Below are positions 1-64,000 of a stretch of 64,000 bases of DNA, one piece after another. The position numbers and the translations under genes are program-made. The stretch covers positions 43,826-107,825 of the forward strand of contig NZ_JASHIK010000018.1 in the NCBI RefSeq assembly GCF_030733745.1. The letters are read 5' to 3'. Numbering within the stretch: the first letter of the stretch is position 1; each line of letters opens with the position of its first letter. The DNA comes from Stappia sp. MMSF_3263 (GTDB taxonomy: Bacteria; Pseudomonadota; Alphaproteobacteria; Rhizobiales; Stappiaceae). The notes under the pieces are model-generated. The model saw only the letters and a program-made list of their open reading frames with translations, ran no database searches and was not told the origin of the DNA.

Positions 1-593
1 AGGTCGAACCCGTGGGCAAGCAGCGAAGCCGACAGCCGCTCCGCCGGGGCTTCATCGGCACGGCCGGCGGGTATCTTCCGGTCGCCGATATGAATGACGC
101 CGCGCAGGAAGGTGCCCGTGGTAAGCACGACCGATCGGCAGGCAATCTCCCGTCCATCAGCCAGCACGATGCCGGTGATGCGCTTGTCCACCACACGAAG
201 CTCAGCCGCCTCGCCTTCCACCACCGTCAGGTTCGCCGTCTCCCGGATCGCGTCCTGCATCGCCTCCCTGTAGAGACGTCGGTCCGCCTGGGCGCGCGGC
301 CCGCGAACGGCCGGCCCCTTGCGCCGGTTCAGGAGGCGAAACTGAATGCCCGCACAGTCCGCAACGCGGCCCATCAATCCGTCGAGTGCGTCGACCTCGC
401 GGACGAGATGTCCCTTGCCCAGGCCCCCGATGGCGGGGTTGCAGGACATGACCCCGATCGTGTCGAAGCGATGTGTCACAAGCGCTGTGCGTGCACCAAG
501 CCGTGCGGAGGCCGCGGCGGCCTCGCACCCCGCATGGCCGCCACCGATCACCACCACGTCGTACCCGCTCACGCCCGAGATCCCGTCAGACAT
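1..593 (-). CDS. mnmG: MnmG (GidA), tRNA uridine 5-carboxymethylaminomethyl modification enzyme, N-terminal part
   Basis: FAD-binding subunit of the MnmE-MnmG complex, which installs the cmnm5 group on wobble U34 of several tRNAs. The reverse strand reads [19 protein letters not shown] at the N-terminus, with the Rossmann dinucleotide motif GGGHAGCE, then SCNPAIGG, the family signature [13 protein letters not shown] and TTGTFLRG. About 197 of the usual ~620 residues are present; the gene runs off the left edge and is not truncated by any stop seen here. The ATG at 593 is the only in-frame start before the first conserved residues. In Rhizobiales mnmG is normally followed by rsmG-parA-parB, so the chromosomal parAB genes are expected just outside the window (inference). 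Confidence 0.97.
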
Positions 594-768
594 TGCCACC
601 GTCACTTCTCTTGCCATCTGGCCCGTATCTTCAAGATGCCCAAAACCCGCCCGAGCTGTGCGGAGACCCGAACAGGTCCCCCTTGGCCAGGCCGCCACCT
701 CGGCAGGATAACTGGCCCGCCTCGGCCAAGGAGGGATTGGGCCGGCACCTATCGATCAACTGGGCTCT

Positions 769-777
769 TGTGGATAA
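769..777 (-). promoter_or_regulatory. Perfect DnaA box
   Basis: The plus strand reads TGTGGATAA, the reverse complement of the strict DnaA box TTATCCACA. It lies in the mnmG leader region. A single exact box can occur by chance, but the position beside mnmG and 230 bp from a parS site favours a real DnaA-binding site. Confidence 0.5.
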
Positions 778-1002
778 ATCCAGATCCGGTGATAGCGAAA
801 TGGCGCCGCCCGGTCAAAGCGCTTCGCGCGTGTCAAGCGGCCGTTCGCCTCAACGGCCCACCCCCTTCCCGCTACCAAGATAGAAAACGCGCCCCGCGAG
901 AACCTTCATGTTGAGGGCGATGACAGAGCGACAGGGCATCGCTTCGGCGATTGTTACGGATGAGTCTTCATTTCGGTTTTGAATCGACCTCGGAATTCCG
1001 GT

Positions 1003-1016
1003 GTTTCACGTGAAAC
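1003..1016. promoter_or_regulatory. parS site 1 (perfect palindrome)
   Basis: GTTTCACGTGAAAC is a perfect 14-bp palindrome identical to the core of the bacterial parS consensus bound by ParB/Spo0J. It sits between mnmE and mnmG. It is the only fully symmetric copy of the four in the window and is therefore the likely strongest ParB nucleation site. Confidence 0.88.
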
Positions 1017-1022
1017 GCTCGT

Positions 1023-2384
1023 TTACTTTCCGATACAAAATTCGCCGAAAATCACGTCCAGAAGATCTTCGACCCCGATACGTCCGGCGATGTGGCCCAG
1101 TTCATCCGCCGCGCGTCGCAGCTCCTCGGCCCGCAGTTCTAGCGGCAGGGACGATGCGGCAAGCGACGCCTCCACCGCTTCCAGGGCTCGGACCAGATGC
1201 CACCGATGCCGTTCACGCGTGGCAACCGGGTCGTCGAAGCCTCCAACCAATGCCCGGGCGAACTCCGTCAGCTGCGCGAGCAGGATGTCCATGCCATCGC
1301 CGGTTTTGGCCGAAACGCCGAAGACAGGCATCCCCGTTTGCGACACCGGCAGGGTTGCGCGCTTCGACCCCACCAGATCCGACTTCGTCAGAACCCTCCA
1401 AATGGGCGCAGATGGTTGCGGAAGCGAATCGAAGAACCCCGTGTCAGGATCCTCAGGATCGGAAAGCCAGAGGACGAGGTCGGCCGCGCCTGCCCGCTCC
1501 AAGGCCCTCCGGATACCCTCGCGCTCGACAATGCCGGTTGTCTCGCGCAGCCCCGCCGTATCGACAAGGGTCAAAGGCAAGCCCTGCAGGTCGAGATGCA
1601 CCTCGATCACGTCCCGGGTGGTTCCCGCCTCTTCCGTCACGATCGCCACATCGCGCCGGGCGATGGCATTCAGCAGGCTCGACTTGCCCGCATTGGGTCG
1701 ACCCAGAAGGACCACCTGCAGGCCGGCGCGAAGTCTCTCCGCCGCATGGGAGCGCTCAAGATGCGCCCTGATGTCGAGACGCAGCCTCTCCGCGTCTTCC
1801 CATACAATCGCGGAATTCTCGTCCGGCACGTCTTCCTCGTCGGCAAAGTCGAGCTCCGCCTCGATCATCGCGCGGATATGCAACAGGCGGCCGCGCCAGC
1901 CATCGTAGAGCGCTGTCAACGCACCGCCCGCCTGCGAGACGGCAAGACGGCGTTGCGCCTCCGTTTCCGCCGCAATCAGGTCGGCAAGGCCTTCCACCTC
2001 GAGAAGGTCGAGGCGCCCGTTGTCGAACGCCCTCCGCGTGAACTCCCCTGCAAGGGCCGGCCGGCACCCAGTCAGATCCGCCAACACGGCGAGGACGGCG
2101 GCAACGACAGCACGGCCGCCATGACAGTGGAGCTCGGCCACATCTTCGCCGGTGAAGCTGGCAGGGCCCGGAAACCACAGCACCAGGGCGCGATCGAGGA
2201 GGCTCCCGTCTTCGGGCCTGCGCAAATGGCGAAGCACAGCCTGCCTTGGTGCAGGGAGACTGCCGGTCATCGTTTCGAGCACGAATCGGCTGGCTGGCCC
2301 GGACAGGCGGACAACCGCCACCCCTGCCGGAGGAGCACCACTGGAAGCCGCAAAGATCGTGTCCACGAAAACCTCGCTCCGCAT
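1023..2384 (-). CDS. mnmE: MnmE (TrmE), tRNA modification GTPase
   Basis: GTPase partner of MnmG in wobble-uridine modification. The 453-residue protein has the N-terminal formyl-THF-binding domain (about 1-118, with HCHGG and GEFTRRAF), a helical domain interrupted by a G domain, and the invariant C-terminal CIGK with the functional cysteine at 450. The G domain shows the P-loop GRPNAGKSS (about 228-236), the TTRD loop, DTAGLRET and TKSD. The reading frame stays open 61 codons further upstream, but that stretch is unlike the family and the ATG at 2384 begins the conserved MRSEVFVDTI. The gene is divergent from the YyaL-type gene, with 154 bp between them. Confidence 0.97.
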   Translation of the reverse strand: MRSEVFVDTIFAASSGAPPAGVAVVRLSGPASRFVLETMTGSLPAPRQAVLRHLRRPEDGSLLDRALVLWFPGPASFTGEDVAELHCHGGRAVVAAVLAVLADLTGCRPALAGEFTRRAFDNGRLDLLEVEGLADLIAAETEAQRRLAVSQAGGALTALYDGWRGRLLHIRAMIEAELDFADEEDVPDENSAIVWEDAERLRLDIRAHLERSHAAERLRAGLQVVLLGRPNAGKSSLLNAIARRDVAIVTEEAGTTRDVIEVHLDLQGLPLTLVDTAGLRETTGIVEREGIRRALERAGAADLVLWLSDPEDPDTGFFDSLPQPSAPIWRVLTKSDLVGSKRATLPVSQTGMPVFGVSAKTGDGMDILLAQLTEFARALVGGFDDPVATRERHRWHLVRALEAVEASLAASSLPLELRAEELRRAADELGHIAGRIGVEDLLDVIFGEFCIGK

Positions 2385-2538
2385 TGGGGGCCGGACGGCA
2401 GACGCGTAAGCCGCCTGCCCTTGGCGTGGCCTCGCACCTGCCTTACCTTCGAAGGCAGATACCCGCGCACCACAGCAACGGTCCCGGTCCCTGGCCACAG
2501 GCGCGACCGCCACCGACCCCTCATACCCGGACGGGCCC

Positions 2539-4602
2539 ATGACCGACAACCGCCTTGGCGACGCCACCAGCCCCTACCTCCTCCAGCACAAGGACAACCC
2601 TGTCGCCTGGCGCGTCTGGGGAAGCGAAGCACTCGCCGAAGCGCGGGAAACAGGCAAGCCCATCCTTCTGTCCGTCGGCTATGCGGCCTGCCACTGGTGC
2701 CACGTCATGGCGCATGAGAGCTTTGAGGACGAAGAGGTCGCCGAGGTCATGAACCGGCTCTTCGTCAACATCAAGGTCGATCGCGAAGAGCGGCCGGATA
2801 TCGACCAGATCTACATGAGTGCCCTTCATGCCCTCGGCGAACAGGGCGGCTGGCCGCTGACCATGTTCCTGACCAGCGAGGCAGAGCCTTTCTGGGGCGG
2901 AACCTACTTTCCCAAGACCGCCCGTTGGGGACGGCCCGGTTTCGTCGACGTGCTGGAAGCCATCTCCGCCACCTATCATTCGGACCGCAGCCGAATCGAT
3001 ACCAATCGCAAGAACCTGATGCATCACCTCGCCCAGGGGCCCCGCAGCGGCGAAATCCTTCATCCGGGCCTGGCAGTCCTGGCAGGCGAGCGACTGGCAG
3101 GCCTGCTGGATTCCGAGAACGGCGGCATTCGCGGTGCACCGAAATTCCCGCAAGCCCCGGTGATGGACCTTGTCTGGCGGGCGGCGCTGCGATCCGGCCA
3201 GACCGACATGCTCGCCCGCTGCATCCACACGCTGGAGCGGATGAGCAATGGTGGGATCTACGACCATGTCGGCGGCGGCCTTGCCCGCTACTCCGTCGAC
3301 GAACGTTGGCTGGTCCCGCATTTCGAAAAAATGCTCTACGACAACGCCCAGTACGTCGCCCATCTCTCCCGGGCAATCTCCCTCGATCATCTCGATACCG
3401 CGCTTGGCGGTATGTTTCGGAGGCGACTCGACGATACGGTGGGCTGGATGATCAGGGAGATGCTGAACAGCGAGGCGTTTGCCGCCAGCCTGGATGCCGA
3501 CAGCGAAGGTGTCGAAGGAAAGTTCTACGTCTGGACGCCTGACGAGGTGGCCGCCGTTCTGGGTCCCGAGGACTGCGCCACCTTCATCCACGCCTATGAC
3601 ATCACATCGACCGGAAACTTCGAGGGCGCCAGCATCCCCAACCGCCTTGCCAGCGGACCCGACCCGGCCGACGAGGAGAAGCTTGCTCCCTTGCGCGCAA
3701 GGCTTCTTGCCGCGCGCGAGACACGCGTGCGGCCGGGCAGGGACGACAAGATCCTGGCCGACTGGAACGGCCATGCCATAGCCGCCCTTGCCCAGGCAGC
3801 TCATCTCAGCAAGCTGCATGGTGTTTCACGTGAATCCTGGCGAGGTCATGCAGTGGCCGCATACACCTTCGTCATGCAGACGATGCACGACGGCCGCGGC
3901 GCACTTGCCCATGCCTGGCGCGACGGACGTCTGACGAGACCCGGCTTCGCCAGCGATCATGCCTGCATGATGCGAGCGGCCCTCAGTCTTGCGGAAACGG
4001 CTTCCGAGGCGTCGGAAAGCCTCGCCTACCTGCGAGATGCGGAACACCTTGCGGACGCCCTTGAGCGGGATTTCCTGCACGAAGGAGGCGGCTACTACCT
4101 CAGTTCCGTCGCAGCCGATGACCTGATCCTTCGCCCCTACTCGCCTCTCGACGAGGCAGTGCCGAACGCGAACGCCATCGCGGCAGAAGCACTTGCACGG
4201 CTCTGGCATCTGACCGGCGACGATCGCTATCGCGTTCGGTGCGACGCAATCCTGGGTGCCTTCGCCGGCGAGATCCCCGTCAATGCCTTCGGTACTGCCG
4301 GCCTGCTCTCGGCAATCGACACCCGCGAGAACGCGGTTCTCGCTGTTATTGTCAGCCCCGACGGTGCAGCAGCGGCAGAGCTCGACAAAACGTTGTCAGG
4401 CCGGGGCGATCCTGCCTTGTTGCGTCTCCTTGGCGTGCCCGGACAAGAGCTGGCCGCGGGCCATCCCCTGCACGGCAAGGCCGCGAAAGACGGCAAGCCA
4501 ACGCTCTATCTTTGCCGGGAAGGCACATGCTCCGCCCCGATCACCGATCCTGCGGATATAGATCCGGCACTCGACGCACTGCGTTCGTCAGGCCGCATCT
4601 AG
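2539..4602 (+). CDS. Thioredoxin-domain protein of the YyaL/DUF255 family
   Basis: A 687-residue protein of the YyaL/SPATA20 family: an N-terminal thioredoxin-like domain (DUF255) followed by an (alpha/alpha)6-barrel domain resembling N-acylglucosamine 2-epimerase and related enzymes. The start MTDNRLGDATSPYLLQHKDN is the family hallmark, followed by a CxxC redox motif in AACHWCHVMAHESF (about residues 54-57) and DREERPDID. Length is typical. Function is not established; homologues are soluble and thought to be thiol-active. A parS-like site (3823-3836) lies inside this gene and is read as codons for G-V-S-R-E-S. It converges with the GNAT gene. Confidence 0.93.
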   Translation: MTDNRLGDATSPYLLQHKDNPVAWRVWGSEALAEARETGKPILLSVGYAACHWCHVMAHESFEDEEVAEVMNRLFVNIKVDREERPDIDQIYMSALHALGEQGGWPLTMFLTSEAEPFWGGTYFPKTARWGRPGFVDVLEAISATYHSDRSRIDTNRKNLMHHLAQGPRSGEILHPGLAVLAGERLAGLLDSENGGIRGAPKFPQAPVMDLVWRAALRSGQTDMLARCIHTLERMSNGGIYDHVGGGLARYSVDERWLVPHFEKMLYDNAQYVAHLSRAISLDHLDTALGGMFRRRLDDTVGWMIREMLNSEAFAASLDADSEGVEGKFYVWTPDEVAAVLGPEDCATFIHAYDITSTGNFEGASIPNRLASGPDPADEEKLAPLRARLLAARETRVRPGRDDKILADWNGHAIAALAQAAHLSKLHGVSRESWRGHAVAAYTFVMQTMHDGRGALAHAWRDGRLTRPGFASDHACMMRAALSLAETASEASESLAYLRDAEHLADALERDFLHEGGGYYLSSVAADDLILRPYSPLDEAVPNANAIAAEALARLWHLTGDDRYRVRCDAILGAFAGEIPVNAFGTAGLLSAIDTRENAVLAVIVSPDGAAAAELDKTLSGRGDPALLRLLGVPGQELAAGHPLHGKAAKDGKPTLYLCREGTCSAPITDPADIDPALDALRSSGRI
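3823..3836. promoter_or_regulatory. parS-like site 2, intragenic
   Basis: GTTTCACGTGAATC differs from the perfect palindrome by one base and lies inside the YyaL-type coding sequence. The 3' half contains GAATC, a GANTC (CcrM) methylation site. Intragenic parS sites are well known in Caulobacter and Bacillus. Confidence 0.72.
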
Positions 4603-4656
4603 GCCGTTTCGACGGGGTCAGAACGCTTCTGTCATCCTGGTCAGTCACACACAGCA

Positions 4657-5226
4657 CTACATCCGGGAGTCATGCATACCTTCCCAGGCAGGCCGCGAGA
4701 GCCTGTAAAGCACATGTGGGCGGAGCGGATGTCCGTCCACCAGCAGCGGATGTTCAAAGTCCGCGGCCATGTCCCGGCTCATCCCGATCCGCCGCATCAC
4801 TGCCTGAGACGGGAGGTTCTGCGAGGCGGTGAAGGAGACGATCTCCTCCAGGTCGAGGGTTTCGTAGCCGAATCGAAGCCATGCCCTTGCAGCCTCGCTC
4901 GCAAACCCCTGCCCCCAGGCAGTTTGTGCCAGCCGCCAACCGACTTCAACGCACGGCGCGAAGGGCAAAGGCGCGGCGGGCCTGCTCAATCCGACGAAGC
5001 CGAGAAACCGACCGGTCGCCTTTTCCTCCACCGGCTGAAAGCAGAAGCCGTCTTCCTCGGTCTTCTGCATCGCCTGCGCGATCAGGGCCTTGCTCTCTTC
5101 ACGGGTCAGCGGCGCAGGGAAATAGCGCATCACCTCCGCATCGGCACAAAGCGCTGCGAATGGCGCAAGGTCGCTCTCCCGCCACGGGCGCAGCACCAAC
5201 CGTTCCGTCTCCAGCTCTACATCCAT
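4657..5226 (-). CDS. GNAT-family N-acetyltransferase (RimJ/RimL-like)
   Basis: A 189-residue acetyl-CoA-dependent N-acetyltransferase of the RimJ/RimL type. It begins with the typical [15 protein letters not shown] and has the acetyl-CoA loop in [16 protein letters not shown] followed by [10 protein letters not shown]. The substrate cannot be read from sequence; relatives acetylate ribosomal protein N-termini or small amines. It lies downstream of rho on the same strand, but a terminator-like hairpin (5307-5341) separates them, so it probably has its own promoter in a segment that also carries two parS sites. Confidence 0.88.
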
Positions 5227-5274
5227 CTCAATCCCTCTCCTGCAGCGCTGGTCGTTGCAGATCCGAATCGACCT

Positions 5275-5288
5275 GATTCACGTGAAAC
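5275..5288. promoter_or_regulatory. parS-like site 3
   Basis: GATTCACGTGAAAC has one mismatch to the perfect palindrome and is the mirror form of sites 2 and 4. Its first five bases form a GANTC methylation site, and another GANTC (5265-5269) lies 10 bp upstream. It is located between rho and the GNAT gene, 50 bp from site 4. Confidence 0.78.
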
Positions 5289-5306
5289 ACGTCAGACACG
5301 TCGAAC

Positions 5307-5341
5307 GCAAAACACCCACGCCATTTTCCGGCGCGGGTGTT
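5307..5341 (-). terminator. Probable rho terminator
   Basis: Arms 5311-5322 and 5330-5341 pair over 12 positions with one mismatch around a 7-base loop. On the minus strand the hairpin is followed by TTTTGC. It lies 66 bp past the rho stop codon and would separate rho from the GNAT gene. The right arm runs into parS-like site 4. Confidence 0.6.
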
Positions 5342-5352
5342 TCACGTGAATC
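5339..5352. promoter_or_regulatory. parS-like site 4
   Basis: GTTTCACGTGAATC is identical to site 2 and also contains a GAATC (GANTC) site. Its centre is 64 bp from that of site 3, about six helical turns. Confidence 0.78.
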
Positions 5353-5406
5353 TATAAAGTCCCGACATCAGTCCCGGCGGATCTGCCGGAACCCTCTCCC
5401 GGGCTA

Positions 5407-6672
5407 TCAGGTGTTCATGCTGTCGAAGAACTCGTCGTTGGATTTGGTTTGCCGCAGCTTGTCGAGCAGGAACTCGATGGCATCGACCGTGCCCATCGGA
5501 TTGAGGATTCGACGCAGGACGAACATCTTCTTGAGCTGCACCGGCTCGACAAGCAGCTCTTCCTTGCGGGTGCCGGACCGCTGGATGTCGATGGCCGGGA
5601 ACACGCGCTTGTCGGAAATCTTGCGATCGAGAATGATCTCGGAGTTACCAGTACCCTTGAACTCCTCGAAAATGACCTCGTCCATGCGGCTGCCGGTATC
5701 GATCAGGGCCGTCGCGATGATGGTCAGCGACCCGCCTTCCTCGATGTTTCGGGCTGCACCGAAGAAGCGCTTGGGCCGCTGCAGGGCATTGGCGTCGACA
5801 CCACCGGTCAGGACCTTGCCGGAAGACGGCACGACCGTGTTGTAGGCACGACCCAAACGCGTGATCGAATCCAGCAGGATGACGACATCACGCCCATGCT
5901 CGACGAGACGCTTGGCCTTCTCGATGACCATCTCCGCGACCTGTACGTGGCGCACTGCCGGCTCGTCGAAGGTCGAGGAAACCACCTCGCCGTTCACCGT
6001 GCGCTGCATGTCGGTCACCTCTTCCGGGCGCTCGTCGATCAGCAGAACGATGAGATAGCATTCTGGGTGATTGGTGGTGATCGCCTTGGCGATATTCTGC
6101 AGGAATACCGTCTTGCCGGTTCGCGGCGGCGCCGTGATCAGCCCGCGCTGACCCTTGCCCAACGGAGCAACCAGGTCGATGACCCGCGACGACAGATCCT
6201 TGACCGTCGGATTCTCGACTTCCATTTTCAGCCGCTCATCAGGGTAGAGCGGTGTCAGGTTGTCGAAATGAACCTTGTGGCGCGCCTTCTCGGGATCCTC
6301 GAAATTGATCTTGTTGACCTTGAGGAGCGCGAAATACCGCTCGCCTTCCTTGGGACTGCGGATCTCGCCTTCGACCGTGTCGCCGGTGCGCAGGGAGAAC
6401 CGGCGGATCTGGGAGGGCGAGATGTAGATGTCGTCCGGCCCCGGAAGATAGTTGGCATCGGGCGAACGCAGGAAGCCGAAACCGTCCTGCAGAACCTCGA
6501 CGACACCCTCGCCGATGATGTCCACGTCCTGCGCGGCAAGCTGTTTGAGTATGGCGAACATCAGCTCCTGCTTGCGCATGGTGCTGGCATTCTCGACCTC
6601 ATGTTCCTCGGCGAAAGCGAGCAGTTCGGTCGGCGACTTGATCTTGAGATCTGAGAGTTTCATTTCCCGCAT
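5407..6672 (-). CDS. rho: Transcription termination factor Rho
   Basis: Hexameric RNA-dependent ATPase that ends transcription at Rho-dependent sites. The 421 residues match the usual alphaproteobacterial length. The N-terminus [18 protein letters not shown], the cold-shock RNA-binding domain with DGFGFLRSP, the Walker A motif APPRTGKT, the Q/R-loop region and [12 protein letters not shown] are all present. The frame is open 24 codons further upstream, but MREMKL is the conserved start. A 336-bp leader precedes it, compatible with the autoregulation known for rho in other bacteria. The neighbours hemJ and hemE lie upstream on the same strand, an order common near alphaproteobacterial origins. 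Confidence 0.97.
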
Positions 6673-7008
6673 GGGCAAGGGGTAATCTTCTGCTAGAGGG
6701 TGGATGTAGACGATCCCGCAGTTTGCTTGAGGCAACCGGATCAAAGGAAAGAAAAGGGATTGTCTGCTGATCGGAAGCCGGATCTTGCAATCCGGCCTGG
6801 CGCCTTGAGTATCCGTCGCGGTCGCGCCTGCCGGGCTTCCTGACCGATACGGGTAATGACACCATGCCCGCAGGATGTGAGGTTGAGCGAATTTACATTT
6901 TTAAGTTCGCAAGAGCAAGCGTCATTCTTCATGCCGCTGCAACAATACCCGCATCCGGACTTGTACATATTCAAGGCCCGGACGCAGGGTCAGTCATGAA
7001 TGACGCGC
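6673..7008. other. rho-hemJ intergenic region
   Basis: No gene with family support is seen. A perfect 7-bp inverted repeat (GCCGGAT at 6777-6783, ATCCGGC at 6790-6796, 6-base loop) sits about 105 bp upstream of the rho start. It has no uridine tract on the minus strand, so it is more likely a leader structure than a terminator. An AT-rich stretch at 6890-6905 probably belongs to the rho promoter. Confidence 0.4.
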
Positions 7009-7434
7009 CTAGAACGGCTTCAAGACCACTAGAATGACAATAATCACCATGAATGCGGTCGGTATTTCGTTGACGATCCGGTAGTGCCGCGAAGTCCGCG
7101 TGTTGGCATCCGCGGCAAAAACACGCACGCATTTCGCGAGGTAGCCATGCAGCCCGCTCATTGCAAGAACCACCGCCAGTTTTGCATGAAGCCAACCACT
7201 GCTGAAGAAGCCGCCCTCATAGGCCACCCAGAGGCCGAACACCCATGTGGCAATCATCGCCGGTGTTATGATCGCCTTGAGTAGGCGCCGTTCCATCACC
7301 TTGAACGTCTCGCTCTGAGGCGTGCCGGTCGGCGTCTCCGCGTGATAGACGAAAAGACGCGGCAGGTAGAACATCCCGGCCATCCAGGCGATGACCGAGA
7401 TAATGTGAAACGCCTTCAGCCAGAGATAAAGCAT
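7009..7434 (-). CDS. hemJ: HemJ, protoporphyrinogen IX oxidase
   Basis: A 141-residue inner-membrane protein with four hydrophobic segments that oxidises protoporphyrinogen IX to protoporphyrin IX in heme synthesis; it replaces HemG/HemY in most alphaproteobacteria. Visible features are the N-terminal WLKAFHIISVIAWMAGMFYLPRLFVYH, carrying the conserved histidine in the first helix, and RYYRI-like RHYRIVNEIPTAFM near the C-terminus. It starts 7 bp after hemE on the same strand, so the two are almost certainly co-transcribed, consistent with the shared pathway. Confidence 0.93.
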   Translation of the reverse strand: MLYLWLKAFHIISVIAWMAGMFYLPRLFVYHAETPTGTPQSETFKVMERRLLKAIITPAMIATWVFGLWVAYEGGFFSSGWLHAKLAVVLAMSGLHGYLAKCVRVFAADANTRTSRHYRIVNEIPTAFMVIIVILVVLKPF

Positions 7435-7441
7435 CGCGTCC

Positions 7442-8488
7442 TCAGCCTCTCGGGTCTTTCGCCTGTCGTACCCGCTCGATCATGCGCGCGACATTGTCCG
7501 GATCCGCCTCCGGCGTGACGCCGTGCCCCAGGTTGAAGACCAGGGGGCCGTCACCCAGCGTTTCCAGGACCTGGTCGACGCCATCCAGAAGCGCCTGACC
7601 GCCAGCCACAAGCCGCATCGGATCAAGATTACCCTGGACAGGCACCCGTGCCTGTACCTGGCGTGCCAGCGCTGCTGGAACCGTCCAGTCAAGGCCAACC
7701 GCATCCACACCCGTGCCGGCAATGAAATCCTCCAGGCGCGCGGCCGAGGCCTTGGGAAAGCCGATGATCCGCGCCCCCGGGACCGCGGCCCGCACCCCCT
7801 CGACAATCGCTTTCGTCGGAGCGATCGACCAGCGCGCGAACCCGGCGTCGTCAAGCACCCCGGCCCAGGTGTCGAAGATCTGGACGGCATCGGCACCAGC
7901 CTGAAGCTGCCGCACGAGATAGTCGATCGACGCGGGAACAAGCTGGTCGATGAACGACTGCATCAGCTCGGGATCGCGATAGGCGCCGATACGGGCGGCC
8001 GTCTGATCCTGCGTGGTGTGCCCCGCCACCGAATAGCACGCCACCGTCCACGGAGCTCCGCAGAAGCCCAGCAGCGTCGTTTCCTCCGGAAGCTCCGCCC
8101 GCAATCGGGATACGGTTGCGATAACAGGGTCGAGATGGGAGACCGCGCGCTCATGGTCGAGCCGCGCCACGAGTTCGCGGGACAGCGGGTCGAGCACCGG
8201 ACCGCGGCCTTCCTCAAAGCGAACCGGATATCCGAGAGCGTCAGGAACCACGAAAATGTCGGAGAACAGGATCGCCGCATCGAAGCCATAGCGACGAATG
8301 GGCTGAAGGGTCACTTCCGTTGCAAGATCCGTATCGTAACAGAACTCCAGGAAATTAACCTTTTTTGAACGGGTGGCGCGGTACTCAGGGAGATACCGAC
8401 CGGCCTGTCTCATCATCCAGACAGGGGGCGGCCAGAGCCGTTCTCCAGCAAGAACGCGCATGACCCGTCTCGAAGCCGTTTGAGTCAC
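7442..8488 (-). CDS. hemE: HemE, uroporphyrinogen decarboxylase
   Basis: Decarboxylates uroporphyrinogen III to coproporphyrinogen III. The protein is about 348 residues with the signatures PVWMMRQAGRYLPEYR, the catalytic-site arginine and aspartate region AILFSDIFVVPDALG, and FNLGHGVTPEADPDNV near the end. I chose the GTG at 8488 because an AAAGGGGG ribosome binding site lies just upstream; an ATG nine codons downstream (8461) is an alternative, and the open frame further upstream runs into the origin region. It heads a hemE-hemJ operon. In Caulobacter and Rickettsia the chromosomal origin abuts this gene. Confidence 0.96.
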   Translation of the reverse strand: MTQTASRRVMRVLAGERLWPPPVWMMRQAGRYLPEYRATRSKKVNFLEFCYDTDLATEVTLQPIRRYGFDAAILFSDIFVVPDALGYPVRFEEGRGPVLDPLSRELVARLDHERAVSHLDPVIATVSRLRAELPEETTLLGFCGAPWTVACYSVAGHTTQDQTAARIGAYRDPELMQSFIDQLVPASIDYLVRQLQAGADAVQIFDTWAGVLDDAGFARWSIAPTKAIVEGVRAAVPGARIIGFPKASAARLEDFIAGTGVDAVGLDWTVPAALARQVQARVPVQGNLDPMRLVAGGQALLDGVDQVLETLGDGPLVFNLGHGVTPEADPDNVARMIERVRQAKDPRG

Positions 8489-8511
8489 AAAGACCCCCTT
8501 TAAAAAAGAAA

Positions 8512-8533
8512 AGAATCCTGAAATGAGGATTCT
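8512..8533 (-). terminator. Hairpin with U-tract in the hemE leader
   Basis: AGAATCCT (8512-8519) and AGGATTCT (8526-8533) form a perfect 8-bp stem with a 6-base loop. On the minus strand the stem is followed by TTTTCTTTTTT and then the hemE ribosome binding site. It therefore resembles an intrinsic terminator or attenuator placed directly before hemE. Both arms contain a GANTC site. Confidence 0.5.
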
Positions 8534-8553
8534 GTTGTTTTTGTTTGTCGTTG

Positions 8554-8576
8554 GACAACCGGGATTATCGGTTGTC
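8554..8576. repeat. Inverted repeat in the origin region
   Basis: GACAACCG (8554-8561) and CGGTTGTC (8569-8576) are perfect 8-bp arms around GGATTAT. The left arm can pair alternatively with the preceding TTGTC (8545-8549), giving two mutually exclusive structures. It could be a protein-binding site in the origin or part of the hemE leader. Confidence 0.45.
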
Positions 8577-8695
8577 GACACTGCTCCACATGACCTATTC
8601 CCTTCCACCGTGTCGAGGGGGTATCGGGCACAAGAGATTTCCCGGCTACGGTGATAACCTGAATTACGAAGCCTGATCAGGTATTTACAGATTTT

Positions 8696-8711
8696 TTAAC
8701 CATCTGTTAAC
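8696..8711 (+). promoter_or_regulatory. CtrA-binding box
   Basis: TTAA-CCATCTG-TTAAC exactly matches the CtrA consensus TTAA-N7-TTAAC. In Caulobacter, CtrA binds several such boxes in the origin and silences replication in swarmer cells; this single box in the same gene context suggests equivalent control. A further TTTAA follows at 8713-8717. Confidence 0.7.
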
Positions 8712-8917
8712 CTTTAAGGCGGAGTTGGACAATCTGGGGATCGTCACCGAACAACCACATTGTCCCCGCAATGCCGGACGCTTCCCGATCCGTTTCGCGC
8801 GACGGCCAGCGATGTTGATTGTTTTCGCGCTTCGGGCATGGTGTCGGAGCGAGCGGGGCAAAAGGCCCTGGTTTGCCCTTGATATCAACATGGCGAGCGC
8901 GCGGCGGGGATAACAGC

Positions 8918-9766
8918 TTGGGAAAAGCCCGTAACTTCTTCCACCTGCATATGGTTTCGGACTCCACGGGCGAAACCCTGATGACCGTGGCGCGTGCTGC
9001 CACCGCCCAGTACGAGGATGTGCAGGCGATCGAGCATGTCTATCCTCTGGTGCGTTCGACCCGTCAGCTCGACCACGTCATCGACGAGATCGAGCATGCG
9101 CCGGGCATTGTGCTTTACACGCTTGTGGACGCCGAGCTGGCCAGTCGCCTGGAACAGGCGGGCCGCGCCGCCGGTGTTCCTTGCGTCAACATCCTCTCTC
9201 CGGTCTTTTCCGTCTTCCAGTCCTACCTGAATGTGCGGCTGACTGGCCGCGTTGGCGGCCAGCATGCGCTCGATGCGGACTATTTCCGAAGAATTGACGC
9301 CCTGAATTTCACCATGCTGCATGACGACGGGCAGATCCCGGACGACCTCGACGAGGCGGATGTCGTGCTGCTTGGCGTCAGCCGGACCTCGAAGACGCCG
9401 ACCTGCATCTATCTTGCCAACCGGGGTATCAAGGCGGCCAACATCCCGATCGTGCCGGATATCCCGCTTCCCCGGCAGCTTCAGGAATCGCGAAAGGCGC
9501 TGATCGTCGCGGTCATCGCTTCCGTGGAGCGCATCCAGCAGGTCCGCCAGAACCGCATCCTGTCGCTGAGTGCAGCGAACTTCGCCAACGAGACCTATGT
9601 CGATCGCCGTGTGATTGCGCGCGAGATCTCCGTTACGCGAAAGATCTGCGCGGAAAACGGCTGGCCGCTGATCGACGTCACCCGTCGTTCCATCGAGGAA
9701 ACCGCCGCCGAGATCATGACGCTGTACCGTACCCACAAGAGCGAGCTGGCCGACAGCAGCGCCTGA
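8918..9766 (+). CDS. PPSR family protein: pyruvate, phosphate dikinase regulatory kinase/phosphorylase
   Basis: A DUF299 (RP001-type) enzyme expected to phosphorylate and dephosphorylate pyruvate phosphate dikinase (or PEP synthase) using ADP and Pi. The sequence [15 protein letters not shown] opens the protein and the P-loop-like [10 protein letters not shown] lies in the C-terminal half. The 282-residue length is typical. The start is uncertain: I chose the TTG at 8918 directly before the conserved N-terminus; the open frame upstream from 8819 is unlike the family. It is the first gene of the plus-strand arm leading away from the putative origin, followed by maf. Confidence 0.92.
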
Positions 9767-9856
9767 CGAGGGGCGAACTTCGCCTGCCGCCACTGGCCAT
9801 TGGCGCGAACCCCTGCTATCGCCATCTCATCCTTCAACAGACCTGCCGGACATTCC

Positions 9857-10453
9857 ATGACCGATCTTGTTCTTGCCAGCGGAAGCCGCATCCGGGCCGA
9901 GCTCCTGCGAAATGCGGGACTGACGTTTCGCATTGATCCCGCACAGGTCGATGAACGTGCCGTGGAGGCACCGCTTCTGGAGAGCGGCTTTTCGCCCGAG
10001 GACATCGCCCAGGTCCTGGGCGAGGCGAAGGCGCAGGAAACCAGCGCGCGCAACCCGGGAGCACTCGTTGTTGGCGCCGACCAGGTGCTGGAGTTCGGCG
10101 GTGCCCGGCTGACCAAGCCGGACGACATGGAAGCGGCACGGCGACAGCTTCTGGCGATGTCCGGAAAGACCCACGCGCTGCATTCCGCCGCGGCGATCGC
10201 CCGCGACGGCGAGACGATCTGGCGGACCGTTCGCACCGTGCGGATGAAGATGCGCGCTTTCGGTCCCGAGTTTGTCGGCCGCTATCTTGCCGTGGTCGGG
10301 GATGATGCGCTTGCAAGCGTCGGAGCCTATCAGCTCGAGGGCCGCGGCGTGCAGTTGTTCGATGCCATTGACGGCGACTATTTCACGGTTCTTGGCCTGC
10401 CGCTCTTGCCGCTCCTGGAGGAGCTTCGCCGCCAGGGAGTGCTGGAAACATGA
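9857..10453 (+). CDS. maf: Maf/YceF-like nucleoside triphosphate pyrophosphatase
   Basis: House-cleaning pyrophosphatase that hydrolyses non-canonical or modified nucleotides (dTTP/UTP or m7GTP types). The 198-residue protein shows the N-terminal [16 protein letters not shown] motif, the catalytic [10 protein letters not shown] and the C-terminal [18 protein letters not shown], which places it among Maf-2/YceF-like proteins of alphaproteobacteria. Its last codons overlap the aroE start by four bases, so the two are translationally coupled; it lies 90 bp after the PPSR gene. Confidence 0.92.
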
Positions 10454-11289
10454 AAAGACGTGCCGCCATCACAGGGTTTCCGGTTGCCCATTCCCGCTCG
10501 CCGTTGATCCACGGCCACTGGCTGGCCGAGCACGGGATCGAGGGAAGCTACGAGAAGATTGCAGTGCCCCCCGATGCGGCGCAGGCCTTCTACGGCGACT
10601 TCAGGGAAAGCGGCCTTGTCGGCTGCAACGTGACGGTTCCCAACAAGGAGGTGGCGGCGGCAGCCTGCGACGAGCTCGACGATGCGGCCCGCGCCATGGG
10701 TGCGGCCAATACGCTTTGGCTCGATGATGCCGGCCGTCTGATCGGCGCGAACACGGACGGTCTCGGTTTCCTTGGAAATCTCGACCAGACACTGCCGGGC
10801 TGGGACAACGGTCTTTCGCATGCCGTGGTCCTGGGTGCCGGGGGCGCGGCGCGTGCCGTCATCTGGGCGTTGCTCTCCCGCGGTGTGAAAACCGTGGTAA
10901 TCGTCAACCGCACCTATCAAAAGGCCGCAGATCTGCAAGTTCGTTTCGGAACTGACTCGGTTGCCCGTCATTGGGAAGATCTTGAGGAACTCGTGGGGAA
11001 AACCGGCATGCTGGTCAACACCACATCCCTTGGCATGAGCGGTCAGCCGCCGCTCGAGATCGATCTGCGGAACCTGCCGGAAAGCGCCATTGTCACCGAT
11101 CTGGTCTACGTGCCGCTGGAAACGCCGCTTCTTGCCCGCGCCCGCGCCCGTGGCAATCCGGTGGCCGATGGGCTCGGCATGCTGATGCATCAGGCCGTGC
11201 CGGCCTTCGAGCGCTGGTTCGGGGTGCGGCCCAGGGTCACCGAGGAATTGCGGGCTCTTGTTCTTGCCGATCTGGGAAGGGCGCCGTGA
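10450..11289 (+). CDS. aroE: Shikimate dehydrogenase AroE
   Basis: Reduces 3-dehydroshikimate to shikimate with NADPH in aromatic amino acid synthesis. The 279 residues include [12 protein letters not shown] (shikimate site), NVTVPNKE with the catalytic lysine, GANTDGLGF, the nucleotide loop GAGGAARA and [14 protein letters not shown]. It overlaps maf upstream and coaE downstream by four bases each, forming a tight maf-aroE-coaE operon. Confidence 0.97.
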
Positions 11290-11873
11290 TCCTTCTTGGT
11301 CTCACCGGTTCGATCGGCATGGGCAAGTCAACCACCGCGAGGATGTTCGCCAACGCAGGTGCGGCCGTTTATGACGCGGACGCCGCTGTTCACGCACTGT
11401 ATCGGGGAGAGGCCGCCCCCCTGATCGAAGCGGCTTTTCCAGGCAGTACGGACGATGGCGTCGTTGATCGCAGGAAACTCGGCGCGCAGGTGATCGGCCG
11501 GCCGGAGGCCATGCGCCGCCTGGAGGAGATCGTCCATCCGTTGGTTCGAAACAGCGAGGCCGCCTTCCTTCAGGAGGCGCGCCAAAGCGCTGCCCGGATC
11601 GCTGTGCTCGACATTCCCCTCCTCTTCGAGACAGGCGGCGAAGAGCGGGTCAGGGCAGCGGTCGTCGTGACTGCGGATCCCGCGATTCAGCGCCAGCGCG
11701 TGCTCGCCCGCCCGGGTATGGACGCGGAACGCCTCGACGCCCTGCTCGCCAAGCAGATGCCGGATGCGGAAAAGCGCCGGCGGGCCCATTTCCTGATCGA
11801 CACCGGGCATGGACTGGAGCCTGCCCGGCGCATGGTGGCGTCGGTGCTGCGGGCGGTTTCCGCTCTCGCCTGA
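11286..11873 (+). CDS. coaE: Dephospho-CoA kinase CoaE
   Basis: Last step of coenzyme A synthesis, phosphorylating the 3'-hydroxyl of dephospho-CoA. The P-loop GLTGSIGMGKST is at the N-terminus, followed by DADAAVH and the DIPLLFETGGE region; 195 residues is normal. The start is a GTG inside the end of aroE (GTGA overlap), implying translational coupling. Confidence 0.96.
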   Translation: MILLGLTGSIGMGKSTTARMFANAGAAVYDADAAVHALYRGEAAPLIEAAFPGSTDDGVVDRRKLGAQVIGRPEAMRRLEEIVHPLVRNSEAAFLQEARQSAARIAVLDIPLLFETGGEERVRAAVVVTADPAIQRQRVLARPGMDAERLDALLAKQMPDAEKRRRAHFLIDTGHGLEPARRMVASVLRAVSALA

Positions 11874-12038
11874 CATGCTCCCGCCGATGCCGCGCCATGT
11901 GAACAACAGTACGTCTTTGCTGGGGAAAAGAAGTGCATTTCCTCTGCATAGCTACCGAGCGTCTTGTGGCCATGCGCGTCCTTCCCGGACACTTGGCCGC
12001 CCGCGACCGTTCCGGTTGCCAAACGGGATGAAGCCCTG

Positions 12039-12764
12039 ATGCCGCGCGAGATTGCCTTCGACACCGAAACCACGGGGCTCGACCCCAGAAACGGCGACCG
12101 GCTTGTGGAGATCGGCGGAGTCGAACTCGTCAATCACGTGCCGACCGGCCGAACCTATCACGTCTATCTCAACCCCGAGCGGGACGTGCCGATCGAGGCG
12201 TACAACGTCCACGGGCTTTCGGCGGACTTCCTTGCCGACAAGCCGAAATTCGCCGAGGTCGCACAGGAGTTCCTCGACTTTGTCGGGGACGCGGTGCTGG
12301 TGATCCACAATGCCTCGTTTGACATGGGGTTCATCAACATGGAGTTGGGGAGGATCGGGCGGGAGCCGATTTCCCCGGCCCAGGTGCTCGATACGCTGGC
12401 GATCGCCAGGCGCAAGCATCCCGGCTCGCCGGCCTCGCTGGATGCCTTGTGCAACAGATACGGCATCGACAATTCGCGCCGCACCAAGCACGGCGCGCTG
12501 CTCGATTCCGAGATCCTCGCCGAGGTCTATATCGAGCTGATCGGGGGCAAGCAGGCCGGGCTTGCGCTGTCGGTTGAGCCCGAGGAGGGGCAATCCCGAC
12601 AGGCGAACGACCACGAGACCATGCAACGTGAGCCGGCCCGTCCGAGGCCGGTCCCCCTGCCGCAAAGGCTGACGGAGACGGAGCGCGCCGCCCATGGCGA
12701 ATTCATCGCCGGGATGGGCGAGAACGCGGTGTGGGCGCGTTTCGCCTCGCCAGCAGGGGACTGA
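12039..12764 (+). CDS. dnaQ: DNA polymerase III epsilon subunit (3'-5' exonuclease)
   Basis: Proofreading exonuclease of the replicative polymerase. All DEDDh motifs are visible: FDTETTGLD (Exo I), HNASFDMGF (Exo II) and TKHGALLDSEILAEVY (Exo III). The protein has 241 residues; an open frame upstream is not conserved and MPREIAFDTETTG is the usual start. The C-terminal tail should bind the alpha subunit. It lies 165 bp after coaE, the usual alphaproteobacterial order, but the expected secB/fxsA neighbours are not here (fxsA is at 54.2 kb). Confidence 0.96.
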   Translation: MPREIAFDTETTGLDPRNGDRLVEIGGVELVNHVPTGRTYHVYLNPERDVPIEAYNVHGLSADFLADKPKFAEVAQEFLDFVGDAVLVIHNASFDMGFINMELGRIGREPISPAQVLDTLAIARRKHPGSPASLDALCNRYGIDNSRRTKHGALLDSEILAEVYIELIGGKQAGLALSVEPEEGQSRQANDHETMQREPARPRPVPLPQRLTETERAAHGEFIAGMGENAVWARFASPAGD

Positions 12765-12786
12765 CAGCGCGACGGACGCGCCGCTA

Positions 12787-13773
12787 TCACAGCATTGACG
12801 GCAGAACCCGGTCCGGCGGACGGTGCCCGTCCATGAAGGTCTTGATGTTGATGATGACCTTCTCGCCCATGTCGATGCGGCCCTCGACCGTTGCCGAGCC
12901 CATATGCGGCAGAAGCACGACCTTGTCGGAGGCGACGAGTTTGGGATTGACCGCCGGCTCGTGCTCGAACACGTCGAGACCGGCGCCGGCCAGATGCCCG
13001 GCATCGAGTTGCCGGATCAGCGCCGCCTCGTCGATCACCTCGCCGCGCGCGGTGTTGACGATATAGGCGTTCGGCTTCATCAGCTTGAGCCGGCGTGCCG
13101 AAAGAAGATGGTAGGTCGCAGGTGTGTGCGGGCAGTGAACCGAAACCACATCCATGCGGGCAAGCATCTGGTCGAGACTGTCCCAGTAGGTCGCCTCAAG
13201 CGTTTCCTCGAGCGTTTCCGCCACCCGTCTCCGGTTGTGGTAATGGATCGACATGCCGAAAGCCTTGGCCCGGCGCGCCACCGCCTGGCCGATCCGGCCC
13301 ATGCCGATGATGCCGAGACGCTTGCCCCAGATCCGGTGGCCGAGCATCCAGGTGGGCGACCAGCCGCCCCACTCGCCATGCTCGAGCACCTTGATGCCTT
13401 CGGCCATGCGCCGCGGCACGCCGAGGATCAGCGCCATTGTCATGTCCGCGGTGTCCTCGGTCAGGACACCCGGCGTGTTGGTGACGGTGATGCCGCGGTT
13501 GTTGGCCGTGATGACGTCGATATTGTCGACGCCATTGCCGAAATTGGCGATCAGCTTGAGATTGGGGCCAGCCTGCGAGAGCACGGCGGAATCGATCCGG
13601 TCGGTCACGGTCGGGACGACGACATCCGCCGTCCTCACTGCCTCCACCAGCTCCGCCTGGCTTAACGGCCGGTCGGCTTCGTTGAGACGGGTTTCGAACA
13701 GCTCGCGCATCCGGGTTTCGACAACGTCCGGCAGCTTGCGTGTCACGACGACCAGCGGCTTTTTCCTGGGCAT
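12787..13773 (-). CDS. D-2-hydroxyacid dehydrogenase (glyoxylate reductase-like)
   Basis: NAD(P)-dependent enzyme of the D-isomer 2-hydroxyacid dehydrogenase family, about 328 residues. Visible are the nucleotide-binding GIIGMGRIGQAVARR, NTARGEVID with the catalytic arginine, DVFEHEP with the glutamate and LLPHMGSAT with the histidine. The pattern NFGNGVDNID and the length fit glyoxylate/hydroxypyruvate reductases (GyaR-like) rather than D-lactate dehydrogenase, but the substrate is inferred. It converges with dnaQ (22 bp apart). I took the MPRKKPL start; the open frame extends 20 codons upstream. Confidence 0.9.
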   Translation of the reverse strand: MPRKKPLVVVTRKLPDVVETRMRELFETRLNEADRPLSQAELVEAVRTADVVVPTVTDRIDSAVLSQAGPNLKLIANFGNGVDNIDVITANNRGITVTNTPGVLTEDTADMTMALILGVPRRMAEGIKVLEHGEWGGWSPTWMLGHRIWGKRLGIIGMGRIGQAVARRAKAFGMSIHYHNRRRVAETLEETLEATYWDSLDQMLARMDVVSVHCPHTPATYHLLSARRLKLMKPNAYIVNTARGEVIDEAALIRQLDAGHLAGAGLDVFEHEPAVNPKLVASDKVVLLPHMGSATVEGRIDMGEKVIINIKTFMDGHRPPDRVLPSML

Positions 13774-14111
13774 GCTCCTCGCCTTTTCGCGCTCTGTTGA
13801 GGGCTCATTAACCCTGCTTGTCCCAAACTGCATCGTCTCCGAAAAGCCGGTTCGACGCTCCCGTTCTCCTTACCAGATGGTCGGTTCAAAACAAGGGATC
13901 GGAGCCGATTGATTTCCCGCAATCCGGCGCCGGCCCGCGAATTGCCTTGAAAAAGAGCGATTCGCAGGGTTTCGCTTGCAGCGTTTCCGGACGGGCGGCA
14001 AGACCGGCGCCGCTGCAACGCGCCCGCGGGTTGCCTGATGTCGCCGAAGTGGCTTCGGTGTGCAGTGCCGGCAGCGATGCACGCAGGCGACGATATCCTT
14101 GAGAAGGGGAA
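13774..14111. other. Divergent intergenic region
   Basis: No gene with family support is seen between the 2-hydroxyacid dehydrogenase and the SH3 protein. It must hold both promoters. A small perfect hairpin (CCGAAG 14044-14049, CTTCGG 14053-14058) lies in the leader of the SH3 gene. Confidence 0.35.
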
Positions 14112-14687
14112 ATGACTGGAATGACCATGCGCACGGCACCGCGAAACACAGGCCTTGGCGGCAGGCTTGTCCGCAGCCTGTGCCTGATTGCCGTTGTGCT
14201 TGGCGGTGCATGGCTTGCAGCCGGTTCCTCTGTCCTCGCCCAGAGTGTCACGATGGGGCCGAGCGGTTTCCCCGTTCCCCGTTTCGTCAGCCTCAAGTCG
14301 GATCGCGTCAACGTGCGTGTTGGTCCGACCCTGGAGCACCGGATCGGCTGGACCTATCTGCGCTCGGGCCTTCCCGTTGAGATTGTCCAGGAATTCGAGA
14401 ACTGGCGGCGCATTCGCGACTGGCAGGGCGAGGAAGGCTGGGTCTTCCATTCGCTTCTGAGCGGCCGTCGGACCGCCCTGGTGACACCCTGGGAAACGAC
14501 CGGAACGACGCCCCTGCGTGCCGATGCGCGCTCGGATGCAAGGCTGTCCGCCGAGCTTGCGCCCAACGTGCTGGTCAATGTCGGATCCTGCCGCGAGGGC
14601 TGGTGCCGGGTGAGTGGCAGCGGATTTTCAGGCTGGATCGACCAGACGCGGCTGTTTGGCGTCTATCCCGACGAAACGGTCGAATGA
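14112..14687 (+). CDS. Secreted protein with two bacterial SH3-like domains
   Basis: A 191-residue protein with a signal peptide (hydrophobic run LIAVVLGGAWLAAGSSVLAQ, cleavage likely after A-Q near residue 45). The mature part has a SH3b domain opening with FVSLKSDRVNVRVGPT and a second one around TPLRADARSDARLSAELAP. SH3b domains of this kind bind peptidoglycan or mediate envelope protein contacts; function here is unknown. The start is supported by GAGAAGGGGAA just upstream of the ATG. A strong terminator follows. Confidence 0.85.
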   Translation: MTGMTMRTAPRNTGLGGRLVRSLCLIAVVLGGAWLAAGSSVLAQSVTMGPSGFPVPRFVSLKSDRVNVRVGPTLEHRIGWTYLRSGLPVEIVQEFENWRRIRDWQGEEGWVFHSLLSGRRTALVTPWETTGTTPLRADARSDARLSAELAPNVLVNVGSCREGWCRVSGSGFSGWIDQTRLFGVYPDETVE

Positions 14688-14722
14688 AAAAGCCGGCCCG
14701 ATGGGCCGGCTTCTTTTCTTCT
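14688..14722 (+). terminator. Intrinsic terminator after the SH3 protein gene
   Basis: Perfect 8-bp GC stem GCCGGCCC (14692-14699) and GGGCCGGC (14703-14710) with a 3-base loop, flanked by AAAAA and TTCTTTTCTT. It could act in both directions for the convergent fabI. Confidence 0.88.
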
Positions 14723-14757
14723 TGCAACGACGCCGGCTATCCGGCCCGGCCCGGACT

Positions 14758-15588
14758 TCAGACGTCCTCGTGAACCTGCCGCGCCTGCGCTTCCTGCGCC
14801 TTGAGTGCATCGAGGCGCGGCATCGATACCGTGCTGTAGCCGCTGTCGACGAAATGTACCTCGCCGGTGACACCGGAAGACAGGTCGGAAAGAAGATAAA
14901 GGGCGGAACCGCCCACTTCATCGATCGTCACCGTGCGCCCGAGCGGCGAATGCTGCTTCTGGTAGTTGAACATCACCCGAGCGTCCGAGACGCCCGAGCC
15001 GGCGAGCGTGCGCACCGGGCCGGCCGAGATGGCATTGACGCGGACATTCTGCGAACCGAAATCCATCGCCAGGTAGCGCACGGAGGATTCAAGCGCCGCC
15101 TTGGCCACGCCCATGACGTTGTAGTTCGGCATCACCCGGTTGGAGCCGCCATAGGTCAGCGTCACCATGGCGCCGCCATCCGTCATCAGGTCCGCGGCCC
15201 GCTTGGCGATTTCCGTGAACGAGAAACAGGAAATCAGCATCGTCCGGGTGAAGTTCTCGCGGGTCGTGTCGGCATAGCGGCCGCGCAGTTCCGACTTGTC
15301 GGAAAAGGCGATGGCATGCACGAGAAAGTCGATCGAACCCCACTCGGCTTTCAGCGTCTCGAAAACCGTGTCCACGCTCGCCACATCCTCGACATCGCAC
15401 GGGATCAGCAGCTTTGCCCCGACGCTGTCGGCCAGCGGCTTGACCCGGCGGCCGAAGGCGTCGCCCTGGTAGGTGAACGCCAGGTCCGCGCCCTGGTCCG
15501 CCAGCGCCTTGGCGATGCCCCAGGCGATCGAATGGTTGTTCGCGACGCCCATGACAAGGCCGCGCTTGCCTTTCATCAATCCCGACAT
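14758..15588 (-). CDS. fabI: Enoyl-[acyl-carrier-protein] reductase FabI
   Basis: NADH-dependent reduction of enoyl-ACP, the last step of each fatty acid elongation cycle. The 276-residue SDR-fold protein has MKGKRGLVMGVANNHSIAWG, the FabI-type catalytic Y-x6-K in NYNVMGVAK and SAGPVRTLAGSG. The open frame upstream overlaps the end of fabB, and the MSGLMKGKRG start is 10 bp after the fabB stop. It is the third gene of fabA-fabB-fabI. FabI is the target of triclosan-type inhibitors. Confidence 0.96.
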   Translation of the reverse strand: MSGLMKGKRGLVMGVANNHSIAWGIAKALADQGADLAFTYQGDAFGRRVKPLADSVGAKLLIPCDVEDVASVDTVFETLKAEWGSIDFLVHAIAFSDKSELRGRYADTTRENFTRTMLISCFSFTEIAKRAADLMTDGGAMVTLTYGGSNRVMPNYNVMGVAKAALESSVRYLAMDFGSQNVRVNAISAGPVRTLAGSGVSDARVMFNYQKQHSPLGRTVTIDEVGGSALYLLSDLSSGVTGEVHFVDSGYSTVSMPRLDALKAQEAQARQVHEDV

Positions 15589-15598
15589 TCTGGCCCCC

Positions 15599-16822
15599 TC
15601 AGCCGTGATAGCGCGACAGCGCGAGGGAGGCGTTGGTGCCCCCGAAACCGAAACTGTTGGATAGCACCGTGTCGAGACCGGCATTGTCGATCCGTTGCAT
15701 CGCGATCTCGTCCGGGCTGAGCGCCGGATCGAGTTCGGTGATGTTCGCGGATGCGGTAATGAAATCGTTCTGCAGCATCAGGAGGCAGTAGATCGCCTCG
15801 TGCACGCCGGTCGCCCCGAGGCTGTGGCCGGTGAGCGACTTGGTCGAGGATGCGACGGGCTGGTCGTCGCCGAAAACCCGGCGGATCGCCTGGATCTCGC
15901 CGACATCGCCGACCGGCGTCGAGGTGCCGTGGGTGTTGACATAATTGACCTTGCGGTCGCCGAGCGTCTCGATCGCAAGGCGCATGCAGCGTTCGCCGCC
16001 CTCGCCCGACGGCGCGACCATGTCGTAGCCGTCGGAATTGGCCGCGTAACCGGTCACTTCGGCGTAGATCTTGGCGCCGCGCGCCTTGGCGTGCTCGAGT
16101 TCCTCGAGCACCACCACGCCGCCGCCTCCGGCGATGACGAAACCGTCGCGGGACACGTCATAGGCGCGCGAGGCCGTGGTCGGCGTGTCGTTGTATTTGG
16201 ACGACATCGCGCCCATCGCGTCGAACAGGCAGGACAGCGTCCAGTCCAGCTCTTCGCCGCCGCCGGCGAAGACCACGTCCTGCTTGCCCCACTGGATCTG
16301 CTCGGTGCCGGCGCCGATGCAGTGGGCCGAAGTCGAGCAGGCCGAGGTGATGGAGTAGTTGATGCCCTTGATCTTGAAGGGGGTCGCCAGGCAGGCCGAA
16401 TTTGTCGAGCTCATGCCGCGGGTGACCATGAACGGTCCCATCCGCTTCGGAGATCCCTTCTCGATCACAGTCTTGTGCGCCTGGAAGATGTTCTTGGTCG
16501 AAGGACCGCCGGAACCCATGACAATGCCGGTGCGCGGGTTTGAGACGTCGCCATCTTCAAGTCCGCTGTCGGCGATCGCCTGCTGCATGGCGAGATAGTT
16601 GTAGGCCGCGCCGTCGCCCATGAAGCGAAGCTGGCGCTTGTCGATCTCGGCCGTCAGGTCGATATCCGGCATGCCGTGCACCTGACTGCGGAAACCGTGT
16701 TCCACATAGTCGGGGGCCGCGGAAATGCCGGACTTTCCCTCGCGCAGGCTCGCAAGGACTTCCTGCGCCGAGTTTCCGATCGACGAAATGATGCCCAGTC
16801 CGGTGATTACCACCCGCCTCAT
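15599..16822 (-). CDS. fabB: 3-oxoacyl-ACP synthase I FabB
   Basis: Condensing enzyme needed with FabA for unsaturated fatty acids. 407 residues; [16 protein letters not shown] opening, active-site cysteine in SACSTSAHC, and the two catalytic histidines in [11 protein letters not shown] and [12 protein letters not shown], with the glycine loop SFGFGGTN near the end. It is the middle gene of the fabA-fabB-fabI set; a 185-bp gap separates it from fabA. Confidence 0.97.
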
Positions 16823-17007
16823 CGCGGTCTCCCGTATAGGTTCGCTCGACGCTCAAGGCGTCGTTCCGGTCTCAAGATCTCTCGCGCCCCGGGGGCCGCG
16901 TTACCCTGCAGGCTGCAGGACGGTGTCCCAACCACATAGGCGCCAACGCTCCGGCGATCAATCGTGGCGATCGCGCGCCGGCCCGTTCAGCTCTGTGGCA
17001 CCCGCGG

Positions 17008-17508
17008 TCAGGCCTGGAACAGGCCGACCTTCAGGTCTTTCGCCTGATAGATCTTCTCGCCATCCGCCTTCAGCCATCCGTCGGCAACGCCGAGGACGAG
17101 ACGTCCGCGCCGCAGCTTGCGGATGTCGACGCCGTACTCCACCAGCTTCACGTCGGGCGTGACCATCTTCGAGAACTTGATTTCGCCGGTGGAAATGGCG
17201 CGGCCGCGTCCCGGCTCGCCGAGCCAGCCGAGGAAGAAACCGGTCATCTGCCACAGGGCGTCGAGGCCGAGGCAGCCGGGCATCACCGGGTCGCCCTGGA
17301 AATGACAGGCAAAAAACCAGAGGTCCGAACGAATGTCGAACTCGGCGCGGATACAGCCCGAGCCGTGCTCGCCGCCATCTTCCGAGATCTCGGTGATCCG
17401 GTCGAACATGAGCATGGGAGGAAGCGGCAACTGCGCGTTTCCGGGGCCAAACAGCTCGCCGCGTCCGCAGGCGAGCAATTCTTCGTAGGAGTAGCTGGAT
17501 TGCCGCAC
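17008..17508 (-). CDS. fabA: 3-hydroxydecanoyl-ACP dehydratase/isomerase FabA
   Basis: Introduces and isomerises the cis double bond in anaerobic unsaturated fatty acid synthesis. The 166-residue hotdog protein has the catalytic histidine in [13 protein letters not shown] and the aspartate in LGLDALWQ, both invariant. It is divergent from irr, the standard arrangement in Rhizobiales. Confidence 0.96.
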
Positions 17509-17932
17509 GTTCTTCCCATTCCCGCAGGTTTTTCAAGATGCCCCGTCTACCGGCCATGGCTTCATGCGGCCGTGTGCCGGTTCGGAGTCTGGTTCTGCCG
17601 CGCTTACTAACATAGCACCTTCCGCTCCGAAAGCCCGAGAAGTCGTTGCAATCATGCGTTTTCGCGCTGCATTCGCGTGCTTCGCCGCGTTTTGTCGCAG
17701 GCTTTCACACCATAATACTCATGGTGCGCTGCAGTGGGTCGTATTTCGACATTTGCCCGACAGGGCCGCAGGACTTGCATGAAGGGCGCGGTTCATGGCA
17801 GAAAACTGCGAAGAAGATGATCCGGCCGCCGTGTTGCCGCCGAAGTTTGCGGCCGGCATTGACCGGTGGCACGGGAGCCGCCATCTCTGGGTTGGTGGTA
17901 CAGTTTCAAAGAGCCAAGGTGAGCAGGCGAAC
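17509..17932. other. fabA-irr divergent intergenic region
   Basis: About 420 bp holding the promoters of fabA and irr. I could not find a convincing iron control element (ICE) by eye. The open frame upstream of the chosen irr start (from 17795) does not resemble the family. Confidence 0.4.
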
Positions 17933-18352
17933 GTGAGAGAGATGCAGCGACAGCGCGAAGTTCAGGACATGCTGAGAACGGCCGGTTTGCGCCCGACCCG
18001 TCAGCGCGTTGCGTTGGCCGAATTGCTGTACTCGCGCGGGAACCGCCACATCTCGGCCGAGCTTCTGCACGAGGAGGCCGAGGCCGCAGATGTGCCGGTG
18101 TCTCTGGCGACCGTGTACAACACGCTGCACCAGTTTACCGAGGCGGGTCTGCTGCGCGAGGTTGCCGTCGAGGGCACCAAGACCTATTTCGATACCAACA
18201 CCGACGACCACCACCATTTCTTTATCGAGGGCGACAACCGCGTCATCGATGTTCCCGGCTCGGGCGTTTCGATGACGCGTCTGCCGGAAGCGCCCGAAGG
18301 CATGGAAATCGTGCGTGTGGATGTGGTGATCCGGCTCCGTCGCAAGGACTGA
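17933..18352 (+). CDS. irr: Irr, iron response regulator of the Fur family
   Basis: Heme-responsive Fur-family transcription factor that controls iron and heme genes in Rhizobiales. Visible are the winged-helix sequence AGLRPTRQRVALAELL, recognition helix PVSLATVYNTLHQF, the metal-binding HHHFF and DTNTDDHH. There is no CP-type heme regulatory motif like that at the N-terminus of Bradyrhizobium Irr. The start is uncertain: GTG at 17933, ATG at 17942, or an ATG at 17795 with a poorly conserved extension. Position next to fabA supports Irr over Fur or Zur. Confidence 0.88.
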   Translation: MREMQRQREVQDMLRTAGLRPTRQRVALAELLYSRGNRHISAELLHEEAEAADVPVSLATVYNTLHQFTEAGLLREVAVEGTKTYFDTNTDDHHHFFIEGDNRVIDVPGSGVSMTRLPEAPEGMEIVRVDVVIRLRRKD

Positions 18353-18390
18353 CTTCCTTCGTCCCGGGCCTCGTCCCGTTTCCCTGAAAA

Positions 18391-19134
18391 TCAGGCCGCG
18401 TCCGCGCGCCGCGTGTTCTCCGGGCTCTTGCACAGGTCCGCGATCAGGCATTTCTCGCATTCTGGCCGGCGTGCCTTGCAGATGTAGCGGCCATGCAGGA
18501 TCAGCCAGTGATGGGCGTGGAGCAGGAATTCCGGCGGTACTGCCTTTTCCAGCGCCTGCTCGACGGCCAGTGGCGTCTTGCCTGGAGCAAGTCCGATGCG
18601 GTTGCCAAGACGGAAAAGATGAGTGTCGACGGCGATGGTCGGCATGCCGAAGGCGATGTTCAGCACCACGTTTGCGGTCTTGCGTCCGACGCCCGGCAAT
18701 GTTTCCAGAGCCTCGCGGTCCTGCGGTACCTCGCCGCCGAAGCGGGCGAGCAGGATCTCCGACAGGGCGATGACATTTTTCGCCTTGTTCCGGTAGAGGC
18801 CGATCGTCTTGATCGCGTCTCGCAGCCGCTCCTCGCCCAGCGCCACCATTTTCTCCGGCGTGTCGGCAATCTCGAAGAGCGGTCGGGTCGCCTTGTTGAC
18901 GCCGACATCCGTGGCCTGCGCTGAAAGCGCTACCGCGACGAGCAACGTGTACGGGTTCACGTAATGGAGCTCGCCCTTCGGCTCGGGATTGGCGGCGTGG
19001 AACCGGGCGAAGATGGCTTGAAGCTCGGCCCTGGTGTAGCGCGGTCGCGCCGCCCGGCGCGTCGTGCCGGCGGTCTTCGCGCCGCTGGCGGCGGGTTTGC
19101 GCTTATCGCCCGGTTTCGACTGGTTCTCGCTCAT
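18391..19134 (-). CDS. nth: Endonuclease III
   Basis: Base-excision DNA glycosylase and AP lyase for oxidised pyrimidines. The 247-residue protein has a basic Ala/Lys-rich N-terminal extension, the catalytic region SAQATDVGVN, the helix-hairpin-helix LPGVGRKTANVV, the aspartate in VDTHLFRLGNR and a C-terminal [4Fe-4S] cluster with spacing C-x6-C-x2-C-x5-C. It is divergent from the DUF2244 gene with 22 bp between starts, an arrangement common in Rhizobiales. Confidence 0.96.
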   Translation of the reverse strand: MSENQSKPGDKRKPAASGAKTAGTTRRAARPRYTRAELQAIFARFHAANPEPKGELHYVNPYTLLVAVALSAQATDVGVNKATRPLFEIADTPEKMVALGEERLRDAIKTIGLYRNKAKNVIALSEILLARFGGEVPQDREALETLPGVGRKTANVVLNIAFGMPTIAVDTHLFRLGNRIGLAPGKTPLAVEQALEKAVPPEFLLHAHHWLILHGRYICKARRPECEKCLIADLCKSPENTRRADAA

Positions 19135-19156
19135 TCTCCCTCTATAATCTTGGCCC

Positions 19157-19708
19157 ATGACATCCGGCAATCCGAAAACCGAGCCGATGGAGACCGTTAG
19201 GGCCCATGCCCACGGGGACGCGCCGTTCTTCGCCGCGCTTCTGACCCCCTACCGCTCGCTCGGGCCTGTCGGCTTTCGGGTTCTGATGCTGTTTGTCTGC
19301 GGCATCTGCCTGTCGACGGGCCTTGTGTTCCTGTCGCTTGGAGCGTGGCCGGTCTTCGGCTTTCTCGGGCTTGATGTGCTGCTGGTCTTCCTGGCGTTTC
19401 GCTGGAACTACAAGGCGGCGCGCGCCTTCGAGGAGGTGCGGGTATCGCGCACCGAAGTGCGCATCCGCAAGGTGCTCGCCTCCGGCCGCGAGCAGTCCTT
19501 CACCTGCAACCCGTTCTGGGCCCGGCTGCATTTGCGCGAGGAAGAGGACGAGGGGGTCACCCGCATCACGCTGACGGCTCGTGACCGGGCCGTCGAGATC
19601 GGCGGCTTCCTCAACCCGGAAGACCGCACCAGCTTTGCCGGAGCCCTGCGTGCGGCGCTTGCGCTCGCGCAGTCGGGGGGGCCGCCTGTCGGCGCCCCCG
19701 CCGAGTGA
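19157..19708 (+). CDS. DUF2244 family membrane protein
   Basis: A 183-residue protein of the alphaproteobacterial DUF2244 family, with two adjacent transmembrane segments (around residues 42-82, FRVLMLFVCGICLSTGLVF and WPVFGFLGLDVLLVFLAF) and a soluble C-terminal half. The conserved NYKAARAFEEVRV and FNPxW-like CNPFWARL are present. Function is unknown. Confidence 0.87.
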   Translation: MTSGNPKTEPMETVRAHAHGDAPFFAALLTPYRSLGPVGFRVLMLFVCGICLSTGLVFLSLGAWPVFGFLGLDVLLVFLAFRWNYKAARAFEEVRVSRTEVRIRKVLASGREQSFTCNPFWARLHLREEEDEGVTRITLTARDRAVEIGGFLNPEDRTSFAGALRAALALAQSGGPPVGAPAE

Positions 19709-19742
19709 TCCGTCAGAACCCTTCGCGTTCTTCCGCCCCGGC

Positions 19743-21827
19743 CTAGAAGACCCGGCAGTACTGCGGCGGAGAACCCGGACGCTGCCAGTTGACGCGATTT
19801 CCCGAACCGCTGAGCACATATCCGCGATCGGCATAGTAAAGATCGACACCGCCGCGGGACCGGTCCGCGAGCGTGACCGGCGAGAGGCCTTGCTCGCGCA
19901 CGATCGCCACCTGCCGGTCGTTGTCGATGGTGACGGACAGGTAGGCACCGCTGTCGCAGTCGTATGACAGTTCGACTAGGTCGCCGCCCGGGACGAAGGG
20001 CGCGGGAGGCGGGGGCGCAATCGGTCTGCCGGCGATCGGCGCGTCACCGCCCCGTCCCGGTGCGATGGTGACCGTGCGGCTGCGTCCGCGCGGCAGATAC
20101 ATGCCGAGGCAGCGCCCCGAAGGGGTCGAAACCAGCCAGGGATGGCCGGCCAGCGTCTGCTGCACCATCCGGCTTCCCGGCGGAACCCTTGCATAGGTCT
20201 CGCGCAAACCGTCGAAATTGATCCAGTGCACGACGACCGGGCGCTGCCGGCGGTTCTCGAAGATGATGGTGGCGGGCAGATCGCTGGGCACCGAGGTGAT
20301 GAAGCCTTCATCGGCGCAGGTCGGCCCCTGCGGATCCGCGCCGGCAACCGGCAGCCCGCGTGTCAGGTCGGGATTGTCGGCGATAGCGGGTGCCGGGGTG
20401 GCGCAGGCCTGCTGGAATGCGCGCACCGGGCCGGCGCTGCCGGACAATGACACCCGGTAGCGCCAGCTTCCCTGAAGCGCCACCGTCAGCGTTTCGCCGC
20501 GCGCCAGACCCGACCAGATCGGATCGTCGGCGGCGAGCCGTACCACCGGCATCGACTGGCCGCTTTCATTGTTGGCCGATGACCCGCGCCCCGTGTAGCG
20601 GCGGGTGATGTCGCGGGCGGAAAGCGCGACGTCCACCGGCGCATTCTCGGCAAGGCGCAAATCGCCTGGCACGAAGGTCGCGTCAATCTGGTTGGACCCC
20701 CTGCTGCAGGTCGCCAGGAAGCCGCGGTCGTCGGTTTCGCGGATGCCGTAGACAAGGCTCAAACTGTCGCCCTGGCCCGAAGCAACATACCATTCGCGAT
20801 TGTCGAACAGCGGCAGCGCGAGCGCGTCATGCGGAGCGGAGGAACCGCCGTTGGCGGCAACCTCGTCCTGGGCATCTTCGGCCGTCTCCGCTCGCGCTTC
20901 CCTCCCTTCGTCGGTTCGTTCCTCTGTCCGGGTGGCCGGATCGGTACGGGCGGTCTCGTCGCGGCTGCCGCGCAGGTTGCCGGAGGTGTCCGATCCGTCC
21001 GCGCCCGATGTCGTCGGTCTGCGGACGCCGCCGGCGAGCGGCGGGGCGGCGGGGCCGGCGGTGGAGGGCACCGCCCGGCGCACGCCGCTTCCCGCCTGTT
21101 GCTTTGCCGCGGCCTTGGTGCTCATCGTCACCTTCCAGTCCCCGCAAATATCGACGGTGTCCTGCAGGATGCGGCCGTCCGCTAGCACGAGCCGCATCGG
21201 CCGACGGCAGTCGATCTGTCCTTCGTTCTTGGCGTTGCCCTCGACCTCGACGAAGACGCGCGCCTGGGAGCGGCGGCGCACCTGCGCCGGCCTGTCATCG
21301 ATGAAGACCTCGCGGATCGCGGTGTCGTCGTCGGTCTGGATCATCACCAGCTTGCGTTCGATCCGGCCGGAGCTGGTTTTTTTCGCTTGCGCGGGAGCAG
21401 AGGAGACGGTCTCCGCGGGCGCGGCCTTCGGGGGTGCCGGGCGGGTCGCGGCAGCCGTCTCGACGGTCAGCGTGTAGTTCGCCGCGCAAAGATCGTAGGC
21501 GCGAGACAGCGACCGGCCGTTCGACAGCGTGATGTCGAGTGTCTGCTGACAGGCGAAATCCTTGTCTGCCGCGCCGGCCTCCACGAACAGGCTCGTGTCC
21601 GACTTGCCGACGGATTTGAGCGCGGTCCCCTCGCTTGTCGCCGACGTGATGGCGATCGCGGGATTGTCGCTTTTCAGCGAGACGATGCGGATATCGGCGC
21701 TGGCCGCTCCCCCGGACAAGGCCAGCACCGTGGCGGTGACCATGAGCCTCAGGGCAGTTGTGAATGTGGAGCTCCCGGAAATGGCCGCGGATCGTGTCGG
21801 GCCGGCCGGCAGGGAGCGGTTTTTCAT
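19743..21827 (-). CDS. Secreted multidomain protein with a VHL-like beta domain and a C-terminal MliC-like domain
   Basis: About 694 residues with a signal peptide (hydrophobic LMVTATVLALSGGAASA). Two N-terminal cysteine-containing repeats resemble each other (FACQQTLDITLSNGRSL and IDCRRPMRLVLADGRIL), followed by a low-complexity charged linker, a beta-rich segment, and a domain near 20085-20320 reading VVHWINFDG, ETYARVPPGS and GHPWLVSTPSG. This aligns without gaps to the beta domain of human VHL as I remember it, including the hydroxyproline-pocket Trp88, Tyr98, His115 and Trp117. The last ~75 residues (19743-19975; YDCDSGAYLSV to QYCRVF) look like an MliC-type lysozyme inhibitor. Starts at 21839 or 21854 are possible. 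Biological role unknown. Confidence 0.72.
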   Translation of the reverse strand: MKNRSLPAGPTRSAAISGSSTFTTALRLMVTATVLALSGGAASADIRIVSLKSDNPAIAITSATSEGTALKSVGKSDTSLFVEAGAADKDFACQQTLDITLSNGRSLSRAYDLCAANYTLTVETAAATRPAPPKAAPAETVSSAPAQAKKTSSGRIERKLVMIQTDDDTAIREVFIDDRPAQVRRRSQARVFVEVEGNAKNEGQIDCRRPMRLVLADGRILQDTVDICGDWKVTMSTKAAAKQQAGSGVRRAVPSTAGPAAPPLAGGVRRPTTSGADGSDTSGNLRGSRDETARTDPATRTEERTDEGREARAETAEDAQDEVAANGGSSAPHDALALPLFDNREWYVASGQGDSLSLVYGIRETDDRGFLATCSRGSNQIDATFVPGDLRLAENAPVDVALSARDITRRYTGRGSSANNESGQSMPVVRLAADDPIWSGLARGETLTVALQGSWRYRVSLSGSAGPVRAFQQACATPAPAIADNPDLTRGLPVAGADPQGPTCADEGFITSVPSDLPATIIFENRRQRPVVVHWINFDGLRETYARVPPGSRMVQQTLAGHPWLVSTPSGRCLGMYLPRGRSRTVTIAPGRGGDAPIAGRPIAPPPPAPFVPGGDLVELSYDCDSGAYLSVTIDNDRQVAIVREQGLSPVTLADRSRGGVDLYYADRGYVLSGSGNRVNWQRPGSPPQYCRVF

Positions 21828-22015
21828 GTCGGTATCCATCTTGCGCGCATGCAACCTGTTGATGTGCCTTCAGGATGCACAGTGGCCCGGGTTTTTGGCC
21901 GAAGCAAGACGGTGCGGGGGCCTGCCGGCATGTCGCAAATCGGGTGGTGCGCCGCCCGGCGCGGCTCTAGGCTGTGTCGACATGTTTGCAACGACTGCAA
22001 GAGGAGACCGCCGCG

Positions 22016-22933
22016 ATGACCGTTATGCAGGATATCGCCGCATCGACGATGGCCCCGCGTGCCGAACTTTCGCCGCGTGAGGCCGCCCGCGACTACGAGA
22101 CCGTGCGTCGCACGTTGCAGACGATCACGGAGGGTTGGCGCGACCAGCCGAACCTCGAGGCGTTGGCCGGGGATCTGGGACTGGAGCCGATCCAGCTGCA
22201 GCGTGTCTTTTCGCGCTGGGCCGGGATCACGCCGAAGCAGTTCCTGCAGGCGATCACGCTCGACCACGCCCGGGCCCTGTTGCGCCAGTCGGCGACCGTG
22301 CTGGATACGAGCTACGAGGTCGGCCTGTCCGGTCCGGCCCGGCTCCATGATCTCTTCGTCACCCACGAGGCGATGACGCCCGGCATCTACCGTGCCAGGG
22401 GCGAGGGAGCGGTCATCTCATGGGGCTTCCATCCCTCGCCCTTCGGAATGGCGCTGGTGATGGCGACCGAACACGGCCTTGCCGGCCTTGCCTTCGCCGA
22501 CCCGGGCGAGGAGCGCGCCGCGCTCGACGACATGATGGAGCGCTGGCCGCGGGCAACCTATGCGGAAGACATTGCGCGCACCGCGCCGCTGGCCGAGCGG
22601 ATCTTCAGCCCCGATGCCTGGGCGGCCGACACGCCGCTGCGGGTCGTTCTCATCGGCACCGATTTCGAGATCCGGGTTTGGGAGACGCTGCTGCGCATTC
22701 CGCTTGGCCGCGCCACCACCTACCAGGCCATTGCCGAACGCCTCGGCAAGCCGCGCGCGGCGCGTGCCGTGGGCCGTGCGGTCGGCCGCAATCCGGTGTC
22801 CTTCGTGGTGCCCTGCCATCGCGTGCTCGGCAGCAACGGAAAGCTTTGCGGCTATCATTGGGGCCTGACCCGCAAGCGCGCCATCCTCGGCTGGGAGGCG
22901 GGGCTCGCCGGTCCCGTTCTGGAAAACCTCTGA
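22016..22933 (+). CDS. Ada-like AraC regulator fused to O6-methylguanine-DNA methyltransferase
   Basis: A 305-residue protein with an AraC-type helix-turn-helix domain at about residues 20-120 and a C-terminal methyltransferase domain with the active-site motif PCHRVLGSNGKLCGYHWG. It repairs O6-methylguanine by accepting the methyl group on its cysteine. The N-terminal zinc domain of E. coli Ada, which senses methylphosphotriesters, is missing, so how the AraC part is activated is unclear. The ATG at 22016 has GAGGAG 10 bp upstream. It converges with mutS. Confidence 0.92.
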   Translation: MTVMQDIAASTMAPRAELSPREAARDYETVRRTLQTITEGWRDQPNLEALAGDLGLEPIQLQRVFSRWAGITPKQFLQAITLDHARALLRQSATVLDTSYEVGLSGPARLHDLFVTHEAMTPGIYRARGEGAVISWGFHPSPFGMALVMATEHGLAGLAFADPGEERAALDDMMERWPRATYAEDIARTAPLAERIFSPDAWAADTPLRVVLIGTDFEIRVWETLLRIPLGRATTYQAIAERLGKPRAARAVGRAVGRNPVSFVVPCHRVLGSNGKLCGYHWGLTRKRAILGWEAGLAGPVLENL

Positions 22934-22975
22934 GGCTGGTTTCCTGACCGCCCCCGGGGATCGTCCGTTGCCGGC

Positions 22976-25708
22976 TCAGTTTCCGGCGCGCTGCCGCTTG
23001 AGCGCATAGAGCGCCTCAAGCGCCTCGCGCGGCGTCAGGTCGTCCGGATCCAGCGCGTCGAGCGCCTCGAGAGCAGGATCGGGCGCCATGGCCGCTGCGG
23101 TGCGCGCCGGTGCTGCAAGCGCAGCGAACAGGGGCAGGTCGTCGATGAGCTGTTCTCCTGGCGCCCTGCGGTCCTGTTCTTCCAACTGCGCCAGAACCGC
23201 GCGAGCCCGCTCGATCACGGCGCCCGGCAACCCGGCAAGCTTCGCCACCTGGATGCCGTATGAGCGGTCGGCGGCCCCGGCCACGATTTCATGCAGGAAC
23301 ACGACGTCGCCCTGCCACTCCTTCACCTTGACGGTGGCGTTGGCCAGACGGTCAAGCCGGGCCGACAGCGCGGTCAGCTCGTGATAGTGGGTGGCGAAGA
23401 GCGCGCGCGAGCGGTTGACCTCGTGCAGGTGCTCGATTGCCGCCCAGGCGATGGAGAGCCCGTCGAAGGTCGAGGTGCCGCGACCGATCTCGTCGAGGAT
23501 CACCAGCGAGCGCGGCCCCGCCTGATTGAGGATCGCCGCCGTCTCTACCATTTCCACCATGAAGGTCGAACGCCCCCGGGCAAGATCGTCCGCCGCACCC
23601 ACGCGCGAGAACAGCCGGTCGACCACGCCGATATGGGCGGAGACAGCAGGTACGAAGGCGCCGGTCTGGGCAAGGATGGCGATCAGCGCGTTCTGGCGCA
23701 GGAAGGTCGACTTGCCGGCCATGTTGGGGCCGGTGATCAACCAGATCCGGCCGCCTTCGTCCCCCTCGTCCGGACCCAGATCGGCATCGTTGGCGACGAA
23801 GCCCCCGCCTTCCCGTTTCAAGGCGGCTTCGACCACCGGATGGCGGCCGCCGTCAATGGCGAACGAAAGGCTGTCGTCGACGAGAGGCCGGCAATGGTTC
23901 TCCTCCTCCGCCAGATGGGCGAGACCGGCGGCGACATCGAGCACCGCAAGTCCGTCGGCGACCCCCTTGATGGTTTGGCCGGCCGCCACGGCATCGGCGC
24001 ACAAGCGCTGGAAAACCTCGGTCTCCAGCGCCAGCGAGCGTCCGGCGGCATTGGCGATGCGGCTTTCCAGATCGGCCAGTTCGGTGGTGGTGAAGCGCAT
24101 GGCGCCGGCCATGGTCTGGCGGTGGATGAAGCGTGCCGGATCGGCGGTCAGCTTGTCGGCATGGGTCGCCGGAACCTCGATGAACCAGCCGAGCACGTTG
24201 TTGTGCTTGATCTTCAGGGCCCGGATCGCGAGCTCCTCGATGAGTCCGCCCTGCAGTTGCGCGATCACCTTGCGGCTGTCGTCGCGCAGCCGGCGCAATT
24301 CGTCGAGATCGGCAAGATAGCCTTCGGCGACAAATCCGCCGTCCCGGGCGAGCAGTGGCGGCTCGTCGACAAGGGCAAGTGCAAGCTCGCGGGCAAACTC
24401 AGCCGGCGCGGCGGCGATCCCCGCCAGCGCCCCGCCGAGTTCCGACCCTTCCGCCTCCGGTCCGGAGAACAGCGCCGCGATCTCGCCGGCCGCGGCAAGT
24501 CCGCCGGCGAGCGCGATGAGGTCACGCGGTCCCCCGCGCTGCATGGCGATGCGGGACAGGGCGCGGGCCATGTCCGGCACCGACTTCAGCTTCTCGCGCA
24601 GCCGCTCGCGCAGATAGGTGTCCCGGGCAAGCCGCTCGACGGCGTCCTGGCGCAGGCGGATTGCGCCGATATCGGTAAGCGGCCCGCCGAGCCGTGCCGC
24701 GAGCAGGCGCGAACCGGGTCCCGAAACCGTGCGGTCGATGACGGACAGAAGCGAACCGGCGCGCTCGCCGGACAGGGTGCGCATCAGTTCGAGATTGGCG
24801 CGCGTCGCCGGATCGATCAGCATGCGCGCGCTCGCGCCTTCCGCCGCGGGCGGATCGAGCGGCGGCCGCTCGCCATATTGCGTGCGCTCCACATAGGCAA
24901 TCGCCGCTGCCGCCGCCGTCAGCTCGAGCCGGGAGAAGCTGCCGAATGCCTCCGGCGTTGCGACACCGTAGTAGCGGGCAAGCCGCTCCGGGGCGGTGGC
25001 GCTGTCGAACAGGCTGCGTGGCACAGGCGAAAGCGCCGCGCCGCATTCCTCGATCACCCGGCGCAGGTCCGTGTCCTCGAGCAGGGTGTCGGCGACGACC
25101 ACCTCACGCGGGTCGATGCGGGCGAGATCGCCGGACAGCCCGCGCGCGTCGCTGGTTGCGATCCGGAAGGTGCCGGTGGAGATATCGGCCCAGGCGAGCC
25201 CGTAGGTGGCGTCGCCCTCGAGCGAGCCGGTGCGCGTCCGCGCCAGCGTCAGGAGATAGTTGTTGCGGCTTGCCTCGAGTAGCCGGTCCTCGGTCAGCGT
25301 ACCCGGCGTGACGAGGCGCACCACCTCGCGCCGCACCACCGACTTTGAGCCGCGCTTCTTGGCCTCGGCCGGATCCTCGGTCTGTTCGCAGACTGCGACG
25401 CGGAAGCCGAGGGAGATCAGCTTCTGCAGGTAGTCGTCGGCCGCATGCACCGGCACGCCGCACATGGGGATGTCCTCGCCCAGATGCTTGCCACGCTTGG
25501 TCAGCGTGATGCCCAGCGCCCGCGAGGCCTCCTCCGCGTCCTGGAAGAACAGTTCGTAGAAGTCGCCCATGCGGTAGAACAGCAGGCAGTCGGGATTGGC
25601 CGTCTTGATCTCGATATACTGCGCCATCATCGGCGTCATGCCGGCGAGGTCCGGCGCAGGCGTCTTCGGCGCGCTGCTTGTGTCTTGGGTCTGGATATCG
25701 TCGGCCAT
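22976..25708 (-). CDS. mutS: DNA mismatch repair protein MutS
   Basis: Mismatch-recognition ATPase. The 910-residue protein has the mismatch-binding motif [11 protein letters not shown] near the N-terminus, Walker [10 protein letters not shown], the ABC-type [12 protein letters not shown] and the FATHYHELT motif. Domain order and length are normal. It is divergent from maeB, an adjacency I know from Sinorhizobium and relatives; in those genomes glnD also neighbours mutS, but here it is 33 kb away. Confidence 0.97.
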
Positions 25709-25914
25709 GCAATCTGGACCCTAGTTCGGCCGGCCCTTGCGGAAAACCCGAAAATGACGGGACCGCTTCCCCTTGGCAGGCAGCATCGGTGGTTTAGCAG
25801 AAGGAATAGGAGCTTTCACCGGATGTGCCCCCTCGTGCGGGTTGAGCGGGGTATTTTCCGGGGATAAGGTCTGCGTCCGCCGATCCGGCGGCAAGGTCGA
25901 TGTGGAGGGGTGGA

Positions 25915-28197
25915 ATGCCGACAACGGACAAATCGGGCGGGAGCAGCGTCAGCTTTACCGATCAGGAGGCTCTGCAGTTCCACCAGCAGGGTCGGCCCGG
26001 CAAGCTGGAGATAACGCCGACCAAGCCGATGGCCACCCAGCGCGACCTGTCGCTCGCCTACTCACCGGGCGTCGCCGTTCCCGTGCGTGCCATCGCCGAG
26101 GACCCCTCGCGGGCCTTCGACTACACGACGCGGGGCAATCTCGTTGCGGTGATCACCAACGGCACGGCGATCCTTGGCCTTGGCAATCTCGGCGCGCTTG
26201 CCTCCAAGCCGGTGATGGAGGGCAAGGCGGTGCTGTTCAAGCGCTTTGCCGACGTCGATTCCATCGACCTGGAGATCGATACCGAGGACGTCGACGCCTT
26301 CGTCAATTCCGTCCGTTATCTCGGCCCTTCCTTTGGCGGCATCAACCTCGAGGACATCAAGGCGCCGGACTGCTTCATCATCGAGCAGCGCCTGCGCGAA
26401 CTGATGGACATTCCCGTCTTCCACGACGACCAGCATGGCACTGCGATCATCGCTGCTGCCGGCCTGATCAACGCGCTGTACCTGACGGACCGCGAGCTGG
26501 CGACGACACGCATCGTCTGCAATGGCGCCGGCGCGGCCGGCATTGCCTGTATCGAGCTGATCAAGGCGATGGGCGTTCCACACGAAAATGTCATCCTCTG
26601 CGACACCAAGGGCGTCATCTACAAGGGTCGCACCGAGGGCATGAACCAGTGGAAATCCGCCCATGCGGTGGAGACGGATGCGCGCAGCCTCTACGAAGCG
26701 ATGAAGGGCGCCGACGTCTTCCTCGGCGTGTCCGTCAAGGGCGCGCTGACCGAGGACATGCTGCGGGTGATGGCGCCGAACCCGATCATCTTCGCCATGG
26801 CCAACCCGGACCCGGAGGTCACCCCCGAGGAGGCGCATGCGGTGCGCGACGATGCCATCGTCGCCACGGGGCGCTCCGACTATCCCAACCAGGTCAACAA
26901 CGTCCTCGGTTTCCCCTATATCTTCCGCGGCGCGCTCGACGTGCAGGCCACCACCATCAATGACGAGATGAAGGTCGCCTGCGCCTGGGCGCTTGCCGAG
27001 CTTGCCCGCGAGGAGGTGCCCGACGAGGTTGCCGCCGCTTACCGGGGCAACCGGCCGAAATTCGGCCCCGAATACATCATTCCGGTGCCCTTCGATCCGC
27101 GCCTGATCTCGGCGATCCCCCCGGCGGTCGCCCAGGCCGCGATGGATACGGGCGTCGCCCGCCGGCCGATCGTCGACATGGAGGCCTATCGCCACCAGCT
27201 CTCCGCCCGCCGCGATCCGGTTGCCGGCACGTTGCAGCGGATCTTCTCCAAGGTGCGCCAGCAACCCAAGCGCGTCGTCTTCGCCGAAGGCGAGGAGGAG
27301 CCGGTGATCCGCGCGGCGGCGAGCTTCGTCGCGCAAGGCCTCGGCGAGGCGATCCTGATCGGCCGCGAGGACGAGGTGCGCGAGGTCGCGGTTGCCGCCG
27401 GCGTCGACCTGGAGCGCGGCGGCATCTCGGTGCTCAATGCCAGGCTCTCCACCCGCAATGCCGACTATGCCGAGTATCTTTATGCAAGGCTGCAGCGGCG
27501 CGGCTACCTGCTGCGCGACTGCCAGCGCCTCGTCAACAACGATCGCAACTACTGGGGTGCGATCATGGTGGCGCGCGGCGATGCCGATGCCATGGTCACC
27601 GGCTTGACCCGCAACTATTCCGTCGCCCTCGACACGGTGCGCAGCGTCGTCGACGCCAAGCCCGGCCACCGGGTCATCGGCGTGTCGCTTGCCCTGTGCC
27701 GCGGCCGCACCGTGCTGGTCGCCGACACGGCCGTCATCGACATGCCGACCTCGGAGGAGTTGGCCGACATCGCCGAGGAGGCCGCCCATGTCGCCCGCCG
27801 TCTCGGTTACGAGCCGCGCGTTGCCATGCTTGCCTACTCGACCTTCGGCCATCCGCGCGGCGAGCGTTCGGAAAAGGTCATCGAGGCGGTGAAGATCCTC
27901 GACCGGCGGCGCGTCGATTTCGAATATGACGGTGAGATGGGCGCCGATGTCGCGCTCAACATGGACAAGATGGCCGCCTATCCCTTCTGCCGCCTGACGG
28001 GACCGGCCAACGTGCTGGTCATGCCGGCGTTCCACTCGGCCTCGATCTCGACCAAGATGTTGCAGGAGCTCGGCGGCTCGACCGTGATCGGTCCGCTGCT
28101 CGTGGGCCTCGACAAGCCGGTGCAGATCCTGCCCATCGGCGCCAAGGACAGCGACATCGTCAACATGGCGGCCATCGCCGCCTACAATGTGACGTGA
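25915..28197 (+). CDS. maeB: NADP-type malic enzyme with C-terminal phosphotransacetylase-like domain
   Basis: Decarboxylates malate to pyruvate. The 760-residue protein has the malic domain ([23 protein letters not shown]), the NAD(P)-binding loop NGAGAAGIA, then from about residue 440 a phosphotransacetylase-like domain ([34 protein letters not shown]) that is regulatory in this class. The ATG at 25915 follows a GGAGGGG ribosome binding site. It faces away from mutS and is followed 14 bp later by trpF. Confidence 0.94.
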
Positions 28198-28211
28198 GAA
28201 GGGCGGAGAGC

Positions 28212-28904
28212 ATGGAAGCGCGTGGGCTCGTCAAGATCTGCGGTCTGTCGACCGAAGAGACGCTCGACGCCGCGCTTGCAGCCGGGGCCGACATGATCGG
28301 CCTCGTCTTCTTCGAAAAGAGCCCGCGCAACGTGTCGCTGGACAGGGCAAGGAGGCTTGCCGGGCGCGCGCGGGGCCGGGCGGAGATCGTGGTGCTGACG
28401 GTCGATGCCGACGATGCGCTGGTGGAGGCCATCGTTTCGGCCGTGCGGCCCGACTGGTTACAGCTGCACGGGCACGAGAGCCCTGGGCGCTGCGCCGGGT
28501 TGAAGGCGCGCCACGGCATCGGGCTCATGAAGGCGCTGGGCGTGTCGTCGGCCGGTGACCTTGCGGCGGCAGCGCCCTATGTGCCCCATGTAGACCGGCT
28601 GCTCTTCGATGCACGTCCGCCGAAAGGGGCGGAACTTCCCGGCGGCAATGGCGTCAGCTTCGACTGGCGGATCCTCAAGGGCCTTGACCTTGGCGTTCCG
28701 CTCATGCTTTCCGGTGGGCTTGACGCCTTGAGCGTTGGCGAGGCGATCCGCATCGGCGGTGTCCGCGACGTCGACGTGTCGTCTGGCGTCGAGAGCGCCC
28801 GGGGCGTCAAGGACGTGGAACTCATCAGGGCCTTCGTCGCGGCCGCGCGCCGGGCGGCGCCGGCAGCGGGCGAGGCAATCGCCGAACAGGGACGGAACGC
28901 ATGA
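28212..28904 (+). CDS. trpF: Phosphoribosylanthranilate isomerase TrpF
   Basis: Third step of tryptophan synthesis from anthranilate, an Amadori rearrangement. The 230-residue TIM barrel has the catalytic cysteine in [18 protein letters not shown], the catalytic aspartate in [11 protein letters not shown] and [12 protein letters not shown]. The ATG at 28212 has GGCGGAGA upstream and overlaps trpB by four bases at its end. Confidence 0.95.
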
Positions 28905-30115
28905 CGATCCAGCACAACACTTTCCGCTCCGGTCCGGACGAGCGCGGCCATTTCGGCATTTTCGGCGGCCGCTATGTCGCCGAGACCTTGATGCCGCTGA
29001 TCCTCGACCTCGAGCAGGCCTACAAGGACGCCAAGGCGGATCCCGCCTACCAGGCCGAGATCGACGATCTCAACACCCATTATACCGGCCGTCCCTCGCC
29101 GCTCTATTTCGCCGAGCGGCTGACGGAGGAACTGGGCGGTGCGAAGATCTATTTCAAGCGCGACGAGCTCAACCACACCGGCAGCCACAAGATCAACAAC
29201 TGCCTCGGCCAGATCCTGCTGGCCAGGCGCATGGGCAAGACCCGTATCATCGCCGAGACCGGCGCCGGCCAGCATGGCGTCGCGACCGCCACCGTCTGCG
29301 CCCGCTTCGGCCTTCCCTGCGTCGTCTATATGGGTGCCACCGATGTCGAGCGGCAGAAGCCCAACGTCTTCCGCATGAAGCTGCTGGGCGCCGAGATCGT
29401 GCCGGTGACGGCCGGTGCCGGCACGCTCAAGGACGCGATGAACGAGGCGTTGCGCGACTGGGTCACCAACGTCGACGACACCTACTATCTCATCGGCACG
29501 GCCGCCGGCCCCCATCCCTATCCGGAGATGGTGCGCGATTTCCAGGCGGTGATCGGCAAGGAGACGCGCGAGCAGGTGATGGCGGCGGAAGGCCGCCTGC
29601 CGGACGCGATCGTCGCCGCTGTCGGTGGCGGCTCCAACGCCATCGGCCTGTTCCATCCCTTCCTCGACGATCCGCAGGTTGCCATCTACGGCGTCGAGGC
29701 GGGCGGTCGCGGACTGGAGGGCGAGGAGCACTGCGCCTCGCTCAGCGCCGGCAAGCCGGGCGTGCTGCATGGCAACCGCACCTATCTTCTTCAGGACGAC
29801 GACGGCCAGATCCTCGAGGGTCACTCGATCTCGGCCGGTCTCGACTATCCGGGCATCGGCCCGGAGCATTCCTGGCTGAAGGAGACGGGCCGCGTCACCT
29901 ATGTGCCGGCGACCGACGACGAGGCGCTCGAGGCCTTCAAGCTGCTGACACGGGTCGAGGGCATCATTCCGGCGCTGGAGCCGGCCCATGCGCTTGCCCA
30001 TGTGACGAAGCTTGCCCCGACCATGGGCAAGGACCAGGTCATCGTCATGAACCTGTGCGGGCGCGGCGACAAGGACGTCTTCACCGTCGGCAAGATCCTC
30101 GGCTTCGATCTCTGA
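28901..30115 (+). CDS. trpB: Tryptophan synthase beta chain TrpB
   Basis: PLP enzyme that joins indole and serine. 404 residues with the PLP lysine in [11 protein letters not shown], the [11 protein letters not shown] loop and the phosphate-binding GGGSNAIG. It overlaps trpF. The usual next gene, trpA, is not here: trpB is followed by about 220 bp of non-coding DNA and a tRNA. TrpA must be encoded elsewhere or be absent. Confidence 0.97.
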
Positions 30116-30333
30116 GAAGGACCGGCCCGGCCGGTGGCGGCATCCGGCGGTCGCCCTGCGATTGCCGCGCCCCGGAATCGCGGCCGTCATGGTTCTCCCT
30201 GCAGGCCATCCGCTTCGCGGAACCGGCATGCGGGAGCGCCGGCGGGACAAAACCGTTGCCTCGTGGCAGCGGATCGGCTATCCGTTCGCCAGATGCCGCA
30301 ACGCGCGGCCGCTCAGGGCGTTTTACGCCCCAG
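30116..30333. other. Non-coding gap between trpB and tRNA-Arg
   Basis: No trpA start or remnant can be recognised. A GC-rich hairpin (ACCGGCC/GGCCGGT around 30120-30134) follows trpB without a T-tract. Confidence 0.4.
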
Positions 30334-30410
<77 letters not shown>

Positions 30411-30567
30411 CCACTGATCGCCGCCACGGTATCCTGCTCCCGCTCAATCTACGCCACAACACCGCCGTGGATCGGCGTCCCACGACCTGTTTGGATTGGG
30501 AAGCGGAACGGCCGGTTTCGGCTGCTTTGCGATGCAAGTGGAAATGTCGTGGGTAGACGTCGCGCCG

Positions 30568-31086
30568 CTAGTGCTTTGCCAGAATTTTCTGCAGGCTTCC
30601 GGCGGTCGCTCTCAGGTTTTCACTCCACAGAACCAAAAGATCGCGGGTTCTAGGCGCCCCGGTTTCCGGCGGGGCCATCGCCGCCAACTTCATCAGGCGA
30701 TCCGCATTCTCAGCGAGGCGGGAGGCAGTGTCGGCCAAGAGCGCGCTGCCCTCCTCCGGCAAGCAGTCAAGAAGCGCCAATCCAGCGCTCAGTTCAACAA
30801 GGTCAAAACTGGACAACGCCCCGCGCAACAGATTGAGAAACTCCTCCTCCCCGGAGGGCGTCAGCGAGAACAGGGCTTTGCCTGGGCCACGATGACCGGG
30901 CTCGTGGCCTTGCGACGAAATCAGACCCTCTTTGGCCATCTGCTGGAGCGAGTGATACACGGATCCGGAATGTAGCCGGGTCCACATCTGCACCTGCCAG
31001 TCCTCCAGGACCTGGCGGATTGCGTAGCCGTGCAATGCGCCTTTTTCCCTCATCGCGCCGAGTACCAACAATCTCACCACGTTCAT
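30568..31086 (-). CDS. PadR-family transcriptional regulator
   Basis: A 172-residue winged-helix repressor: MNVVRLLVLGAMREKGALHGYAIRQ opening, SGSVYHSLQQMAKEGLI as recognition helix and wing, and a C-terminal helical dimerisation region (PadR type s2-like). It is divergent from the DUF6194 gene across 84 bp that contain two nearly identical 16-bp palindromes, so it very likely represses itself and its neighbour. The inducer is unknown. Confidence 0.9.
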   Translation of the reverse strand: MNVVRLLVLGAMREKGALHGYAIRQVLEDWQVQMWTRLHSGSVYHSLQQMAKEGLISSQGHEPGHRGPGKALFSLTPSGEEEFLNLLRGALSSFDLVELSAGLALLDCLPEEGSALLADTASRLAENADRLMKLAAMAPPETGAPRTRDLLVLWSENLRATAGSLQKILAKH

Positions 31087-31108
31087 GCAATTCTCTCCAA
31101 ATGCGGAC

Positions 31109-31124
31109 TAGCCAAATTTGGCTA
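31109..31124. promoter_or_regulatory. Probable PadR operator 1
   Basis: TAGCCAAATTTGGCTA is a perfect 16-bp palindrome 22 bp upstream of the padR start. It shares all but one base with operator 2. Confidence 0.75.
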
Positions 31125-31140
31125 ATTCGCGTAATACAGG

Positions 31141-31156
31141 TAGCCAAACTTGGCTA
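31141..31156. promoter_or_regulatory. Probable PadR operator 2
   Basis: TAGCCAAACTTGGCTA has one asymmetric base. Its start is exactly 32 bp from that of operator 1, three helical turns, and it ends beside the GGAG ribosome binding site of the DUF6194 gene. Occupancy would block that gene directly. Confidence 0.75.
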
Positions 31157-31170
31157 ATGGAGACCTTAAC

Positions 31171-31593
31171 ATGAGCATGTCGATCGCCGGCATCAGAAAT
31201 TTTCTTGAGACAGCCCTTCCTTCCGTCACCGTCGATGACAGCACAACAGACCTGTTCTTTTTCGCCGGAGAGGCGCGGAAAATTCCTTTCGCAACCATTG
31301 TCACGCATGACAGTCCGTTCGATTCAGCGTCGAACCTGAATCGCGGGGACTTGTTTCGTCTCAATCTGGTTGCCGACAAGGAAACGTTCGAGCACCTGTT
31401 TGGCATTGGCACGCCAAAGGCACTGGACGACGCTGACTTCGATTATCAGGCGCTCGACCGGCTTTTCCCGCATCCGCTCTACGGCAAAATGTGCTGGATC
31501 AGCGTTATCAACCCGGAGACGGTCTGGGAGAGTTGCCAGGACCTTCTTGTCAAGGCCCGCCAGATCCGGGAGCTTCGACCGAACAGCTGGTAG
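31171..31593 (+). CDS. DUF6194-like protein of unknown function
   Basis: A cytosolic protein of about 140 residues. Features are TTDLFFFAGEARKIPFATIVTHDS, the FRLNLVADKETFEHLFG segment and HPLYGKMCWISVINP, a pattern I recognise as the DUF6194 family. The ATG at 31171 has GGAG 9 bp upstream; a TTG at 31150 inside operator 2 is unlikely. No function is known for the family; the PadR control suggests a stress- or ligand-induced role. Confidence 0.75.
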   Translation: MSMSIAGIRNFLETALPSVTVDDSTTDLFFFAGEARKIPFATIVTHDSPFDSASNLNRGDLFRLNLVADKETFEHLFGIGTPKALDDADFDYQALDRLFPHPLYGKMCWISVINPETVWESCQDLLVKARQIRELRPNSW

Positions 31594-31697
31594 CGGCTAC
31601 CGAAGTCGCCGTTGATTCTCCTGGGAAGTGGCGTGCGAAGGTCTGCATCCGTGATATCGCGCGTTGCGTCGGCCGGCCTGTTGCCCTGGCAGTTGCA

Positions 31698-32612
31698 TCA
31701 GCCTGCGCCGCCTTGCCCTTCGAACCTGCCGCGTTCCGCCGCAAGGCCGCTGCCGACGAGATCGAAGAATGCCCGCACCCTGGCGGTGCCCTTCAGGTCC
31801 TCGTGGGTGACAATCCACAATTCACCGGACATTTCGGCCAAGGGTGTTTCCAGGGCGCGAACCAGTTCCGGATCGCCATCGCCGAGATAGCATGGCAGCA
31901 GGGCAAGGCCGATGCCCGCTCGTGTCGCGACAAGCTGGCTGATGAGGCTGTTCGTGCGGAAAACGACGGCGGCCTCGGGCGCGGTCTCACCGATCCAGTC
32001 GGCGGCGAGAATGCCTCTGGCGGTTTCCTCCCAACCGATCACGGAATGACGGGCAAGTTCGGCAGGGCCGGAAAGAGGCCCGCCACGGGAGGCGAGATAG
32101 GTTGGCGAGCCATAGAGTGTCCAGGCAACATCCGAGAGCTTGCGGCCCCACAGGTCGCTTTCTCTCGGCCGGATTGGTCTCAGGGCGATGTCTGCTTCGC
32201 GCCGCGACAGCGACAGGATACGGTTTTCAATGACAAGCTCGACGGTGATGCCCGGATGCTCGCCGCGAAATTCGGCGAGATGCCGGGTCAGCGTCCGGTA
32301 GGCGAGCGTCTCCGAGGACGTGACGCGCAGGCGTCCGGTGAGTCGGTGGTCGCGGCCCGTGATCGCCCGGTCGAGGGCGAGCGCCTCGTCTTCCATCCGT
32401 TCTGCCGTTGTCACCATCAGCGCGCCTGCCGGTGTCGGCTCGTAGCAACCGCCGGCGAGGCGCTCGAACAGCCGCACGCCTAACCTTTCCTCCAGTGCGT
32501 TCAGGCGCCGGAAGACCGTCGAGTGATCGATGCCGAGACCGAGCGCCGCGCCGGCAAGTCCTCTTGCCCGGGCGATGGCAAGCACCACACGGAGGTCGTT
32601 CCAGTTGTCCAT
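31698..32612 (-). CDS. LysR-family transcriptional regulator
   Basis: A 304-residue LysR protein: N-terminal helix-turn-helix (MDNWNDLRVVLAIARARGLAGAA, then DHSTVFRRLNALEERLGVRLFER) and a periplasmic-binding-protein-like effector domain. It is divergent from the glutathione transferase gene and probably regulates the GST-SMR pair (inference from orientation). The effector is unknown. Confidence 0.92.
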   Translation of the reverse strand: MDNWNDLRVVLAIARARGLAGAALGLGIDHSTVFRRLNALEERLGVRLFERLAGGCYEPTPAGALMVTTAERMEDEALALDRAITGRDHRLTGRLRVTSSETLAYRTLTRHLAEFRGEHPGITVELVIENRILSLSRREADIALRPIRPRESDLWGRKLSDVAWTLYGSPTYLASRGGPLSGPAELARHSVIGWEETARGILAADWIGETAPEAAVVFRTNSLISQLVATRAGIGLALLPCYLGDGDPELVRALETPLAEMSGELWIVTHEDLKGTARVRAFFDLVGSGLAAERGRFEGQGGAG

Positions 32613-32743
32613 CTGGCATTGATAGCGGCATATGCGTTTGCAGTCATGCAAACATGATTGGCGAAAACTCAAATTCTATTGCCGGGAAGCCGGGGGTAGC
32701 GTGCCGGAACGCACTCCCTTCCCTTCTGCGAAAGGCATTCGAC

Positions 32744-33526
32744 ATGAGAACTCGTCACTCGACCGGTTCGGGCACGGACGCTCCCGACTCCGTTCCCGAC
32801 CCGCAAGCAGGCGCCGCGACAGGCCGGCTTGCGCGGGGGAAACAGACATCCTTCGAACTGACGCTGGTCAGCCACCCTCTTTGCCCCTACGTGCAGCGCG
32901 CAGCGATTGCCCTGCTTGAGAAGGGCATTCCGTTCCAAAGGGTGATGATCGACCTCGATGACAAGCCGGACTGGTTCGCCGCGCTTTCGCCGCTCGGCAA
33001 GGTGCCGCTCCTGCGGGTGCCCCGACCGGATGGATCGGAGGCCGTCCTCTTCGAGAGCAATGTCATTTGCGAGTATATCGAGGAGACGGGGGCCGGCGTG
33101 AAATTGCACCCGGACGACCCGTTGGAACGCGCCCGACACCGGGCCTGGATGGATTTCGGCTCCGCCATTCTCGCCGATCTGTGGACCCTCGAGACCACGT
33201 CGGACGCGGCCGCGTATGAGACCAAGAGAAAAGCCCTTGTCGGCCGGTTCGCGCGGGTTGAGGAAACGCTTGGCCAGGGCCCCTATTTCGCCGGCGAGGC
33301 CTTTGGCCTGGTCGATGCCGTCTTTGCGCCGGTCTTCCGCTACTTTGACGTTTTCGACCGGATAACGGAGACCGGCATCTTCGACCACACACCGCGGGTG
33401 CGTGCCTGGCGGGCGGCGTTGTCGGCACGCCAAAGCGTGCGCGATGCGGTCGATGCGGATTACCCGGCACGCCTGCGGGAATTCCTGGTGCGGCACGGTG
33501 CCCACATGCTCACGCTTGCAGCATGA
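32744..33526 (+). CDS. Glutathione S-transferase family protein
   Basis: A 260-residue GST with a thioredoxin-fold N-domain (SHPLCPYVQRAAIALLEKG, then LSPLGKVPLLRV and FESNVICEYIEE) and a helical C-domain. The Cys-Pro-Tyr motif in place of a catalytic serine or tyrosine resembles omega/lambda-type GSTs, which favour thiol transfer or dehydroascorbate-type reactions. A variable 35-residue N-terminal extension precedes the fold. The SMR gene follows after 10 bp. Confidence 0.9.
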   Translation: MRTRHSTGSGTDAPDSVPDPQAGAATGRLARGKQTSFELTLVSHPLCPYVQRAAIALLEKGIPFQRVMIDLDDKPDWFAALSPLGKVPLLRVPRPDGSEAVLFESNVICEYIEETGAGVKLHPDDPLERARHRAWMDFGSAILADLWTLETTSDAAAYETKRKALVGRFARVEETLGQGPYFAGEAFGLVDAVFAPVFRYFDVFDRITETGIFDHTPRVRAWRAALSARQSVRDAVDADYPARLREFLVRHGAHMLTLAA

Positions 33527-33536
33527 GGCGCGCATC

Positions 33537-33866
33537 ATGAGCCAGACAGCAGCCTGGACAGCGCTTGTCGTTGCCGGTCTCCTTGATGTCGCCTGGGCGG
33601 TTTCCATGAAATATGCCGAGGGCTACACGCGGCCGGGCTGGAGCCTTGCCTCGCTCGTCTTCCTGGGGCTCTTCGTCTATCTCCTCGGCCGCGCGTTGGA
33701 GGCGTTGCCGGTGGGAACGGCCTATGCCGTCTGGACTGGTATAGGGGCGGCCGGAACCGTGTTCATGGGCGTCCTGCTGTTTGGCGAGACGCTCAATCCC
33801 GCTCGTGTCGGCGGTGTTGTGCTTGTCCTTGCCGGGATTGCGGCGCTCAGGTTGGCACCGGCATAA
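33537..33866 (+). CDS. SMR-family efflux protein (SugE/Gdx-like)
   Basis: A 109-residue protein with four transmembrane helices and the conserved membrane glutamate replaced by aspartate in the first helix (LVVAGLLDVAWAVSMKYAEG). The WAVSMKYAEGYTR signature is closest to the SugE/Gdx branch, whose members export guanidinium. No guanidine riboswitch is seen upstream because the gene is coupled to the GST gene. The Glu-to-Asp replacement at the proton/substrate site is notable and makes the substrate uncertain. Confidence 0.82.
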   Translation: MSQTAAWTALVVAGLLDVAWAVSMKYAEGYTRPGWSLASLVFLGLFVYLLGRALEALPVGTAYAVWTGIGAAGTVFMGVLLFGETLNPARVGGVVLVLAGIAALRLAPA

Positions 33867-33910
33867 CCGCAGAAGCGGAGGACGGTGCCGCTCCTTGTTC
33901 GGGCGTGATC

Positions 33911-33940
33911 CGGTTCCGGTTGCGTGTGCGACCGGAACCG
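33911..33940. repeat. Perfect 10-bp inverted repeat
   Basis: CGGTTCCGGT (33911-33920) and ACCGGAACCG (33931-33940) surround a 10-base spacer, 45 bp after the SMR gene. There is no T-tract. It may end transcription with Rho or be a regulator site. Confidence 0.45.
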
Positions 33941-34059
33941 CCTGTCGGCATACCGCCTTGCAATCGCAGGCCGCAATTCTGTAGAAGCGCTTCTGCGGTC
34001 TGGCTTTCGCCAGTTGCACGGAGATGGGCGGTTGAACACGTGCGGGAGAGCCATTCCTG

Positions 34060-35058
34060 ATGCCGGACGACATCAAGGGTCCGGGACCCATTGCGGTTCG
34101 CACCCGTTTCGGCATCTCGATGCTGCCAGCCATTGTCTACGGCCTCCTGTTGTATCTCCTGATATGGAGCGCACCGGTCGGGGGCGGGGTATCGTTCGTT
34201 ACTGGTCTCTTCCTGCTGCCGATGGGCATCGCGGCCGTGGTGTCCGCTTTCGCCGATCCACGCGCCACGGCCACCGAGTGGCATCATATCCGCAATGGCT
34301 GGTTTGTGATCGTTATCCTGCTCGTGCTCTCGGCCGTGGTCTTGGGCGAGGGGGCGGTCTGCATCGTGATCGCCACGCCGATGCTTGGTGCCGGTTCCGC
34401 CGTCGGGTCGGCCACGACCCTGTGGGTCCTGCGCCGGCTGCGGCGCCCGTCGGCCACGGGTCTCGTGATGGTGCTGCCTCTGCTGGGCCTGCCGGTCGAA
34501 CAGGCCCTTGTGTTCCCGGAAAAGCAGAGTGAGGTCAGGACTGTGATCGAGATTGACGCGCCGGTGAAAACGGTGTGGCGCAACACGATCGAAATCAGGA
34601 ATGTCGAGGCGTCCGAACTCCCCTTCACGTTCAGTCATGGGATCGTCGGCGTCCCGCGCCCGGAAAACGCCAGGCTGGAGGGACGTGGCGCTGGCGCCGT
34701 GCGGCACCTGCGCTGGACGCAGGGCGTGCGATTTCAGGAGGTCGTGACGGCCTGGGAGGAGAACCGCTATCTGGCCTGGGATTTCCGTTTCGGGCCTGAA
34801 GCGATTCCGGCCGCAATCGATGCCCATATCGATGTCGACAGTTCCTACCTGAAACTGGCGACCGGCCAATATCTGCTGGAGCCGCTTCCCGGCGATCGCA
34901 CGCGGTTGACGCTGGCCACGCAGTATCGCATCGCCACTCCGATGAATGCTTATTGCGATTTCTGGGGATGGGTTTTCCTGAGAGACTTCCATGGCGCCGT
35001 CCTGCAGGTGATCCGCGACCGGGCCGAACGGACGGTGCTGGCCGGTAACCGGTCATGA
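34060..35058 (+). CDS. Membrane protein with a C-terminal SRPBCC-like domain
   Basis: 332 residues. The first ~150 residues contain about four hydrophobic helices (for example LPAIVYGLLLYLLIWSAP and FVIVILLVLSAVVLGEG). The C-terminal part (about 165-320, EVRTVIEIDAPVKTVWRNTIE onwards) has the pattern of a START/SRPBCC hydrophobic-ligand domain as in polyketide cyclase-like proteins. I do not recognise a named family. A 12-bp palindrome (AGAAGCGCTTCT, 33983-33994) lies about 65 bp upstream. Confidence 0.7.
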   Translation: MPDDIKGPGPIAVRTRFGISMLPAIVYGLLLYLLIWSAPVGGGVSFVTGLFLLPMGIAAVVSAFADPRATATEWHHIRNGWFVIVILLVLSAVVLGEGAVCIVIATPMLGAGSAVGSATTLWVLRRLRRPSATGLVMVLPLLGLPVEQALVFPEKQSEVRTVIEIDAPVKTVWRNTIEIRNVEASELPFTFSHGIVGVPRPENARLEGRGAGAVRHLRWTQGVRFQEVVTAWEENRYLAWDFRFGPEAIPAAIDAHIDVDSSYLKLATGQYLLEPLPGDRTRLTLATQYRIATPMNAYCDFWGWVFLRDFHGAVLQVIRDRAERTVLAGNRS

Positions 35059-35095
35059 TGACCTGAAGCCTGGTTCGCGTGCCGCAGGTTTCTTT

Positions 35096-35797
35096 TCAGC
35101 TTCCGTCTTTCGCCGCCTCTTTGTGGCGCAATGCTTTAAGCCGGGAAATCAGCGTCCGGGCGCCAAGCAGGATATGCGTCGTCAGGTGCTCCCGGGCGCC
35201 GTCGACATCGCCTTTCCGGCACAGATCGACCAGCATCCGGTGTTCCCGGTTCATCCGCTCGCGGCCGCCGGTCAGACGGATCGGCAAGGGAAAATGCCGA
35301 TAGGCATTGCGGTAGAGCTTGTGCACCAGCTCCAGCGTTCGCGGCCGGTTCGCCGGCGCGTAGAGCGCTGCGTGAAAGCGCCAGTTCAGTTCCGACCAGC
35401 TCTCGTCCCGGGGATCGCCTTCCATCTCGGCCACCAGGGCTTCCGCCCGCGCATAGTCCTGCTCGGAGAGAAGCGGCATCGACTGCTCGAGCAGCCAGGC
35501 TTCCAGCTGAGCGCGGATCTCGTAGGTCTCCTCCAGGTCGTCGATGGAGAGGCCCGAGACCACGGCTCCCTTGTGCGACACCAGGGTCACCAGCCCTTCG
35601 GCCTCCAGCTGGTGCAGTGCCTCGCGCACCGGCACACGGCTGACCCCCAGTTCGGCCGCCAGCTTTTCCTGTCGCAACTGCGTGCCTTCGGGCAAGTCGC
35701 CGCCCAGGATGCGTTCGCGCAGCAGGTCGACGATCTGGGCGCTTGTTGTCTTGCGACGCAGGGTGGCGCCGGTTTCGGAAGGGGTGGTGGATGTCAT
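35096..35797 (-). CDS. GntR-family regulator, FadR/FCD subfamily
   Basis: A 233-residue repressor with an N-terminal winged helix (IVDLLRERILGGDLPEGTQLRQEKLAAELGVSRVPVREAL) and a helical FCD effector domain (YEIRAQLEAWLLEQ; metal-binding histidines in WRFHAALY and REHRMLVDL). The open frame continues 431 codons further but that part is antisense to the asparaginase gene; the ATG at 35797 is right for the family. Two 16-bp operators between it and the divergent asparaginase gene suggest it regulates both. Confidence 0.93.
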   Translation of the reverse strand: MTSTTPSETGATLRRKTTSAQIVDLLRERILGGDLPEGTQLRQEKLAAELGVSRVPVREALHQLEAEGLVTLVSHKGAVVSGLSIDDLEETYEIRAQLEAWLLEQSMPLLSEQDYARAEALVAEMEGDPRDESWSELNWRFHAALYAPANRPRTLELVHKLYRNAYRHFPLPIRLTGGRERMNREHRMLVDLCRKGDVDGAREHLTTHILLGARTLISRLKALRHKEAAKDGS

Positions 35798-35885
35798 CGG
35801 CAGATCGCGTCTCGTGTCCGGTGTCCGTCGGGCAAGGCCTGCCCGCTTGTCTCGTGCCGACAATAGCAGTCTTTCCGGCGTCAAA

Positions 35886-35901
35886 ATATTGTATCCAATT
35901 T
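35886..35901 (+). promoter_or_regulatory. Probable GntR operator, distal copy
   Basis: ATATTGTATCCAATTT, containing the partly symmetric core ATTG-TATC-CAAT, 89 bp upstream of the gntR start. An identical 16-mer occurs in reverse orientation at 35995-36010. Confidence 0.7.
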
Positions 35902-35994
35902 TTATATCGAAGCGGTTGAAACGACTGCGGAAAGCCGCGTGACGAGGAAATTCTGTTGACGGAGCGCGAAACTTCGGCTTCATTGCGTTCACAT

Positions 35995-36010
35995 AAATTG
36001 GATACAATAT
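35995..36010 (-). promoter_or_regulatory. Probable GntR operator, asparaginase-proximal copy
   Basis: AAATTGGATACAATAT is the exact reverse complement of the distal copy, centre to centre 109 bp (about 10.4 helical turns), and lies 15 bp before the first possible start of the asparaginase gene, where it would overlap the promoter or leader. Confidence 0.7.
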
Positions 36011-36025
36011 GCAAAAATCAGAAAA

Positions 36026-37027
36026 ATGCACGAGAGCAACGGAAGCATGATCGTCCTGTCCAACAACGAGGGCGGCTGCGGCATTCCCGCGTCCGCCGGG
36101 ATGCTGGCTGACGGCCGGTCGGCGCTCGACGCGCTCGAGGCGGGCCTGCGCCTGGTCGAAGCGGACGAGAGCGTGCGCACGGTCGGACGCGGCGGTTGGC
36201 CGAACCTGCTCGGCGAAGTAGAGCTTGATGCCTCGGTCATGGACGGAACGACGTTCCGGACCGGCGCCGTGGGCGCCCTCACCGGCTTCCTCCATCCGGT
36301 CAGCATTGCCCGCCAGGTGATGGAGCAGTTGCCGCATGAACTGCTGGTCGGCGAAGGCGCGCGCCGTTTCGCTGCCGAGATCGGTGCAGAGGCCGGCGAC
36401 CTGCTGATGCCGCATGCGGAAAATGCCTGGAAGCGCTGGTTCGCGACCGAAGTCGACGAACCCGATCGCCGCGACTGGCCGAACGTTCCCATGCGCGAGC
36501 TCTGCCGCCAGGCGATCGACCCGGAGTTGGGCCGCGATACCACCGTGTTTCTCGGCCAGGACCGCAACCGCGACATCGCCGCGGCGACAAGCACTTCCGG
36601 TTGGGGCTGGAAATATCCGGGACGTCTCGGCGACAGCCCGATCATCGGGGCCGGATCCTATGCGGACAGCCGCTTTGGCGCCTGTGCCTGTACCGGCGTC
36701 GGCGAGATGAGCATTCGTGCCGGCACCTCGCGCGCCGTCGTCCTCTACATGAAGATGGGCCTTTCCGTGGAGGAGGCCGTCTACGAGGCGGTCGAGGACA
36801 TGCGCCGGCTGGTCGGCGGTCTTGTCGGGCGCGTCACCATTCACGCCATCGACGCCCAGGGAAATCACAAGGTCGTCGCCGTCAACGGGCTGCCGGAGAA
36901 CCACTACTGGCTCTGGTGCGAGGGCGACGCCGCTCCGCGGGCCGAACCGGTGGAGATCGTCGCCATCAGCGAGGATCCGACGCCCAGGCCGACGGCGCAT
37001 GGCCGCTACGAGGTGATGAACCTCTAG
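36026..37027 (+). CDS. Ntn-hydrolase asparaginase, N4-(beta-N-acetylglucosaminyl)-L-asparaginase-like
   Basis: A 333-residue member of the type 2 asparaginase/glycosylasparaginase family, which self-cleaves to expose an N-terminal threonine. Landmarks are GGWPNLLGEVELDAS, LLVGEGARRFA, the processing site GRDT-TVFLG, AATSTSGWGWKYPGR and GDSPIIGAGSYAD, closely following lysosomal glycosylasparaginase. Substrate could be glycosyl-asparagine, isoaspartyl peptide or asparagine. The second ATG (36047) has a better ribosome binding site (GGAAG), so the protein may start at MIVLSNNEGG. Regulated by the divergent GntR gene (inference); the binding protein follows 77 bp later. Confidence 0.85.
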   Translation: MHESNGSMIVLSNNEGGCGIPASAGMLADGRSALDALEAGLRLVEADESVRTVGRGGWPNLLGEVELDASVMDGTTFRTGAVGALTGFLHPVSIARQVMEQLPHELLVGEGARRFAAEIGAEAGDLLMPHAENAWKRWFATEVDEPDRRDWPNVPMRELCRQAIDPELGRDTTVFLGQDRNRDIAAATSTSGWGWKYPGRLGDSPIIGAGSYADSRFGACACTGVGEMSIRAGTSRAVVLYMKMGLSVEEAVYEAVEDMRRLVGGLVGRVTIHAIDAQGNHKVVAVNGLPENHYWLWCEGDAAPRAEPVEIVAISEDPTPRPTAHGRYEVMNL

Positions 37028-37104
37028 CGCTTCCTCTCCACTGCCGGGAGGACGCGTCCGGCCTTTCCCCAAGCTGAAGACAAAACTCAACCGGAGGACA
37101 TGGA

Positions 37105-38130
37105 ATGGTATCGACTGGCATCAGGCTGGCTGTCGCGGTGGCGGGAACGCTGCTGCTTGGAAATGCGGCCCTTGCGAAGGGCACGCTCGACATCGTCAAG
37201 GAGCGTGGACGACTGGTCTGCGGCACCAGCACCGGCATTGCCGGGTTCAGCATGGCCGACGACAAGGGCAAATGGACCGGCCTCGACGTGGACGTCTGCC
37301 GGGCGTTGGCTGCGGCCATCTTCGACGATCCGGAAAAGGCGGATTTCGTGCCGCTGTCGAGCAAGGACCGTCTCGTGGCGCTGCAGACCGGCGAGATCGA
37401 CGTGTTGCCACGCACCACCACCTGGACCCTTGGCCGGGATGCCGGGATCGGTCTCGATTTCACCGCCGTCAACTACTATGACGGCCAGGGCTTCCAGGTG
37501 CGCCGTTCGCTCGGCGTCGAGGCGATCGCGGATCTGAACGGCGCTTCGATCTGCACCGTGCAGGGCACCACGAACGAGCTGAACCTTGCCGATTATTTCC
37601 GCGTCAACGGAATGGACTATCAGCTCGTCACCTTCCAGAGCATCGATGACACGGTGAAGGCTTATGAAAGCGGGCGCTGCGATGCGTTGACGACGGACAT
37701 GTCGCAGCTCGTCTCCTACCGCCTCAAGATGGCCGAGCCGGACACGCACATGCTGCTGCCCGGAGTTATCTCCAAGGAGCCGCTCGGCCCCTATGTCCGC
37801 CAGGGCGATGACGTCTGGTTCGATATTGTCCGCTGGACGGTCTTCGCGATGGTCAACGCGGAGGAGCTCGGCCTCACCCGCGCCAATGTCGACGAGATTG
37901 CCGGCTCCACCGACAATCCGGAAATCCGCCGGGTTCTCGGGCTCGAGGGTGAGTTTGGCAAGAATCTCGGCCTGACCAATGACTGGGTCGCCCGCATTGT
38001 CCGCCATGTCGGCAATTACGGCGAGTCCTTCGACCGGAACCTGGGCACCGGCAGCCCGATGCAGCTTCCGCGCGGCGTCAATGCGCTGTGGTCACAGGGC
38101 GGTATCCAGTTCGCTCCGCCGATCCGCTGA
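37105..38130 (+). CDS. Amino-acid ABC transporter substrate-binding protein (AapJ-like)
   Basis: A 341-residue periplasmic binding protein with a signal peptide (VAVAGTLLLGNAALA, cleavage near residue 24) and the SBP_bac_3 fold: LVCGTSTGIAGFSM, GLDVDVCRALAAAIF, TTTWTLGRDAGIGLDF and CTVQGTTNELNLADYF. The pattern is that of general L-amino-acid binding proteins (AapJ/BztA), with ribosome binding site GGAGG. No permease or ATPase gene lies next to it, so it is an orphan that must use another system. Context with the asparaginase points to asparagine, aspartate or related ligands. Confidence 0.92.
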   Translation: MVSTGIRLAVAVAGTLLLGNAALAKGTLDIVKERGRLVCGTSTGIAGFSMADDKGKWTGLDVDVCRALAAAIFDDPEKADFVPLSSKDRLVALQTGEIDVLPRTTTWTLGRDAGIGLDFTAVNYYDGQGFQVRRSLGVEAIADLNGASICTVQGTTNELNLADYFRVNGMDYQLVTFQSIDDTVKAYESGRCDALTTDMSQLVSYRLKMAEPDTHMLLPGVISKEPLGPYVRQGDDVWFDIVRWTVFAMVNAEELGLTRANVDEIAGSTDNPEIRRVLGLEGEFGKNLGLTNDWVARIVRHVGNYGESFDRNLGTGSPMQLPRGVNALWSQGGIQFAPPIR

Positions 38131-38137
38131 TGCTCCA

Positions 38138-38165
38138 GGGGCGGGCGGAACGATCCGCCTGCCCC
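38138..38165 (+). terminator. Hairpin after the binding-protein gene
   Basis: A 12-bp stem (GGGGCGGGCGGA / TCCGCCTGCCCC, one G-T wobble) with an ACGA loop directly after the stop codon. There is no T-tract, but it sits between two convergent genes. Confidence 0.5.
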
Positions 38166-38170
38166 GAACA

Positions 38171-38674
38171 TCATTCGCCCGTGAAGGCGAGCAGGCGGCC
38201 GCAGACGAGCGCGCCGCTCCAGGCAACGAGCGAGACCGCGCCGGCGAGCCTCAGCCGCCGGGGAGAAAGCCCTGCAAGCGCTGCCGCCGCGTCCGCACCC
38301 GCTTGCCGGTTTCTCGCCGCCAAGGCGTGCGTAAGCAGCGCCGATACGACGCCAAGCGTGACAAGTCCCATCTTGGCGAGAAACAGCGGTGCTGCGGCGT
38401 AGTCTGCCGGCCCGGCGAGAAACAGCAGAAGTCCCGACGACAACGCCAGCACCAATCCGGATGCAGCGCAGGGAACCAGCACCCGGGCGAGCGGCGCCAG
38501 CGGTTCTTGCCGCTGCCAGATGCCCAGGAGACGCAGGTCGAGCGGCAGGATCGAGCCGACCAGAAGCGCCAGGCCGGCGACATGTGCCGTGTTGACCAGC
38601 GCGTAACCCCAGCGCGAGACGCGCATCCATTCCGATAAAGGCAAAGTTTCGAGGAACGTGATCAGCGTCTCCAT
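38171..38674 (-). CDS. Small integral membrane protein (DUF6644-like)
   Basis: 167 residues with about four to five hydrophobic helices; RVSRWGYALVNTAHVAGLALLVGSILPLDLRLLG with an in-membrane histidine is the best landmark. It resembles membrane proteins annotated DUF6644 that occur next to DUF6152 proteins, as here; family assignment is from memory. It begins 27 bp after the DUF6152 stop, so the two are an operon. Function unknown. Confidence 0.72.
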   Translation of the reverse strand: METLITFLETLPLSEWMRVSRWGYALVNTAHVAGLALLVGSILPLDLRLLGIWQRQEPLAPLARVLVPCAASGLVLALSSGLLLFLAGPADYAAAPLFLAKMGLVTLGVVSALLTHALAARNRQAGADAAAALAGLSPRRLRLAGAVSLVAWSGALVCGRLLAFTGE

Positions 38675-38701
38675 CGCACGCGTTCCTCTCGCCGGGAAGT
38701 G

Positions 38702-39076
38702 TCAATCCCGGCCGGGATAAAGGTCATAGGTCTTCCCGCCGATGACGATCCGCTCCGCCTTCATCAACCGGTCGCCAATATCGGCCGAGGGTTCGCCTAT
38801 GAAGGCGGCCTCGACGCCGGGAGCAAGGTCGCCGTCCTTCAGCCCGGCGCGGGTGTTGCGCCAAGGCTGGCCGACCTCCACCGTCCACGTCTCGCCCTCG
38901 GCATCGACCTTCAGCACGCCGTGCGGATTGCCGAGACGTGCTTCGCGGATGATGCCGGTCAGCTCTATGTTCTTTCCGCTCGTCCAGCGCCAGCCGTGAT
39001 GGGCGCCGGCTTCAAGGCCGACAGCGGCCAGGACGAAGAGACCGAGAAGACCGGCAAAGGCGCGTGAACGGATCAT
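38702..39076 (-). CDS. DUF6152 family secreted protein
   Basis: A 124-residue exported protein: signal peptide (AFAGLLGLFVLAAVGLEAGA) followed immediately by HHGWRW at the mature N-terminus, then GIIREARLGNPHGVLKV and WTVEVGQP, the DUF6152 pattern. The N-terminal His-His suggests metal (copper) binding, but this is inference. The open frame reaches 39628, but the ATG at 39076 gives the signal peptide. Confidence 0.82.
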   Translation of the reverse strand: MIRSRAFAGLLGLFVLAAVGLEAGAHHGWRWTSGKNIELTGIIREARLGNPHGVLKVDAEGETWTVEVGQPWRNTRAGLKDGDLAPGVEAAFIGEPSADIGDRLMKAERIVIGGKTYDLYPGRD

Positions 39077-39318
39077 GACGGATACCTCACTTGTTCGTCC
39101 TGCAGGAGAGAGCGGTTGGCGCGTCGAGATGCCTGTCGTCGGTAAGCTAGGCGGAGGCTCGCATCGGTCAAGCCGCAACGCGGCGGAAGCCTGTGAAGGC
39201 GGTCTTTCAGCCGAACCCTTGACTGCGTCGACCGATACGTTGATCTTGCCAATGACAATTTGCGTGAAATTGTCTCGATCCAGGAAGCGGTTCGCGCCGG
39301 GATTGTCACGAGGTTGTT

Positions 39319-39900
39319 GTGACCGCCCGGGAGGGTGGAGACATTGATACAGAAGATTTGGCTTCGGCAGTCCGCGTTGCGGGACGATTGGAAATTGCAG
39401 CGAGACCGGCAGTGATCCTGAACAACCCTGTAGTGATCCTGTCGTCTTTCGCAGTGGCACTGGCGATGTCCTCACTGGCAGTGGCTCTGCCGGCCGGAAA
39501 ACTGGTAGCCGCGGGATCGGGGACAATGGCAGAAGCTTCAGGATCGCAGACGACCCAGGCGGGACGCTCGGCTCGACCGATTGTCGTTTCCTGCAATGCC
39601 GGGAATGAAGACTGGAGAGGCGCCGCATGCCGCGCGCTCAAGGCCGGTCTGGAGCGCAGGTGGGCCGTCGCCCTTGCAAAGGGTGACGAAGCGGAAGCTG
39701 GCGCGTATCTTGCGGTCGATATCGAATGGCTGCGGGTCGAGCCGACCTTCCTGCTGGCGCGTCTTGTCTGGCGAGTGGATGGCGGCGCGCCGCAGGTGGG
39801 ACCGGAGATCGAGGTTTCGGTCAATGACCGGGATGTGACGGAAAGCGATGCCGAGCATCTGGCTGAAACGCTTGTGAAGATGACGCCATTGCCGCTTTGA
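39319..39900 (+). CDS. Hypothetical protein with an N-terminal membrane or signal segment
   Basis: 193 residues from a GTG at 39319; GTG at 39412 is a plausible alternative that would place the hydrophobic stretch VVILSSFAVALAMSSLAVAL at the very N-terminus as a signal peptide. The rest is soluble, with VSCNAGNEDWRGAACRALKAGL and WLRVEPTFLLARLVW. I do not recognise a family. It ends 54 bp before the metallopeptidase gene on the same strand and may be its partner or inhibitor, which is only a guess from position. Confidence 0.6.
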   Translation: MTAREGGDIDTEDLASAVRVAGRLEIAARPAVILNNPVVILSSFAVALAMSSLAVALPAGKLVAAGSGTMAEASGSQTTQAGRSARPIVVSCNAGNEDWRGAACRALKAGLERRWAVALAKGDEAEAGAYLAVDIEWLRVEPTFLLARLVWRVDGGAPQVGPEIEVSVNDRDVTESDAEHLAETLVKMTPLPL

Positions 39901-39954
39901 ACGGGCGCGGCCGGCTTGGTGACGACTTGGCGATTTTGACGGGAGAGCGGGATT

Positions 39955-42702
39955 ATGTGCGAGCTTTGCGCGATGGTCGGGCCGGAGACGGCCAAGGAAG
40001 TCAACGGTTTCGAGTGTGCCGCACCGGGTGTCGGGCCGGAGGGGGATCTGGCGGCAATCACCGAGACTGGCGATGCACCGGCCAACACTTCGACATCCTA
40101 TTCGATGTCCGCGGGCGACACGTTCTCCGGTAGTCTGGGCTTTGCCGGTGATCGCGACTGGGTGCAGATCACTGTGACCGGCGGCTCCGCCGTTCAAGTT
40201 TCGATGAACGGAGTTTCTCTCAGCGATCCTTATCTGCGCCTTTACGATTCTTCGGGCAATTACATTTCCTATAATGACGACATCGATACGTCCGGCGGCA
40301 ACTACAATTCGTCGCTCTGGCTGCAGGTGGCCGAGACGACCACATTCTATGTCGCGGCGGGCTCGTATAATGACAGCGGCTCCGGCACCTATCAGCTATA
40401 TGCAACGAATCAAACGCCCCTGCCGACCTATAACAACGACCAGATCGCCCTGTATCTGACCAACGGCTACTGGACCGACACGGGCCGTTCGCAGCGCTCC
40501 TTCAATGTCGGCGGCGATAATGCGATCGATGTCAACATCACAGCGTTGACGGCCGACGGCCAGTTCCTTGCGACCAACGCCCTGCTCGCCTGGACCAACG
40601 TCACCGGCATCACCTTCAACTTCGTCACGAGCGGCGGCGAGATCGTCTTCGACGACAACCAGTCCGGCGCCTCCAACAGCTCGACGACCAGCGGCAACAC
40701 GATCCTCGAATCCCGCGTCAACGTCTCGACGTCGTGGCTGACCAACAGCGGCACGACGATCGACAGCTATTCCTTCCAGACCTATATCCACGAGATCGGC
40801 CATGCGCTCGGCCTTGGCCATGGCGGCAACTACAACAGTTCCGCGACCTACGGTCTGGACACCCACTACGCCAACGACTCGTGGCAGGCCACGGTCATGT
40901 CCTATTTCGACCAGACCGAGAACACCTCGATCACCGCGACGCGCGCCTATATCGTGACGCCGATGATCGCCGACATCATCGCGATCCAGAACCTCTATGG
41001 CACGCCCACGACAATCCGCACCGGCAACACGACCTATGGCGAGAACTCCAATGCCGGCGGCTATCTCGACACACTGCTCTCGGCGTCCACAAACGCGATT
41101 GCGCTGACGATCCATGACAATGGCGGCTTCGACACGCTCGATTTCGGCACCCAGACGGCCGCCCAGCTGATCGACCTGCGGCCGGAATCGATCTCCAATG
41201 TCGGAGGCCTCGTCGGCAACCTGTCGATCGCCCGCGGCACGATCATCGAGAATGCTATCGGCGGATCGGGCAATGACACGATTCACGGCAACAGCACTCA
41301 CAACCTCATCTACGGCAATGGCGGCACGGACACGGCGGTCATCCATGCGGCCCAGTCGGCGATCACCGGCACCTATCGCTTTGCCGAGGCGGTCGTCTTT
41401 GCTACCTCGCAGGGCAACGACGTCTTCTTCGACATCGAGAACGTCCAGTTCAACGACGGAACCGTCTCGGGCGTCGCCTCGGCCTCGGACTGGTCGATCC
41501 TCATGTATGCCGCATCGCATGTGGATCTGCTAACCGGTCTCGGCACGAACCAGCATGAGCTGTTCCTGCATTTTGCCAACTACGGCATCGCGGAAGGCCG
41601 GCAGATCAATTTTGACGTTTGGGGCTATATTGCTTCATATACCGATCTGATTACCGGTATTGGCATTGATTCTACTGCCGGGGCTTCCCACTATATATCA
41701 ACAGGATATTCTGGCGGGCGTCAGGTTACATTTAACGGGCTGAATTACATTGCATCGAATACCGATCTGATTGGTGTTTTTGGTGCAAACGCAAGCGGCG
41801 GCGCCTACCACTACGTCGCAAGTGGCTATTCGGAAGGTCGCCAGCTGACCTTCAATGCGCTTGAATACATCGCTTCGCACAGTGACCTGCGGTCCGTGTT
41901 CGGGACTGACCAAGTTGGCGGCACGGTGCACTATATCAATTCGGGTTTCTCTGAAGGCCGTACCACAACATTCGACGCCAGGCTGTACCTGGGCGCCTAC
42001 GCGGATTTGCGGGTCGATTTTGGCCAGGACCGTGACGCCGCCGCCGCTCACTATATTCAGTACGGTGCCGCGGAAGGGCGCAGCGATGCGGCTTTCAGCG
42101 CTCTCGTATACGTTGCTTCGTACGCCGATCTGATTCCCGTGTACGGCACGAACACGACGGCTGCCATCCAGCACTATCTCAACTACGGCTTCAGCGAAGG
42201 CCGAAGCGCCAATTTTGACGCCTACGCCTATATCGCTTCGCACGCGGATTTGATCACAGCTCTAGGTGCCAACTCGGAAGCCGGCGCAGCTCACTTTATT
42301 CAGGCTGGTTTCAACGAGGGCCGGGCGACGACATTCGATCCGTTGGCCTATATCAACGCGGCTTCAAACTCGGATTTGCTGCCTGTGTTCAGCAACAATC
42401 TGGTTGGGGCCACCATCCATTACATCCAGTATGGCTTCAATGAAGGCCGGGCGACCTCGGCCGAGGAGCCGGTCGTCAAGATGGCGGAACTCGGTGAGGA
42501 CGATGTGTTCGCCTTCGACGGCAGCGACATGGCGCATTCCAACATGGACGGTGCGGACCAGCCCGACGACCCGTTTGTTTTCGATGCCAAGGCCGACGAC
42601 ACGTCCACGGATCCGTTCGACGGTCAGCTGGACACCGACTTCGACTTCGCCGCAATCCCGAACGTTCTGGAACTCGGACCGGGCGACTTCGCCCATATCT
42701 GA
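39955..42702 (+). CDS. Secreted M10-type zinc metallopeptidase with pre-peptidase domain and eight C-terminal repeats
   Basis: A 915-residue protein. It starts with MCELCAM and lacks a classical signal peptide, as in serralysins exported by type I secretion. Order: PPC-like beta domain (about 45-150, DTFSGSLGFAGDRDWVQI); metzincin catalytic domain with HEIGHALGLGHGG (about 277-289) and Met-turn VMSYFD; a serralysin-like linker with GGSGNDTIHGN; eight repeats of about 40 residues; an acidic tail. The RTX part is very short. No type I secretion genes are nearby. The start has GGAGAGCGGG upstream. Confidence 0.88.
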   Translation: MCELCAMVGPETAKEVNGFECAAPGVGPEGDLAAITETGDAPANTSTSYSMSAGDTFSGSLGFAGDRDWVQITVTGGSAVQVSMNGVSLSDPYLRLYDSSGNYISYNDDIDTSGGNYNSSLWLQVAETTTFYVAAGSYNDSGSGTYQLYATNQTPLPTYNNDQIALYLTNGYWTDTGRSQRSFNVGGDNAIDVNITALTADGQFLATNALLAWTNVTGITFNFVTSGGEIVFDDNQSGASNSSTTSGNTILESRVNVSTSWLTNSGTTIDSYSFQTYIHEIGHALGLGHGGNYNSSATYGLDTHYANDSWQATVMSYFDQTENTSITATRAYIVTPMIADIIAIQNLYGTPTTIRTGNTTYGENSNAGGYLDTLLSASTNAIALTIHDNGGFDTLDFGTQTAAQLIDLRPESISNVGGLVGNLSIARGTIIENAIGGSGNDTIHGNSTHNLIYGNGGTDTAVIHAAQSAITGTYRFAEAVVFATSQGNDVFFDIENVQFNDGTVSGVASASDWSILMYAASHVDLLTGLGTNQHELFLHFANYGIAEGRQINFDVWGYIASYTDLITGIGIDSTAGASHYISTGYSGGRQVTFNGLNYIASNTDLIGVFGANASGGAYHYVASGYSEGRQLTFNALEYIASHSDLRSVFGTDQVGGTVHYINSGFSEGRTTTFDARLYLGAYADLRVDFGQDRDAAAAHYIQYGAAEGRSDAAFSALVYVASYADLIPVYGTNTTAAIQHYLNYGFSEGRSANFDAYAYIASHADLITALGANSEAGAAHFIQAGFNEGRATTFDPLAYINAASNSDLLPVFSNNLVGATIHYIQYGFNEGRATSAEEPVVKMAELGEDDVFAFDGSDMAHSNMDGADQPDDPFVFDAKADDTSTDPFDGQLDTDFDFAAIPNVLELGPGDFAHI
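41488..42470 (+). repeat. Eight tandem ~40-codon repeats inside the metallopeptidase gene
   Basis: Each unit follows the pattern YIAS-x2-DL-x4-G-x7-G-x2-HY-x3-G-x2-EGR-x3-F, for example YIASNTDLIGVFGAN then HYVASGYSEGRQLTF. The first unit is more divergent (YAASHVDLL, LHFANYGIAEGR). The units are similar in protein but not in DNA, except that 41581-41760 (units 2-3) is clearly AT-richer (47% GC by count) than what follows. Confidence 0.85.
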
Positions 42703-42735
42703 TCGGGTTCCGCTTGAAGCCAAGGCATCCAGCAT

Positions 42736-42771
42736 AAGACGGCGCGGGTTTCCCGCGCCGTCTTCCTTTTT
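42736..42771. terminator. Strong bidirectional intrinsic terminator
   Basis: Perfect 13-bp stem (42736-42748 and 42752-42764) with a TTT loop, followed by CCTTTTT on the plus strand. It separates the metallopeptidase gene from the convergent end of the aromatic-catabolism operon. Confidence 0.92.
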
Positions 42772-42783
42772 GCGGGCCGGTTC

Positions 42784-43344
42784 TCAGGCCTTGCCGAGTT
42801 CCTTAGCGTGCAGCCAGGCCGCGTGCTGGGGCGCGCGTTTGGTCTTCGACCACTCCTCCAGCATGTCCCATTTCACCGCGTCGAGCTTTTCCAGCATCGC
42901 GTCCTCGGCCGGGTCCGGGCAGGCCAGTTCGATGCGATGGCCGTTCGGGTCGAAGAAATAGATCGAGTGGAAGATCGAGTGATCGGTGACGCCGAGCACC
43001 TCGATACCGTTCTTCTCCAGCCGCTCCTTGTAGGCGACCAGCGTGTCGCGGTCCTTCACCTTGAAGGCGATGTGCTGGACCCAGACCGGCGTGTTGGGGT
43101 CCCGGCCCATCTCCGGCTTGGTGGGCAGCTCGAAGAAGGCGAGAACGTTGCCCGCGCCGGCGTCGAGAAAGACGTGCATGTAGGGGTCCGGCTCATGGGT
43201 CGAGGGCACGCTGTCCTCCGCGATGGCCAGCACGAACCCCATGTTCAGGTTGTCGACATACCAGTTCACCGTCTCCTTCGCGTCCTTGCAGCGATAGGCG
43301 ACGTGATGGATCCGTTCGATCTTCAGCTCCGGTTGGGCAGTCAT
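42784..43344 (-). CDS. VOC-family (glyoxalase/ring-cleavage dioxygenase-like) protein
   Basis: A 186-residue single vicinal-oxygen-chelate protein: IERIHHVAYRCKDAKETVNWYV, VLAFFELPTKPEM, WVQHIAFKV and IYFFDPNGHRIEL supply the expected metal ligands (His, His, Glu). It is too short for 4-hydroxyphenylpyruvate dioxygenase (~350 residues). Its place as last gene of the homogentisate cluster suggests an isomerase, hydrolase or dioxygenase step on an intermediate; the exact reaction is unknown. Confidence 0.87.
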   Translation of the reverse strand: MTAQPELKIERIHHVAYRCKDAKETVNWYVDNLNMGFVLAIAEDSVPSTHEPDPYMHVFLDAGAGNVLAFFELPTKPEMGRDPNTPVWVQHIAFKVKDRDTLVAYKERLEKNGIEVLGVTDHSIFHSIYFFDPNGHRIELACPDPAEDAMLEKLDAVKWDMLEEWSKTKRAPQHAAWLHAKELGKA

Positions 43345-43447
43345 TGCGGGCACTCCCGTTTTCATCGTTGAAACGGAACGCCCCGTCCGCGTTCGGCAGG
43401 GTCGCAGCAGCCACGGGCCCCTCAGCCGCAGGCTGCCGCGGTAAGGC

Positions 43448-43672
43448 TCAAGTCTTTGGCGCGCCTTGCAGTCTGGCGGCGGCAAAGGCAGCGCGCAGCA
43501 CCTCGCGGTCGCCGATATGGTTGGCCAGCACCAGAACCAGGCGGGCGTTCAGCGCTTCGCTGTCCTCGCGCGACAGCCCCTCGTGCAGCGCGATCAGCTC
43601 GGCATAGAAGCCGTCGGGAGCGGGAAGGTTGGGGCCAAGCCGCAGGCCCGTCTCGTGGGTGGTTTCGCTCAT
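43448..43672 (-). CDS. DUF2783 family small protein
   Basis: 74 residues, with FYAELIALHEGLSREDSEALNARLVLVLANHIGDREVL closely following the DUF2783 pattern; start MSETTHE. Such proteins occur next to FAD-dependent aromatic hydroxylases, as here, where it lies 34 bp after that gene. Function unknown; an accessory subunit is a reasonable guess. Confidence 0.82.
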   Translation of the reverse strand: MSETTHETGLRLGPNLPAPDGFYAELIALHEGLSREDSEALNARLVLVLANHIGDREVLRAAFAAARLQGAPKT

Positions 43673-43706
43673 CTTGCGTTTCCTTGCGTTCCGGCGGTTC
43701 GAGCCG

Positions 43707-45335
43707 TTATCCCCGCCCGGCGTTGTCGCTTCGTGCGGTGGCAATCCGCAGCGCCTTCGTCACCTCGCCGGCGTCGAATGTCTCCCAGCGGGCCGCCACA
43801 TGCTGGTCGGGGCGCATCAGGTAGACGGCGCTTTTCGCCTCGCCGAGATAGCGCGCGGCCAGCGCGCCGGTCGGGTCGTTGGCGGCCGACAGCGCCACCC
43901 GCTCGACCGGAATGCCGTCGATCGTCAGCGTGGCAGGTGCTTCGTTGTCGATGGTCACCAGCTGGAAGCGGTCGCCCAGCCGGTCGAGCAGCCAGCCACC
44001 GGCAACCGGCGCGTCGCTCGCCGGGGCGCCCGGCCGTGTGCGCACCGGCATTGCCGCGCAGTCCGGGCCATTGAGCGGCGAGCCGTCATAGGTCGCCGGC
44101 AGCGACAGGCGGCCGGAATTGACCAGCGGCCGCGCGAAGGCGTGATGCTCGGCCAGCTCCAGCACCGCGTCACGAAAGACGCGGCTGGCATGGCTCTTTG
44201 GCGTGATGAAGTCGGTCGAGCGCGATGAGTTCAGGATGTTCTCGTCCGCGGCGAAGACCCGCTCCTCGTCGTAGCTGTCGAGCAGGCTTTCCGGTGCCGT
44301 GCCGTCGACCACAAGCTTCAGCTTCCAGGCGAGATTGTCCGTGTCCTGGAAGCCGGAATTGGCGCCGCGCGCGCCGAAGGGGGAGACCTGGTGTGCCGCA
44401 TCGCCGGCGAAGATCACCCGGCCATGGCGGAACTTCTCCATGCGCCGACACTGGAATGTGTAGATCGACACCCATTCGAGCTCGAACTCGACCTCCTCGC
44501 CGAGCATCGCCTTCAGTTTCTCGCGCACCCGCGCCGGGTTCTTCTCCGCCTCCCGGTCGATGTCCCAGCCGAGTTGCAGGTCGATGCGCCAGACGTCGTC
44601 GGGCTGCCGGTGCAGCAGCGCCGACTGGCCCTTGTTGAACGGCGGGTCGAACCAGAACCAGCGCTCGGTCGGGAAGTCCGCCTTCATGACGACGTCGGCG
44701 ATGAGGAAATTGTCCTCGAAGATCCGGCCCTGGAAGTCGAGCCCCATCATGGTGCGGGTCGGCGAGCCGGCCCCGTCGCAGGCAATCAGCCAGTCGGCCA
44801 TGATCCGGTAGGGGCCGTCCGGCGTCTCCACCGTGAGCTTGACGCCGTCCTCCTGCGGCTCGACGGCGCTTACCCGGTTGCCGCCGCGCAGCTCCAGCAG
44901 CCCGGTGTCGCGGCCGATCTCCAGCGCCCGTTCGACCAGATACTGCTCCAGGTAATATTGCTGCAGGTTGATGAAGGCCGGCCGCTTGTGCCCGCCCTCG
45001 GGAAGGAGGTTGAAGTCGTAGACCTTGCGCTCGTCGAAGAACACCTTGCCGAGGTTCCACACGACGCCCTTGTCGACCATCTTCTGGCCGCAGCCGAGCC
45101 GGTCGAGGATCTCCAGCGGGCGCTTGGCAAAGCAGATCGCCCGCGAGCCCCAGCTGACCTTGTCGTTCTCGTCGAGTACCAGAACGGAGATACCCTGCTG
45201 CGCCAGGTCGATTGCCGTGGCAAGCCCCACCGGCCCGGCGCCGAGCACGACGACGGCATGGCGCACCGGCCGGCCGGCATCCTGGTCGGACGAGCGGACG
45301 TAGGGGTAAAGCGGGGTCTCGAAGATCTTTGTCAT
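43707..45335 (-). CDS. FAD-dependent aromatic hydroxylase (MhpA/PheA-like)
   Basis: A 542-residue class A flavoprotein monooxygenase. Landmarks: the FAD Rossmann motif VVVLGAGPVGLATAIDLA, ACDGAGSPTR (DG motif) and FAGDAAHQVSPFGARGANSGFQD (GD motif), then a thioredoxin-like C-terminal domain. In this cluster it should hydroxylate an aromatic acid (for example a hydroxyphenylacetate) to homogentisate, which HmgA then cleaves; the substrate is inferred. The ATG at 45335 is followed by MTKIFETPLYPYV. Confidence 0.9.
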   Translation of the reverse strand: MTKIFETPLYPYVRSSDQDAGRPVRHAVVVLGAGPVGLATAIDLAQQGISVLVLDENDKVSWGSRAICFAKRPLEILDRLGCGQKMVDKGVVWNLGKVFFDERKVYDFNLLPEGGHKRPAFINLQQYYLEQYLVERALEIGRDTGLLELRGGNRVSAVEPQEDGVKLTVETPDGPYRIMADWLIACDGAGSPTRTMMGLDFQGRIFEDNFLIADVVMKADFPTERWFWFDPPFNKGQSALLHRQPDDVWRIDLQLGWDIDREAEKNPARVREKLKAMLGEEVEFELEWVSIYTFQCRRMEKFRHGRVIFAGDAAHQVSPFGARGANSGFQDTDNLAWKLKLVVDGTAPESLLDSYDEERVFAADENILNSSRSTDFITPKSHASRVFRDAVLELAEHHAFARPLVNSGRLSLPATYDGSPLNGPDCAAMPVRTRPGAPASDAPVAGGWLLDRLGDRFQLVTIDNEAPATLTIDGIPVERVALSAANDPTGALAARYLGEAKSAVYLMRPDQHVAARWETFDAGEVTKALRIATARSDNAGRG

Positions 45336-45396
45336 GCGGCCTCCCGAAATGCGGGCCGCCGGGTGCGAAGTTGCTGCCCGCCCGGCGGTCTGGAAT

Positions 45397-46356
45397 TCAC
45401 CCCTGCAGCGCGTCCCACATGTCCTTGTCGCGTTGTGCCGTCCAGATGCGCGGCGTGTCGATGCCCTGCGCCTCGTCATAGGCGCGCGCCACGTTGAACG
45501 GCAGGCAGTGCTCGTAGATCGCGTAGGGTGAGAACTTCGGATCGCATGCGGCGCGGGCCGCGTCCCAGGCTTCCTTCAGCGATCCGCCGCGCGTTGCCAC
45601 CTGCGCCACCGGGCGGAAGGTCGAGGTGACGAAATCGGCGGTGGCATCGAGCGCCGCGTTGACCATCTCCTTGCCAATGAGCGCATCGCCCCGGCCCGGC
45701 GCGATGGCGTCGACGTCGAAGCTGCGGATGCGCTCCAGCGTTGCCGGCCAATCGCGGAAATGACCGTCGCCGCAATAGCAGGCGGAGTGGTATTCGACGA
45801 TATCGCCGGTGAACATGACGTTCTCGTCCGGCACGTGGATGACGATGTCACCGGCGGTATGCGCCCGGCCGAGGAACATCAGGTCCACCCGGCGCTTGCC
45901 CAGAAAGACGCTCATTCTGTCGGTGAAGGTGGTGGTCGGCCAGGTCAGCGGGGGGATGTCGGCGACATTGTCGTAGCCCTGGAACAGGCGCGGGAAGCGC
46001 ATGAACTCGGATTCCCGGTCCTCCGCACCGCGTTCGGCCATCATCGAGCGGGCCTTGTCGCTCATGATGATCGTCGGTGCCTCGTAGGCGGCGGCGCCCA
46101 GAACGCGCACGGCGTGGTAATGGGTCAGCACCAGATGGCTGATCGGCTTGTCGGTGACCTCGCGCACTTTCTCGATCACCTTGCCGGCCAGGCGCGGCGT
46201 TGCCTGCGCCTCGACGATCATCACGCTGTCGTCGCCGATGATCACCCCGGTGTTGGGATCGCCCTCTGCGGTGAATGCCCACAGATCCCGGCCCACTTCG
46301 GTGAAGGAGATCTTCTTTTCGGCGAGGTCGCCCTGCGAGGCAAAGGCCTTGGCCAT
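45397..46356 (-). CDS. MBL-fold metallo-hydrolase with altered zinc motif
   Basis: A 319-residue metallo-beta-lactamase-fold protein. The usual HxHxDH motif reads HYHAVR (in LVLTHYHAVRVLGAAA), so the aspartate and third histidine are replaced; later motifs such as GRAHTAGDIVIHVPD and FTGDIVEYHSACY are present. It may bind a single metal or use a different ligand set. It lies between the FAD hydroxylase and a hypothetical gene in the catabolic operon and probably hydrolyses a ring-derived intermediate (inference). Confidence 0.87.
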   Translation of the reverse strand: MAKAFASQGDLAEKKISFTEVGRDLWAFTAEGDPNTGVIIGDDSVMIVEAQATPRLAGKVIEKVREVTDKPISHLVLTHYHAVRVLGAAAYEAPTIIMSDKARSMMAERGAEDRESEFMRFPRLFQGYDNVADIPPLTWPTTTFTDRMSVFLGKRRVDLMFLGRAHTAGDIVIHVPDENVMFTGDIVEYHSACYCGDGHFRDWPATLERIRSFDVDAIAPGRGDALIGKEMVNAALDATADFVTSTFRPVAQVATRGGSLKEAWDAARAACDPKFSPYAIYEHCLPFNVARAYDEAQGIDTPRIWTAQRDKDMWDALQG

Positions 46357-46430
46357 GGTTTCGCTCCTGTCTTGTCGCGCCCCTGCGGGAACGGTTCGTC
46401 CGTTCGCCCTGAAGGTGCGGCGTTTCTCGT

Positions 46431-46973
46431 TTATTGCGCTGCGATCGTGTCGAGTTCGGCCTTCAGCGAGGCGTAGCCGTCAGCGTCCGATCCGGTGAGG
46501 ATGTCGTCGATGACATCGCGTCCGTTTTCCGTCACCACCTCGAAGCGGACTTCCGAAACCTGCCGGAATTCCGGTGCGTCGCCAAAGCAGGCGGTGGAGA
46601 CGAAGCGTGCCGTCACCAGCGTGCGTCCGGCGGCGGTGCGTTCGGGTTTGATGGCGAGCCCCTGCAACGGACAGCCGTCCTGGGCGTTGACGATCACGTC
46701 ATAGCCAAACAGCGATGCGTTCTCGTCATCGCCGGGAGAGGCGGCCGCCGCCCGGTAGCGGGTGACGAAATCCGCGCTGAACAGGCGCGGCAGTCGCTCG
46801 TCGGTGAAGATCTCTTCATAGGGCGTGCCGTCGTCGGCCCAGTTGTCCTCGGTCACCTTCATCACCTCGGCCACCGGATCGACGGGGTCGGCAAGAGCGG
46901 ACGGTACGCCGGTCATGGCCGCTGCGGCCAGCAGCAGCGCGAAACGGATCGGGCCTGGCTGGTGCCTAGTCAT
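46431..46973 (-). CDS. Hypothetical exported protein
   Basis: 180 residues with a signal peptide (IRFALLLAAAAMTGVPSALA). The mature protein has two cysteines (DGCPLQG and TACFGD), likely a disulfide, and no family that I recognise; the general pattern of a DUF3828-like secreted protein is possible. Its start overlaps the end of the fumarylacetoacetase-like gene by 8 bp, so it is translated from the same operon, which is odd for a periplasmic protein in a catabolic cluster. Confidence 0.7.
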   Translation of the reverse strand: MTRHQPGPIRFALLLAAAAMTGVPSALADPVDPVAEVMKVTEDNWADDGTPYEEIFTDERLPRLFSADFVTRYRAAAASPGDDENASLFGYDVIVNAQDGCPLQGLAIKPERTAAGRTLVTARFVSTACFGDAPEFRQVSEVRFEVVTENGRDVIDDILTGSDADGYASLKAELDTIAAQ

Positions 46974-47976
46974 GCTTTTCGACCACCTGCTCGATCGCGC
47001 CGAAGATCGAATGCCCGGACGCATCGAGCATCTCGATCCGCACCGTGTCGCCGAAGCGCATGAAGGGCGTCTTCGCCGCGCCGGTCTCGATCGTTTCGAT
47101 CATGCGGATCTCGGCGATGCAGGAGTAGCCGACCCCGCCCTCGGCGACCGGCTTGCCCGGTCCGCCGTCGAGCTTGTTGGAGACCGTGCCAGAGCCGATG
47201 ATCGTTCCGGCGCCAAGTGGCCGCGTCTTCGCCGCATGGGCGATGAGTGTGGGGAAGTCGAAGGTCATGTCGATGCCGGCATTGGCGCGGCCAAAGGGCG
47301 CGCCGTTGAGATCGACATGGAGCGGCAGATGAAGCTTGCCGCCATCCCAGGCGGTTCCCAGTTCGTCCGGCGTCACCGTCACCGGCGAGAAGGCGGAGGA
47401 GGGTTTCGACTGGAAGAAGCCGAAACCCTTGCCGAGTTCGGCCGGGATCAACCCGCGCAGCGAGACATCGTTGACCAGCATGACGAGCCGGATCGCGGCC
47501 GCCGCTTCCTCGCGGCTCGCCCTCATCGGCACGTCGCCGGTGACGACGGCGATCTCGCCCTCCATGTCGATGCCATAGGCCTCGTCCGCCATGCGGATCG
47601 GGTCGCGCGGGGCGAGAAAGCTGTCGGAACCGCCCTGATACATCAGCGGGTCGGTCCAGAAGCTTGCCGGCATCTCGGCGCCGCGCGCCTTGCGTACCAG
47701 CTCCACGTGATTGACGTAGGCCGAGCCGTCCGCCCACTGGTAGGCGCGCGGCAGCGGCGACAGCGCATCGTGCTCATGGAAGCGCAAGGACGGCACCGCG
47801 TCGTGCTCGAGGCTCTCGGCAAGTGTTGCGAGTTTCGGCTGGACGTTGCTCCAGTCGTCGAGTGCCGCCTGCAGGGTCGGCGCAATGTGACCGGCCTCGG
47901 TGCAGCGGGTGAGCGCGCGGTTGACGAGGACGAGCTTGCCGTCGCGGCTGCCGTCACGAAGTGTTGCGAGTTTCAT
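46966..47976 (-). CDS. Fumarylacetoacetate hydrolase family protein
   Basis: 336 residues of the FAH fold, expected to cleave fumarylacetoacetate (or maleylacetoacetate) to acetoacetate and fumarate as the last step of homogentisate degradation. Landmarks are PLMYQGGSDSFLAP, GIDMEGEIAVVTGDVP, with the metal-binding acidic residues, and GAGTIIGSGTVSN. It starts 5 bp after hmgA ends. The length and the YQGGSD signature are those of the short bacterial FahA form. Confidence 0.9.
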   Translation of the reverse strand: MKLATLRDGSRDGKLVLVNRALTRCTEAGHIAPTLQAALDDWSNVQPKLATLAESLEHDAVPSLRFHEHDALSPLPRAYQWADGSAYVNHVELVRKARGAEMPASFWTDPLMYQGGSDSFLAPRDPIRMADEAYGIDMEGEIAVVTGDVPMRASREEAAAAIRLVMLVNDVSLRGLIPAELGKGFGFFQSKPSSAFSPVTVTPDELGTAWDGGKLHLPLHVDLNGAPFGRANAGIDMTFDFPTLIAHAAKTRPLGAGTIIGSGTVSNKLDGGPGKPVAEGGVGYSCIAEIRMIETIETGAAKTPFMRFGDTVRIEMLDASGHSIFGAIEQVVEKHD

Positions 47977-47981
47977 TGCAC

Positions 47982-49295
47982 CTAGTCCCAGTTGCCGTCG
48001 ATCGTGCCGTCGAAGCGCTTCTTCAGCTCCGCCCAGCAGTCGAGGTAAGTGTCCTGAAGGGTATCGAGGTCGGCAGCGTAGCGGGTCAGGTGCTGCGGGA
48101 AGCGCGTCTCGAACATGAAGGCCATCGTGCCGGTCAGTTTCTCCGGCTTCAGCTCGCTGGTCGAGGCCTTCTCGAAACCGGTCGCATCAGGCCCGTGCGG
48201 CAGCATCATGTTGTGCAGGCTCATGCCGCCGGGCACGAAACCCTCCTCCTTGGCATCGTAGCGGCCGTAGATCAGGCCCATGAACTCCGACATGATGTTG
48301 CGGTGATACCAGGGCGGGCGGAACGAGTGCTCGGCCACCATCCAGCGCTCGGGGAAGATGACGAAGTCGATATTGGCCGTCCCCTCCTCGCCCGAGGGTG
48401 CGGTCAGGACCGTGAAGATCGACGGGTCGGGATGGTCGAACAGGATCGCGCCAACCGGGGAATAGGTGGTCAGGTCGTATTTGTAGGGCGCGTAGTTGCC
48501 GTGCCAGGCGACCACGTCGAGCGGCGAGGCCTCGAGCTGCGTTTCGTGGAAGCCGCCGCACCACTTGACCACGAGGCGGCAGGGGCCCTCCTTGTCCTCG
48601 TACCAGGCGACCGGCGTCTTGAAGTCGCGCGGATTGGCAAGGCAGTTGGCGCCGATCGGGCCGCGATCCGGCAGGGTGAACTTGGCGCCGTAATTCTCGC
48701 AGACATAGCCGCGCGCCGTCTCATCGAGCAGGGTGACGCGGAAGATCATGCCGCGCGGGATCACGCAGATCTCCTTCGGCACGACATCCATCACGCCGAG
48801 CTCCGTCGCGACCCGGATGCCGCCGTCCTGCGGCACGATCAGCAACTCGCCGTCGGCATTGAAGAAATACTCGTCGAGCATGTCGGCATTGGCGACATAG
48901 ACATGTGTCGCCATGCCCGTCTGGGTGTGGACGTCGCCAGCGGTCGTCATCGTCCGCATGCCGGCAAGGAAGCTGGTGGGCTCGGCCGGCACCGGCACCG
49001 GGTCCCAGCGCAACTGGCCGAGCGGCAGCGTGTGGTCGCCGATATTCGGCGCGCTCTTCCAATGCGGCAGGGAAAGCCCGGAGAAGCGGCCTGAATGCTT
49101 GACCGAAGGCCGGATACGGTAGAGCCAGGAGCGCTCGTTGGTGCCTCGCGGTGCGGTGAAGGGCGACCCGGACAGCTGCTCGGCATAGAGCCCGTAGGGC
49201 GCGCGCTGCGGCGAGTTTTGCCCTTGCGGCAGGGCTCCGGGCAGCGCTTCCGTCTCGAAATCATTGCCGAAGCCCGGCATGTAGGAAAACGTCAC
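47982..49295 (-). CDS. hmgA: Homogentisate 1,2-dioxygenase HmgA
   Basis: Fe(II) enzyme opening homogentisate to maleylacetoacetate. The 437 residues include [37 protein letters not shown], and the iron and substrate region [18 protein letters not shown] and [15 protein letters not shown]. The start is a GTG at 49295, preceded at 7 bp by GGAGGG; the open frame further upstream crosses the marR promoter. First gene of a seven-gene minus-strand operon reaching to 42784. Confidence 0.97.
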
Positions 49296-49326
49296 GTCCG
49301 ATCCCTCCTGATCCAGACAGTCGATA

Positions 49327-49340
49327 GTTGCATGTGTAAC
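49327..49340. promoter_or_regulatory. Possible MarR operator between hmgA and marR
   Basis: GTTGCATGTGTAAC has symmetric half-sites (GTT-n-CA-nn-TG-n-AAC) and lies in the 108-bp divergent region. MarR proteins bind palindromes of this size, and control of hmgA by a MarR/HmgR-type protein is plausible from context. Confidence 0.5.
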
Positions 49341-49403
49341 TGTTTTGTCCGAAACTATCAACGTGTCAATCTTCGCGATAGCCGATATCGACCGAGGTCC
49401 CGG

Positions 49404-49862
49404 ATGAAAGCTTCGCTGCCGCTGGAGGAGTTCCTGCCCTACCGGCTGGTGCGCGCCTCCGAGCTCGTCAGCCGCCGTTTCGCCGCGCGCTACCAGGCGG
49501 CCTACGGCATCAGCCGGCCGGAATGGCGCACCTTCGCCATTCTCGGCCAGCTCGGTCACACGACGGCAACGGAGATCGGCCGCCGTTCGACCATGCACAA
49601 GACCAAGGTGAGCCGGGCGGTGGCGGCGCTGGAAAAGCGCGGCTGGCTGTCACGCCGGGCGGATGCCGCCGACCGGCGCATCGAACATCTGGAGCTGACG
49701 GCGTCGGGAGCCGCGGTCTATGCGGAGCTTGCCGCCATGGCGCGCGATTTCCAGGCGGCCCTGCGCGAGGAGATCGGCGAGGTGGCCGCCGCCGCCCTGG
49801 AGGCCGGCCTGGCCGCGGTGGAGGCGCGCTACACCTCCTGCGAGGCGCCCGAGGAGGACTGA
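49404..49862 (+). CDS. MarR-family regulator, probable control of the homogentisate operon
   Basis: A 152-residue MarR protein: [21 protein letters not shown] opening, [15 protein letters not shown], winged helix [23 protein letters not shown] and wing [16 protein letters not shown]. Divergent from hmgA, so likely its repressor with an aromatic ligand as inducer (inference). It converges with polA. Confidence 0.9.
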
Positions 49863-49892
49863 CCTGCCGGAACGGGCCGGTTCACCCTGTCC

Positions 49893-52800
49893 TCAATGCG
49901 CCTCGTCCCAGTTGTCGGCGGCGCGCGCGTCCACATGGAGGGGCACCGTAAGCTGCACCGCCGGTTCCGCCGCGCCTTCCATCACCTCGCGCACCAGGGC
50001 GATCGTTGCATCGATCTCGCCCTCCGGCACCTCGAAGATCAACTCGTCATGCACCTGCAGCAGCATACGCGCGGCAAGCTTCGAGGCGTTGAGCCGGTCT
50101 TCCATGCGGATCATCGCCCGGCGCAGGATGTCGGCGGCCGAACCCTGGATCGGCGCGTTGATCGCGGCCCGCTCGTAGAAGGCGCGGTGGTTCGGGTTCG
50201 ACGTGTTGACTTCCGGGTAATGGGCGTGCCGGCCGAAGATCGTCGTCACGTAACCATTGGCATGGACGAATTTCTTCGTCTCTTCCATGTAGTCGCGAAT
50301 GCCCGGGAAGCGCTTGAAATAGGTGGAGATATATTCGGCCGCCTCGCCGCGCGGAATGCTCAGCTGAGCCGCCAGGCCGAAGGCCGAGATGCCGTAGATG
50401 ATGCCGAAATTGATCGCCTTGGCGCGCCGCCGCACCATCGGGTCCATGCCTTCGATCGGCACGCCGAACATTTCGGACGCGGTCATCGCGTGAATGTCGA
50501 GCCCCTCGGCGAAAGCCTGCTTCAGCTGGCCGATATCGGCCATGTGGGCCAGCACCCTGAGCTCGATCTGGCTGTAGTCGGCCGACACCAGCTTGTGGCC
50601 CTTCTCGGCGATGAAGGCCTTGCGGATCTTGCGGCCCGCCTCGGTGCGCACGGGAATGTTCTGCAGGTTCGGCTCGGACGAGGACAGCCGCCCGGTCGTC
50701 GTCGCCGCCAGCGCATAGGACGTGTGCACCCGCTTCGTCTCAGGGTTCACATAGCCCGGCAGCGCGTCGGAATAAGTGGACTTCAGCTTGGCGAGCTGGC
50801 GCCAGTCGACGATCCGCGCCGGCAGGTCGTGGCCTTCGGCGGCGAGGTCGTCGAGCACCGAGACCGAGGTCGACCAGGCGCCGGTCTTGGTCTTCTTGCC
50901 GCCGGGCAGGCCCATCTTGCCGAACAGGATGTCGCCGAGCTGTTTCGGCGAGCCGATGTTGAAGCTCTCGCCGGCCAGTTCGTGGATCTCGCTTTCCAGT
51001 GCCGCCATGCCCTGCGCGAAGTCGCCTGAAAGCCGCGACAGCATCTGCCGGTCGATGGAGATGCCGCGCATTTCCATGCGCGCCAGCACCGGCACCATCG
51101 GCCGTTCCAGCCGCTCGTAGACGGTGGCCTTGCGCTCCGCCGCGAGCCGGGGCTTGAGCACCTGCCACAGGCGCAGCGTCACATCCGCGTCCTCCGCCGC
51201 ATAGGCACTGGCCTTGTCGATCGGCACCTTGTCGAAGGTGATCATCGACTTGCCGGACCCGGCCACCTCCTTGAAGGGGATCGGCGTGTGGCCGAGCCAG
51301 CGCTCGGCAAGCGCGTCCATGCCGTTGCCGCCCTTGCCGGCGTCGAGCGTGTAGGACAGCAGCATCGTGTCGTCGAACGGGGCGACCTCGATGTCGTGGC
51401 GTTTCAGCACCAGCCAGTCGTATTTGAGGTTCTGCGCGATCTTGAGGACGCCGGGATCCTCCAGCAGTGGCTTCAGGATGGCCATCGCCTCGGCGCGCGG
51501 GATCTGCCCCTCGACGAGATCGCCGCCGCCAAGCAGATCGCCCTCGCCGTCCACATGGGCGAGCGGGATGTAGCAGGCCTTGCCGGGGGCGGTCGCCAGC
51601 GACACGCCGACCAGTTCGGCCTGCATCGCATCGAGCGAGGTCGTCTCCGTGTCGACCGCCACGTGGCCGGCTTCCCGAGCCTCCGCCACCCAGGCCTTCA
51701 GCCGCTCGACATCGCGCACGGTTTCATAGGTCGAGGCATCGATTGGCACGGCTGTAGCGGTCGTCGCTGCTGCGGCTGCAACGGCCTCCGCCGTCCACCC
51801 GCCGCTGCCCGCCGGTGTTGCCGTTGTGGCGGGAGACGAGGCCGGGGTGGCTGTTGTCGCGCCGCTTGCACCAGTTGCTGCACCGCCTGCCGTCGGCGCG
51901 CCCGCCATCATCCGGCCCTTGCCGTCCGGTTCGTGCCATCCGCGAATGGTGAGCGCCGCCGGTTCGACGGTGTCCGCATCGGTTCCGGTCGTCTCCGCGA
52001 TGCGCCGGGTCAGTGTCGTGAATTCCATCGCCTTGAGGAAGGCAAGCGTCCGCGATCCGTCCAGCTCGGTGACGGCCAGCGCCTGCGCCGGCAGTTCGAC
52101 CGGCACGTCGTCCTTCAGCGTCACCAGTTTCCTGGAAACGCGCGCCTGGTCGGCGAAGGCGATGAGGTTCTCCCGGCGCTTGGTCTGCTTGATCGTGTCG
52201 GCCTTGGCAAGCAGGGCCTCCAGGTCGCCGAATTCGTTGATCAGGAGCGCTGCTGTCTTCAGGCCGATGCCCGGCACGCCGGGAACGTTGTCGACGCTGT
52301 CGCCGGCCAGTGACTGCACCTCGATCACCTTGTCCGGACCGACGCCGAATTTCTCGAACACCTCGTCCACGCCGAAGACCTTGTTCTTCATCGTGTCGAT
52401 CATGCCGACGCGCGGCCCGATCAGCTGCATCAGGTCCTTGTCGCCGGACACGATGGTGACCCTTGCGCCGTCCGCCGCAGCTGATCTCGCATAGGTGGCG
52501 ATCAGGTCGTCGGCCTCGAAGCCTTCCTGCTCGATGCAATGCACGCAAAAGGCCCGCGTAGCCTCGCGGATCAGGCCGAATTGCGGGATCAGGTCCTCCG
52601 GCGGCTCGGGGCGCTGGGCCTTGTATTCGGGATAGATCTCGTTTCGGAACGTCTTCGCCGAATGGTCGAAGATCACCGCCATGTGGGTCGGTTCGTCGCC
52701 CTTTTCCGGCGTCAGCCCCTCCTGCAGCAGCTTCCACAGCATGTTGCAGAAGCCCGACACGGCGCCGACCGGCAGCCCGTCCGACTTGCGCGTGAGCGGT

Positions 52801-52898
52801 GGCAGCGCGTGATAGGCGCGGAAGATGAAGGTGGAACCGTCGACCAGGATGAGATGATCGTCGGCGGCGAGGGCGGCGGAGGGAGCATCGTTCGACAT
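49893..52898 (-). CDS. polA: DNA polymerase I
   Basis: A 1001-residue Pol I with 5'-3' exonuclease (GDKDLMQLI, GDSVDNVPGVPGIGLKTA), a 3'-5' exonuclease domain (VAVDTETTSLDAM, NLKYDWLVLKRH) and a polymerase domain (SADYSQIELRVLAHM, RRRAKAINFGIIYGIS, LLQVHDELIFEVP). Between the two exonuclease domains is a linker of about 60 residues very rich in Ala, Thr, Gly and Pro. The open frame continues 62 codons upstream but the ATG at 52898 is the first conserved start. Confidence 0.96.
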   Translation of the reverse strand: MSNDAPSAALAADDHLILVDGSTFIFRAYHALPPLTRKSDGLPVGAVSGFCNMLWKLLQEGLTPEKGDEPTHMAVIFDHSAKTFRNEIYPEYKAQRPEPPEDLIPQFGLIREATRAFCVHCIEQEGFEADDLIATYARSAAADGARVTIVSGDKDLMQLIGPRVGMIDTMKNKVFGVDEVFEKFGVGPDKVIEVQSLAGDSVDNVPGVPGIGLKTAALLINEFGDLEALLAKADTIKQTKRRENLIAFADQARVSRKLVTLKDDVPVELPAQALAVTELDGSRTLAFLKAMEFTTLTRRIAETTGTDADTVEPAALTIRGWHEPDGKGRMMAGAPTAGGAATGASGATTATPASSPATTATPAGSGGWTAEAVAAAAATTATAVPIDASTYETVRDVERLKAWVAEAREAGHVAVDTETTSLDAMQAELVGVSLATAPGKACYIPLAHVDGEGDLLGGGDLVEGQIPRAEAMAILKPLLEDPGVLKIAQNLKYDWLVLKRHDIEVAPFDDTMLLSYTLDAGKGGNGMDALAERWLGHTPIPFKEVAGSGKSMITFDKVPIDKASAYAAEDADVTLRLWQVLKPRLAAERKATVYERLERPMVPVLARMEMRGISIDRQMLSRLSGDFAQGMAALESEIHELAGESFNIGSPKQLGDILFGKMGLPGGKKTKTGAWSTSVSVLDDLAAEGHDLPARIVDWRQLAKLKSTYSDALPGYVNPETKRVHTSYALAATTTGRLSSSEPNLQNIPVRTEAGRKIRKAFIAEKGHKLVSADYSQIELRVLAHMADIGQLKQAFAEGLDIHAMTASEMFGVPIEGMDPMVRRRAKAINFGIIYGISAFGLAAQLSIPRGEAAEYISTYFKRFPGIRDYMEETKKFVHANGYVTTIFGRHAHYPEVNTSNPNHRAFYERAAINAPIQGSAADILRRAMIRMEDRLNASKLAARMLLQVHDELIFEVPEGEIDATIALVREVMEGAAEPAVQLTVPLHVDARAADNWDEAH

Positions 52899-52995
52899 GG
52901 CGCGGATCATGCCCGCGATGCGCGTGCGAGAAAAGCCCGCTTGTCGCTTCCGGACCGCTTTATGGACCCCTTTGTAGGCTTCCTGGGGTTTCGTC

Positions 52996-54096
52996 TTACT
53001 CCGCCGCCTGCGGCACCGGTCGGCGCGGTGTCTCCGCTTCCAGCCGTGCCCAGGCGGGCCGCCGGAACAGGAACCAGCCGACATCGAAGCGGGTGATCAG
53101 CCAGAGCAGCACCAGCGGGGTGATGACGCCGGCCGCGGTGACGATCGCCGAGACCGTTCCCACATCGCCGATCACGCCGGTCTTCAGCAGGATGATGCGG
53201 GTCGCCGCCATCGGGAAGAAAAAAGCCAGATAGATGACGATCGAATGCGTCCCGCAATAGGCCAGCCACCCGGCGATCCCGGCCCGGGTCAGCAGCGCGG
53301 AGACGATGATGACGGCCAGCGCGCCGGCTGTGCCGAGCATCAGGCTGACGACCGGCAGGTCGGCGAACCCGGAAAAAACCAGGACCCCGTTGACCGCGGC
53401 CCAGGCGGCAAGGCCGAGAACGCCGATCATCGCATGAGCCCGCGCCCAGGCGGCGATGGCGAAGGCGCGCGTCGCGAACACGTAGCCGGCGTGGAAATAG
53501 ACGTAGCGCGAGCAGAACTCGTCGATCAGCACCGAACCGGTCGAGACGGGCAGGATCTGCAGCAGCGCAGCGCCGGCAAGCACCGCCTGCCACGGCACGC
53601 CGCGATCATGCAGGAACTTGGTGATCACGAACATCACCGGCAGCATGTAGATGAACCACAGCGTGCCGAACGGCTGCACATAGGCAAGCAGGTACTGGCC
53701 CGCGACCCCGGCCCAGCCGATCTCGCCAGCCATCGACGGCGCCTTGACCGCGAACTGGATGGTCAGCCAGAGCACGTAGAAATAGGCAAAGTGGACCAGC
53801 TTGCGATCGAGATAGGTCCGCCACGGCCGGTCGATCACAAGTGCCAGGAAGAGGCCGGAGATCATGAAGAAGTCGGGCATGCGGAACGGCCGGGCGAATT
53901 CGACCACAAGACCGAGCCATCCCTCTTCACCGGCTGCGTTCTGCACGCCGAGCGTGGAATGCATCATCACCACGAAGATGATGCAAAGGCCCTTGGCCGC
54001 GTCGACCCAGTCGACCCGCCCCGGCCGTGGCGTTGCCGTGCCGTCGGCCGTCATGCCCTGCCGGGGATCCCTCGCCTGCGCGCCAGCCGTGCCCAT
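52996..54096 (-). CDS. Acyltransferase 3 family membrane protein
   Basis: A 366-residue integral membrane O-acyltransferase with about 10 hydrophobic helices. The opening RVDWVDAAKGLCIIFVVMMHS carries the catalytic-type histidine after helix 1; MPDFFMISGLFLALVIDRPW and GTLWFIYMLPVMFVI follow the family pattern. These enzymes acylate surface polysaccharides or glucans; the substrate is unknown. The chosen ATG at 54096 has GGGAG 9 bp upstream; an ATG at 54054 is possible. Confidence 0.85.
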   Translation of the reverse strand: MGTAGAQARDPRQGMTADGTATPRPGRVDWVDAAKGLCIIFVVMMHSTLGVQNAAGEEGWLGLVVEFARPFRMPDFFMISGLFLALVIDRPWRTYLDRKLVHFAYFYVLWLTIQFAVKAPSMAGEIGWAGVAGQYLLAYVQPFGTLWFIYMLPVMFVITKFLHDRGVPWQAVLAGAALLQILPVSTGSVLIDEFCSRYVYFHAGYVFATRAFAIAAWARAHAMIGVLGLAAWAAVNGVLVFSGFADLPVVSLMLGTAGALAVIIVSALLTRAGIAGWLAYCGTHSIVIYLAFFFPMAATRIILLKTGVIGDVGTVSAIVTAAGVITPLVLLWLITRFDVGWFLFRRPAWARLEAETPRRPVPQAAE

Positions 54097-54214
54097 CTTC
54101 CGTGCTCCCTTCCCGCGTCGGAAGGCGGTAGCATGCAGCCGGAGGGTGTAATTGGTGTTAACCGGCTGCCCGAACACGGGAATGTGTGAAACAAATCACC
54201 GCCGTTGCGGTTGC

Positions 54215-54769
54215 CTAACGGCCGGTCTCTCCGGGGCGTCCGGGTCCGTCGTTCGAGCCGCGCCCGTCGGTCAGGCGGCCGCCATTGTTCCAGGGCGTCT
54301 CGCCATTGCCGCCGCGCTCGCCCGGTGCGACGTCGGACCAGGCCTCCGGGTCCAGGTCGACGACGCCATCGCCGCGCCGTGGTCCCTGTCCGCCGGGACG
54401 GACCACGGTGACGCGCGCGTTGCGCACCACGGCCCGGGCGATCACGGCGCGCAGCGGCGGAATGAAGAGCGCGATGCCGACAGCATCCGTGACGAAACCG
54501 GGGACGAGCAGCAAGAAGCTCGCGACGACGATCAGCGCGCCCTGGACGATGTCCTCGCCTGGCACCTCGCCGCGGTCCATCTCGGTGCGCATGCGGGTCA
54601 GCAGCGACAGGCCCTGCATCCGCAACATGACGGTGCCGGCGAGCGCTGTCAGCACCGTCAGCAGGATCGTCGGCACGGCGCCGATTTCGGAGCCGACCTC
54701 GACGAAGACGGCGATCTCGATCAGCGGCAGGCCGATCAGGGTGAGGAGGAGGATCAGTCCTAGGGGCAT
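54215..54769 (-). CDS. fxsA: FxsA family membrane protein
   Basis: 184 residues with the FxsA pattern: MPLGLILLLTLIGLPLIEIAVFVEV, GAVPTILLTVLTALAGTVMLRMQG and LIVVASFLLLVPGFVTDAVGIAL, followed by an acidic, glycine-rich tail. In E. coli FxsA is a membrane protein linked to phage T7 exclusion; its cell function is unknown. It is divergent from timA. In related genomes secB lies between dnaQ and fxsA; secB is not seen in this window. Confidence 0.88.
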   Translation of the reverse strand: MPLGLILLLTLIGLPLIEIAVFVEVGSEIGAVPTILLTVLTALAGTVMLRMQGLSLLTRMRTEMDRGEVPGEDIVQGALIVVASFLLLVPGFVTDAVGIALFIPPLRAVIARAVVRNARVTVVRPGGQGPRRGDGVVDLDPEAWSDVAPGERGGNGETPWNNGGRLTDGRGSNDGPGRPGETGR

Positions 54770-55094
54770 GGCGTGTGTTCGGAACCGGGTCTGGCGATTG
54801 ACATGTCGCGCCGGTCCGGCCCTGAAGGAGCCGAAAACCGTGCGGTTGCGACCCTTCAGGTAGGAAACAATTGACCCGAATGCGAGCAATATGTGTGATC
54901 GGGAGGCGAAAACCACGCCGGACACTTGTGCTCAAGGCTGGATGTTGGTTCAAGGGGGCTTACATAAAGCTACCATGGGCAGTTCCGTGGCAGTGCTGTG
55001 GACGCGGATCGGCCAGCCGCGCCGTGGCACGGCATCGCCATGCGGTCCGAGCGGACTGCCCACTACTTAACCGGCCGGATGCGAAACGAGTCAT
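54770..55094. other. fxsA-timA divergent intergenic region
   Basis: About 325 bp holding both promoters; no gene is supported. The open frame upstream of fxsA (to 54925) has no conserved content. Confidence 0.35.
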
Positions 55095-55811
55095 ATGTTC
55101 GACGACGTCATCACAATCATATTTCTGGTCCTGGCGGTCGTGGTGTTCCTGCGCCTGCGCAGCGTCCTCGGGCGGCGCACCGGGCACGAACGGCCGCCGT
55201 TCGATCCGTACTCCTCGCAGGAGCGCGAGAATGGTGCCGGTCCCGCGACGCCCGGCGATGACAATGTGATCCCGCTGCCCGGACAGGGGACGCCGCAAGC
55301 CGGGCCCGCTCCGGCGACCAGTTCCGCGACGCTCGACAAGGTCGCTCCGGAGGGGAGCGCCCTCAACGACGCCTTGCGCCAGATCCTTTCCGTGGACCGC
55401 TCCTTCGACCCGCAGGGCTTCCTGCAGGGTGCGCGCGGTGCCTATGAGATGATTGTCAGCGCCTTCGCCGCCGGCGACCGCAAGACGCTCAAGAACCTGT
55501 TGTCCAAGGATGTCTACGAAGGCTTCGTCGCAGCCATTTCCGACCGGGAGTCGCGCGGCGAGACCATCGAGTCCACCTTCGTGGGCATCGACAAGGCGGA
55601 CATCGTCGAGGCGGCGCTGAAAGGCTCGACGGCCCAGGTGACCGTCAGGTTCCGGTCCGAGCTGATCTCCGCGACCCGCGATCGTGACGGCGCCATTGTT
55701 GACGGCGATCCCAATGCGGTCAGCGACGTCACCGACATCTGGACCTTCGCGCGCGACACCACCTCGCGCGATCCCAACTGGCGATTGGTCGCGACCGAAT
55801 CGGTCGAGTGA
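55095..55811 (+). CDS. Tim44/TimA domain membrane-associated protein
   Basis: A 238-residue alphaproteobacterial relative of mitochondrial Tim44: N-terminal hydrophobic helix (VITIIFLVLAVVVFLRLRSVLGRRTG), a Pro/Gly linker, and the Tim44-like domain from about residue 85 (FDPQGFLQGARGAYEMIVSAFAAGDRKTLKNLLSKDVYEGF; WTFARDTTSRDPNWRLV). Caulobacter TimA is membrane-attached and facing the cytoplasm. The gene is followed immediately by mltA, the usual order. Confidence 0.92.
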   Translation: MFDDVITIIFLVLAVVVFLRLRSVLGRRTGHERPPFDPYSSQERENGAGPATPGDDNVIPLPGQGTPQAGPAPATSSATLDKVAPEGSALNDALRQILSVDRSFDPQGFLQGARGAYEMIVSAFAAGDRKTLKNLLSKDVYEGFVAAISDRESRGETIESTFVGIDKADIVEAALKGSTAQVTVRFRSELISATRDRDGAIVDGDPNAVSDVTDIWTFARDTTSRDPNWRLVATESVE

Positions 55812-55812
55812 C

Positions 55813-56997
55813 TTGGGTGGCCTGCGCCGAGCAGTCCTTGCCGCGGTGCTCGCGGCAAGCCTTCCCGGCGGGGCTTTCGCTTCGGCGGGGAACGCCATGC
55901 TGTCGCCACCGCTGAGCTTTTCCGATCTTCCCGGCTGGGCGCAGGACGATCATCGCGCCGCGCTTGCCGCGTTCCTGCGCCATTGCGGGGGTGAAGCGGC
56001 CTCACGGGGCGGCGAGCCTGCCGTTCGCCTCGGCGTTTCCGCACAGGCGCTCCGGCGTGCCTGCCAGGCGGGCGAGGCTGCCGCGAAGGAAGGATCCGGC
56101 GAGGCCGCGCGCCGTTTCTTCGAGACCGCCTTCGAGCCGCGCCGCGTCCTCACCGAAGGCTTCGTCACCGGCTATTTCGAGCCGGAATATCCCGGTGCCC
56201 TGCACCGTGATGCGCTATACGCAACGCCGTTGCTGCGCCGGCCGGAAAATCTCGTCGCGCTGGGCGACGCCAACCGCCCTGCACATCTGCCGTCCAGTGC
56301 GCCCTTTGCCCTGCGCGGCCCGGATGGCGCTCTCGCCCTGCCGCCCGACCGGGGCGAGATCATGGACGGCGCGCTGTCCGGCCGCGGGCTCGAGCTTGTC
56401 TGGCTCGCCGATCCGGTCGATGCCTTCTACGTTCATGTGCAGGGTTCGGCCCGCATCCGCCTGAAGGAAGGCGGCGTCATGCGGGTCGGCTATGCCGGCA
56501 AGACCGGCCACCTCTACTCGCCCATCGGCCGGGTGATGATCGAGCGCGGTCTCGCCGAACCCGGCACCGTCACCATGGACGTGCTGCGCGGCTGGCTCGC
56601 CCGGAATCCGGAGGAGATCGACGGCGTCCTGCGTCGAAATCGGTCCTACATCTTCTTTCGCGAGGTGAGTGAGGCGGGTCCCGACGAAGGCCCTGTCGGG
56701 GCCGCCGGCCTGCCGCTCGTCGCCGGCCGCAGTCTTGCCGTCGACGCGGCCTTTCATGCCTATGGAACGCCCGTCTTCGTCAGTGCCGACCTGCCGGCCG
56801 GGGATGGCCGGTCCGAGACCCCGTTTCGCCGGCTGATGGTTGCCGAGGACACCGGCTCGGCGATTGTCGGGCCGGCGCGCGGCGACATCTTCTTCGGCTC
56901 GGGCCCGCAGGCAGGGGCGCAGGCCGGCGGCGTCCAGCACCGGGCAGACATGGTGATCCTGGTGCCGCGCGATGCCGGCACGGGAGCGCCGCGATGA
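55813..56997 (+). CDS. mltA: Membrane-bound lytic murein transglycosylase A (MltA family)
   Basis: A lytic transglycosylase cleaving peptidoglycan strands with 1,6-anhydro ends. About 394 residues, signal-type N-terminus (AVLAAVLAASLPGGAFA), the MltA barrel with TGYFEPEYPGALH and VDAFYVHVQGSARIRL, and the 3D domain with VDAAFHAYGTPVFV and the catalytic aspartate in ARGDIFFGSG. No lipobox cysteine is seen. The start is uncertain: the TTG at 55813 directly after the timA stop gives a clean signal peptide, while ATG codons at 55684 and 55714 lie inside timA and would add poorly conserved residues. Confidence 0.9.
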   Translation: MGGLRRAVLAAVLAASLPGGAFASAGNAMLSPPLSFSDLPGWAQDDHRAALAAFLRHCGGEAASRGGEPAVRLGVSAQALRRACQAGEAAAKEGSGEAARRFFETAFEPRRVLTEGFVTGYFEPEYPGALHRDALYATPLLRRPENLVALGDANRPAHLPSSAPFALRGPDGALALPPDRGEIMDGALSGRGLELVWLADPVDAFYVHVQGSARIRLKEGGVMRVGYAGKTGHLYSPIGRVMIERGLAEPGTVTMDVLRGWLARNPEEIDGVLRRNRSYIFFREVSEAGPDEGPVGAAGLPLVAGRSLAVDAAFHAYGTPVFVSADLPAGDGRSETPFRRLMVAEDTGSAIVGPARGDIFFGSGPQAGAQAGGVQHRADMVILVPRDAGTGAPR

Positions 56998-57584
56998 GCA
57001 GCGGCCGGCGCAAGGGGCGCCAGCCCTTTCCCGACGAGCGGCGCCTGTGGGCGCAGGTAACGGCCGATGTGGAACCGCTGGTCCGGCCGCGCCGGACCTC
57101 CGCCGAACCCGAGACCCTGCCGGAGGCCGGCCAGGCGCAGGAGAGCGACGCGCCGCGCCCCGCTACGGTTTTGGCCGTGCCTCCTCCCACCGTTACCGCA
57201 TTGCGCAAGCCCTCTGCGCCGCCGCTTTCCCCCCTGGAGCCGCGCCAGCGCCGCAAGGTGGCGCGCGGCATTCGCGCCATCGACGCGCGGATCGACCTGC
57301 ATGGACTGACCCAGGCGGAGGCACATGTGCGCCTGCGCGGGTTTCTGGCGCGCGCGCAGGCGCAGGGCGCGACGCTGGTGCTTGTCATCACCGGCAAGGG
57401 CGGGGCAGGTGGCAGTCCCGCGGCCGAGGGGCGCGGCATCTTGCGGCGCGTCGTGCCGCAATGGCTGTCATTTCCCGAGTTTCGCACGCTTGTTGTCGGC
57501 TATGAGCAGGCCCATGCGACACATGGCGGCGACGGCGCGCTCTATGTAAGGGTTCGCAGGGCGGGGAGATGGGGGACGCCATGA
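56994..57584 (+). CDS. Smr-domain protein
   Basis: 196 residues with a proline- and alanine-rich N-terminal half and a C-terminal Smr domain: ARIDLHGLTQAEAHVRLRGFL, VLVITGKGGAG and GYEQAHATHGGDGALYVRVRR. Smr domains, as in MutS2, have DNA-nicking or RNA-cleaving activity. Its first codon overlaps the mltA stop (ATGA), implying co-translation. Confidence 0.93.
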   Translation: MSSGRRKGRQPFPDERRLWAQVTADVEPLVRPRRTSAEPETLPEAGQAQESDAPRPATVLAVPPPTVTALRKPSAPPLSPLEPRQRRKVARGIRAIDARIDLHGLTQAEAHVRLRGFLARAQAQGATLVLVITGKGGAGGSPAAEGRGILRRVVPQWLSFPEFRTLVVGYEQAHATHGGDGALYVRVRRAGRWGTP

Positions 57585-57952
57585 CGCCCTTTGGCGCGAA
57601 GATCCGGGAGCTGCGCAAGAAACGCGGAGTGACCCTGTCGCAGATGGCGGAGGCCCTGTCGGTGTCGGCAGCCTATCTTTCGGCCCTCGAACACGGTCGC
57701 CGTGGCCGGCCGACATGGTTCATGGTCCAGCGCATCATCGCCTTTTTCAACGTCATCTGGGACGAGGCGGAGGAGTTGCAGCGGCTTGCCGAATATTCCG
57801 ATCCGAAGGTCTCGATCGACACGGGCGGCCTCGATCCGGAGGCGACGGAGCTTGCCAATGTGCTGGCGGTCAAGATTTCCGGACTGTCTCGCGAGAGCCT
57901 GGCGCACCTCTTGCTTCAGGTCCGTGCGGCGGCGGCCCGCGACGGCGTCTAG
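57581..57952 (+). CDS. XRE-family helix-turn-helix protein
   Basis: A 123-residue protein with an N-terminal HTH (FGAKIRELRKKRGVTLSQMAEALSVSAAYLSALEHGRRG) and a short C-terminal region (DPKVSIDTGGLDPEATELANVLA). I chose the ATG at 57581, which overlaps the Smr stop as ATGA; ATG at 57569 adds four residues. This regulator regularly follows smr in Rhizobiales; targets are unknown. Confidence 0.9.
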   Translation: MTPFGAKIRELRKKRGVTLSQMAEALSVSAAYLSALEHGRRGRPTWFMVQRIIAFFNVIWDEAEELQRLAEYSDPKVSIDTGGLDPEATELANVLAVKISGLSRESLAHLLLQVRAAAARDGV

Positions 57953-58140
57953 CCGGCCGGCGCCGCTGCGGCATTCCGCTCGATCTGCCTCTTGAGCGGA
58001 GCGGGTGGCGGGCGTAGGGTCCGCGGGCGGCGGCTTGAAGAACCGGTTGCGGACCCGCTGCGATCCGCGCCGGCGGACTGGCGACGTACCGGCGATGGGC
58101 CGGCGATGGGCCGGGAAGCGAGAAGGACAGCGCGCGTATC

Positions 58141-60972
58141 ATGACCCCGAGGAACGCATCCCGGCCATCGGATCCTTTCGCCGGCCTGATCGATGCGGAC
58201 GCGCTGCGACACCGGCTGACCGCGCTGACCGCGGGCAGCGACGGCGACGGCTCCGACCTGGCGACCCGCGGCCAGGTGCTTGCCGAGCTGAAGTCCGTCA
58301 TGCAGGAGGCGCGTACGCGTGTCGAGGAGCAGCTCTTCGCCGATGGCGGCGGCATGCTCTGCGCCCAGCGTCTCAGCCACGTGCAGGACGAGATCCTGCG
58401 CGTCATCTTCGACTTCGCCATCCATCATGTCTACAGGGTGAAGAACCCGTCCGCCGGCGAACGCATGTCGATCGTCGCCGTGGGCGGCTACGGCCGCGGC
58501 ACGCTGGCGCCGGGATCGGATGTCGACCTTCTCTTCCTGCTTCCCTACAAGCAGACGCCCTGGGGCGAGCAGATCGTCGAATACATGCTCTACATGCTCT
58601 GGGATCTGGGCCTCAAGGTCGGCCACGCCACCCGCAACATCGACGAGTGCCTGCGTCTGTCGCGGTCCGACATGACCATTCGCACAGCCATTCTCGAGGC
58701 GCGCCACGTCTGGGGCGAGGCCGCGCTCACCGAGGAACTGATCGAGCGCTTCGACCAGAGCGTGGCGGCCGGCAGCGGGCCGGAATTCATCGCCGCCAAG
58801 CTTGCCGAGCGCGACGCCCGTCACACCAGGCAGGGCACTTCGCGCTATCTGGTCGAGCCGAACGTCAAGGAAGGCAAGGGAGGGCTGCGCGACCTCAACA
58901 CGCTGTTCTGGATCTCGAAGTACTTCTATCGCGTGCGTTCGACCAGCGGTCTCGTCAAGGCGGGCGTCTTCAGCCGTGCCGACATCCAGCGGTTTCGCAA
59001 GGGAGAGGATTTTCTCTGGGCGGTGCGTTGCCATCTGCATTTCCTCACCGGACGCGCCGAGGAGCGCCTGTCCTTCGACGTGCAGCGGGAGATCGCCATC
59101 CGGCTTGGCTACACCCAGCATCCCGGGATGAAGGATGTCGAGCGCTTCATGAAGCACTACTTCCTTGTCGCCAAGGATGTCGGCGACCTGACGCGCATCT
59201 TCTGCGCGGCGCTCGAGGAACAGCATGCAAAGGCGCCGCAGCCGCTTTCCAAGCTGATTGACCGCATCGCGGCGCGTGCCCGCAAGCGGAAGGTCTCGAC
59301 CGGGACGGCCGACTTCGTCATTGACCGTGGCCGCCTCAACACGGCTTCGGACACGGTTTTCGAGAAGGATCCGGTCAATCTGATCCGCCTCTTCGTCATC
59401 GCCGACCGTGACGCGGTCATGCTGCATCCCGAAATGCTGAAACTGGTGCGCCGGTCTCTCAAGCTGATCACCGCCTCGCTGCGCGAGGATGCGGAGGCGA
59501 ACCGGCTGTTCCTGCAGGTCCTGACATCGCGAAACGATCCGGAAACGGTGCTTCGCAAGATGAACGAGACCGGGGTTCTCGGCCGTTTCGTGCCGGATTT
59601 CGGCAAGGTCGTGGCGATGATGCAGTTCTCCATGTACCACCACTACACGGTCGACGAGCACCTGATCCGCTCCGTCGGCGTGCTCGGCGAGATCGAGCGT
59701 GGGGAGGCGGGAGAGGACCATCCGCTGTCGACCGACATCGTCAAGACGATCCAGAACCGCCGGGTCCTCTTCGTCGCCATGTTCCTGCACGACATCGCCA
59801 AGGGTCGGCCGGAGGACCATTCCATTGCCGGCGCGCGCATCGCCCGGCGCCTGTGTCCGCGTTTCGGCCTGACCGCGTCGGAGACCGACACGGTCGCCTG
59901 GCTGGTCGAACATCATCTCGAGATGAGCACGATCGCCCAGTCGCGCGACCTTGCCGACCGCAAGACGATCGAGGATTTCGCCCGCAAGGTGCAGAGCCTG
60001 GAGCGGCTGAAGCTTCTCCTGATCCTCACCGTGGCGGATATCCGCGCCGTCGGCCCCAATGTCTTCAACGGCTGGAAGGGGCAGCTGCTGCGCACGCTCT
60101 ACTACGAGTGCGAACCGGTGCTGACCGGCGGCCATTCTCTGTTGCCGCACAATCTGCGGGTGGAGGCCGCCAAGACGGAGCTGGGCGAGGCGCTCGTCTC
60201 CTGGGATCCGGCCACTCGCACGGCCTATCTGGAGCGACACTATCCCGCCTACTGGCTGCGTGTGCCGCTCGACCGCAAGATCGCAGACGCGGAAATGATC
60301 CGTGCCGCGGATGTCGCCGGAACCGGCTTTTCGTCGCGCGTCGTCACTCATGCCTTCGAGGAGGTGACGGAGATCACCGTGCTGGCCGCCGACCACCCGC
60401 GCCTGCTCTCCACCATCGCCGGCGCCTGTTTCGTCGCCGGCGCCAACATTGTCGATGCGCAGATCGACACGACGACGGACGGCTTTGCCCTCGACACGAT
60501 CTTCATCTCCCGCGAATTGCCGGGTGACGAGGACGAGATCCGCCGCGGCGAGCGCGTCTGCCGGTTGATCGAGAAGGCCCTGCGCGGTCAGGAACAGCTG
60601 CCCGACAGCGTCGCCCGCAAGGCCGCCTCGCGCGGGCGGGTCAAGGCGTTCCGCGTCGAAGCCGAGGTTCTGGTCAACAATTCCTGGTCGAACCGCTACA
60701 CGGTCCTCGAGATTTCCGGGCTCGACCGGCCCGGCCTCCTCTACGACCTGACCCGGGCGATCTCGGCGCTCAACCTGAACATCAATTCCGCCCATGTCGC
60801 CACCTTCGGAGAGAGGGCCGTCGATGTCTTCTACGTGACCGACCTGACCGGGCAGAAGATCGGCAATATCGGTCGTCAGAGGGCGATCCGCGATCGCCTG
60901 AGCGAGGCTGTCGAGGGCGATCCGGCCGACGAGCCGGCCCGCCGGCGCCCGCGCCGGGCCGGCGCCGCATGA
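58141..60972 (+). CDS. glnD: GlnD, [protein-PII] uridylyltransferase/uridylyl-removing enzyme
   Basis: Sensor of glutamine that uridylylates PII under nitrogen limitation. The 943-residue protein has the nucleotidyltransferase motif GGYGRGTLAPGSDVDLLFLL, the GlnE/GlnD linker, the HD phosphohydrolase domain (LHDIAKGRPEDHS) and two C-terminal ACT domains (near EITVLAADHPRLLSTIAGA and VLEISGLDRPGLLYDLTRAIS). All parts are complete. murJ follows 55 bp later, as in other Rhizobiales. Confidence 0.97.
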   Translation: MTPRNASRPSDPFAGLIDADALRHRLTALTAGSDGDGSDLATRGQVLAELKSVMQEARTRVEEQLFADGGGMLCAQRLSHVQDEILRVIFDFAIHHVYRVKNPSAGERMSIVAVGGYGRGTLAPGSDVDLLFLLPYKQTPWGEQIVEYMLYMLWDLGLKVGHATRNIDECLRLSRSDMTIRTAILEARHVWGEAALTEELIERFDQSVAAGSGPEFIAAKLAERDARHTRQGTSRYLVEPNVKEGKGGLRDLNTLFWISKYFYRVRSTSGLVKAGVFSRADIQRFRKGEDFLWAVRCHLHFLTGRAEERLSFDVQREIAIRLGYTQHPGMKDVERFMKHYFLVAKDVGDLTRIFCAALEEQHAKAPQPLSKLIDRIAARARKRKVSTGTADFVIDRGRLNTASDTVFEKDPVNLIRLFVIADRDAVMLHPEMLKLVRRSLKLITASLREDAEANRLFLQVLTSRNDPETVLRKMNETGVLGRFVPDFGKVVAMMQFSMYHHYTVDEHLIRSVGVLGEIERGEAGEDHPLSTDIVKTIQNRRVLFVAMFLHDIAKGRPEDHSIAGARIARRLCPRFGLTASETDTVAWLVEHHLEMSTIAQSRDLADRKTIEDFARKVQSLERLKLLLILTVADIRAVGPNVFNGWKGQLLRTLYYECEPVLTGGHSLLPHNLRVEAAKTELGEALVSWDPATRTAYLERHYPAYWLRVPLDRKIADAEMIRAADVAGTGFSSRVVTHAFEEVTEITVLAADHPRLLSTIAGACFVAGANIVDAQIDTTTDGFALDTIFISRELPGDEDEIRRGERVCRLIEKALRGQEQLPDSVARKAASRGRVKAFRVEAEVLVNNSWSNRYTVLEISGLDRPGLLYDLTRAISALNLNINSAHVATFGERAVDVFYVTDLTGQKIGNIGRQRAIRDRLSEAVEGDPADEPARRRPRRAGAA

Positions 60973-61027
60973 GCCGGCCCGCCGGCCGCGGCCGGTGCCT
61001 CCCTTCTCCCCTTTTCTGGATGGCGCC

Positions 61028-62626
61028 ATGAGCCTTCTGCGCAACTTTGCCACCGTCGGCGGCGCCACCATGATGAGCCGCGTTCTCGGCTTCTGCCGAG
61101 ACGTGATGATCGCCGCCTTTGTCGGTGCCGGACCGGTGGCGGAAGCCTTCGTGGTTGCCTTTCGCCTGCCCAACCTGTTCCGCCGGCTCTTTGCCGAAGG
61201 TGCCTTCAACTCCGCCTTCGTGCCGCTTTTTGCCAAGGCGCTGGAAGAGAACGGCGATGCAGGCGCGCGGCGCTTTGCCGGCGAGATCCTGGCCGCCCTC
61301 TTGTCCGCGCTGCTGCTGTTGAGCGCGGTTGCCATGGTCGGCATGGCCGGCCTCGTCTATGTGCTGGCGCCGGGCTTTTCCGCCGATCCGGAGAAATTCG
61401 ACCTCGCCGTCCTGTTGTCGCGCATCACCTTTCCCTACCTCATGTGCATGTCGCTGGTCGCCTTCCTGTCCGGCATCCTCAACACCTATCGCCGCTTTGC
61501 CGCCGCCGCCTTCGCGCCGGTGGTGCTCAATCTGGTGATGATTGCGGTGCTTGCCGGCATCTGGGTCTCGGGCCTGGAACCGGGAACAACCCTTGGCGTC
61601 GCGCTTGCCTGCGGCGTGGCGGTTGCCGGCGTGGCGCAGCTCGCCCTGTTGCTTGTCGCGGTGCGCCGCATGGGCTTCTCGCTCTCGCTGCCCCGTCCGC
61701 GCCTGACCGCCGGCGTGCGCCGCCTGTGGCGGCTCGGCGTGCCCGGCATCCTTGCCGGCGGCATCACCCAGATCAACATCGTCGTCGGTACGGTGATCGC
61801 CTCGGCCCAGGCCGGCGCGGTCGCCTATCTCTATTATGCCGACCGCATCTACCAGTTGCCGCTCGGTGTTGTCGGCATCGCCATCGGCGTGGTGCTGCTG
61901 CCGGACCTCGCCCGCTCGCTGAGAAGCGGCGCGGACGGCGAGGCCAACCGCACGCTCAACCGGGCGATGGAATTCGCGCTCGCCCTCACCCTGCCGGCGA
62001 CAGTGGCGCTGATGGTGGTGCCGCAGCCGATCGTCTCGGTGCTCTTCCAGCGCGGCGAGTTCGGCGCGGAAGCGACGGCGGCCACCACGGCCGCGCTTGT
62101 CGCCTTCGCCGTCGGCCTGCCGGCCTTCGTGCTCAACAAGGTTTTCTCGCCGGGCTTCTTCGCCCGTGAGGACACGGCAACGCCGATGTGGTTCGCGGGC
62201 ATCGGCATGCTGGTCAACGTGGCGGGAGCGCTGGCATTGGCGCCCTTCCTCGGTCATGTCGGCATCGCGCTCGCCACCTCGCTTGCCGGCTGGGTCAACA
62301 CCGGACTGCTCGGCATCGTCCTCTGGCGGCGCGGTCATTTCCGCATCGATGCCGGTGCCCGCCGCCGCCTGCCGCTGTTGGCGCTCGCCAGCGTGCTGAT
62401 GGGCGCGGGTCTTTACGGCGGCGCGCTCATGCTCGAGCCGCTGCTCCTTGGCGCCTCCATCCTGCTGCGGTTCGCCGCTCTCGGACTGCTGGTTGCCGCC
62501 GGCATGGCGCTGTTCGCCTTTTTCGTTCAGGTCACCGGGGCCGTCGATCTCAAGGGCTACCTCGCCCGCGCCCGCGCTTCCCGGGCGCGCCGCGTCCCCC
62601 TGCCGCCCGACGCGCCGCAGGACTGA
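61028..62626 (+). CDS. murJ: MurJ, lipid II flippase
   Basis: A 532-residue MATE-like membrane protein with about 14 helices that moves lipid II across the inner membrane for peptidoglycan synthesis. Typical segments are MSLLRNFATVGGATMMSRVLGFCRD, the RLPNLFRRLFAEGAFNSAFVPLF motif and VVGTVIASAQAGAVAYLYYADRIYQLP. The ATG at 61028 is the conserved start. Confidence 0.96.
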   Translation: MSLLRNFATVGGATMMSRVLGFCRDVMIAAFVGAGPVAEAFVVAFRLPNLFRRLFAEGAFNSAFVPLFAKALEENGDAGARRFAGEILAALLSALLLLSAVAMVGMAGLVYVLAPGFSADPEKFDLAVLLSRITFPYLMCMSLVAFLSGILNTYRRFAAAAFAPVVLNLVMIAVLAGIWVSGLEPGTTLGVALACGVAVAGVAQLALLLVAVRRMGFSLSLPRPRLTAGVRRLWRLGVPGILAGGITQINIVVGTVIASAQAGAVAYLYYADRIYQLPLGVVGIAIGVVLLPDLARSLRSGADGEANRTLNRAMEFALALTLPATVALMVVPQPIVSVLFQRGEFGAEATAATTAALVAFAVGLPAFVLNKVFSPGFFAREDTATPMWFAGIGMLVNVAGALALAPFLGHVGIALATSLAGWVNTGLLGIVLWRRGHFRIDAGARRRLPLLALASVLMGAGLYGGALMLEPLLLGASILLRFAALGLLVAAGMALFAFFVQVTGAVDLKGYLARARASRARRVPLPPDAPQD

Positions 62627-62965
62627 CCTCTCGGCGAGCGGCGACGGCCTTCAGGCTGCATCTTGCCGAACCTGCAATCGCGGGATGCGGTTGTCTGCTC
62701 GTTTTGTCGGCTTAATTTTTGACCAGACGATCAAACTTTGTCCATTTGTTCAAAAATCTTCGCCTGGGCCGGCCTGCCTCCATTGTGGGCGTGCCCGGTT
62801 TGTGGTCCAATTTCGCCTGCATCGATGAGGGCGGACGGCTGGATCCGAACCGCCGGGATGCGCAGTTCAACCGGTTCGCGCCCGCAACGCGCCTGCCGCA
62901 CAGGCGGCAGCAATCCGTCGCGGCAAGATGAGTAGCGCGGTACCAGACCTGCCAGGGGGAGTCAC
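62627..62965. other. Intergenic region between murJ and the BMP-family gene
   Basis: About 340 bp without a supported gene. It contains an AT-rich block (62710-62760) with the inverted repeat TTTGA-n8-TCAAA (62718-62735) that probably marks the promoter and operator of the next gene. Confidence 0.45.
62718..62735. promoter_or_regulatory. Possible operator upstream of the BMP-family gene
   Basis: TTTGACCAGACGATCAAA has symmetric 5-bp arms (TTTGA and TCAAA) with an imperfectly symmetric centre, 231 bp before the start codon. TTTGA...TCAAA sites are typical for several repressor families; no regulator gene is adjacent. Confidence 0.4.
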
Positions 62966-63970
62966 ATGACATTCAATGAGCATTTTGCCTGGACGCGCCG
63001 CGCCGTTCTCGGCCTTGCCGCGTCGCTCGCGCTGGTTGCCGGCGGTTTGCCGGCTGCGGCCAAGGACAAGCCTCTGAAAGTGGCGGCGATCTACACGGTT
63101 CCGGTCGAGCAGCAATGGGTCGGCCGCCTTCACCAGGCGCTCAAGACGGCCGAGGCGCGGGGCGACGTCACCTATACCTATTCGGAAAATGTCGCCAACA
63201 CCGACTATGAGCGCGTCATGCGCGAATACGCGGAAGCCGGCATGGACCTGGTCGTCGGCGAGGCTTTCGCGGTCGAGCGGGCGGCGCGCAACGTGGCGGC
63301 CGAATATCCCGACACCGCCTTCCTGATGGGCTCCTCCTTCGGCCCGGCCAAGCCGAATTTCGCCGTCTTCGACAACTGGATTCACGAGCCGAGCTACCTG
63401 ACCGGCATGATCGCCGGCAAGGCGACCAAGTCCAACGTCATCGGCATGGTCGGCGGCTACGCCATTCCCGAGGTCAACCGCCTGATGAACGCCTTCATGG
63501 AGGGCGCGCTGTCGGTCAACCCGGACGTCAAGTTCCTCGTGACCTTCATCAATTCCTGGTACGACCCGCCCAAGGCCAAGGAATCCGCCTTCGCCATGAT
63601 CGACAAGGGCGCCGACATTCTCTACGCCGAGCGCTTCGGTGTCTCCGACGCGGCCAAGGAGAAGGGCATCCTGGCGATCGGCAACGTCATCGACACGTCC
63701 GGCGACTATCCCGGCACCATCCTGGCCAGCGCCCTGTGGCACATGGAGCCGACCATCGACCGGGTGATCGAGGCGGTCGCGAGCGACAGTTTCGAACCGT
63801 CCGATTACGGCCAGTTCTCCTTCATGTCCTATGGCGGCGGCAGCTTCGTCGTCGACGAGACGCTCGCGGATCCGGAGGTGCTCAAGGCTGCGCGCGAGAA
63901 GGAGAAGGAAATCCTCGACGGCCTCTTCCGCGTCAACGTCAACGACGCCGAGCCCAAGTCGACCATGTGA
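62966..63970 (+). CDS. BMP-family ABC transporter substrate-binding protein with Tat-like signal
   Basis: A 334-residue PnrA/Med-type binding protein, likely for nucleosides or related purines. The N-terminus has a twin-arginine motif (WTRRAVLGLAA) followed by a hydrophobic stretch and cleavage near AAA-KD. Landmarks are KPLKVAAIYTVPVEQQWVGRLHQAL, EPSYLTGMIAGKATKSNVIGMVGG and NVIDTSGDYPGTILASALW. The cognate permease and ATPase genes are expected to the right, outside the window. Confidence 0.92.
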   Translation: MTFNEHFAWTRRAVLGLAASLALVAGGLPAAAKDKPLKVAAIYTVPVEQQWVGRLHQALKTAEARGDVTYTYSENVANTDYERVMREYAEAGMDLVVGEAFAVERAARNVAAEYPDTAFLMGSSFGPAKPNFAVFDNWIHEPSYLTGMIAGKATKSNVIGMVGGYAIPEVNRLMNAFMEGALSVNPDVKFLVTFINSWYDPPKAKESAFAMIDKGADILYAERFGVSDAAKEKGILAIGNVIDTSGDYPGTILASALWHMEPTIDRVIEAVASDSFEPSDYGQFSFMSYGGGSFVVDETLADPEVLKAAREKEKEILDGLFRVNVNDAEPKSTM

Positions 63971-64000
63971 TTTCCGGTTGACGTCCCCGCGCGCCGGTCT

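What the first reader, a model, noticed from the sequence alone, without database searches (positions are those of the whole stretch)
19743..21827. Secreted bacterial protein with a von Hippel-Lindau-like beta domain keeping the hydroxyproline-pocket residues, fused to an MliC-like domain
A 33-residue stretch around VHWINFDG...GHPWLV aligns without gaps to human VHL residues 87-119 as I recall them, with Trp88, Tyr98, His115 and Trp117 identical and Ser111 as Thr. In VHL these bind hydroxyproline of HIF. A C-terminal lysozyme-inhibitor-like domain and a signal peptide suggest an envelope protein that may bind hydroxyproline-containing or other extracellular ligands such as plant cell-wall or collagen-type proteins. 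VHL-like domains in bacteria have been noted in family databases, but this architecture is new to me.
Basis: partly seen in the sequence, partly recalled or inferred. Interest (0 to 1): 0.75.

Follow-up and report, generated by a model that had tools for sequence, protein, structure and literature searches.

The report
Bacterial envelope protein with VHL domain
A bacterial gene encodes a predicted envelope protein carrying a true relative of the domain with which the human tumour suppressor VHL recognises hydroxyproline, with the main pocket residues kept, so it likely grips hydroxyproline or a similar group outside the cytoplasm; no such binding has been tested.

The parts
19743..21827 (-). 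whole gene from the likely ATG (694 aa plus stop; residues 10-703 of the 703-aa reading)
   Evidence: homologue P0002, 694 aa, 99% identical over the searched residues 340-703
21696..21827 (-). likely signal peptide, residues 10-53 (cleavage guessed after ASA)
   Evidence: by eye; helix at the start of the model; similar N-termini in P0003 and P0006
21450..21695 (-). N-terminal all-beta repeat 1 (residues 54-135), two Cys, unnamed domain
   Evidence: model strands; sequence
21105..21368 (-). N-terminal all-beta repeat 2 (residues 163-250), two Cys, unnamed domain
   Evidence: model strands; its two Cys (184 and 205 of the first row of A5) invariant in 25 sequences
20835..21095 (-). low-confidence, probably disordered linker (residues 254-340)
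   Evidence: pLDDT under 50 over nearly all of it
20403..20795 (-). middle domain (residues 354-484), no Pfam name
   Evidence: model; recurs without VHL in genus g6; aligned, by eye, with the N-terminal parts of other Hyphomicrobiales VHL proteins
20049..20303 (-). VHL beta domain (residues 518-602)
   Evidence: Pfam 519-575; model superposes on pVHL chains over residues 518-602
20223..20225 (-). Trp544 = human Trp88
20193..20195 (-). Tyr554 = human Tyr98 (Gln in sister genomes)
20154..20156 (-). Thr567 = human Ser111
20142..20144 (-). His571 = human His115
20136..20138 (-). Trp573 = human Trp117
20316..20318 (-). Cys513, likely disulfide partner before the VHL core
   Evidence: alignment A4; a Cys in this stretch in 259 of 259 bacterial VHL proteins examined
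20109..20111 (-). Cys582, likely disulfide partner after Trp117
   Evidence: invariant in A4; 259 of 259 examined
19746..19988 (-). MliC/PliC-fold C-terminal domain (residues 623-703), lysozyme motifs absent

Best explanation
The gene encodes a predicted envelope protein with a genuine VHL beta domain whose pocket is likely to bind trans-4-hydroxyproline, or a closely similar hydroxylated residue, in peptides outside the cytoplasm. Shown: homology to pVHL, the five pocket positions (Trp, Tyr, Thr for Ser, His, Trp), and their high conservation across bacterial VHL domains. Predicted: the VHL fold, the MliC fold and the signal peptide. Inferred: the domain is a stand-alone recognition module held by a disulfide, without the elongin-binding part, so it works as a receptor or adhesin rather than as a ubiquitin-ligase adaptor. 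The MliC-fold end probably gives a further binding or structural surface and is unlikely to block lysozyme in the classical way. Because a PF13640 search of the genome shows no evident peptide prolyl 4-hydroxylase, any hydroxyproline ligand would probably come from outside, for example from algal or animal matrix proteins. All ligand statements are untested.
Against: Tyr98 is Gln in 13 of 13 other genomes of the genus and Glu, Glu and Gln in the three g3 genomes; two g4 genomes have Asn for His115 and Ser at 111. Those two Asn rows of 95 were merged away by the clustering. His110 and Ile109, also counted to the human site, are not kept. Asn78 and Gly93, outside the pocket, are as conserved as the pocket. 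Trp117 and Phe76 are fold-core residues of pVHL, and Y98H, though modelled with an unchanged structure, lowered the stability of the protein in vitro (PMC3688787, passages). VHL presence is not associated with PF13640 oxygenases (25 of 53 against 92 of 244, p 0.22) or with hydroxyproline epimerase (14 of 53 against 70 of 244, p 0.87). No binding data exist. Thr for Ser111 may change the ligand.
Confidence: 0.4

Rival explanations
1. The pocket is kept but binds something else, such as unmodified proline-rich segments (its own linker has APPPPAPFVP), a sugar or a peptidoglycan piece.
For: Thr in place of Ser111 in 31 of 35 and no conserved His110 or Ile109; VHL sits beside lysozyme- or wall-related domains in some relatives, LprI in 8 and SH3_3 in 2 of 105 proteins by precomputed Pfam (two of each rechecked); at least one carrier is an environmental assembly by title, a groundwater Bradyrhizobium; no link to hydroxyproline genes.
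Against: The kept set contains the residues that contact the 4-hydroxyl and ring of hydroxyproline in human VHL.
Confidence: 0.3
2. The conserved residues are fold-core residues of the VHL beta sandwich and the domain is only a structural module.
For: Trp117 and Phe76 belong to the aromatic tetrahedron of pVHL, and Y98H lowered stability in vitro (PMC3688787, passages); Asn78 and Gly93, outside the pocket, rank 4 and 2 of 57 and Gly104 ranks 9.
Against: His115 and Thr/Ser111 are conserved yet His115 is replaceable: two g4 genomes carry Asn at 115 in a domain still recognised as VHL, and Y98H was modelled with an unchanged structure. Pure fold constraint does not predict all five together.
Confidence: 0.2
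3. It is a lysozyme inhibitor of the MliC/PliC kind with VHL as a docking domain.
Against: SxSGAxY and YxxxTKG are both absent; residues 665-685 read RSRGGVDLYYADRGYVLSGSG (motifs). Neisseria ACP does inhibit lysozyme without the motifs (PMC5507604, abstract and passages), so this is not excluded.
Confidence: 0.07
4. The bacterium hydroxylates its own secreted proteins and the VHL domain reads them, an endogenous hydroxyproline code.
For: A Pseudomonas prolyl hydroxylase is described (PMC5701443, search listing).
Against: The only PF13640 match in the genome at E up to 0.01 is a WelO5-like oxygenase beside a gene that looks like a siderophore synthetase; no association in 297 genomes. PF13640 is a broad family and other oxygenase families were not searched.
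Confidence: 0.03

Closest known systems
Human pVHL beta domain (PF01847)
   Same: Aligned without gaps over residues 63-119, same predicted fold, Trp88, Tyr98, His115 and Trp117 identical, Ser111 as Thr
   Different: No alpha (elongin C-binding) part found, own Cys pair, predicted extracytoplasmic, His110, Ile109 and the rest of the HIF-contact rim changed
Bacterial VHL beta-domain proteins, e.g. Litorilituus sediminis EMK97_00595 (PMC9002001)
   Same: Predicted secreted protein with a VHL beta domain
   Different: That protein is 213 aa; this one is a 694-aa protein with two N-terminal repeats, a middle domain and an MliC-fold end. In the passages seen, that paper lists computed surface pockets but makes no comparison with the hydroxyproline site
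MliC/PliC lysozyme inhibitors (PF09864), P. aeruginosa MliC 3f6z and PliC 4mir
   Same: Predicted fold of the C-terminal domain, Cys at both ends
   Different: Both lysozyme-contact motifs missing; fused to a long multidomain protein

Membership tests
VHL beta domain (PF01847) | Profile match over the curated cut-off | tested here: met
   33.9 bits against 21
VHL beta domain (PF01847) | VHL beta-sandwich fold | tested here: met
pVHL, hydroxyproline reader | Pocket residues Trp88, Tyr98, Ser111, His115, Trp117 | tested here: met
   Four identical, Ser111 as Thr; His110 and Ile109, also counted to the human site, are not kept
pVHL, hydroxyproline reader | Binds hydroxyproline peptides | not testable with these tools
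   Needs a binding assay
pVHL, E3 ligase subunit | Alpha domain that binds elongin C | tested here: not met
   Only VHL beta reported by Pfam at E up to 10; after it come a low-confidence linker and an all-beta MliC-fold domain, with no helix of four or more residues in the model
MliC/PliC | Eight-stranded fold | tested here: met
MliC/PliC | Profile match over the curated cut-off | tested here: inconclusive
   Window protein: none. Relatives: P0031 26.2 bits, over the cut-off of 22; P0032 21.0 and L042 19.2, under it
MliC/PliC | Motifs SxSGAxY and YxxxTKG | tested here: not met
   Absent in the sequence (motifs from PMC5507604)
Secreted protein | Signal peptide | tested here: inconclusive
   By eye, and by a hydrophobicity script on the family (204 of 230); no dedicated predictor

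The most novel reading that the evidence does not exclude
Bacteria own a widespread family of extracellular hydroxyproline readers: the VHL pocket that animals use for oxygen sensing is an old peptide-recognition module of alphaproteobacterial envelopes, here mounted on an MliC-fold scaffold, and animal VHL may descend from such a domain.
Probability: 0.26. Interest if true: 0.85.

Novelty: new variant of a known kind. Interest (0 to 1): 0.5.

Why it matters
If bacterial VHL domains bind hydroxyproline, the recognition step of animal oxygen sensing is separable from HIF and ubiquitin ligases and perhaps older than them, and bacteria have a dedicated way to sense or hold collagen-like or algal matrix proteins. 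A small, soluble, disulfide-held VHL domain would also be a useful tool for reading hydroxyproline and for work on VHL ligands.

Tried and rejected
Endogenous hydroxyproline code: PF13640 in the own genome gives one gene, WelO5-like and beside a siderophore synthetase-like gene; no association in 297 genomes. Hydroxyproline catabolism as a partner: no association. Gene neighbourhood: with five window neighbours as queries, Ada, DUF2244 and Nth were found beside the gene in all 14 loci of the genus (L067-L080, the window's own included) and Ada alone in the three g3 loci; none of the five in the other 13 of 30 loci examined, which hold only about 1.5 kb of flank. DNA-repair neighbours say nothing of function. 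Among the 31 named loci only the VHL proteins cluster broadly (30 loci); the next clusters span at most 5 loci. The middle domain got no Pfam name and only one weak PDB profile hit (4p99_A, E 0.002, no stretch passing on its own); the fold searches were filled by VHL, so its fold is untested. The idea that VHL was inserted into an otherwise constant scaffold is only partly borne out: P0032 keeps middle and MliC-like parts without VHL, but the six g6 proteins read, of 15 matched, carry the middle domain on a different protein.

Biases: one search includes domains collected with an H.W pattern and by shared words, so the pocket ranks quoted are, which use genome searches only; those still rest on the Pfam VHL model or on the window protein as query. 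L064 was dropped as having no open frame; no other L001-L096 row was dropped. The first ORF script misread minus-strand loci and was replaced; the regular expression found nothing and was replaced. In the Cys count 2 of 261 bacterial proteins were left out because the core motif was not found. In the co-occurrence tests VHL-positive means the 53 of 297 genomes over the Pfam cut-off; the five weaker ones of the 58 were counted as negative.

Full report
What is there. The minus-strand ORF 19743..21854 (703 aa from TTG; likely ATG at 21827, 694 aa) is intact. Its nearest named relatives are Stappia proteins, several already called 'VHL beta domain-containing protein' by public sources (31 proteins at E up to 1e-3).

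Pocket. The human hydroxyproline site is described as Trp88, Tyr98, His110, Ser111, His115 and Trp117, with the 4-hydroxyl bound by Ser111 and His115 (PMC9528729, passages); another paper lists Ile109 in place of His110 and finds the residues almost invariant in animals (PMC6650433, passages). The window has Trp, Tyr, Thr, His and Trp at 88, 98, 111, 115 and 117. In 35 clustered domains from genome searches these rank 1, 14, 6, 3 and 5 of 57 by conservation; 17 of 200,000 random five-position sets do as well. With His110, or His110 and Ile109, included, the figures are 216 and 223 of 200,000, and the HIF-contact rim (67, 69, 91, 107, 109, 110, 112) is not conserved (139,077 of 200,000). Asn78 and Gly93, outside the pocket, are as conserved as the pocket. 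So bacteria as a group keep the hydroxyl- and ring-contacting side chains and not the HIF-specific rim.

The caveat inside the genus. In all 13 other genomes of the genus searched the Tyr98 position is Gln; the three g3 genomes have Glu, Glu and Gln; g5 has Tyr, the ten g7 loci listed have Tyr and L042 Phe; two g4 genomes have Asn at His115. Of 30 close homologues with a VHL domain 3 have Tyr, 24 Gln, and one each Pro, Glu and Asp. The perfect pocket in this window is therefore a local state, possibly a reversion (inferred, no tree built), although the other four positions hold in all genus and g3 rows.

Spread. VHL is found in 68 of 87 genomes of the family, 58 of 297 sampled genomes of the order at E up to 0.01, 53 over the cut-off, and 8 of 398 of the phylum sample, 7 over the cut-off. 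Named loci found by one narrow pattern from an alphaproteobacterial alignment were 31, all Alphaproteobacteria by title and my knowledge of the genera. A paper on a gammaproteobacterial example lists further bacterial relatives, a cyanobacterium among them (PMC9002001, passages). That paper reports computed surface pockets; in the passages seen it makes no comparison with the hydroxyproline site, and 'Trp' and 'His' as word starts have 0 occurrences. In the eight library searches that ran (capped listings, titles and abstract starts) it was the only paper that I recognised as about a bacterial VHL domain; most subscription journals are not held.

Architecture. Two all-beta Cys-containing repeats, a long low-confidence linker, a middle domain, VHL, a proline-rich linker and an MliC/PliC-fold domain. 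In the 68 VHL-bearing family genomes the alignment with this protein runs through the middle and VHL domains. Middle-like sequence precedes VHL in other Hyphomicrobiales by alignment and by eye; no significance was computed. Elsewhere VHL follows LprI (8 of 105) or SH3_3 (2 of 105) (two of each rechecked). P0032 has the middle part and a near-threshold MliC match but no VHL. In genus g6, 15 of 16 genomes match only the middle domain, and the six read carry it at the end of another protein. Cys flank the VHL core in 259 of 259 proteins examined, which fits an oxidising compartment.

Where would hydroxyproline come from? The genome has one PF13640 match, WelO5-like and beside a siderophore synthetase-like gene, and no evident peptide prolyl hydroxylase in that search; other oxygenase families were not searched. 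It does have a 4-hydroxyproline epimerase with a D-amino-acid dehydrogenase-like gene next to it, so external hydroxyproline is likely met. Across 297 genomes VHL goes with neither gene (p 0.22 and 0.87). These results do not support a simple coupling to hydroxyproline metabolism.

Verdict. A real VHL beta domain in a predicted envelope protein, with the core of the pocket kept across bacteria. The most likely function is recognition of hydroxyproline or a near mimic outside the cytoplasm (confidence 0.40), followed by a different ligand in the same pocket (0.30). It is not a ubiquitin-ligase VHL and probably not a classical lysozyme inhibitor. Bacterial VHL domains are known; this architecture and the pocket-centred conservation are the parts for which I found no earlier report in those searches.

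Noticed in passing
20403-20795 (-), and L034, L052, L128, L129: An unnamed middle domain (LVYG..ETDD..F.A.C ... SL.GSA..V..F...C) recurs in alphaproteobacterial proteins, with VHL, with MliC, or at the end of another protein; no Pfam model was reported for it.
   Followed up: partly
L066 75-848 (G000:C38): A 2OG oxygenase matching the WelO5 halogenase family (PF22814, 50.9 bits, cut-off 27) lies beside a gene that looks like an IucA/IucC-type siderophore synthetase (the latter by eye).
   Followed up: partly
P0059, P0069, P0098, P0136 and others: VHL fused behind LprI (8 of 105) or bacterial SH3_3 (2 of 105): a second link between VHL and lysozyme- or wall-related domains.
   Followed up: partly
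G207:C10:111363-111896: Two VHL matches in tandem, both reported in a 323-aa open frame.
   Followed up: no
L087, L091 (genus g4): VHL domains with Asn in place of the pocket His115 and Ser at 111 (WYSNW), a natural variant for comparison.
   Followed up: no
14758-18352: FabI-like reductase, a beta-ketoacyl-ACP synthase-like gene (by eye), FabA and a Fur-family regulator in a row, an ordinary alphaproteobacterial arrangement (by recall).
   Followed up: no
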